A DNA stretch of 40,491 nucleotides, from positions 1-40,491 of the forward strand of contig WIXG01000543.1 of the NCBI GenBank assembly GCA_009869945.1, read 5' to 3'. Made by a program: the position numbers and the translations under genes. The notes beneath the pieces are model-generated. The model was not told where the DNA came from, did not search any database, and worked only from the letters and a program-made list of their open reading frames with translations. Of the stretch, positions 1 through 40,491 are shown piece by piece; positions within the stretch are counted from its first letter, which is position 1; the number at the start of each line of letters is the position of its first letter. Source of the DNA: Mesaphorura yosii. Lineage: Eukaryota; Arthropoda; Collembola; Poduromorpha; Tullbergiidae.

Positions 1-14
1 AGACTCCGGATTTA

Positions 15-123
15 ATTGTTAATACAAAACTGAGCATGAGTACGGGATCATTACTTGACCGTACTCACGTGAATACGATACTCATACTCATATTGAAGAA
101 CTGATTGTTAATACCAGCCTGAG
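15..123. repeat. Imperfect 20-bp direct repeat
   Basis: Two copies of an AT-rich word, attgttaata followed by c(a/c)a..ctgag, lie at about 16-35 and 104-123. The first ten bases are identical and the rest partly match. A similar taattgttaat word recurs near 22563. It could be a fragment of a dispersed element; nothing ties it to a gene. Confidence 0.4.
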
Positions 124-124
124 G

Positions 125-1800
125 GTGTGCGAGATCTCGAGATCAAGGCGAGACTGGTTTTCGTCAGTCTCGCAAAATAAGTTACCTAGATTGGATCCTT
201 TAGCTGCCATGTGCGCATGTGGTGAAGTTGTTTGGGAACTGGCAGGAATTCCGCGTTTGCCCAATGGCAATGACAAAATCAATCTCAGGTTGAGGTGCCA
301 CAGCTTGCAGTCGCAAAATGCGTGTCCCCGCCCATACATTAGCGTTGTTGGCACTGATCGCCGGGGCAGCGCCAGCGGCAGGAACTGCCCGCCATGGCCT
401 GAACATTCACATCGACGGCTGCCTGGGTCCGAATTGAATCCCAAAGCGTTGCACCGGTGTTCAGGCTGGAGCTCTGCGCTGACTGGAATCCTGTGGAGAA
501 TGTGGGAGAGCAGGTGCAGGATGTGTGATGGGCCTGAGTTCGGTAAGGGCACGGGTTCGGTTTCTCCATTTGTCTTCGAATTCTGGGCTGAAATGCAGCA
601 TTCTGGCATTTTACCGGCATGGCATGTGTTTATGTTGTCCAGGGGTGGACTTGCCAATCACCTCGAGAACAAGCTGGAGACGGAGAACTTGGTAAGGCGC
701 GTACCATGGCTGCCAGTGTTGGGCAGCGATTTGGATGACTTTCCAAGGCTGAGCAGCGAGGACCAGAGATGCTACTTTGTCCGCTCCCGCTCAATTTTGA
801 GCGTAAATGAGCGAATTTGAGCGTAAAATAGCGTGAGCGAAGCGGAGCGAAAGCACACAAACGGGTAGCTTCAGCGGAGCGTAAGCGGAGCGCGAGATTT
901 TTTATTTTGAGTTTAGCGTAGGAAAGTGGATCGGAAGGGAATGGGGGAATTAGCGTGAGCGGAGCGAAAGCGGGATGTATCGCAAAAAATTATGTTGACT
1001 AAGACTTACTTCTGATAATTACAAGTACGATAAGACAGCCCAGGTCAAGCCTTAACATAAAGGTTGCTCAATAATACTAAATATATACCTACACATGCAA
1101 TGCGTATGTGAGTAATAACAGCGCAATAACAATTACGTTGGAACCATGATAATGGTACAAATAGTACACCACGAAATTTTTTTGAGATATTGTATATGCA
1201 CTTTCATATGTACGTGTTAGGGGGCATTAAAACTTTGACCCAAGATTTATGGTCAACGGAGCCGAACCCATCTTTTTTTTTTATTATTAAAAACCCATCT
1301 CAGAATTATCTAGCACTATCCAAAACTGAAAACCGCAATGGTTTTAGACAATGCTCCGCGGAGATAATGATTTTTAAAAATGGTTGAATTTTTTACTTCG
1401 ACCAAGCACCGGCAGGAGCCAAGTGCAATTTTTCAAAATTCAGGTCCGGAACCTTATTACCCTCATTTTAGAGCTAGACACTGATGAAGTTTCAGCTAAT
1501 TTGGGGAACTGAGTGGGTCACACAACTTTACCGCTTTGAGCAGAAGTCCCTCGGACATGATATGAACGAAGCGGAGATCGAGCGGGAAGGGAGTGAAGGT
1601 AAAATTCTGCGGAGCGAACCGAAGCGAGAAATTAAAAAAAAATTGGTTGTGAGCGGGGCAGAGCGGAGCGCGAAAAAATTAATACAGCAAAAGAGCGGAG
1701 CTGAACGAAGCGCAGGAGAAAAAGAATTGCGGGCGAGCGGGTCTTAAGCGGAGCGAGAGCGTAGTAGTGTATGTCTGAGCGGAGCGGAGCGGGAGCGGAC
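125..1800. other. Non-coding stretch with repeat clusters
   Basis: Open frames of 189 and 231 codons overlap antisense at 88-820, but neither has a recognisable domain, a signal peptide or supporting splice sites. I do not call them genes. The clear structure is the two decamer-rich clusters listed separately. The block between them (about 1000-1560) is AT-rich without visible structure. Confidence 0.5.
785..985. repeat. AGCGGAGCG-type decamer cluster 1
   Basis: The words gagcg, agcggagcg and gagcgtaaa are repeated many times in degenerate tandem order across about 200 bases. The arrangement is not a perfect satellite: short AT spacers separate the words. The same words recur at 1565-1805 just before a transposase remnant, so the two blocks may be subterminal repeats of one mobile element. 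That link is inference. Confidence 0.7.
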
Positions 1801-1805
1801 AGAAC
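1565..1805. repeat. AGCGGAGCG-type decamer cluster 2
   Basis: A second cluster of the words gcggagcg, gaacgaagcg and gagcgggag, with many copies in about 240 bases. It stops almost exactly where the transposase-like reading frame begins at about 1810. An 87-codon open frame here is a by-product of the Glu/Arg/Ser-rich repeat and is not called as a gene. Confidence 0.7.
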
Positions 1806-1811
1806 AAAATA

Positions 1812-2218
1812 ACATCTCTGGCGAGGACCTCCTTGAGATCACAGTTGGAGTTTTCCAAGTGAAGTTTGCCCCCTCTTACGCTCACCGCCTGATAGCACAC
1901 CAGCAAATTGCCGAAATTGAGGACGTGGATGTGCTTTTTTATTATCACCCTGACTACAATGACCTACTGAGAGTTCAGATGCCAAGCAGATTCCGAAGTG
2001 CCCAAAGCCATCAAGTCTGGATTCACTACGAACCTAACTCCATTCGTGAACCACACTCCATGAAAGCATGGTATTGCCAATGCTGTTCTGGCGCACGCGT
2101 TGTTGGCTGCTGTGCACATGTCGCCTGCATCTTATGGTACTTTAGCTTTGCACGACACAAACCGCAGATTCGGTATTCCACAGCGAATCTTGGAGCTTTC
2201 CCTTTAAGGGCACGATGA
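1812..2218 (+). mobile_element. Transposase C-terminal remnant with SWIM-type zinc finger
   Basis: The frame is open from about 1812 to the stop at 2218, and coding similarity seems to start before the first ATG (1859). It reads ISGEDLLEITVGVFQVKFAP, then a stretch ending in the pattern WYCQC..GARVVGCCAHVA followed by a Trp-Tyr and ARH. CxC(n)CxH is the SWIM zinc-binding pattern. From memory, this exact arrangement (DL.EIT.G.YQ.K.A.SY near the start, GAR.VGCC.H near the end) is common at the C-terminus of arthropod and cnidarian DDE-type transposases. The catalytic core is absent, so this is a 5'-truncated copy. Family assignment is by motif only. Confidence 0.6.
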
Positions 2219-3663
2219 CTCAAATGTAAGTACATGTATATTTTAATATTCGAACTTGAACTTCACTTTGGATAACAGGATAACACTTTGACAACTTTTG
2301 ATAACAGGTTCCACTGATCTTGGGATAGGTCGTGTGTAAATATGTACATTTGTAAATAGGGCGGACAGTCGCCTGTGCACTATATTAGGCTTCAAGTTGT
2401 GCATTTCTTGAGTCTCTTATGTTGTTCAGGCAAGATTTCTTCGACACGGACCAAAATACTCCAAGACACTTGAACCCGAAGAACCAGTGATGTGAGACAG
2501 CTTCTGTCGGCCACATCTCTGGCAATTGCGGGCAGCTTTTGCTCATTTATGGTCGTTTTAAAGCTAGTCCCATGCAGATTCTGAAAATGTAACCTATTTT
2601 GCACTATACCTTCATTGAAGAATGATACAGCCAATAAACTGTGCGAAAACTAAAAAAATCCTGTTCAAATGGGGTTAAAATGGGAAATCATGGTTTGATA
2701 TTTCTCTCAGAATTTACACCAAAAAGTGTGGGTTTTTTGTTTCAGGACTTTTTTCAATTTTACTCTTCATTTTGGAAATTTTTGAGGTCAAAGTGCTGAA
2801 ATTTGACAAGCCACTGTGGGGTCAGGCAGTGGAGTTTCAATGTGAAATATGTTTCGTTGGAATTCTTGTGTCATAAGCTTTCGATTGATATATGACTCAT
2901 CAATAGTCTGGGTTGGTCCAGAAGCAGGGCCTTAACCGATATCATCTTTTGGACTCTCTGAGATCGTACTGTTAAATCCTCAGGCTAATGTCAAAGAATG
3001 TTGGCGCCTTGAAGATCGACCGGTCAGCAGGTGCGTGAAGCGTGAGCAATTGGTAGCCAATGCTGAGAGAGAGAGAGAGAGATCCCGGCAGGCGCAGTTG
3101 GTGTGTTTGCCTTTTGCTTTCACGAGTCATAAAACGTCTGAAATCACTTGGGAGGACGCTCCACGCGTACCAGTGGACGTGTTACACGCTATGCACGTGC
3201 TATCATCGTGACTCGCAGGAACTCGGCACAGGTCACACTATCAGCAAGGTCACTTGTCAAAGGTCGAACATTGGCCAAACCCGTGAGGTTTTTCAAAATC
3301 TGACTTCGGATTCGGACTCAGCGCCGAAAAATACATAAGAAACAGAGAAAAAATGAACCCGCATAGATGCATTGGTTTTTGAAACAGTGTGCAGGTGGAA
3401 GGGACAAAGTCTTCTGCTACTTTCTGCTATGCCGCTCTTGACTTGTCTAGATAACTCAATCCAATTTAAATCCACGTTCATACACGTAATTTTTTGAGAA
3501 GCTCTACTCGTATGTTCGATGTTATATGTGTTATGAGATTTAAACCTGTGTCGTGCCTCGACTTATTAATCTCCTCTTGGCATTGGCACGATGATAACAG
3601 CAACAAATTAACATTCCTCGTACTTGGACGACTCGTACATAGATAAGCCAGGCACCTGTTGCA
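2219..3663. other. Intergenic region upstream of the adhesion GPCR
   Basis: AT-rich sequence with no gene that I can support. Short open frames at 2392-2634, 3060-3338 and 3293-3481 carry no motif. A GA dinucleotide run at 3065-3082 is the only simple repeat. The proximal part presumably holds the promoter of the GPCR at 3727; I see no clear TATA box. Confidence 0.5.
3065..3082. repeat. (GA)9 microsatellite
   Basis: Nine uninterrupted GA units between the transposase remnant and the GPCR gene. Confidence 0.85.
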
Positions 3664-3726
3664 GGTATGAGGTTCTCATCGCCAAACAAAGTTCGTATTC
3701 TGACTCAAAACAATTGTGTTGCTAAA

Positions 3727-6700
3727 ATGGGGAAAGGCGAAACATTTTCCGGCTGGACCATTTTATTTGTCTTGGCCATCCCGACATTCCTCAACGGCGC
3801 GCTGGGGCTTCAGCTCACCATTTCGGAAACCGAATTCCCCAGTGGAGACAGACAGTGCCACCGTACTTCGCATGTACAAGCACTGTACAATGGTGACGAT
3901 TTGGTGTACGTGTTTTGCAGATATTCCATTTACAAGTACACTATTTCATCGGACACTCTAGTCTACGTAACAGATACACCGTGGAACTTTCCTCCGACCT
4001 TTTCTGCAAGTTGGGGACCTCACGGCGAAATCTATTTGTTCGGATCATTTAGTAATCCCCGGGTAAATATCTGGAAAATGGATACAAGCGATGATGAATG
4101 GACGTGGACGCACATTCTCGAAGCAGAATTCGATTTTGTGTCCGGGTCCGCGGTCTGGGACGGACAAGACACTGTCTACTTGTATGGAGGAAGCTGGACT
4201 GACCCAACAGTCTGGAAGTTTTCGACGACCGAGCACGTCGTTGTCGAGGCGGGTACAGTGGCGGCCAACGCCAGCATGGGGCCAGCTGTAGTATGGGTAC
4301 CAGAACAAACCGCCATTTACGTCTTTGGAGGTTCTACAAGCGAGCTTTCAATTTCTCGTTCCGTTGTAAAATACGATCCTGACACGGAAACTGCGTTTTC
4401 CCCGACAAGCCTTCCAGTGGGTTTCGTTGACGGTGGCGTCGTGTGGACTGGCTCATCAGTGTATCTTCTGTGTGCAGGTTTGAGTTGGCAGCCATCCAAC
4501 TTTATTCAATTTGACCCTTTTACGCTCGAGCCAAAAGTGGAACAAGTGGATGGATTCGACTTTCACTGCAAGAGTCCAGGAACAGTGTATGTCAATCAGT
4601 TGAACCGAATCTACATGTTTGGAGGGAGTACCGGGTACAGCGAGCACCGCATCATGTACATTGACTTGAATGAGTCTGGTACAACAGGCGGAAGCACGGA
4701 GACTTCACCAACTACAGTGGAGCAGGAACCTGTCCGAGGCCTTAAGCTTGTCATATCAGCAAATGTTAGATTGCCGGACAGATGCGCGGCTGGGGAGGCT
4801 TATTATTGGACATCGGCTGTGTACGACGGTGATGACTTGGTGTACATTTTCTGTGCTTACATCGTGCTGGTTTATCAGCTCTCCACAGATCAGTTGGTGA
4901 ATAGTGCACGGTGGATTGCGGGATGGAGGACCACGCCATGGATGGCGGACGGAAAGATACTCGCCTTTATGTGGGGCTACGACGAGGAGGTAGGTACCGC
5001 GACTACAGACGTTTGGGAAGGTCAGACGAATAATCTCAGTGACTGGACAAACATATCAAGCTTACCCTACGAATGGCACAGTGGCGCAACTGTGTGGAAT
5101 GGAGCCGACGACATTTATGTTATTTACGCCAATGGTCCTAGAGACATTAAAAAGTTTTCCATTACTGATCACACGTGGACCGACTCGGTGACATGGCCTG
5201 AGTGGAGACAAGAAGTTGGTGCTGTTTGGGCAGGCGAGGAGAACGGGGTTTTCATATTTGGTGGCCGTACACAAGGAACCCCCGGTTACAGCCACGATAT
5301 TTTAAATTACGACCCGCAAGGCAACAACATCACGCACCATGGTTACCTACCCATCCCCGTGTCCAGCCCAGGCGTCGTCTGGACGGGCAAGTACGCGTAC
5401 CTTACGTGTGCGCCAAATCTGTACTTAGTGCATGATACTTCGAAAAACTTAATCCGATTCGACCCAGTGCTCAACAAAGCTGTCGTGGTGCCCGTGGCAG
5501 GTTGGGATTTTCCGTGCTATAGCACACCCTCAATTTACTCGGCCAAATTGAACCGTATTTACATGTTTGGTGGAACATATGGCGATCGGGAGCAGCCGCT
5601 CATGTACATCGATTTGAACGACGAGGAGGATTCCACAACAACACCAACAGAGAGGTCATCCACTTCGTCTGTCGCCGCAAGCAGCACACTTGAACCACCT
5701 TCTTCTACGACGGAAATGAGATCGACCACGACGATTCCGGACCCAAGTAAACCAGGTTGCATCGCAGTAGACAAGTACGGGACGCTGTACGAAGCTGCCG
5801 TTGGCCAGACGGCGAGTCGCCCGTGTCCGGGGCTGTCAAACGGGACAGCGACATGGTTCTGTATGCCAGAGGACGTCTTCGATGGCGAGAATCCAGATTA
5901 CAGCACCTGCACAAGCCTGTGGCTGATCGCAGTGGCGGACAAGATTGAGGTAAGCCGCACATAGGTTGGCAGTGTCAATGTCCAGCGTCAGCGTTCAGAT
6001 ATTTAGGTGAAAATTCGAACTCATGTTCCAGATTGACAAACCGATAAACTCAACCGAAGCCTTCGACCTACTCCATGAAATTCAGCGTTTCCTTCTTGAG
6101 GCAGCGGACCCCAACAGCGGAGTAACGTACTTTGGCCATGAGATCAAGTTCTTGTTCCATATTGGGGAGACTATCATGTACCTGGTTGCGCCGGAGACGC
6201 AAATGTCAGACTCTGAGCAACTGACTGGGATCACTTTCGAGGTGTTTGACCAGCTTCTGAAGCACGGGAGCCCGTGGGAAGAACTGACACAGGTGAACAA
6301 TATAAACTTCATGACCCAGACGCATTACCTTTGCTACCTGGGGCTGGGGCTACATGACACAGGACGCACGCTGTAATCCTTGAGTTTATTTGCAGAGAGG
6401 CAAAGCTGAGACTGGTACAGTGTTCATTCAAGCATCGGACAACACAGCACTTAGGCTGGGGCACAGAAAGGAAGCAGCAACACCGACGCCCGGTGGCGGC
6501 TACAGAAAAGCTTTTCACGGCCTTGCACAGTTTGAGATCATGTCAGGAACTGAGCCATTGCCATTGGATGGCAATGGAAACGGGGAACAAATCACGTTTC
6601 CACACGACTTTATGAACTCCAGGCCGGACTCGTACATTGAATTGCCATCGGATTGGGCCAAATACTTCTCTGGACAAGAATACGTCGCCTTTGCCGGTCT

Positions 6701-8287
6701 GAAGCTCAGCCATGTCAATGCCACCGCCTTGTTTCCTGCGCCTGCACCAGAGCCCTCGGACGCCGCTGCCTCAATCAAAATACTGGACGGGCCCTTGATG
6801 TCATTCACGTTTGGCACTCCAGAAGATGCCATCCGCGACACGGTAGCGGAGGCAGGCGTCAACTTCACTGGCCCCGGAGTCCGCATCACTTTCCACCATG
6901 TCGTCACTGCTTATGGTCCTGACCGAACGCAGCTTCGTCGAAGACTGCACCCTGGCGAAACACCCAAGGCCGTACTGGGGTCAGGCGTCTGTGTCTACTG
7001 GGACGCTGCCGAACTCGTTTGGTCTCCCGAAGGATGCAAACTAGTCTCCTCCAAACCCGAACATACCATTTGCGAGTGTAAACACTTGACAGCTTTCGCG
7101 GTCGTCATGGACTTGCACCAGTACGTGGGCAAGAGTGTTGTCCTGGAGGTCATGACTTGGCTCCTTTGCCCCTTATCCCTCGTCTGCCTGCTGATCACCG
7201 TCGCCGTGTTCCTGTACAGCCGATATGGATGGAAGCCACTGCTGAGCAAACATCCAAGTAACGACCTGACACTGAACCTCTGCGTCGCGCTGCTCGTGGC
7301 TAACTTCTTGATCCTGGTCACAATGGACAAGCACGACCTGCACCTTTCCGACGGCGTCTGCACCGGATTCGCCATTGTTCTCCATTACACGCTGCTTTGT
7401 GCCTTTGCTTGGATGGCACTTGAAGGCATTCTGCTTGCACGGCTGGTCTACTTTGACGTGTTTGCTAGCGGGAGGGAGCACGAGACCCTGGAGCGGGCTG
7501 GAGCTTTTGGCGTGCCCGCTGCCATCGTCGTTGTGACGTGTGGTGTAAATTTCGGACAAGGAGACCACGCCTACGGAAATGATGCATTGTAAGTCAAAAC
7601 GACTCATCAAACTTACATGCCATGACGGCCATGAGATGAGATAAGACTGAATTTTATGACGGTACATTTATTTAGCTGCTGGCTGCATGGTGGCTACTCG
7701 TGGAGCTTCATCGTTGTGGTGGCCATGGTCCTTATCGTAAGTTACAAATTGAATCACTTTCCATGTCATCGAGTCTGCTTGATATTTTGGCTGCATACAC
7801 CCTTCCACAGTTCAACGCTGCCGTGCTTGTCATGTCAATCCGCAAGTCTTACAAGTTGGAGGAGAACCCGAACCGCCGTCACTCTTCCGTACGCAAACCA
7901 AAAACCACCAGCTTCTGGATCCGTGGTGCATTGAGCCTGACCGCCATCATGGGCCTGACTTGGGTTTTCGGGTTGCTCATGCTCGTGGACAATGCAACGG
8001 TAGCGAATGTGGCTGCGTATTTGTTCACTGCATCAAATGCATCGCAAGGCATCTTCATCTTCGTGTTCCACATTGCGTCCAACAAGAAGGTCCGCTCGCA
8101 CTTCCGGTCGTTGGCTTTGACTACTTTCACGATGACGAAGACGACATCTGGGGTTGGAGACGCGACGTCAAGTGCTGCTGCTGCCACCGCCGTGAAAGGA
8201 GCCGGGAGTGAGGTTCAGAGCGTTCAGGACGACGACGCCAAGAATGGCCAAAGCAAGAAAGCAACATTGGTCACGTCAAATTCATAA
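3727..8287 (+). CDS. Adhesion G-protein-coupled receptor with two kelch propellers
   Basis: Exons 3727-5949, 6032-6292, 6396-7588, 7676-7736 and 7811-8287 join in frame at GT-AG sites to 1404 codons. I chose the ATG at 3727 because a signal peptide ([18 protein letters not shown]) follows it; an ATG at 3667 adds 20 residues. Residues ~28-312 and ~340-629 each carry about six kelch-like blades ([20 protein letters not shown]) and repeat each other. A Ser/Thr-rich linker and a hormone-receptor-motif domain (~677-735, C...G..CPG and DYSTCTSLW) follow. A GAIN region ends in a canonical GPS site (C.YW, then [11 protein letters not shown], with cleavage predicted at HL/T), then seven membrane spans with GLTWVFG in TM6. 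The layout mirrors latrophilin with kelch in place of olfactomedin. The ligand is unknown. Confidence 0.9.
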
Positions 8288-9088
8288 TGGACCTCAGATT
8301 GGACAGTAGACAAACGATTCGAAATAAGTTATTAATTGGATTTATTAATATCTTCAGTCTATTCCTTGATTTTTTTTGGAATTTAATTATAATTCTGGTA
8401 TTTTATTTACACAACCATGTAATTCAATGACAAAAAGACTAAATACAGGTACAATTTGAATTAAGCGATAGCCCATTAGTTGCTGAGTTCTTGGAACTTA
8501 ACGTTGGCCTTCAGTATCAGAGCCGTTGAGATGCGCCGGTTGCTTGACCAAAGCTCCCTACCTGCCGGCTTATGCCTATCGCCAATTGAGTAGAATCAAT
8601 TCGCTTCTGACGCCCACTCCTTAGCTTCTGTCCATGCAGCAAGTTCTTGTCGATTCAAGTTTAACTCGATGGGTCGATGGTCCAGATTGAAGCACATGGC
8701 TTGCGCGCCTCTGAGAAGGTATCCTACACGATCCGGTGACAAACCTGGTCCAATTTTGTTTAGACCACCCGCCGAAAGTGCACCACAAGTTGACCCAGAT
8801 CCTTCGGGGTAAGTATGCGGAGCACTCTTTCCACCTACTCAATCTCCGTACGATTCGGCGTATTTCGTAGCTCGATGCCTCCATTCGCAGCCATTATCAT
8901 TGGTCAATGTTCTTGGTGTACAATTTCCCCACTGATGCGTTCAATATAGATTTCCAAGAACGGGAACCATTACTTCGTTGAATTGTATCCGTCTTTGGCG
9001 GCTGTCTCCTCATAAGCGTCCTCAGAGAATGAATTGAAAATTCTTGGCCAAATCCAAAGTCGAATCCCGCTGCTTGCAAATGGATAAT
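8288..9088. other. Intergenic region with an unassigned coding-like scrap
   Basis: AT-rich 3' flank of the GPCR, then a more GC-rich patch at about 8600-8830. On the minus strand one frame is open there for roughly 70 codons and contains LRGAQAMCFNLDHRPIELN and ends ELAAWTEAKEWASEAN. The composition looks protein-coding but I do not recognise it, and a second overlapping frame (8621-8884) is also open. It may be a decayed exon. No intact gene is supported. Confidence 0.35.
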
Positions 9089-9802
9089 TTAAACCGAGCG
9101 CCCGCGCCCGTGCCTTCGAATGGACGCGCAACCGCGTCAGCTTGTCCACAGCCCTCAGCCTCGGCCGACGAGTCGCCGTCGCATTTGGTGTCGCCTTCCT
9201 CAACACCCGATTCGTAGCCTACGCGCCCTCCGATTTCAGCCCGATGAAGTACGGCATGGCGCTCCACCTGCTGCATCTCGTCTCGATCGGGGCGACGTTC
9301 AGCGCTCAACTCACGATGCTCGCGTCGGTGCAGGAGGTCACCTTCCTCGTCAATCAGCTCCTCAGCTGGCCGAGCCCGCGCCCTGCTGGAGCCACAAACC
9401 GGCGAGAGAAGCTGTTGCTCCTCCTCTCGGCGACTCTTTTGGGCTGCGCAATGGGGCTGTGCGTCGTCCTGCCCAACGACAAGCACGTTCTTCACTCGCT
9501 CGTCCCGCCCCGATGGGCGTCGCCGTACAGCCTTGCCTTCTTCACCGCCCTGCAGGCGTACACGGCGGCGAAGTGCGTGGTCGAGACGGGGTTCCTCGTC
9601 TACGCGGGTTTGGCGTACATTTCGACTCACGCGTATTTGCTGAGGCGTGCAGGCTCGTCACCGTCACTTTTGCGCCAGCTCCTCCATTACGCCCTCCTCA
9701 ACATGATGTACAACAGCGCCTTCGGCCCGTATCTCTACCCGTACGTATCTACGTACAAAACCGCGATGGAGGACGGCCTCTTCTTCGCGTACATCGTCGC
9801 GA
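9089..9802 (+). pseudogene. Truncated seven-pass chemoreceptor (gustatory-receptor type)
   Basis: The frame has been open since about 9089 (RARAFEWTRNRV...) and contains several hydrophobic spans: MALHLLHLVSIGATF, REKLLLLLSATLLGCAMGL, YSLAFFTALQAY, and a last one at YALLNMMYNSAFG. Order and spacing match the intact receptor at 10674-11810 through its fifth span. No ATG is in frame before 9244, so an upstream exon is missing or lost. Homology ends at FAYIVAIQ near 9802, where an antisense RibB fragment begins. The open frame runs on to 9849 only by reading antisense RibB, so the C-terminal membrane spans are lost. GC content is much higher than in the neighbouring receptor gene. I treat it as broken. 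Confidence 0.65.
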
Positions 9803-10244
9803 TTCAGTGTGTCCCTTTCGTTGTAGTACCCCACCGTCCTTTGCGATAAGTGGAAAGACGTGCCCAGGTCGACGAGATTGGCTCGCCTTGCTCTCGGGAT
9901 CAGCCAACTGATTAAAGGTTGTACATCTGTCAACTGCACTCACTCCAGTTGTCGTATCCATCGAGTCAGTGTTCACGGTGAACACTGTGCAATGCCGGTC
10001 CGTGTTATCTGCCGATTGGATCATCAAAGGAAGATCCAACTCATGTGCTCGAGCAGTCGTTATCGGACAGCATAAAATGCCCGTCGTATGTCGTACACAA
10101 TATGCAATACGCTGTGGAGTGACGAATTGTGCAGCCATTACAAGATCACCTTTGTTTTCTCGGGTCCTCGTCGTCCAGTACAACCACAATTCCTCCAACC
10201 GCGATGTCTGCAAGGGCTTCTGGTATTGTAGCAAAATTCGCCAT
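9803..10244 (-). pseudogene. ribB: RibB fragment: 3,4-dihydroxy-2-butanone 4-phosphate synthase, bacterial type
   Basis: RibB converts ribulose 5-phosphate to DHBP in riboflavin synthesis, a pathway animals lack. The minus strand starts MANFATIPEALADIAVGG and continues VVVLDDED, as expected for RibB. One extra C near 10165-10170 shifts the frame. In the next frame come ENKGDLVMAAQFVTP, CVRHTTGILC, DNTDRHCTVFTVN, TTTGVSAVDRCTTFNQLADP, RRPGHVFPLIAKDGGVL and GHTE. These are the signature blocks of the family in order. The metal-binding E-x-E-G-D is E-N-K-G-D here, so a catalytic Glu is replaced by Lys. The copy stops at GHTE, about 147 codons into a protein of roughly 210. The length 442 = 3x147+1 fits a single-base insertion. 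It is surrounded by animal genes, so it looks integrated by horizontal transfer. Confidence 0.85.
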
Positions 10245-10673
10245 GCTGCTCCCGACTGTTCTAAATTGCTGCTTCTAATTGCCAATCTATGACTGACTGA
10301 CACATGAAACAATAAGAATTACGTGTTCATCATTTGTGTGGTCAAAAGATATGCGGCATCCTGCGCAGGAATACCACAAAACCTTTGTGCAATCATGTGA
10401 TAAGCATATTTCCATGTATTTGCTTTACTTATCAGTAGAAGCTATGTTGAATTATTCAATCGAATTGCCAAACCCCAAGAAATTGCTTTGCACAAGGTCG
10501 AGGTTGAGCCGGCTTAGTTGATTGAATTTCACCGGCAGATAAGAATCAGCAATTTGTCAAGCAAATCGGTTGAAGCAAATTGCCTTCATAATGCAAACCT
10601 TTCACGAAAAACTCTCACGATTAAACTTCTTGTTTTTATCGACGCCATTTCGCACCGACGACTGTTGAAAGTA

Positions 10674-11810
10674 ATGTGTTCACAGAACACAATCTCGTTG
10701 CTAAAATTCGTGGATGACATCAGCTACAAGCTGTGCTTTCTCCCTTTTCGTATTGTCGTGCTGAAAAATGGCCAGCAGGCGTCTGTCGAGTATTGCCGGG
10801 ACAAAAAACGGCAACTTCTCTGCAAGATCACGACTGCGGGGTCAATCTTGGCCAAAATGGTACTCATTTACATTATTGGGCTGCTCTATCACCTGAGAAA
10901 TCATCACGAGCTGCCCTTGACTGACAGTGTCATGTACTACAGTCTTGCCGCAATCGAAAGCATGGCATTTTCATATCAATGCTTTCTCCTGCTCAATGCG
11001 AGGACGTTTTACGAGATTGAAGTCGCGTTCTTGGGTCTCAATTCAAAATTGCATCTACATCAGCGATCACGGGCCGAGAAGAAGCCTGATCGGATTGACC
11101 TGTTCCTCCTGTTCTTCATTGTGGTCATATTCTTTGTAGTACTCTGCGTAATTCCAATGGCAGTCTCTGTAATTCAGTGGGAAATTCATTTTGCTGTACT
11201 ACTCAAAACAAGGTGGATCATTTTAAATGTGCTGACGGCTATCTTTATTGCTACAGTGGTCTTCTTTGATTGGCTAGCCATCTTTCAGTTTGTTGGTTGG
11301 TTCCTTCTGTATGTTAGTTCTGTTTGTCGGTACCTGAAGCCTCTACGGTGGTCCTCTGGCTCGTCTTATCAACAAAAAGAACAAATGCTTCGTGTATACC
11401 GTGCATTGCAAATCATGAACGTCTTGGCCATGTCACTCAAGCATATGGTGGGCACTTCAATCCTGACAGGAGCCCTCATTGAAATATTCGCCTTATTTCT
11501 TGCACTTGGGTTTCATAAACAACTTGGCCTCTTTACAACGTGTGCTGCTTGCATTATGAGCTTAACGACCATCGTATTTCTTGGTGCATGTATGCAAACT
11601 GCCGGCAAAGTCGGTGAATTATCTGCACGGTTCTCGGAATCTTTTTTACGAAACGATATGGGCCTTCAGAAACATCAAAGACAACGTTTTCGTGCATGTC
11701 GACCTATGCAAGTACACATTGGGATTTTTGCCACGGTGAAAAAAGAGTCTTTTGGATCTCTCATGAGTAATGTAGTGATTGAATCTGTTGTAGACCTCTT
11801 AATGATGTAA
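10674..11810 (+). CDS. Seven-pass chemoreceptor, gustatory-receptor type
   Basis: A single-exon frame of 378 codons from the ATG at 10674; the frame is open upstream to 10518 but without an earlier ATG. Roughly seven hydrophobic segments are visible, for example KMVLIYIIGLLYHL, IDLFLLFFIVVIFFVVL, LLKTRWIILNVLTAIF and ALIEIFALFLALGF, plus a last span ending SVVDLLMM at the C-terminus. There is no signal peptide. The C-terminal motif is CRPMQVHIG, then a span. The separate piece at 21339-21848 has RPSRVEMG at the same place, so the two belong to one family. The insect gustatory TYhhhhhQF motif is absent. Likely a plasma-membrane ligand-gated channel or chemoreceptor subunit; ligand unknown. Its codon use is AT-richer than that of the two broken relatives. 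It lies 0.4 kb downstream of the RibB fragment. Confidence 0.75.
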   Translation: MCSQNTISLLKFVDDISYKLCFLPFRIVVLKNGQQASVEYCRDKKRQLLCKITTAGSILAKMVLIYIIGLLYHLRNHHELPLTDSVMYYSLAAIESMAFSYQCFLLLNARTFYEIEVAFLGLNSKLHLHQRSRAEKKPDRIDLFLLFFIVVIFFVVLCVIPMAVSVIQWEIHFAVLLKTRWIILNVLTAIFIATVVFFDWLAIFQFVGWFLLYVSSVCRYLKPLRWSSGSSYQQKEQMLRVYRALQIMNVLAMSLKHMVGTSILTGALIEIFALFLALGFHKQLGLFTTCAACIMSLTTIVFLGACMQTAGKVGELSARFSESFLRNDMGLQKHQRQRFRACRPMQVHIGIFATVKKESFGSLMSNVVIESVVDLLMM

Positions 11811-12033
11811 GAATTTCATATAAATTGTAAAGCAACTAAATTCTGTGTGAATTATTAATTCCCAAGATGGAATTCTTGCCCTTCAGGAAATCAAATTGAA
11901 CTTGACTGGTCACGGTTGCTAGTTTCATACCCTTGCTTTCACAAAAGGCTTTCGAATCGTCCCAAGTTCTCTGTAGGACAAAAACTAAAAGTTAATTACA
12001 ATACCTGATAAGAATGAAGGGCATTATGATGGG

Positions 12034-12911
12034 TTGAGGAAAGTGTTCACTCCACGTGGCCATTTTGTCCGTTGTCAACTCGCATCCAACACAAGCACAA
12101 CAACGACCACCGTGGAGCCCGTGACCACCACAGAACTCGTACTGTTGGTCTCATTCGAGTCCAGTGAGTCGTCGACGGTGAGCAGCAGCAGTGCGTCGTC
12201 CGCAGAGATAAGCACAAGCACATCAACATCGACGGCAAAAACAACGACGACGATCGTGTACGAGTAGAAGACGGAGATCTCTGTCCAGGAATCGATGCGG
12301 CTCTACGCAGCAGAGACTCAACGATGGGCATGATCCAGTGCTTGGGTCAACAACTTGCTGGACAGCTGCCTTCACACGACGCCCGGACCCTGCTGCTACT
12401 GCTCCAAAATTTCCATGGCAGCGAGATGGGCATGGGCCCCGGTTCAATCATCCTAACAACCTCAAACTGCAACGCCCGAATCCAACCATCAATACATCAA
12501 GTACTGCTTAATTACAAGCATATTCCACATCCCAGCCACTCCCCGCTGGTCCACCCACTGTAAGGGTATCGAATCAAAGCCATGATCCAGCATGAGAAAT
12601 ACGCTGGAGTTGGAAGGGGTAATGATATCGGACTCGTCTTACTAGAAGATGGGCATGAAGGTGGGTCTTATTGCACTGTCTGCATTGGGAGTCAGGGCGA
12701 TAGCTGCATAGTGAGTGGGTACTCGCACCCTAATGAGGCTACCGAATCGGATGGGTTGTTGCATGAAGCTGTTCAGGTTATCCTTCCTCGCTGCGGGAAT
12801 GGGCGTCTTGTTTGTGGGGCTGGGCGAATCAAATCAAGAGTTCCTCGACCGAAGTTGGATCTTTCAAAAATGGGTACACTTTACTCTACTGTAATTCAGC
12901 ATATAAATTAA
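12034..12911 (+). pseudogene. Mucin-linked trypsin-like serine protease homologue, decayed
   Basis: The region opens with a Ser/Thr-rich mucin-like stretch (12090-12260). A frameshift near 12262 leads to DLCPGIDAALRSRDS and then GSIILTTSNC, which sits where S1 peptidases have ILTAAHC; the catalytic His is Asn here. A stop at 12563 interrupts. Another frame continues with HEKYAGVGRGNDIGLVLLE (matching the NDIALL segment with the catalytic Asp) and CIVSGY (matching C.VTGWG), then C at the expected spacing. The Ser-containing GDSGGP block is not found before the stop at 12911. The missing His and Ser suggest descent from a non-catalytic protease homologue, or simple decay. Secreted clip/mucin-type homologues act in arthropod proteolytic cascades. 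Confidence 0.55.
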
Positions 12912-12931
12912 AACAAAAACTCAAGTTTTGC

Positions 12932-13300
12932 TTAGATAGCACGAGGAATCGACTGGTGGGCATTCACAAGGTCCACAAATTGTCCCAGTCTTCCAGCCAA
13001 GAACTCGTTCTGGCGCAGGTCTTGAGCTACTGACTTGTAGTTTAGAATATGTGAACGGAACCTGCCGGTGTCGACCGCTCTGACTGCTTTCGACCTGATG
13101 CCGGGTTCACCATTGGATCCAGGGAGGCCATCGGGACCTCTGCTCGATGCTGGGGCAGGGATGTAGGTTTGGCTTAGGATCTTGCACCACTTTCCACTTG
13201 CGCCGGCTGCATCGTCGACGAACATGAGGTTGGTGTCCCCTTCTGGACCGCCTGGCCCCCTCCCACCTCCAGCGCCAGGCGCGCCCGTTGCACCCACATT
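12932..13300 (-). pseudogene. Collagen-like gene scrap
   Basis: The minus strand reads GATGAPGAGGGRGPGGPEGD, then a non-collagenous insert, then GPDGLPGSNGEPG. These are Gly-X-Y repeats with Pro at X and Y. The remainder to the stop at 12932 has no repeat. The triple-helical part is far too short for a working collagen and begins directly beside the orphan ABCC exon on the other strand. I see it as a gene fragment, possibly one or two exons. Confidence 0.5.
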
Positions 13301-13339
13301 CTATAATGTGCCGGATTCAAATTTTCGCGCTTTTCCTAG

Positions 13340-13972
<633 letters not shown>

Positions 13973-14292
13973 CCGTCAGAATACCTATGACACACATTAA
14001 ATACGTTTCACGTATTTCCGTTTGCCGAGGTGACCTTAAGCTTCATCATGGGAAGTTCGTTCAGACTTCTTGTTCACGTGACAAGAGATGCTCATCTCTT
14101 TTATTTGTGCAGGGATTTGAAATTTTGAAACTGGAATTTGATTGGCAAAACGAAATTCGAAGCCGAACTTTCTTGAAATTCAAGACTCGTATTTTCAGCT
14201 AGTGAACATCAAATATCTTCCGGAAAATGATTTATTTCCTGACAATGATCAATACATTTGCATCATAATTGGACACTATTAAAAAGCAGACC
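13973..14292. other. Short intergenic gap between ABCC fragment and PLA2
   Basis: No gene seen. It includes ATTAAA at 13996-14001 for the plus strand and tttatt at 14231-14236, which reads AATAAA on the minus strand and fits the 3' end of the phospholipase gene. Confidence 0.5.
14231..14236 (-). terminator. Poly(A) signal of the phospholipase gene
   Basis: AATAAA on the minus strand, 57 bases past the stop codon at 14293. Confidence 0.6.
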
Positions 14293-14802
14293 TCAGCATG
14301 ACCCAGCCGGAAAATTGGGTTGCCAGAACACTTCATATTTTTCGTTGTAAAGGTGGACATTCATGCGTAGACAGACAGCAAGTTCCCAGTCACAGCTGCA
14401 ACATTCACCTGCTGTTAAGACTGTTTTCCAATTCGGGTTTGCCGATAGACATGGATCGGACGCATATTGGACAGGAGGAAAATTGTATGATTGAAAATTA
14501 CAATTGACTCGAAATTTAGCTTTGATTTTATCAAAGCATTTGTCGTGTTTGTAGCAGCACCTGTCCAATTCGTCTACACACCCACCCTCACCTCCACGCC
14601 GACACCATTGACCATAACCAAAGAAATCCCAGGTGCTTTTCCCACTGCCCTCCAAGTATGTGTTCATCATCCGCCGCTGCAGTGCCAGGCTTCGCCTCGT
14701 ACGCCCCAAGCTGCTGCTGTTGCTCGTCCCGCTGCACCACACCTCAAAGCAAAGTGTGCTGGCCATCACCAGCAGCGCCAAAATTATTCCTTGTCCTTGC
14801 AT
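14293..14802 (-). CDS. Secreted phospholipase A2, group I/II-like
   Basis: A single-exon gene of 169 codons. The first true ATG is at 14802; the open frame upstream has only TTG. A signal peptide (MQGQGIILALLVMASTL) leads to a mature domain with the catalytic block LDRCCYKHDKCF, giving a His86-Asp87 dyad. Six or more further Cys follow, with CSCDWELAVCL and YNEKY near the C-terminus as in group I/II enzymes that hydrolyse sn-2 acyl chains of phospholipids with Ca2+. The Ca2+ loop reads YGQWCRRGGEG where the family has YGCYCGxGGxG, so one Cys and one loop Gly are replaced. Activity may be reduced, or binding may be the role. A TATA box lies at 14909-14914 and AATAAA at 14231-14236. Confidence 0.8.
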   Translation of the reverse strand: MQGQGIILALLVMASTLCFEVWCSGTSNSSSLGRTRRSLALQRRMMNTYLEGSGKSTWDFFGYGQWCRRGGEGGCVDELDRCCYKHDKCFDKIKAKFRVNCNFQSYNFPPVQYASDPCLSANPNWKTVLTAGECCSCDWELAVCLRMNVHLYNEKYEVFWQPNFPAGSC

Positions 14803-14908
14803 ATTGTACGGATTCAACTTTCAATTTGCAGTGTTGAAAGAATGTTGTTGAAAGAAAGAATGAGCACGACGAACTGAAACTGGCCTGGGAACCTCCTAAG
14901 CATGGCCT

Positions 14909-14914
14909 TTTATA
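14909..14914 (-). promoter_or_regulatory. TATA box of the phospholipase gene
   Basis: TATAAA on the minus strand within catATAAAAgg context, about 107 bases before the ATG at 14802. This predicts transcription starting near 14880. Confidence 0.6.
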
Positions 14915-15238
14915 TGCCAGTGACAGGTACCCGACGCCTCGACGACTTTGGCCAATAATGAGTCATATTCTGCTAAAAATAGGAGCCTACAAGAGATTAA
15001 AATGCCTATTGGTATTGTTAAAAGGCTGAAGAATTTGCTGAAGGCATGATGAGTTAATACAGAGTTTGATGAGTCAGATGTCGTCAGGTCCTTTTTTGTT
15101 ACATTCAAAGTTGAATTGACAGACAGATTGATTTCATGAGAAAGACGAATGCAACAGACTCTTAATTGTTGCATGAATTCTGTACAAACATACTAATAAT
15201 TAAATGAAACGCATATGTGCATGTATTCTTGCGAATAA
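14915..15238. other. Intergenic region
   Basis: AT-rich, no gene or repeat recognised; a 92-codon minus-strand frame at 14896-15174 carries no motif. Confidence 0.5.
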
Positions 15239-15658
15239 ATGAACCCGTGGTTCGGCTCAACTTGTAGTTCATTGGAATTCCCAACGGAAAGTTTGACGCA
15301 TGTGCATCAAACCACCGCCGCCGCGTGCGGCGGACGCATACGCGCGACCTCCCTTTTGAAGGCCGTCACACCCCCTGCTAGAAGCGGTTCGTGGGGATGC
15401 AGCAGCTGCAGGTGCACGAGCGAGAAGAAACACGACTGCGCCCATTGCGACAAGAAATTCCTGCTGAAGCGGCAGCACGAATGGACGCACATCGGTGAGA
15501 AGCCGCTGCTCTGCGTCTACTGCGGCCGGGGGTTTGCGAGGTATAATCAAAGGAGCGAGCACCAGAAGAGACATCAGAAAATGATTGACAAGAGGTGGGC
15601 GCTCGAGATGGCCGACGGAGAGTCGGCGGTGACGGGGCGTCTGCCGATGGAAAGGTAG
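15239..15658 (+). pseudogene. C2H2 zinc-finger fragment
   Basis: The frame is open from 15239 to the stop at 15656-15658. It carries two C2H2 fingers joined by the usual linker: CAHCDKKF...HEWTHIGEKP and CVYCGRGF...EHQKRH. The first finger has nine residues between its second Cys and first His instead of twelve, so it is probably broken. The sequence before the fingers is Ser/Ala/Arg-rich with no domain. The frame ends 26 bases before the hairpin at 15684. This looks like the tail of a zinc-finger gene that was cut and joined to the NB-ARC/TPR fragment. Confidence 0.5.
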
Positions 15659-15683
15659 CTATTGTGTTTATTCTTCTTATTTG

Positions 15684-15722
15684 GGATCAAGGTAGGCCAC
15701 TGATGCTGGCCTACCTTGATCC
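15684..15722. repeat. Perfect 16-bp inverted repeat at a gene junction
   Basis: The arms ggatcaaggtaggcca (15684-15699) and tggcctaccttgatcc (15707-15722) are exact reverse complements around a 7-base loop. The right arm is coding sequence of the NB-ARC/TPR family (Leu-Ala-Tyr-Leu-Asp-Pro, also found in the copies at 23 and 30 kb). The left arm is therefore an inverted copy of the first bases of the truncated gene and marks a fold-back rearrangement point. Confidence 0.85.
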
Positions 15723-16440
15723 TGACAAGATTACGCTCAAGTTTCTGGAGTCCGTTTTTGGACATACAAAACCCTCCTTTCTTAGAGTCTGGGGAATGGC
15801 GAACACAAACTCCAAACCTTGGACGAGCCTGGCTCTCCTGGAAAAGCACGGAGTGATTCAGTTGAGCAAGCAGTCGGTCATCATCGCTCCGCCAGCGCAG
15901 GAAGCAATCAGGTCGACTCTCACCGCCAAAGAAGAGCTCTCTGTGTTTGACAAATTGCGAAACACACACAAAGCGTTGATTCAGAAGAAGGGCGTTTATG
16001 GAGCTTTGACGGTAGAGTGCACCGCCCACCGACTCAACGTGCTCCGTCTTGATCTGAAGAGTAATTCGCTGAGCGGCCACTTCGGCCGACTTTGGTATGA
16101 CTTCTGGATTCGCAGTACGTATTCATCGGCACTCTCAATCGCCCAGGATGCACACGCGATCCTCAAGTCGCGGTTTGGCGAGAAGAACGAGGCGACGATT
16201 GTCGCGAAGTACGCAATAGGGACCACTCACTACCTCCTGAACAACTATTCGGAAGCAATTCGAATACTGGAGTCACTGCTTCCGGTGGTCAAGTCTGTGC
16301 TTGGTAAAAGGCACGAGACGACAGCCGAGATTCTTTTTTTTTGCTGTGGCGTGCGTACAAAACTGCTGGAAATCCCAAGCGGGCGAGTCACTACCTCAAA
16401 AAACGCGACGCTTTGTTCGGGAAGCCTTAGCCAACTTAAC
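15706..16440 (+). pseudogene. NB-ARC/TPR copy D, 5'-truncated
   Basis: The coding similarity starts abruptly at LAYLDPDKI, the first helix of the winged-helix region, so the P-loop ATPase half is missing. It continues with LALLEKHGVIQLS, PPAQEAIRSTLTA, LRNTHKALIQKKG and a TPR region (YSSALSIAQDAHAILKSRFG, ATIVAKYAIGTTHYL, EAIRILESLLPVVKSVLG). At a T9 run (16334-16342) the frame shifts by one. The expected continuation AYKTAGNPKRASHYLKKRDA is in another frame and ends at a stop near 16430. The truncated 5' end sits on the hairpin at 15684-15722. It is probably a dead partial duplicate of the intact gene at 23119. The homopolymer shift could be a sequencing error, but the missing 5' half could not. 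Confidence 0.75.
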
Positions 16441-16540
16441 CGAAGACCTGAACCAGCATCAGGCCTTCGCCTTCACGCACGCAACACGCCAATTCTCACT
16501 ATGTTCATTTGTTTATCTTACTACATGCTACTTACTTTCG

Positions 16541-16546
16541 AATAAA
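16541..16546 (+). terminator. AATAAA signal after copy D
   Basis: AATAAA about 110 bases past the TPR end of copy D and 35 bases from the convergent ABCH stop codon. Confidence 0.5.
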
Positions 16547-16580
16547 TAACTACAGTTTACTCTGAAAAACTGACGACCGA

Positions 16581-19204
16581 TCAAGACCCCGCTCCCCCCA
16601 TCTGCGACACGCCTCTCGCGGCAAACACATTCGCCAGCGCCCACAACGCGAGCGAGTAACCGACCGTCACGGCGAAGCCCGGCCACACCTTCGGGTGGGT
16701 AGGCCCCCAGCCGCGGCCGAGCATCGAGCGAATCGCCTCCGCGGCGTGCGTCTGCGGGACGAAGACGCGGCCGAGCCACTGCAGCGCCTCGGGCATGCCG
16801 GCTGTGGGCCAGAAGACGCCCGCCACGACCACCATCGGGAGCGTGATGGCGAGTGCCCACTGCATGACGACCTTCTCCTCGTCGCAAACGGCGCTCAGCA
16901 CGAAACCCCCGAACATGCCCAGGAACCCTTGCAGGACGGCTAGCGCCACCACACACGCGACCAGGAGCCCCTGCGTTGGTGGCCCGACGCCGTCACCGCT
17001 GTGCACCGGCACGCGAAAGACGCCAAAGAGCACGGCGAGGCAGATGGCCGCCTGGAGCACGACGATGAGGCACTGCGAGAGGAGGTGGGCCGTTATTATT
17101 TCTGAAGGCGATACCCCGGCCACGATCGACCGCTCCAGCATCCCCTCCCGCTTCTCCACGACGTACGAGAGGCCCGTGATGGAGATGGCCGCAAAGAAAA
17201 TGACAGCGAGCACAAGCCCGGGGCCGACGTACTCCACGACGAGGGTCGGGCGCGAGTGGCCGTAGATAGGCGGTTCGTACTGCAAAATGCGAAAATTAAC
17301 GCCTGCGACTCATCTCATACAATGCTTGCATTTGAATTTCCCGGCCTCGCACTTACCTGAATCGGGCCATTGCCCGCAGAGGGCGTGCGCTCACGCACGG
17401 CAGCGGCGGAGGAGCTCCGATTTCTGACGGCCGTCAGCAGCTCCCGATACGCCTCTCCCACTGCCTTCTGCACGCTGATTGTGATGTGGCGGCTCGTTTG
17501 GTCGAGTTGGACGGTCAAAGGAGGAGGCACTCCAGCTCCAGGCAAGGACGTCCCATTTCCCCTCAACGCAACCGCGTCCTCAGCTGTGTACGTATCCTTG
17601 GGCTTTCTTGGCCGTACGCGTAGTGGTGGGCTGTTTGATTGAGCTGTGCCGCCAAAACTCAGGCCAAGCGCTTGACCCTCCACCTGCGCACTAAAATCCT
17701 TGCTAAGCGCCACGTACCCATAAATAGCACCCTCGGCTCGCATCACAGCGCTTGCCTCCGCCTCGCTCGCGAACTCGCGTAGACCGCCCGCGAAAGTTTC
17801 GCCCGCATCGAGGATTCGCACGAATTCGCAGCTCCAGCGGCTCAGATTGCCTGACGGAGCCAAGCAGTCACGCGCGCCCGCCAGCACTTCGTGGTTGACG
17901 ACGCCGAACGGGAGCGCCCAGGGCTCGGTCCCGATGGCCCAGCAGCAGAGGAAGATTTGGAGGGCGGGGAAGAGGAGGAGGAAGAAGATGAAAAGGATCT
18001 GCCGCCAGATGTAGACAAAGTTCTTCATGACGAGGGCACCGAGACGGGCGGTGTAGCCGGGGTGGGGTAGCAGGCGCGGGAGCGACAGGCGCCCCTTGCC
18101 ACAAGCCCGCAAGGGTGTGAGAGGCGTGACTTTGACGGCAGGCGCGTCTTCATCGGCCTGACTGAGCACCAGAAAAACCCCCTCGAGGCTCTCCGCCCCG
18201 TGGCGGGCCATCAGCACGCCCGGCGGCCCCTCGGCGAGGATCCGCCCGCTTCGCATGAGGCCGACGGTGGCTGCTCCGCGGGCCTCGTCGATGTAGTGAG
18301 TTGTGATTATCACCGTCGTCGGCAGCACGGCTCCGTTCGAGCCCCCGCCCTTGACAATCTCGCCGAGGTACTCCCAAATCGCCTTCCGAAGGAGCGGGTC
18401 GACTCCGACGGTGGGTTCATCGAGAATCAGGAGTCTTGGCGAGTGAACGAGAGCGCAAGCGAACGACGTGCGTCGCTGCTGGCCGCCGCTCATGCGCCTG
18501 ATTTCGGTGCCCCAATCAGGCAGCTGAAGCAGCCGCACGAGGAACTGCCCGCGAGCCTCGATGGCGGCTCGGCTCATGCCGTAAATGCGTCCAAAGTAAA
18601 GGAGCGCCTCTCGGATCGTGAATTCCCGGTAGAGGGCGAGCTCCTGCGGCATGTACCCGACGGCGCCGCGGAGGCCGCCAGCGTGAGCATGCAGTTCTTC
18701 GCCTGCGAACGTGATGAAGCCTGAATCGAGCCGCTTCGTCCCGACGATGCAGGAAAGGAGCGTCGTCTTGCCGCAGCCGGAGGCGCCGAGGAGGGCGTAG
18801 CTGAAATATGCAAAAGGGAGGGGTCATTTTAAAGGGAGCTAGGGGTCGTAAAGGCGCTGAGGCAAAGGCGCGAGGGGTGGGGCTCACATCGTCCCCTGGC
18901 AGACGTCTATGCTCAGATTGTTCAGCACGGGGCGGCTTCCATACGATTTGTAGCCGGCGGTCACGGTGACGAGCGAAGGTTTTGGTGGAGACGAGGGCGG
19001 TACTGGCGGCGCATACTCGGACTCGGGCCGAGGTGAAGGAGGCGGGCACGGCGGAGGCTCCACTTGAATCATGACGGAGGATGAGCTCGTTGGAGCCGAT
19101 TCGGCGGCCTTTTCCGTCTCAGGTGGACGCAGTGGCATTACTGCATTTCGCCCTTCTGCGTCCTCGTCGCTGACCGATGCGGATGGATCCATGACCGAGG
19201 ACAT
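16581..19204 (-). CDS. ABC half-transporter, subfamily H
   Basis: Exons 19204-18888, 18800-17357 and 17279-16581 join at GT-AG sites to 819 codons. The first exon encodes a disordered Pro/Ser-rich cytosolic N-terminus and the start of the ATPase domain. The next carries Walker A (LLGASGCGKTTLL, completed across the intron), the Q-loop GYMPQELALY, signature RMSGGQQRRTS, Walker B LLILDEPTVGVD and H-loop IITTHY. Membrane helices follow: one near FVYIWRQILFIFFLLLFPAL, then a large extracellular loop with NLS and NGT sequons, then five spans in the last exon (LVLAVIFFAAISITGL, FGGFVLSAV and others). ATPase-first order with GYMPQE is typical of ABCH/ABCG23-like proteins of arthropods, which are linked to lipid and cuticle-barrier export. 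It probably works as a dimer. The substrate cannot be read. ATGs at 19204 and 19192 both fit; I chose the first. Confidence 0.9.
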
Positions 19205-19831
19205 TTGAAGAATGAGACATGAAAGCAAATTCAAAACAGCATGTGCTATGCACAGCCGGACTCCGACTCGGTTTTGCAATGCTTGGCCAAGTTTCGCATA
19301 TTTTTGGAATTTTCGCATGTTGCCTTTTCCCAAATTGCGATATTGCGAATTTAGTATGTCATGTTCTAATTTGGCCTCGTTGTGTTGGAACGACTTTTCG
19401 CAAGTCGACTTTTGAGCCGAGTTTTGGGTGAATTTCATTGTAGCGTGCATTTGCATTGAGGAAATTTCCTCTACTGTTTTACGAAGATGACGACGATAAA
19501 TTTACCAATTTCTGCGCCCAGTGTAAGGAAAATCGAAACAGAAATCTGGTGTGGGTTGCTGAAACTGAAAACTAATCCACAAGATACGCAACTGCTCGAG
19601 TTAGCGCACAAGCTGAACGCACGCACGTACATGTTTATTGAGAGCAGGAGCGAATTAACAACGCAGGTGGCCCGCAGTGCAGTCACTGTTCACAGCCAAA
19701 ATGAATTGGCAATTAAATTAATTGGATGCGGCGATGTAATAAAAATGACGGCCGGAGCAAATCTGAACAGCAACCATAAACTCAGGCGTTCGCAGTCAAT
19801 TTCAAGGTTATTCGGTCGTAAACTGGAAATA
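19205..19831. other. Region between the ABCH gene and the scaffold gene
   Basis: It should hold the 5' leader of the ABCH gene and the 3' UTR of the scaffold gene, both on the minus strand. A tttatt near 19631 reads AATAAA on the minus strand and suits the scaffold. A plus-strand frame of 181 codons (19487-20032) begins here but has no motif and overlaps the scaffold exon antisense, so I do not call it. Confidence 0.5.
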
Positions 19832-20833
19832 TTAAAGTCGAGTCGTGTGGAGGACACCTTCAGGCAAGGGCTCTTCGCCCTCCTCCTCGTTCTCATACTC
19901 GATCCGCTTCACCGCACCGTTGAACTGCACTCCTCTGCCACCGCCGCCACCCGCCGCGGGTGCCTGCGAATGCGACAGCGTCGGACGCGGCGAAGGTTGC
20001 GGGCTCGGCTCCTGACTTGTCGGCGCCAGTGAGGCGACGAAAGTCGCGCCCGGGTCGTCCCCCAGCCCTTTGACGAGCACCGCCTCCGAGAAACTCACCC
20101 GCCTCGTCTGCGGCGGACCCCACCCGATCGGAAGCGCGAGCGGGCCCTTCAGCGAGCTGGCGCGTGGGCGGGCGACGTGTGCGGCACAGAGCGCGAGGTG
20201 CGGGCCAGCGATTCGGACGCAGGAGGGCTCTAGTTCAGGCCCGAGCTCGGGTTGCTGTTCGAAATCTGGCTCAGACTCAGAGTCTGACCCTGACGATGAA
20301 TGCGGCGACGATGGCGGCGCCGGGCGTACCGTCACTTTAGGCGGTGGCTGTGGGCGTGGGCCCGCCTGCGACGGGCTTCCGCTCTTCTTCAGTGAGCCAC
20401 CTCTCTTAATCTTGTCAAAGAGGCCCATTAGGCTTCGGGGGACGAACGCCGAAGGCGTGCACCGCTGCTGTCGCTGCTCCTGATTTGATTCGGCTTCACT
20501 CTGGTTGTCCTCGGGCTCCGGTTCGGCTTCAGGCTCAGATTTGGGCTCGGGCAGAATTTCGGTGGTGTTTCCACTGTTATCTTTGCCCGGCCCCGATTTC
20601 GGGCTGCTTCGGAGTCGCAGTCGGAGGCACTTTTCACTCTCGATATTCGCTGTCGACGTGCCCGTGCCACTGCCCACGCTGTGACTTTCGCTTTGGCCGT
20701 GGCTGGCAAGTTGAAGCTGGCGTACGGCTTCCTGAATGACTTCGTCGACGAATTGGGCGGCTGCGAGCTGAATCTGTTGAATGGCTACTGCTGCTGTGGA
20801 CGTGGACGTATTCGGGCGGAGGTCGTGACTCAT
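19832..20833 (-). CDS. Disordered scaffold with AKAP-like helix and PP1-docking motifs
   Basis: A single-exon frame of 333 codons with no globular domain. Near the N-terminus, residues ~20-42 form an amphipathic helix (AAQFVDEVIQEAVRQL) with small or hydrophobic residues at the spacing used by A-kinase-anchoring helices to bind the PKA regulatory-subunit dimer. The middle is Glu/Pro/Ser-rich, with a basic patch LFDKIKRGGSLKKSG. RRVSFSEAVL combines a PKA-type site (RRVS) with an RVxF protein phosphatase 1 docking motif, and RGVQFNGAVKRI repeats the RxVxF pattern near an acidic tail. A role in bringing PKA and PP1 together is inferred from motifs alone. Codon use and GC content are high, as in the ABCH gene. 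Confidence 0.6.
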   Translation of the reverse strand: MSHDLRPNTSTSTAAVAIQQIQLAAAQFVDEVIQEAVRQLQLASHGQSESHSVGSGTGTSTANIESEKCLRLRLRSSPKSGPGKDNSGNTTEILPEPKSEPEAEPEPEDNQSEAESNQEQRQQRCTPSAFVPRSLMGLFDKIKRGGSLKKSGSPSQAGPRPQPPPKVTVRPAPPSSPHSSSGSDSESEPDFEQQPELGPELEPSCVRIAGPHLALCAAHVARPRASSLKGPLALPIGWGPPQTRRVSFSEAVLVKGLGDDPGATFVASLAPTSQEPSPQPSPRPTLSHSQAPAAGGGGGRGVQFNGAVKRIEYENEEEGEEPLPEGVLHTTRL

Positions 20834-21338
20834 ACTGACTTTACTTCACTCTCAGCTTGACGTTACGTTCACTCTGCGTCATTGATTTCTTATTCACAGT
20901 TCACAATTGCTGATCTTGCATATTCATGCAAGATCGCTACGCTGTACTAAATTAATTATGACTGGCAATTAGCAACTGAAGCAGAAGACGCGAGTCGTGA
21001 ACTTGACTGACTCCAGCAGCAACCAGCAGGAACAAATCAGACAGCCTGCGTTCGTCCACGTTCGTGCTTGCGAATTAACTGCCAGCATTTAACTGCCATT
21101 GCCTTCCTGCTTGTCTTGTTTGTGTTTATCGCCTGCCAACTCGCAGAGCAGCCGCTGCCAGGAAGATGAGCAGGCAAAAACAAGTGCGAAATTGCCAGGT
21201 GGCAAATGGTAAATGGCAAATTAGCATCTCGTTAACGAACGCACGCACGAGTGGCGAGCCGTTAAATGGTAGGTAGCAAATCACAATCAGCCGAGCGACC
21301 TTCGGATGATAAAAATTCAAGCGGTGGGCGCATTTTCC
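20834..21338. other. Intergenic region
   Basis: 5' flank of the scaffold gene and 3' flank of the receptor piece. Short echoes of tggcaaatggtaaatggcaaat occur near 21197-21222. No gene is supported. Confidence 0.5.
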
Positions 21339-21848
21339 TTAAGCACGGGTGGCGAGGAGCAATACAACCGCGCAATCAGCGAGCCGGTAGGCGAAGACGA
21401 GAAGAGCCCGCCGCGTGACGATCAGCGGGCCCATTTCGACACGGGAGGGGCGGAGGGGGATTTCCCGCCGCCTGCGCCTTCGGCGTCTTTCCTCGTCTGC
21501 AATCGCCCGCAGGCACCGCAGCGAGCCTGCGTAGACCTCCGCCATGCAGCGCAGCAGTAAGTAAATGATGGCCACGAACACCGCCCCGCAGCCGAGAACG
21601 ACGACGTACGTGAGCGCCGTCAAGGCGCGCTGCATCCGCACGCCCGCGTAGCAGGCGCCCACCTCCACGAAGAAGAGTGCCGCTACCACCGCTGCCAGCG
21701 GGCGCGCGGAGAAGGCGTTAAAGTAGTTGTTGAGGAGAAGGAATTGGGCGTAGACTCGGCAAGCGCTGCGCCCACCGCGGGCGATACGCCCTATCCACTC
21801 GCCATGCAGCGTCAGATAGTCGAAATAAAAGACAAAATGGAATAGCCT
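21339..21848 (-). pseudogene. C-terminal piece of a chemoreceptor
   Basis: An uninterrupted 169-codon frame starts at an acceptor-like ttag just before 21848 (RLFHFVFYFDYLTLHGEW). It contains hydrophobic spans AAVVAALFFVEVGACYAG and YVVVLGCGAVFVAIIYLL, an Arg-rich loop, and RPSRVEMG followed by a last span. The order and the RPxxVxxG element match the end of the intact receptor at 10674-11810. Upstream I find no N-terminal spans; a similar word RLFQVVFYYSDW at about 21930-21975 looks like a duplicated exon edge. Either distant exons exist or the N-terminal part was lost. It and the truncated receptor at 9089 share high GC content, but they carry different halves and lie 12 kb apart on opposite strands. 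Confidence 0.55.
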
Positions 21849-22009
21849 CTAACTGGAGGGGAAGATGCACCACTGCCGGACCACGGGCCCAAAGCACGAT
21901 AGATGGCAGGGTGGGAAGGTGGGACTGTGCCCGGCCAATCCGAGTAGTAGAACACCACCTGAAATAGCCGCAGTTTGGACGCCTGCGTACGCAGGAAGCT
22001 AACCATCAT

Positions 22010-22455
22010 TTGATCTCGACTCGAACGAAGTCCCGAGCTCGTGCAAGCGCAGTCCTCGACGCCCCATCTCGGTCAGGACCTGGAGCTAGGCTGGTTTCAG
22101 GACACAGACCCCATACTTCTGAAGCAGGGCCAGACGCGATGAGGGCAGCTGCTGAAGGTTCGTAAACACGGCCGAGTTCTGATAGCAAAAGTTCAGCTCC
22201 TCCAGCCGAACTGCGCCTCGAATTATATCGCTCAGGAAGTCGCCAGGAGGTCTAGACGCGGTAGCTCTCATCCATCTCGCACCAGTTGACAACTCTTGGA
22301 ATAAATTGCTGGCGGCTTTTGATGGGAGACTGCCATCCACTCTCAGTTTCAGCTCCTCCAGTTGAGGAGTCAGCTCAACATGATCCGTTGAAGAAGGTCA
22401 ATGTTTTCGGCGTAGGATAGGCCCAGGCTCCTGACGGAGCTTCCGACTCGGTTGC
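22010..22455 (-). pseudogene. Leucine-rich-repeat remnant, possibly F-box/LRR
   Basis: Three frame segments in series carry LRR-like words: SVRSLGLSYAENIDLLQRI, then LTPQLEELKLRVDGSLPS and AVRLEELNFCYQNSAVF, then LQVLTEMGRRGLRLHELG. A frameshift near 22385 and a stop at 22086 separate them. The layout resembles short-LRR F-box families. No F-box is seen. It abuts the receptor piece at 21848. Confidence 0.45.
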
Positions 22456-23118
22456 TGTCTTCTGCTGCCTCCGGTTTTTCAGCTGGTCAGTCTCCATCAC
22501 GGAATGTCCTTGCGATTCTCACATAGGAATTTGTAGCAATGCGTAATGAGTATCCACAAGTTTAATTGTTAATCAGTGCACTTTTGACTTTCGGGATTCG
22601 GTCCACTCACTCCAAGCACAAGCCAAATCACTTACAAAGGAGAAACGCAACTTTTGAGTTTTGTGTCGTCCTCTCCTTTTCTCGCTAAACCGCAAGCCTT
22701 GTCGGCTTGCCGGTTGATGCATTTGCATCGCAAATTACTAACTTCAAGATTAGGACAATTAGGATCACACATTGCCTGTTCCATGGTCTCATCTCGTTCC
22801 TGCCCCCATCTGCAGGAGCGGTGGTAGGCTGACGAGCACGGAGGCAGCGGTCTCTCGCAAGTCCGTAAGGAAACCTCCCCCGTTGCTATTCGCACTGCTC
22901 AAGTCTTCACAAAGCACACGAACCAGCAAAAATTCATTCACTTTGCACTCTGCCTTCTTATCTTATCAGCGAATGAGAGTAGAGCGCAGTCGACCGCATT
23001 CTTACAGATGAGAAGCACACCGTTCCCTGGTGACTGTCCATTCGCCATTTTGCAAGTCCATTCGCAAATCACTTCAGAGTAGAAAACCCCACCGACGACG
23101 CCACAAACAATTTACAAA
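22456..23118. other. Upstream region of NB-ARC/TPR gene A
   Basis: No coding region is supported; frames at 22632-22895 and 22772-23011 overlap antisense and lack motifs. It should contain the promoter of the gene at 23119. No TATA box is evident. Confidence 0.5.
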
Positions 23119-24519
23119 ATGGCATTCCACGTCGGGTCGACACTTGTACGCATTGAACCCAAGTTTTCCTTGCTTTTGATGTGTGCAGAAAATATCAAAA
23201 AGTACCCCCACCGCCAGCCCGAATCCACTTGGAATCACGTCCGGTACAAAGTCGGCGAACTCCCACACGACTATTCGGGGCGGAACTTCGAACCATTTGC
23301 CATTCACAAGCTGCTGGATGAGTTCCACTCGAACTGGTCAGTCAACGCTAACATCGTCTGCATTCGCGGCCCAGCTGGCTGTGGAAAATCAACTCTGGCG
23401 AGGAAGTATGCATTCGACCACTTTGACAAGTACTACTCAGACGTCGTCTGGATCGAAGCACACTCGGTCGATTCAATGCGGTCTTCGTTCGAGGGACTCG
23501 CAGCTGAGCTTAAGTTACCAGCAGAGAGTGATACTCGAAGGCTGGTCACCTCCGTCTACATTTTTTTCAACCTAAGAAATTGCCTCTTCGTCTTTGACGG
23601 GCTGAAGTCGATGGAGGACTTTTTCCAGTTCAGGCCGCAGATTACGAGTCCACTCTTCCAGACTCCGTACTTGCTGATAACGAGTCGGAGCAGTGGGCTG
23701 GCGCCAGATCCTAGAAACGAGCTGTGCATCACCCACGACTCTGCGATAGTACTGCAGATATCCAAGAGAATTGAGAGAGAGAACAAGTCCGGAGCGGATC
23801 TTCTCAAAGCGCTGGCCTACCTGGACCCTGAGAAGATTTCTGTGCGGTTCCTCCAGGCAGTATTCGAGCAGATTGAAACAAACGGTGGCGGCGACTTTGA
23901 GCCCACTCTGGCTCTCCTGCGAAAGTTAAAAGTGATCAAGTTAAGCGTCTCGTCATCAGTCAACATTAATCCCTCCATGCAGGAAGCCATCAGGTCGAGT
24001 CTCACCGCCAAAAAAGAATCCTCCGTGCTTGACAAATTGCGAAACACACACCAAGCATTGATTGAGAAGGAAGGCACTGAAGGAGGCTTGACGCGTGAGT
24101 GCACTGCCCATCGACTCCACGTGCTTAGCCTTGATTTGAAGAGTATTTCGCTGAGGGACCACTTTGACCGACTTCGGTATGATTTCGAGAATCGCCGTGA
24201 GTATTCATTGACACTTTCAATGGCCCAGCATGCACACGCGATCCTCGAGTCACGGTTTGGCGGGAACAAGAACGAGATGACGATTTTCTCGGAGTACACA
24301 ATAGCGTCCTCACACTACCACCTGGAGAATTACACGCAAGCGATTCGATTACTGAATTCACTGTTTCCAGTGGCCCAGTCCGTGCTTGGTAAACGGCACT
24401 GGGCGACGGGCGACATTCTTCGATTGCTACGGAACACATACTCAGCTGTTGGAGATTCTGAACGAGTACGTCGCTACGACAATGAGTACAGAGACTGGCT
24501 GACAAGGCAAGAGTCTTGA
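23119..24519 (+). CDS. NB-ARC/TPR STAND ATPase (gene A, intact)
   Basis: A 466-codon frame. Around residue 46 it has GELPHDYSGR, the usual lead-in before NB-ARC. Walker A is GPAGCGKST (84-92), Walker B is CLFVFDG (155-161) and sensor I is LLITSR (185-190). Only about 40 residues separate sensor I from the winged-helix start (LLKALAYLDPEKISVRFL). The GLPLA motif and most of the ARC helical domain, normally about 100 residues, are missing. NPSMQEAIRSSL occupies the HPLVQ position. Residues ~325-460 form TPR-like helices (YSLTLSMAQHAHAILESRF, AIRLLNSLFPVAQSVLG). STAND proteins of this design oligomerise on sensing a ligand through the TPRs. A cryptic intron ending at tgtgcag (23190) is possible but not needed. 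Three damaged copies lie in this window; this is the only complete one. AATAAA at 24591 follows. Confidence 0.85.
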   Translation: MAFHVGSTLVRIEPKFSLLLMCAENIKKYPHRQPESTWNHVRYKVGELPHDYSGRNFEPFAIHKLLDEFHSNWSVNANIVCIRGPAGCGKSTLARKYAFDHFDKYYSDVVWIEAHSVDSMRSSFEGLAAELKLPAESDTRRLVTSVYIFFNLRNCLFVFDGLKSMEDFFQFRPQITSPLFQTPYLLITSRSSGLAPDPRNELCITHDSAIVLQISKRIERENKSGADLLKALAYLDPEKISVRFLQAVFEQIETNGGGDFEPTLALLRKLKVIKLSVSSSVNINPSMQEAIRSSLTAKKESSVLDKLRNTHQALIEKEGTEGGLTRECTAHRLHVLSLDLKSISLRDHFDRLRYDFENRREYSLTLSMAQHAHAILESRFGGNKNEMTIFSEYTIASSHYHLENYTQAIRLLNSLFPVAQSVLGKRHWATGDILRLLRNTYSAVGDSERVRRYDNEYRDWLTRQES

Positions 24520-24536
24520 GCCTGAAGGACAGATAT

Positions 24537-24542
24537 TTTATT
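24537..24542 (-). terminator. Poly(A) signal of the ankyrin-SOCS gene
   Basis: tttatt reads AATAAA on the minus strand, 116 bases past the stop at 24658 and only 18 bases from the stop of gene A, so the two convergent transcripts probably overlap. Confidence 0.5.
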
Positions 24543-24590
24543 GTACAGACAGCCAAACAGCAAAATTAATTTAATTACTCGCATCACAGT

Positions 24591-24596
24591 AATAAA
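24591..24596 (+). terminator. Poly(A) signal of gene A
   Basis: AATAAA, 72 bases after the stop of gene A and inside the 3' region of the convergent ankyrin gene. Confidence 0.6.
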
Positions 24597-24657
24597 CAAG
24601 ATTAACATGACCAAAGTTCCCTTCATGGTCGTCAGTCCAGTTCCTGCTCTTGTCTCT

Positions 24658-25901
24658 TCAGTCTTCCAGTAACAGAAAGGGCACCAAACTCCAAGGGACC
24701 TCGCCCCTTCCGCCCAGCTCCTTCAAGCCCTCCAGCGCGGGATCCCGCACGCACCCCCACACCGCAGCCCGGCAGAGTTCGCTGAGTTTCGGGGGAACCG
24801 CCAACGCCTCTGCGAGCGACTCGGACTCGCTTTCGCTCAACTTCGCCCTTGCAGCCAAGGGCAGGCGTGGACGGAGCCCCGCCCGTAACAGAAGGTCGAG
24901 CATCTTTGTACTTCCACCGGCACCGCTTCCGCTCCCCACCAGCGCCACGGCGAGCCCCATCGGGGTCATCCCGAGCCGGTCAACCAATTCCGAATCCGCT
25001 CCACTTCGGAGGAGGGCTCGGGCGCAGCTCGTTTCGCCAACGGCGACGGAGAGGTGGAGCGCCGTCTGTTTCTTGGCCGTGAGGGCGTTCAGGTCGACGG
25101 AGGGCTGCTGTAGTAAAATCTCCAGGCACTCCAGTCTGTGCGGGCTGCGGCTGAGGACGATCCGGTGGAGCGGGGCCTTGCCCGACGCCGTCTCCTGTAG
25201 GTTGAGGCGGACATTCCTCTCGATGAAGGCCCGGACCATTCTTGCAGTGAATTTGAAGGACTGGAGGAGGTGCAGGAAAGGAGTGCATCCCGTCCCGTCC
25301 GCTTCGTCGACGGCCGCCCCGGCTGTAAGTAGTAAATCCACGAGGGCTTCGTTCACTAGCGGCGCTGAGCAGGCGATGTGGAGTGGAGACCTCTGACAAT
25401 CGTCCAGCTGGTTGACGTCCGCTCCATTCGATAGGAGGAGCTTTAAAATAGTGAGCGATCCCCTCCTAACCGCCAAATGGAGTGGAGCGACCCCACCCTT
25501 CCCGACAGCGTTCACATTCGCCCTGTGCTGGAGCAGCAATCTGCAGACTTCCGAGCCTGCCTCCACCGCTGCGTGCAAGGCAGTCTCGCCGTCCGAGTCG
25601 GGCAGGTTGGCTGAGGCGCCCGATCGCAAGAGGAGTTGCACGAGATCGTAGCCTCCTGGTGTCGAAGCAGCAATGCTGATTGCTGGGCGCTGGACTCCGT
25701 TAACCTTGAAGAACTGGTCGCAGTCGGCCCCCGCCGAGAGAAGGGCTGCGGTGGTGCGAACGTCCCCGTTCTTGAGCGAGACGAGGAGGTGCGAGTGGAG
25801 TTGCCACGGGGCGGAGGGGAGCTGCGGATGAGTGATTTTTATTGATCAGTGAATTGCGAGAAGGGTAATTGGAAATCGAACGGTGAAGTGAGGCTTACCA
25901 T
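24658..25901 (-). CDS. Ankyrin-repeat SOCS-box protein (ASB type)
   Basis: A first coding exon of just ATG (25901-25899) precedes a GTAAGC donor. The second exon, 25821-24658, adds the rest, giving 388 codons. About eight to nine ankyrin repeats run from residue ~12 to ~330, with typical words such as DGETALHAAVEAG, GGVAPLHLAVRRG, CQRSPLHIAC and KKQTALHLSVAVG. The C-terminus PPKLSELCRAAVWGCV fits the BC box (LxxxC) and VPWSLVPFLLL sits where the Cul5 box ends. ASB proteins are substrate receptors of elongin BC-cullin 5 ubiquitin ligases. The target is unknown. The tiny first exon makes ATG choice depend on splicing; without it, there would be no in-frame ATG in the early ankyrin region. Confidence 0.85.
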
Positions 25902-27430
25902 TTCTAGGCTGAATTGAATTGAGATTAGCTTGGAGGTTGGGTGAAGATGGAGTATTGATCAATTGCTGGAGGAGTGAAGGTTTGAGGCGGAGGGTGGTCC
26001 AGTCTGTGAGTAAATGGCAACTCCGGCGCTGAGGACGGAGGAGTCGTTAGTCGTAGTTTGTACTTTAAAGAAGTGAATGCGATTCGAGTCGACTGCGATT
26101 TGCCGTGCTGTCGTCGTTATTTTGCTGTTTATTGTCGTTGTCCTATCAGTAGTGTCGTCGTCGTCGTTGTACGTTGTAGTGTACAATATTGACCAAATGG
26201 GCAATCAGTATTCTGCAGGGGAAACCAACAGCTTCATTAACTCAGCCACCGCAACCGCAGTTACTCCGTAATCAGCGTATTTGTTTACCTCTCGCTCAGC
26301 CTCAGCCGTTCAACTCGGTTGTGATTTGCGATATCTCGCACGTTCGCTTATCGTTGTCTAACGTCACATTCACTCGTCTTTGTCAGCTAGTCAGCACTGA
26401 AAATACAGTAAGTTAAAGGTTTATCAGCTGACAATTGACAAACAACCCAAGTCAATAGCCAATTTTGCCGTTCCGCCTAACTTGACTGCTAATTGCCAAC
26501 TTACCGATTGCCCAATCCAAGACTGCAACTGCACTGATAAGACCTTAGTCGAGTCGTGAGTTGGGATTCTCGGGATCAGCAGCGGAAATGCACGGGACTG
26601 ATAAGAACTCGCAGATCAGTGAGATCAGCCTCCCTCCCCTCTTCTCCTGTGCCGTTGTATTCTCGAATCGAGCCTCGTGTTTACAATCCCGCTGCGCTGC
26701 GATGCTCCTTTGTCTTTAGTCGCTCAGTTTCAGAAACCACAACGTCCCAGCAGAAACGAACTTGGCGGAGGTCAAGTTCAAGGGCTCACTGCTGAAGGCT
26801 CCTTTGAGTAAAAACAACCCTTCCTTTTGTTGTTTCCCGTTTTATGTGCTCAATCCAAATCCAGTTAATGGAATGAACACTCGCAGACTCACAGCACTCG
26901 AGTGCAACAGCGCACGTGTGTACACACACAAAAGGAAAGGACTTCGCTCCAGCTGCAGCGCAGCCGTAAACAGAATCATCAGCGGGGGCAAAAAAAAGGG
27001 TAGACTCGAGGCTCGACTGACTGAGAAGATTGCATAAGAAGCCGACAACAACACGGCCTTGCCAGCAGGGGCAGCCGCCACTTTTTGTACCACACTTTCA
27101 ATGCCAAGGGCAAGGCCAGGAGCTTGGCAGCAACAGCAGCACGGAAGCAAAAGCAATTAGTCTATTAACTATTAAACTAGGCTTTAATTAACCACTGATA
27201 AACGAGTGTACAGCACGTGTAAACAGCAAAGATGAGGGTGCACGCATTAATTCGAGGCTGGGCTGCTGCCGCCGTCGATTTCTGGGGCTGAGGCTGAAGA
27301 CAATCTTCGTGCATCGGCGCCTCGTCGTCGTTGGCTGCGACTGCTGCTGCAGCGGTGGCGGCTCTTCCTCCTCCGAGGCACGAAAGTGGTGGTGCGACTG
27401 ATTGTGGACGGCTTCTTTGGCCTCGGCTCG
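25902..27430. other. Long intergenic region
   Basis: No gene is supported. It holds the 5' flank of the ankyrin gene, a (GTC)n run near 26154-26169 and several ctgataag words (for example near 26535 and 26600) that match GATA-factor sites. Open frames at 25959-26204, 26556-26795, 26762-27037 and 26842-27156 have low-complexity content and no domain. Confidence 0.5.
26154..26169. repeat. (GTC)n microsatellite
   Basis: About five GTC units in the 5' flank of the ankyrin-SOCS gene. Confidence 0.6.
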
Positions 27431-28175
27431 ACCATTGCTATCAGCTTATTCAGCTTCAGTCTTCCTCCTCAGCCTCCCTAGCAGCTCCTCCACACCCTAC
27501 TTCATGTTGAAGCCCGCCATGTAAAGACCCGTGATTTGCTTGGAGTTCGCTCCTGCAGCTGCAGCTTCGTAGGCGAGTGTCTCCAGTAGCTCGAAGACCC
27601 GCACAGTTAATCGTTAGTAGTGCTCTGCCTCCTCAGAGGATAAAGCAACCCTCTGTACGTCGTGCGCCCCACCCGGAGCCCAGTACACGGGGAGCCCCTG
27701 CTTATCGTAGCCTTCGAGGCCGCACGGGACGTACGAGTCGAGCGTGGAGAAGTCCTTCAGGAGGATCCCCTCTATTTTGTTGTCATGCTACTATGCAAGC
27801 GCGGAGCAGAAGCTGGAGAGCGCCTTGTCCAGGTCGGGGCCACCGGGCGGCGTACGTGTCTGATTGCATGAAGGGAGCGGCAGTGGTGGCGGGGACTTCG
27901 AAGGAGAGGACGGATTGGCGGAACTGCGAAGTAGAAGCAGAAATGCCAGAAATCGGGTAAGTTTGTAAGTTTTGGTGGCTGTGGCTCTGGCCCCCGAAAA
28001 GGCTCACCTCGTCGATCAGCCACTGCTTTTCTTCAAGGTTGGGCTCCGTTCGGATCCGCCGTCGACGGCGGTCGGCTGCTCCCCGAGCATTAAGACGAGG
28101 ATGGGAAGGACGATGAGGCTGAATGCTGGCGGCCACTTCACTCTTGATCATTCCTCGTTGCTGCGCCTGCTGGCC
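27430..28175 (-). pseudogene. SEC14-like (CRAL-TRIO) pseudogene, signal-peptide type
   Basis: SEC14-like proteins bind and move lipids. On the minus strand near 28130-28050 there is a hydrophobic leader (FSLIVLPILVLMLGEQPT). EPNLEEKQWLIDE follows and ends at a GTGAGC donor near 28010. The main block (about 27790-27490) reads ILLKDFSTLDSYVPCGLEGY, then DKQGLPVYWAPGG, which matches the SEC14 GYDKxGxPV element. A TAA interrupts after AEHY near 27606, then RVFELLETLAYEAAA and GLYMAGFNMK follow, which match the expected helix and DLEGF strand. Two stops precede the block (27790) and another follows near 27500. Several frame breaks make it dead. The lipid-gate half is missing. Confidence 0.6.
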
Positions 28176-28520
28176 GACTGACTGACAACTAATTTCTCCT
28201 GTAATCGGGAAGCTCTCCGAATGACCCCAAATTGAATTAGCAGCAGCGTAGCGTGGGAAAAAGCGGGTTTGCAAGTTGGCAATCTGTAATTTCTTAATTC
28301 TTCTTCACGCTGTACGGCTGGAAACCTAACTTTTTGTCTGAAAGTGTGCACTGTGTGAATTTGAGTGTTTCTTCCTTTGCTGGGCGTGGATGAACTCTGA
28401 ACTGACAGTTTTTTCAGAACAAGATTAAAAATTAGCGAGCGAATTAGCACATTGTGTGCATTCTGTTACTGGAATTTAGTGTTTATTCACAAACTGCAAT
28501 GAAATATTAAAGGTTCATGA
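28176..28520. other. Intergenic gap
   Basis: AT-rich, with no gene or repeat that I can support. Confidence 0.5.
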
Positions 28521-28529
28521 TTCAGTCCT

Positions 28530-29521
28530 ACTCGACACTTCTTCCACAAATGCCTCGTGCTCCTTCCGATACTGATTTTCTCGTTCGTCGTCTCCAACGG
28601 CTTCGTACGCACACTACAAGAGAAAAGAATCTCGCCCGTTTCACGGCAGTTTTCGCCCAGGGCGGCCTTGGACACCGGAAGCAGTGACTGTGCGATCCGA
28701 ATCGCTTCCAGGAAGTCATTCGTAGCGCTTGGGAGCTGCTCGCCTTCGCCAAAGCGGGCTAGGAGAATTTACAGCGCGCGCTGAGCGATTGCGAGCGCCG
28801 AAATGAACTCTCAACGATCCCAGAACCTCAAATAGATGAGCTCAAAGTGATCCTTAAGTGAACTGCATGTGGACATGGAGCTGATGGGCGGTGTCCTCAC
28901 GCACCAAGGCCATGGCTCCTTCGGCGCCCTCGCCCTGGTTGATTCTACTCTTCGTGCGTCGTTTGCATTGCAGCCAGCGCAGACAACTCCTCGCCGGCGG
29001 TGGGGCCCGACCTGACCACTTCCTTTCACCGATGGACACGGTGGGCGTTCTTGATTCAATCAGCTTCCACTTTTCCAGGAGGGCCAAACTCGCCTCGAAA
29101 TCCCGCCGTCGCTCCTGCTTAAACACTGATTTCAGGAATCGAACGGTTATCTTTCTGGGTCGCGGTAAGCCAGCACGCGGAGGAGCCCCGCAGCGAATGC
29201 AGATTTGGTCAAGTTTTCTATGATGCCGACAGCCTGCAGCGTTATCGCGGGGTCGTGGACGACACGGATCTCGTTTCTCGGATCCAGCGTCAGCCCACTG
29301 CTTCGACCGCTAATCAGCAAGTAAGGCGTCTGGCACAGTGGACTAGTAATCTTCGGCCTGAACTGGGCAAAGTCATTCATCGTCTTCAGACCGTCAAAGA
29401 TAAGCAGACTCTTTCTGTCGCTGAAGAATTTGTAGATCAACGCCGCCAGTTTTTGAATTTGGCGCTCGACCGGGAGCTGAAGCTCAACAGTCAGCCCTTC
29501 GAATGAAGCCCTCATCAGGCC
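28530..29521 (-). pseudogene. NB-ARC/TPR copy C, truncated and frameshifted
   Basis: The similarity begins at MRASFEGLTVELQLP, about 25 residues after the P-loop, so Walker A is missing. Walker B (SLLIFDG) and sensor I (LLISGR, with Thr-Ser changed to Ser-Gly) remain. A one-base shift at RDPER (29147) is followed in another frame by FLKSVFKQERRRDFEASLAL. A second shift splits GEELSALAAMQTTHE from EGAEGAMALVREDTAHQLH. Stops near 28815 and 28780 break the TPR part (DFLEAIRIAQSLLPVSKAAL). The 5' edge directly abuts the 3' end of copy B near 29521. It is a tandem, minus-strand duplicate that has decayed. Confidence 0.75.
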
Positions 29522-29532
29522 GGTGATTTTTA

Positions 29533-31073
29533 TTCAGAATGGTTGATGCCAATAAAAAGGAGCATCTCAAGAAACCACGTGACCGAGAGACAGCCGAGCG
29601 AGGACTCAGCGCTTTTGGTCTCGTTTCACAGATAGCGTCGCGGTATTGACTTGCTCGCTCAAAGTTCACAGCACCTTCGTATGCAAGCGGTAGAAAAAAA
29701 AGAATATCGCCCGTCGTCCGGTGTCTTTCGCCCAGCACGGACTTGACCACCGGAAGCAGTGACTCCAGTATTCGAATCCCTTCCGTGTAATTCTCCAGGA
29801 GGCAGTGCGTGAACGCTATATTGTATTTCGCGAAAATCGTGGCCTTGTTCTCGTCAAACCGCGACTTGAGGATCGCGTGCGCATGCTGGGCGATTGAGAG
29901 TGCCGATGAATACTCCCTGAGAATTCGGAAGTCATACCAAAGTCCGTGAAAGTGGTCCGTCTCTCTTCAAATATACTGTGAATATTCAAGTGAAATACTC
30001 TTCAAATCGAGGCGAAGCACGTGGAGTCCGTTGGCGGTACAGTCTACCGTCAAGGCTCCTTCAACGCCCTTCTTCTCAATCAACGCTTGGTGTGTGTTTC
30101 GCAATTTGTCAAGCACGGAGGACTCTTCTTCGGCGGTGAGGCTCGCCCTGATGGCTTCCTGCACCCACGGACGCATGCACACGCTGACCGAAGGCCTGCT
30201 CAATTCGATTGCCTTGTGCTTATCCAGGAGAGCCAGGCTCGTCTCGAAGTCGTCTCGACTTACCTCCGTCTGCTTAAGCATTGTTTCCAGGAACGGCACT
30301 GTGATCTTGTCTGGGTCGAGATAGGCCAGCACTCGGAGAAGCCCCGCAGCGGGTTTGTTTGACTTCCCAACTAACTCGAGCACGTTTTCGTGGACGACAC
30401 GGATCTCGTTTCTCGGATCCGGCGTCAGTCCACTGCTTCGACTCGTAATCAGAAGGCAGGGCGTCTGGAAGAATGGATCTATAATCTTCGGTTTGAACTG
30501 GGCAAAGTCCTCCATCGACTTCAACCCGTCAAAGACGAAGAGGCACTTTCTTCGGCTGAAGAATTTGTAGACGGAAGTGACCAGTTTCTGAACGTCACTC
30601 TCTGCTGGCAGTTGAAGCTCAGCTGCCAGCCCTTTGAACGAGGTCCTCATCTTCTCCACCGATCCCGCTTCGATCCAGATGACGTTCGAGTCGTAGAACG
30701 AGAAATGGTCAAAGGCGTACTTCCGACCGAGCGTTGATTTCCCACAACCAGCCGGTCCACTGACGCAGACGATGTTGGTATCGACGAACCGGTTCGAGTG
30801 GAACTCACCCAGCCGCTCGTGAGTGGCGGCTGGCTCGGAGTCTCGCCCGGTGAAATTGTGTGGTAATTCGCTCACTTTGTAGCAGACTTGATTCGAAGTG
30901 GATTTGGGCAGTCTCACGGTGGGATAAATGATTCCAGGTCGATGCGCGGTACATTTTGCAATGCACAAGACGACCAACTTTGACCGGCCGCCGCGAGCCG
31001 TCAAGTTGACGCAGAACAATGGGGTTTGCATCACTGGATTGCCTATAGTCTGGGCTCTCCAACGACACCTCAT
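29533..31073 (-). pseudogene. NB-ARC/TPR copy B, one in-frame stop
   Basis: The first ATG in frame is at 31073. The lead-in is YKVSELPHNFTGRDSEP, Walker A GPAGCGKSTLGRKYAF, Walker B LFVFDGLKSMEDF and sensor I LLITSRSSG. The same short stretch as in gene A leads into VLAYLDPDKITVPFLE, so B shares the missing GLPLA region. The frame is clean until a TGA at 29967-29969, which lies in about 24 extra bases between two copies of ctcttcaaat (29963-29972, 29998-30007). After it the same frame continues with TPR sequence (REYSSALSIAQHAHAIL, EGIRILESLLPVVKSVLG). A truncated product of about 370 residues lacking TPRs could still be made. The C-terminal tail after NFERASQYRDA diverges. AATAAA lies near 29535. 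Confidence 0.75.
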
Positions 31074-31169
31074 TTGGGTGGGATCATCATAGAACCCCAC
31101 CCCCCAAAATGGCGTCCACCCCAAATTCGCGTCTCCATTTCTCCTCCACCCCGAAAAAGTGCACACTGC

Positions 31170-31836
31170 AAATTCAACACAGGGTAGTCCGGGTCATGCA
31201 CTCCTATGCAAAATCCGAAACTGCACTCTGATGGAGCTGACGAGAAATTCAATCTCAAAGTTGGCAGTTAACTTAGGAAATTTAACATTGTGGTAAGTGC
31301 AAAATGTGATTTTTTAACTACTTGTAATATCTCTGTGGACGAATCATTTTCATGTTTTTCTAAGCAATTCTGATATTTTTATTGTAGTAACTAATTAATT
31401 ACGTATATTGTAGTTTAAATGTACTGATTGTGTCTCATTCTATTGTTCATTTTGTTACAACGCTCTATTAGTTTGATTGCAAGTAATTAATAAAAATACC
31501 AATTGTGATTTCCCTACCAATTTGGCACATAAGCGAATTATTTTGGCAACAAATGGCAGCTAAAAATTGTAAAAATTGGCACAGAATTGCGAAAAATTGT
31601 AAACGTTCTCTCTGAAAACCTCAATGGTCATTACACTAGTTGTTGTTGCTCACAATCACTGTTCACCGACCATTGTAGCACCTTTCTTTTGTTTATCACT
31701 GATCGTTATCTCAGAATAGTAAAACAAGAAAATTGAAACCATTAAGCGACTCGATGTGCTTTGTAGATTTGATAAATAAAAAAACAACTGATAAGAACTG
31801 ATAAGAGATTCTTCCTCCATTGCTTGTTTATTCTGT
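31170..31836. other. Intergenic region, AT-rich, with GATAAG words
   Basis: No gene. The part nearest 31780-31810 has ctgataagaactgataagag, a tandem pair of GATA-factor-like sites just past the 3' end of the midkine-like gene. Confidence 0.5.
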
Positions 31837-31985
31837 TCACTCTGGTAGAGGAGGTGGTGGTGGCGTCGTCAATTTCGGCCTGACCACTCTTCGGAAGACT
31901 GTTCCCCCTTCCGGGAAATTGACCACTGCAATCAGGCAAATAAACCTTATCAGTGTATCAGCTTATCAGTTGCACTGATTAATGA
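31785..31985. promoter_or_regulatory. Cluster of GATAAG / CTTATC words
   Basis: Tandem ctgataagaactgataagag at about 31787-31807, and cttatcagtgtatcagcttatcagt at about 31948-31972 inside the intron of the midkine-like gene. These match the WGATAR consensus of GATA factors and occur on both strands. Function is inferred from the consensus only. Confidence 0.35.
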
Positions 31986-32316
31986 CTGGCTTACATGGCC
32001 TGTTGGGCCTGCAGTTCTTCTTCCGAGTTATGACCGCCTTGCAAGTGTTGGGGTCGCCCTTCCTCAATGTGGTTGTTCTAATCTTGACGTTGGTGATCGG
32101 GTCACACGCTGACCAGGTCCCTTTGCCATACTGGCAGGGGTTGTTGAACCGGCGCTTTGGTTTCGGAGTGACTGGCGGCTCCTCCCGCTCCTGGAGGCTG
32201 CCCCCGTCGGGGTTTGGGAACCTTCTGACGACCTCGTCAGTAGTGTTGGCCGCCTTGCTGTTGACAGAGACGCAGAGACAGACCACCACGAAGGTGATGG
32301 CAATTGCCAGCTTCAT
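31837..32316 (-). CDS. Secreted midkine/pleiotrophin-like heparin-binding factor
   Basis: Exons 32316-31995 and 31925-31837 join at GTAAGC and TTGCAG to 136 codons. A signal peptide (MKLAIAITFVVVCLCVSVNS) precedes a linker with acidic and Pro-rich stretches. A single PTN/MK-type domain follows: CQYGKGTWSACDP, then TTTLRKGD, TCKA, and KKNCRP. The W-S-x-C-D pattern and Cys/Lys spacing match Drosophila Miple proteins and vertebrate midkine, which bind glycosaminoglycans outside the cell. Those have two such domains; this has one. The second exon adds NFPEGG and a Pro-rich tail ending PPPPPLPE. AATAAA overlaps the end of the reading frame region near 31824. Without splicing the frame would end CKPVINQCN instead. 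Confidence 0.8.
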
Positions 32317-32561
32317 TTCTTATTAGTTGGGAAATGAATGAATTCCTAAACTTTAAATCAAGTAGAACAAATTCGAGGCATTTCATACTGTGTTGTTTTT
32401 AAAATCGAACTGACGGCGAGATAGAAACAAGGAAAACTTGAACAGAATTCGAGCAGGGTGAAAAGCCGACAACTGGTGAACCACCACTCCACCACTACTG
32501 CTTACAGAGGTAGGTCATTTGCAGAACCGCTTCTCCGTAGTCTTGTCTCCTCAGGGTGTCT

Positions 32562-32821
32562 TTAATCCTTGAGGACATCCGCTGCCGAATCGATCACGTC
32601 GTGCACGACGAGGTCCCACTTCACCAGCACGATTCGCTCCTCGCAAAGCACGTCGCGTATGTGGATTTGAACTAGGTTAAAGAGAGAAAAGTAAAAATAG
32701 AAAATTAATCCAAGTTGACGAATTAGTGTAATTGACGAAAAGGCCCTTCATCGAGCCGAAATGTGTAAAACGAAATTCGGATGGAGATTTGGCCGTTACC
32801 GTTTTTGTCCAGGCTGGCCAT
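32562..32821 (-). CDS. Two-exon 43-residue microprotein, unknown family
   Basis: The ATG at 32821 opens MASLDKN, followed by a GTAACG donor after 32800. An acceptor cctag leads to exon 32671-32562: VQIHIRDVLCEERIVLVKW, then DLVVHDVIDSAADVLKD and TAA. The joined frame of 132 bases is exactly 44 codons including the stop. The second exon has the amphipathic look of real coding sequence, with high Val/Asp/Ile content and no low-complexity bias. I do not recognise the family. The donor is weak (GTAACG), and the short length makes a chance structure possible. It lies between two secreted-protein genes. Confidence 0.4.
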
Positions 32822-33293
32822 GACGAATGTTGAATAAATATTTACTGTTGTGTGGTGCGAAGAGGCGAGTTTGTGAAATTTCGAATTGAAAATTGAATGT
32901 CAATCAATCGAGTAACTTCAGAGAGAAAGAATCGCTGTCAGCTGCCCTGCTCTGCTTCACGTGATCGGTCGCATGCTTTAATAAAGGCCCGTCAAGCGGC
33001 GCTTGGCACATGGCACTCAACTCAATTAAGAAATGATTGCTTCAAATCAATTTAGTCTCCACTGCCGCTCCGGGAATTGCGCTATCTCGCTCGAGGTTAC
33101 AGACCGACCGTTTCTGATGGCAGGGTCAACGCTCCAGTTAAATGCCTCCCACCACTTTCGCCTGGGCGAAATCCAGAATTAATTACGTACGCAGCGCAGT
33201 AACGCAACCCACCTGGACATTATCGCCGGCAATCGCAATCGCAATAAGAGCCAACTACCAATTAAATCGTAATCGCCAATTCATTAGCCACTC
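32822..33293. other. Intergenic region before the lectin gene
   Basis: AT-rich with no gene; it runs into the promoter of the lectin-like gene. Confidence 0.5.
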
Positions 33294-33299
33294 TATAAA
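33294..33299 (+). promoter_or_regulatory. TATA box of the lectin-like gene
   Basis: TATAAA in the context ctcTATAAAtac, 69 bases before the ATG at 33363. Confidence 0.65.
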
Positions 33300-33362
33300 T
33301 ACGAGTGCGGGTCCAGCGAGGCGCCGAAGCGTAGCCACCACGTCACGTCAGCCACGGCCACG

Positions 33363-34072
33363 ATGAAGTCCATGTCTGCACTCGCCCTCGCCGCCTTCGC
33401 CTTCGCGACTCTGCAATTTCAGTTGCAGTCCGCCGCCGGAGACACGCGCCAAGACTTTGTGCTCCTCAACAACCGGATCCTCGAGCACAAAGCGAGCGGG
33501 AAGTGCCTTACCGTGTCGGAGGAGTACAAACTGTTTCTGGACAACTGCAATTAGTAAGTAATCTCATCAACAATCTGCTACGTGCCTTATCAGCAGTGCC
33601 TTCTGCCTTTCCCGCCCGCAGTGATTTGGAGGAGCCGCTCATCGCAGGCGTTTTCAGTGTCGTCCGCCACAACCGGGGCGGGCACCTGATGCGCTGGCGG
33701 ACGGGACCCATTCCTGGCGCCATCGAAGGCTGCCTCCAGGCCCTCAAACCGCAGGTGGCCAAGGCGCCCGTGGCGGACGAGGAGGAAGAAGACGACAACG
33801 AGACTGGGGACAATGACGCTGTGGGCGGTGGCCGGCGTGGAGAGCTCCGCCTCGTCGCCTGCGACACTCGTGACGAGACCCTCAACTGGGAATTCGAGCG
33901 GAACAGCACGTACACGTATCTGCTCAAAAAGTTCCCCGACGGCCCGTGCGTGGCCTCCTCGGCCGCGGTCGGCAGCAGCGGAGGCGTCTTCACGCTGCCC
34001 TGCGACGCAGAAGACGCCCGCCAAATTTGGCGTATCTGCCAAGACTCGGCGGATGTCAAGTGCGATACTTGA
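33363..34072 (+). CDS. Secreted ricin-type beta-trefoil (lectin-like) protein
   Basis: Exons 33363-33553 and 33622-34072 join at GTAAGT and CCGCAG to 213 codons. A signal peptide (ALALAAFAFATLQFQL) is followed by three units with trefoil pattern: ILEHKASGKCLTVS with FLDNCN, GCLQAL with LRLVACD and LNWEF, and GPCVASSA with FTLPCD and QIWRIC. Each ends with a Cys-Asp or Cys-Asn and a later Trp, as in ricin B-type domains that bind sugars. An acidic low-complexity insert (EEEEDDNETGDND) sits between the first and second units. The carbohydrate-binding QxW is best preserved in the third. It has its own TATA box and an AATAAA at 34117-34122. It is not a toxin chain: there is no catalytic domain. 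Immune or digestive lectin roles are possible. Confidence 0.75.
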
Positions 34073-34116
34073 ATCGAATTCATCACATTTCCATTGCGGC
34101 AGCATTCAGCAGTTCA

Positions 34117-34122
34117 AATAAA
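34117..34122 (+). terminator. Poly(A) signal of the lectin-like gene
   Basis: AATAAA, 45 bases past the stop codon. Confidence 0.65.
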
Positions 34123-34873
34123 GAAAGCCACGATTTCCCGTTTCTCGTGCAGTGTGCTATTTTTGGCTCGGCGAGCAGGTTGGCGTGCGAATTCGTGCTG
34201 CTGGCTGTTGTGGGAGAAAATCAGTCGACCGAGCGATGAATTCATAATCATAATTCATAATTAAATGCCTGCGAATAGCGAATAAAAGAGTCGTGCCTGC
34301 CTGCATCTGTTGATTAAACTCTTCGAAACGAAATTAAGTTCGTCTCGGCTCAATTTCAGCTTTCTGTGCTTGCAAGCGCAGTTTTCGTGAGCCCGCATAA
34401 ATCTTCTTTTGCTGCCTGCATTAAATGGCGTAAGCACAAAAGAAGACTGTGGCCGTGGCTGTATTGAATTACCAAATTACTCTTTCGGACTCATTCCTCA
34501 TTCGTTTAACTGAGTTGTGGGTTAACGTATTTACGTATTAAAGTTCTCAGCTTAATTCATTCACACAGCTCAGCCTTCAATTACGTCAGTTAGCCGATCG
34601 CTGATTCAGTGTTCAATGCTCAAATCAATGCCAAATCGAAGTTCAGTCGCAGTCGCAGTTTCTTGCCTGCCCTGCGAATTGCGAATTGCACTCGAGTCGG
34701 TTTGTGGTTTGACGACGAAAGAAACGAGGAAAATCGGCAAGAAACTAGAAACTCACTTTGCAATTCAGACAATTCAGACTCGACAGTGAAATTATAAGTT
34801 GAAACTGTACAATTCGCAATTAATACAATAACTTGGCGATTACTGCAAGTACAAGCAAAATTACGCCCACACC
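34123..34873. other. Intergenic region and 5' leader of the PH adaptor
   Basis: AT-rich, rich in gcgaattgc words near 34675-34690. No gene or TATA box is supported. Confidence 0.5.
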
Positions 34874-37800
34874 ATGGATCCTGGCCCAGGAAGACCCGTC
34901 GACAGGCGAGGGTTGGTCACCCAGTCGCAAATCTACCCGAGCCCGACACCAATCCTGACACCCCAAAACGGAGCGTCGGCGCCTGCGCCTTCGCCTTCGC
35001 CTGCAGCCGCTACTGTGAAGATGGTCGGCTACTTGGAGAAGCGGTCTAAAATGGTACGTGCCAATTAATCAGCGTATCAGCCGTTCGTTGGCGTGATTAC
35101 GATTGTTGAGTTACTACTAGAGCCACACCAGTCAATTGAGGAAATGCAAATCAGTGCGAGTGCAACCCAGACATGTTTTGACAGCTTGAACAAACCTTTT
35201 CTTAATTGAGCCACTTAACATTTACAATCTGGCTCGTCCTGACTCCGGGTCGGCTCTTAAATAAGCTGCCTCCTTGATTAATGGCACTTATCTGGCTTGT
35301 CATGCTTACTTTTCACTATTTCATTCATTACGCGTCGTTGCACTTGCAGATTGGGTGGAAGCGCTTCTGGTTCGTCCTGGACGGGGCTCTGCTCACGTAC
35401 TACCGCACAAAGACCGATTACGACTCCGCCTGCGCCCCCTGCCTTGGCTCCATCAACCTCGGACTCGCATCCAGCGTCCGGCCACTCCAGGCACAGCGAG
35501 GTCGCAGGGGATACCCGCTCCAGATCACCACGAGGGGCCAGATTTACTATCTGGTAAGGAAAATACACTGGAAATTAGCCGCGTCCGCCTTTTTGAACAC
35601 TTTGTCCTTGGTCACAGAGATCCTTGGACAAGTCCGTGCTAGAAAAGTGGCTCCTTGCGCTGCAGGAGACGGCCTCCGCCCCGCCAGAAATCTCGAGCCC
35701 CACCTGGGCCGATCCAGGCGTCCAATTCTATCGCTACTCGTTTGCCAGCGGTTCCCAGTGGGTAAGTTTGGGGGCGGAAGCCCTTAAAAGAGTCCTTGAC
35801 AATTTCTCCGAGCGTTTGGTGTAATTCGATTATTTGCCTTGGACTCCAGTCGCTAGCCGCCTCCACTGACGACATTTCCGGGTCACTGCGTGACCTCCCC
35901 CGAAATTTCTACTTGAAACCTCCTAGCGCCGGCGCGGGCACCGGATTTTTGGGCCCGCCAGCAGCGACGACGACGCAAATGAGCAAAAGCCAGAGTCTGG
36001 TGTGCCTGAACGTCTCGACAGGAGGCGACATGCCGAAAGCGACCTCGAGCCCGAGTCCAAAGAACAAACTTCATCCGCGTCTTTCGGACTCCACAGCAGT
36101 ACGCGCCGGCACCGGCGCCACCGGGCTCCGGCCCGGCTCGCTCACGTGCAGTCCCGCCCCGCCCGCGAAACCCATCCGCCAAGCAACGTCGATGCTGATG
36201 CTTCCCAGCTCCGAAGTGGAGGCGGCTCTGCGACGAGAACTGAGCACGGCGTTATTTAAGCGCTCCGCGTCCACCTTGGGCAAGGAAGGCGAGGACAAGG
36301 AAAGCGAGCAACAGCAACGGAGGCGACGATCGCGTTCGCCTTCGGGGGCGGCGGTCTACGACGAAATCATCGACTTTGAAGCAGCCTTGCGGGCGAGCGT
36401 GCAATCGAGCAGCAGCAGCTGCAGTGGAGACGACAGCGCTAGCACGAGTGCCGTCAGTGATGTCAGCAGCCCTCCTTCGAGCCCCGCCCCGCCGCCGGCG
36501 CTGGCGCCAACATTCAAACCCGAAATGCAGTCGACTCTGACTCCGACAACTCCGACTCCTCATCCACACATCAAAGGCTATGGCCAGACCCGAACTCCTT
36601 GGGAACTGCGCCGCCGTGGCGAGGTGGCTCAGAGTCGAATAATTTACCACGTCGAGGAGGAGGAGCCACCCACCTTGAGCGGTGGCGGGTCGGACCGCAA
36701 GAAGAAAGGGATTGGCGGCTTCTTCCAGAAAATATTCAAGAAGGACAAGGATAAAGAAGGCAAGGATGGAAGCCACGGGGGCCAAAATAAAGGCTCCCGC
36801 TCTCGAAGTGGCTCCGCGAGCAGCGCCAGGTCCAGATCGGGTTCCACCCACACCAAAGCGGGTGGAGGTCTCGGTGCCGCCACACGCCAGCACGACCCAG
36901 TCATTTCGGGACCTGTCGACTTGCGTGCTGTCGCGGAGAAGTCAAAGCTAAAGCCAAAGCCCCCGACCACGTTAGCTTTCGCCTCCGGCTGCCCACCCGC
37001 GCCCGAGGGACGCCTGACGCTGACGCCTGACGGCGGCGGCGTTGCGAGCCCGTTGAAGAAAACCGTCAACGTCGAGCCTCCACGCAGCCCTCAGCTGGAG
37101 ACCGTCATGGCTGAGCTCAAGTCGAGGGTGGGACAAATCAACAGTAAATCTAACGAAGCTATGTCAACGACTCCAGTCGTAGTGCCTTCGCCTGATATCT
37201 ACCAGAACAATCTGGGCAAATTCAACCGCCTCTCGGCGCACTTGAACCCGACCTTTGTGGCCATCCTGAATAAGCAGACTCTTATTCCGGAGGCTGGAGG
37301 CACTTCTTATGACAATGGACACGCAACCAGCTCCGCAGTCCCACGCTCCAATTCGCTCTCGTCTCGTTACGCCTCCACTTCCGCGAAAGAGGAGCCCCCG
37401 CTCCTCCCACCAAAGAAACGGCGGGGCGAACCCACCACACGACCAGCCGCGCCAGCGTACGACGTGCCCCAGAATAATCAGCCCGTGCCAGGCACGGCAA
37501 ACGACGCGCAGGCGCTCTCACCCACGTCGACGCTATCGGGGCTCGTGAATCTGTCGTCAGTGTATAACGCCTGCAATGGGAATGGCAAAGGAGTCGTCCG
37601 ACTGCGTGATTTGACGAAGAAGAATTCTGCGCCTGACGTTGTCTTCCCGGCCCCACCTGCCCCAGGGCCAAGGATGTCCAGGGCGGGCGATGGGACAGGC
37701 AAAGGGCCGGATTCGGCCCGAGTCGAACTGCCGATTCTCCTTCAGCTAAATATCGTTCCTCCACCGTCTACGCCGGCACCTGGAATCCTCGCTGAGGAGC

Positions 37801-38609
37801 TGGATTGCAGTAGCTGTGCATGCAGAGACTGGCCACCCGTTGAGGCGGAGACCGACGAAGACGAAGATGTGGTTGACGGACCTCCTCCTCCGTTGCCGTT
37901 GGCGCCAGCCCCAACAGCGCACACGTTGCCCGAGGTCCTCGTTTCAGAAACTGACTCCAGCAATGGAAACGTGTCAGCAACGGCTAATTCCGTCGACTTC
38001 GACAATCTGGACGGTTTATCGGACGTCAGCGCCGGAGGAAACGGGCGCCTGACGCTGCCAAGCTCAGATTTCCTGGCCACGCACTTAGGCGCTGAGGAGA
38101 GCGCCGCGAACGCCATTGTCTACGAAAATCTTCCGCCACTCAAGTACGCGACGATCAACACGCTCGTGACGGAGCTCGAGACTGTAAGCTTGTCTTAATC
38201 AGCAATTGCTTATTGTTCTTAGCTATTAACCTGTGTCTTATCTTGCATTCTCTTGCAGGTTGAGGAAATTGAAGACGAGCAATACGACTACGAAGAATTT
38301 GTGATTGACGGCTCTCACGTAGTCGCCGTCGACAGACCGAAACCGAAAGCCAGCGCCACGAACCATCGGCAGGCGTTGGCGCTACCGTCGCCCGAAATCA
38401 TCGACGACGACGTTTTTTCTCCTTCAAGACAGGCTTCGAGGGTGGATTCCGTCCGAAATTCGGGAATCGACGCCCTGCAGCGGTATATTTGGCAGAACTC
38501 GCCTGCGAGCGGCAACACGGGGAAGGCAGGTGGAGGCGTCATCAGTCGGCTTGGTCACAGCGCCGCCGTCAACCAATTGCACGCACTCCTTCAGAATGAC
38601 AGACAATAA
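34874..38609 (+). CDS. PH-domain docking adaptor with multiple tyrosine motifs
   Basis: Five exons, 34874-35053, 35350-35553, 35618-35761, 35850-38183 and 38259-38609, join in frame to 1070 codons. A pleckstrin-homology domain spans residues ~49-155: MVGYLEKRSKM, then IGWKRFWFVLDGALLTYY, and the closing helix LEKWLLALQET with its invariant Trp. It should bind phosphoinositides or proteins at the membrane. The remaining 900 residues are disordered and rich in Ser, Pro and Lys. They contain Tyr motifs suited to SH2 domains (VYDEI, IYQNN, AYDVPQNN, VYENLPP) and SH3-type Pro runs (PPAKPIR, PPLLPPKKRR). This resembles Gab, DOK or IRS docking proteins in plan rather than in sequence. The last exon is acidic (EEIEDEQYDYEEF). 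The stop codon lies inside the AATAAA signal. The exon 1 to 2 junction lies within the PH domain. Confidence 0.85.
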
Positions 38610-38610
38610 A
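38605..38610 (+). terminator. Poly(A) signal overlapping the stop codon
   Basis: The TAA stop at 38607-38609 is part of AATAAA, so the predicted 3' UTR is very short. Confidence 0.55.
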
Positions 38611-38645
38611 AATGCAGATTGGCAGACTTGTGAAAATGAAGAACT

Positions 38646-38651
38646 TTTATT
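38646..38651 (-). terminator. Poly(A) signal of the Death-domain/TPR gene
   Basis: tttatt reads AATAAA on the minus strand, 47 bases past the stop at 38698 and about 40 bases from the convergent PH adaptor's signal. Confidence 0.55.
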
Positions 38652-38697
38652 TTTTGTTCTCGAGTAAGCGGTCATATCAATGATAATGTGTTACAAA

Positions 38698-39674
38698 TTA
38701 GAGGATTTGGCAATGGCTGGCTCGATTCGCTCGTTGAGAGAGTTTCACCTTGCAGAGTGCAATGTTATTTCGCACGGTGACTGTTTTCTGGTGAGTATGT
38801 CCAAGCACATGTTTGTAACCGGCTTCAGTTTCCTCCCAGATTTCAAGAGCCTTCGTAAATTCTTTCTTGTCGTAGTGAAGAAAAGCGATTTGGTCCTTGG
38901 TCCTCAATGTCTTGGCATAGTTCTCTCCATACATGCTGACGTACTTTGCATGGACGTGGTGCAGCAATTCGAGAGATTGGTCCAACTTTCCTAGTCTGAC
39001 CAGAGCCTTCGCCTTGTTGTACTTATAAAGCAGAACACTGGGATCCTTCTCTCCGAACGCGCGCTCAGCGACTGGAATAATTTCGTCGTAAATCTGCACT
39101 GCCCTTCGACTGTTCCCAGTTCTTCTCAAACAATCGGCTAGTCTTGACTGAATGATCATTGTCACCTCGTCCCACAACGCGACGCGTGTCGCCTGCAGAG
39201 TCGTTGTTGTGCCGGTAGACGACGTGGTTGGAGGCTCTTGAATTCGTTCTGTGGAGCCAACAGACGAGTTAGACTTTGATTGTTTTAGACAGAGTAGACA
39301 AGGCGTTTACCAGCGAGTGTATTTAGGCCGATGCTCTCCGACCGCAACACGTCCGCCAATTCGGAGCGGGACCCTCCACGGCTGTAAAAGAGGCGAAGCG
39401 AGTGAAGGACCGCCTCTTCGAAGGATCCGTCGTTCAGTGAATTCAATGTGTTCAGTGTGCGCTTAATTCCGAGAGCGTCGGCTGGCGAAATCACGATGCG
39501 GTCAACTACTTGCCCCCACTTCTGGAGCGCGAGTGTATCCTTCACGACGATGTCCCGAAGGGCAAGCAGTTCGTCCGGGGAAACCGCTGCCATTGCTATT
39601 GCACTGAATTTGGTACTTGGCAGCCTCCAGTCTTGCTGAGCCGCTGTGATAAAGTTTCTCGTTCGTTTCTTCAA
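38698..39674 (-). CDS. Death-domain/TPR protein (candidate adaptor)
   Basis: Exons 39674-39311 and 39248-38698 join at GTAAAC and CCACAG to 304 codons. Start at 39674; an internal Met at 39593 is an alternative. Residues ~33-125 match the Death-domain helix pattern: LQKWGQVVDRI, SPADALGIKRTL, SFEEAVLHSLRLFYSRGG and, across the intron, SIGLNTLAERIQ, close to the final helix seen in many Death domains. A Thr/Ser-rich linker leads to three or four TPR units of the kinesin-light-chain type (DEIIPVAERAFGEKDPSV, HVHAKYVSMYGENYAKTL, ETEAGYKHVLGHTHQKTV). The LG..H or GE.. turns are the same style as those in gene A's TPRs. There is no ATPase. A role as an adaptor linking TPR sensors to Death-domain signalling is inferred from architecture and position. 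Confidence 0.75.
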
Positions 39675-40058
39675 TCTCAGCTCGCAATCTGGTGTCTAGC
39701 GTTGTACGGATGTTTTCTAGCTATCCCGCCTGCCAGTTTGCCATGCAACGGAATTCAAGCGGTTGCACAATCGTCGGGTTCATCAACACTGGCAGCTGAT
39801 AAGATAATTGAACGATCACAAATAAATCGCGAACGACCATTTCGTATTTCGAGAGATGAAAGTCGCATTAATAGGAAGCACAAATGACAGTGGAATTATC
39901 GGCACTTCAAACAAAACAAAAGCATTGTCCAATGCAGTTACTGCTGTTGAGCATTAAAAAAGGCTTGAGACAATACAAAATAATTCTAAATCTAGTTTAT
40001 TAACCCCATCTCGTCGTCACAAGTAGCACAAAATATTTGCTAGGCTATAGTTTATAGC
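39675..40058. other. Intergenic region
   Basis: Promoter side of the Death-domain/TPR gene and 3' flank of the carrier gene. A ctgataag word lies near 39796 and tttatt (AATAAA on the minus strand) at 39996-40001, which fits the carrier's 3' end. Confidence 0.5.
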
Positions 40059-40491
40059 TTAGATTGGAATGTAGACGCCAAAGTTGATGCGGAGTTGTTC
40101 CAGGAACATGAAAGTGAGGATGGTTTGTGGTCCCAGGCGGACAAAGGCGGGGATGAATCCTTTGAAGAAACCCAACGGCCCGAGCTGCGCCGTGTAGCTG
40201 ACCAGGTGGAAGATGCTCTGCAAAAACAACGTGAAATTACCCGCAAATTAGCATAATTAGCTAATTTTACACAGTTTAGCACTCAATTAGGATTGGCTTA
40301 CTCGAAACTCGCCAGGTTTGGCGTTCATCTGCCTCGTTTTTAGCACGTCGAGCGGTTGCGTAATCAGCGTGGCGATCGCGCCCTGCGAGCACGCCCAAAA
40401 TGCAAAATCAATTAGCAAGCAACACAGAAGAAATTGACCTTCACTAAAATGAACTTGACTTGACTGAACTTACGGCGCTCAAACTGGCGAG
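40059..40491 (-). CDS. Mitochondrial dicarboxylate carrier, 3' part (SLC25A10-like)
   Basis: Three exons on the minus strand, 40491-40474, 40382-40302 and 40217-40059, read ASLSA / GAIATLITQPLDVLKTRQMN and AKPGEFR / SIFHLVSYTAQLGPLGFFKG, ending TILTFMFLEQLRINFGVYIPI and stop. They join at GTAAGT/CGCAG and GTAAGC/TGCAG. P-x-D-x-x-K-x-R (PLDVLKTR) is the mitochondrial carrier signature, here from the third repeat. QPLDVLKTR-x-MNAKPGEF and FKG-x-x-P are most like the dicarboxylate carrier that exchanges malate or succinate for phosphate across the inner membrane. The first two repeats lie beyond the window. Two introns in this short stretch fit the compact style of the region. Confidence 0.85.

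What the first reader, a model, noticed from the sequence alone, without database searches (positions are those of the whole stretch)
9803..10244. Bacterial-type RibB fragment in an animal gene neighbourhood
The block order DDED, GDLVMAAQF, VRHTTG, TTTGVSA, RPGHVFPL and GHTE is diagnostic for DHBP synthase, a riboflavin-pathway enzyme that animals lack. It sits between chemoreceptor genes, carries a single +1 frameshift and a Glu-to-Lys change in the metal-binding E-x-E-G-D, and is cut off at GHTE. That argues for an integrated and decaying horizontal transfer rather than contamination, and a working copy may exist elsewhere in the genome.
Basis: partly seen in the sequence, partly recalled or inferred. 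Interest (0 to 1): 0.85.

Follow-up and report, generated by a model that had tools for sequence, protein, structure and literature searches.

The report
Dead riboflavin-enzyme gene in springtail-like genome
A broken copy of a vitamin B2 synthesis gene that animals normally lack sits fused to a broken animal gene in what looks like a springtail genome, one of three damaged copies found there, and none of the other vitamin B2 synthesis genes that were looked for was found.

Summary
Minus-strand 9803-10244 encodes roughly the first three quarters of a DHBP synthase (RibB; PF00926, E 3.7e-45) with one frameshift, a Glu-to-Lys change and an abrupt end after GHTE. It is a dead fragment. Its lost 3' end lies 4 bases from the lost 3' end of a multi-copy animal gene whose relatives run about 100-110 codons further: a rearrangement breakpoint (or assembly chimera), not a clean insertion. 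The 93-Mb assembly, springtail-like by one gene tree, holds three ribB places: this one, a full-length copy with one in-frame stop (C599) and an N-terminal stub (C1089). Four other riboflavin-pathway domains were not found; riboflavin kinase was. Between copies synonymous sites are saturated and protein changes far fewer, so the genes were long under selection, in the animal or in donors. Both testable copies lie in a partly eukaryotic clade (99/90) of mostly unnamed proteins; 'bacterial-type' is not supported, but its sister group includes a bacterium and a fungal source is not rejected. One or several transfers cannot be told apart. No reads were available to verify the junction. New member of a known kind: horizontally acquired riboflavin genes in arthropods.

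The parts
10164..10244 (-). RibB N-terminus with its own ATG (MANFATIPEALADIAVGGIVVVLDDED), read in the first frame
   Evidence: similar start MSTFATIPKA in the C1089 copy
9803..10168 (-). RibB main piece in the shifted frame (conserved from RENKGD to GHTE); pseudogene, about the last quarter of the protein missing
   Evidence: PF00926 E 3.7e-45; genome search
9799..9802 (.). junction: 4 bases not assignable to either the truncated animal gene or the RibB fragment
   Evidence: DNA match to the C449 relative ends at 9798; the codon for the E of GHTE is 9803-9805
9113..9798 (+). 3'-truncated copy of a multi-copy membrane-protein gene (chemoreceptor-like by eye; no Pfam match), 86% DNA identity to contig C449
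   Evidence: relatives continue 111 codons (C320, C427) or 98 codons (C403); C449 continues at DNA level (78% to C320) but its own frame is broken
10518..11810 (+). next chemoreceptor-like ORF on the 5' side of the RibB fragment (identity by eye; hydrophobic segments only)
   Evidence: no Pfam match

Best explanation
A gene for DHBP synthase (ribulose 5-phosphate to 3,4-dihydroxy-2-butanone 4-phosphate plus formate) entered the genome of this arthropod, most likely a springtail, by horizontal transfer from a microbe, probably a eukaryotic one. Three descendants or separate arrivals remain. The window copy is dead: a rearrangement joined it, cut after GHTE, to a cut copy of a duplicated animal membrane-protein gene, with the 3' ends of both lost, and it also has a frameshift and a Glu-to-Lys change at a near-invariant position. 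It does nothing now (inferred from its anatomy). Shown: identity, damage, shared breakpoint as assembled, three places in the genome, four other pathway domains not found. Inferred: the transfer, the non-bacterial source, the loss of function, and that the joint is real and not an assembly error.
For: PF00926 match. Three places in 93 Mb, with either query. The window fragment abuts, 4 bases away, a gene with relatives on four other contigs of the same genome at E below 1e-28 (C449, C320, C427, C403); both partners are cut at the same point and neither missing tail is found in the window; a DNA search with the C449 tail finds only C449 and C320, so no lost tail of the window gene is seen elsewhere. 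No matches for GTP cyclohydrolase II, RibD_C, lumazine synthase or riboflavin synthase domains, so no riboflavin-making contaminant shows up, while riboflavin kinase is found in two pieces 59 bases apart. RibB copies differ at saturated synonymous sites (pS 0.88, 0.85, 0.77) but pN is 0.30, 0.16, 0.23 over 119, 34, 42 codons. The attached animal gene differs from C449 by dS 0.09 and 0.16 with dN/dS 0.88 and 0.59 over 159 and 67 codons, as expected of young, weakly constrained duplicates. Both testable copies sit in one clade, 99/90. Host: an ABC transporter of the window falls in a set of six rows with Allacma, Folsomia and Orchesella, SH-aLRT 99.
Against: No reads: the joint could be an assembly chimera, and a double truncation at one point is also what a chimera looks like. 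The C599 stop could be a consensus error. The donor is unresolved: C543 or C599 with fungi is not rejected (p-AU 0.13, 0.32), and the sister group of the clade (83/78) includes the bacterium Geodermatophilus. Host identity rests on one gene with a very long branch, odd composition and a long-branch warning. C449 is itself damaged, so the dN/dS value cannot say which copy lost constraint; against C320 it is 0.20 over 216 codons. Purifying selection on RibB may have acted in donors and not in the animal.
Confidence: 0.78

Rival explanations
1. Separate, recent transfers: each copy came from a different microbe and was dead or dying on arrival; the signs of selection come from the donors.
For: On the clean tree C599 joins A. 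avenae and P0012 (91/77) and the window copy lies in a set of 9 with P0004 and others (97/85), not with C599; synonymous sites between copies are saturated; the 43-residue C1089 piece is 72% identical to A. avenae and 67% (36 columns) to the window copy.
Against: Holding window and C599 copies together costs only 0.57 log-likelihood units, p-AU 0.486; window and C1089 copies share a similar start and a QRIA[YF]CVR stretch.
Confidence: 0.4
2. Assembly chimera or contamination: a protist or other cobiont RibB was misjoined to host sequence.
For: Both partners end at the same point; no read data; contig C1089 is only 10.8 kb.
Against: Three separate contigs carry damaged copies; the 10-kb stretch around the C599 copy also holds ORFs that look like chemoreceptors by eye (no Pfam family over cut-off; one of them checked for hydrophobic segments); none of four further riboflavin-pathway domains is in the assembly, which a riboflavin-making contaminant would tend to bring.
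Confidence: 0.1
3. Working gene, wrongly scored as dead: the C599 copy is functional (polymorphic or miscalled stop) and the animal uses the product, for example to complement a symbiont.
For: C599 is full length with the acidic loop, RPGH and GHTE motifs kept and a single stop.
Against: Stop codon as assembled; none of four other riboflavin-making domains found in the assembly; no expression data.
Confidence: 0.2
4. Old eukaryotic gene kept by this lineage and lost by other animals (no transfer).
For: Nearest clade includes a EukProt protein and a protein named as a nematode's.
Against: It would also need very many losses (inference).
Confidence: 0.04

Closest known systems
DHBP synthase (RibB / RIB3; Pfam PF00926)
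   Same: Motifs up to GHTE are present. By residue spacing the window keeps the positions of R34, E35, D39, H133, R147, H150 and T151 named for the Zymoseptoria active site (PMC12268802, passages; the mapping is mine)
   Different: Second Glu of the acidic loop is Lys, one frameshift, about the last quarter missing
Horizontally acquired riboflavin genes of Hemiptera: ribA and ribD in Planococcus citri, ribC in Pachypsylla venusta (PMC5664097, passages seen)
   Same: Foreign riboflavin-pathway genes in an arthropod nucleus; the psyllid ribC is described there as the single riboflavin locus of its holobiont and a possible vestige of a lost partnership
   Different: Different enzyme (ribB), probably a springtail, source probably not bacterial, all three copies damaged as assembled
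Springtail beta-lactam synthesis genes gained by horizontal transfer, also in the nematode Plectus sambesii (PMC10531068, passages seen)
   Same: Soil arthropod with foreign metabolic genes and a parallel soil nematode
   Different: [quoted passage not shown] here only broken ribB copies are seen

Membership tests
DHBP synthase (PF00926) by descent | Profile match above the curated cut-off | tested here: met
   154.2 bits against 26.4
DHBP synthase (PF00926) by descent | Acidic loop R-E-x-E-G-D | tested here: not met
   R-E-N-K-G-D in the window; Glu at that place in 309 of 316 relatives, Leu in 1, no pattern match in 6. C599 and C1089 keep E
DHBP synthase as a working enzyme | One open frame over about 190-210 residues including the C-terminal part | tested here: not met
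   Frameshift and loss after GHTE in the window; in-frame TGA in C599; stub in C1089
Riboflavin biosynthesis pathway | GTP cyclohydrolase II, RibD_C, lumazine synthase and riboflavin synthase domains in the genome | tested here: not met
   0 matches in this genome for PF00925, PF01872, PF00885, PF00677; control PF01687 found. The separate RibD deaminase domain was not searched
Horizontal transfer into an animal | Foreign gene physically joined to host genes | tested here: met
   Adjacent to a truncated member of a gene family with members on other contigs of the same assembly, as assembled
Horizontal transfer into an animal | Junction supported by reads or by other individuals | not testable with these tools
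   No reads held
Bacterial origin | Groups inside bacteria in a tree | tested here: inconclusive
Fungal origin | Groups with fungi in a tree | tested here: inconclusive
   Not on the best tree, but not rejected, p-AU 0.13 and 0.32

The most novel reading that the evidence does not exclude
DHBP synthase was acquired by springtails (and perhaps, in parallel, by soil nematodes such as Aphelenchoides avenae) from a soil eukaryote, worked for a long time in the animal as a lone riboflavin-pathway enzyme, for example filling a gap in a symbiont's pathway, and is now being lost in this lineage with all copies caught at different stages of decay.
Probability: 0.25. Interest if true: 0.65.

Novelty: new member of a known kind. 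Interest (0 to 1): 0.45.

Why it matters
If confirmed it adds ribB to the riboflavin genes reported in arthropod nuclei. A lone pathway gene in decay could be a testable trace of a past metabolic partnership, and three copies at different stages of damage may make the timing measurable.

Tried and rejected
Rejected: chance match (E 3.7e-45). Rejected: clean insertion into the membrane-protein gene, because its tail is not found in the window. Not supported: duplication of ribB together with its neighbours; in three of the four possible pairings tested, neighbouring ORFs of C599 show one 28-residue weak match (E 2e-4) or none to those of the window (the pairing of window 9088-9849 with L004:680-2047 was not run, though no C599 match is among the 21). 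Rejected: the reading that Rotaria and Oppiella are the nearest hosts; their top scores come from a doubled ATP-binding domain (by eye). Led nowhere: no COX1 match in the assembly; PMC13389597 and PMC5490193 have no occurrence of riboflavin or butanone in the main text (find). The 2-residue insertion shared by window and C599 is not diagnostic: of 316 relatives 6 have it (one, P0012, in the clade), 160 have the shorter form and 150 did not match the pattern. A hAT/BED-like reading of the C1089 frame after the RibB stub is by eye only; Pfam does not confirm it.

Superseded results: (protein table) and 73 read some rows from alignment files with gap signs; tree and tests were redone on clean, trimmed rows and only those are relied on. 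From I use only the junction strings and the C599 tail search. One search had favoured the window and C599 copies together by 6.08 log units; on clean rows they are 0.57 worse together. Rows of the tree were chosen by hand: the 12 'clade' rows after the fast tree of 239 rows, 10 fungi, 24 others and 20 of 80 prokaryotic loci; the C1089 piece was left out as too short.

Full report
What is there. On the minus strand the window holds a start codon at 10244 and MANFATIPEALADIAVGGIVVVLDDED, then, after a change of frame, RENKGDLVMAAQF down to GHTE at 9803. Pfam scores the main piece as DHBP synthase, 154.2 bits, E 3.7e-45; 17 distinct solved sequences match, 15 named DHBP synthase and 2 RibBA. The Lys replaces the second Glu of the acidic loop (Glu in 309 of 316 relatives); in the Zymoseptoria structure the metal ions are held by E35, by spacing the first Glu, and H150 (PMC12268802, passages of section 18), so 'metal-binding' fits the loop rather than that residue.

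The joint. The + strand ORF (9088-9849) belongs to a multi-copy family: 21 matches in this genome, itself included. DNA of the window from 9113 to 9798 is 86% identical to a relative on contig C449. Relatives on C320 and C427 run on for 111 codons and the one on C403 for 98; C449 runs on at DNA level, 78% to C320, although its own frame is broken. In the window this tail is missing, four bases follow, and then the RibB fragment begins with its own tail missing. A DNA search with the C449 tail finds only C449 and C320, and the RibB tail is not in the window. Both genes are therefore cut at the same point, which reads as a rearrangement breakpoint or, if unlucky, as an assembly chimera. The family looks like chemoreceptors by eye, but Pfam gives no family over its cut-off for the members tested.

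Other copies. Family and protein searches of the 93-Mb assembly give the same three places. C599:12566-13144 is full length (profile 2-190 of 191) with one in-frame TGA. C1089 holds only the N-terminal part, itself in two frames. GTP cyclohydrolase II, RibD_C, lumazine synthase and riboflavin synthase domains give no match here (the same searches rang in 10, 14, 14 and 11 of 14 control genomes), while riboflavin kinase is found as two pieces separated by 59 bases. The RibD deaminase domain was not searched. On this evidence the animal cannot make riboflavin with these genes (inference).

History. Between copies synonymous sites are saturated (pS 0.88, 0.85, 0.77 over 119, 34 and 42 codons) while pN is 0.30, 0.16 and 0.23. 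The RibB lines were thus long under selection, either in the animal or in donors. The attached animal gene is a young duplicate: to C449 dS is 0.09 and 0.16 and dN/dS 0.88 and 0.59 (159 and 67 codons); to C320 dS is 0.92 and dN/dS 0.20 (216 codons). As C449 is damaged too, the ratio does not say which copy lost constraint. The joint is likely young (inference).

Origin. The best hits of the C599 copy are an Aphelenchoides avenae protein (58%), then mixed fungi, bacteria and unnamed proteins; the window copy's best hit is an unnamed JGI protein, P0041 (60%; 64% over 120 columns). On a clean tree of 68 hand-chosen rows both copies lie in a clade of 14 with support 99/90. The other 12 members include A. 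avenae, a EukProt protein and a protein with a GTP cyclohydrolase II piece ahead of DHBP synthase (P0008); the A. avenae protein ends in a weak, sub-threshold lumazine-synthase match (E 0.0099). Against it: the sister group on that tree (83/78) includes Geodermatophilus, a bacterium. Fungi are not rejected (p-AU 0.13 and 0.32). One transfer or more cannot be told apart (0.57 log units, p-AU 0.486).

Host. A window ABC transporter groups with the springtails Allacma, Folsomia and Orchesella (set of six rows of 26, SH-aLRT 99; very long branch and a program warning about it).

Known parallels. Planococcus citri has nuclear ribA and ribD, and Pachypsylla venusta a lone ribC seen as a possible vestige of a lost partner (PMC5664097, passages). 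Springtails and a soil nematode share beta-lactam genes (PMC10531068, passages). The present case is the same kind of thing with another enzyme and host.

Verdict. An integrated, decayed DHBP synthase fragment, confidence about 0.78; the remaining doubt is mostly the unverified joint. Interest is moderate: an example of horizontal gain and loss of a vitamin gene, with a more surprising history possible but not shown.

Noticed in passing
window 23083-24519 (+) and 29967-31193 (-): Two NB-ARC/NACHT-type STAND genes, 65% identical over 319 residues (Pfam); further broken relatives near 15.6-16.5 kb and 28.5-30 kb by eye.
   Followed up: partly
L005:714-2442 (contig C1089), minus strand: Remnant of a nonribosomal peptide synthetase in more than one frame (PP-binding, AMP-binding C-terminal; Condensation below its cut-off), about 2.5 kb from the RibB stub.
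   Followed up: partly
protein P0002 (Aphelenchoides avenae): RibB with a C-terminal extension that weakly matches lumazine synthase (E 0.0099, below cut-off), on a 3.6-kb contig; a possible second animal case or a contaminant.
   Followed up: partly
protein P0008 (unnamed, JGI): GTP cyclohydrolase II piece placed ahead of DHBP synthase, the reverse of the order that I recall for bacterial RibBA.
   Followed up: no
proteins P0239 (Rotaria) and P0240 (Oppiella nova): Doubled ATP-binding domain in database proteins that inflates their scores (by eye); perhaps assembly or gene-model errors.
   Followed up: no
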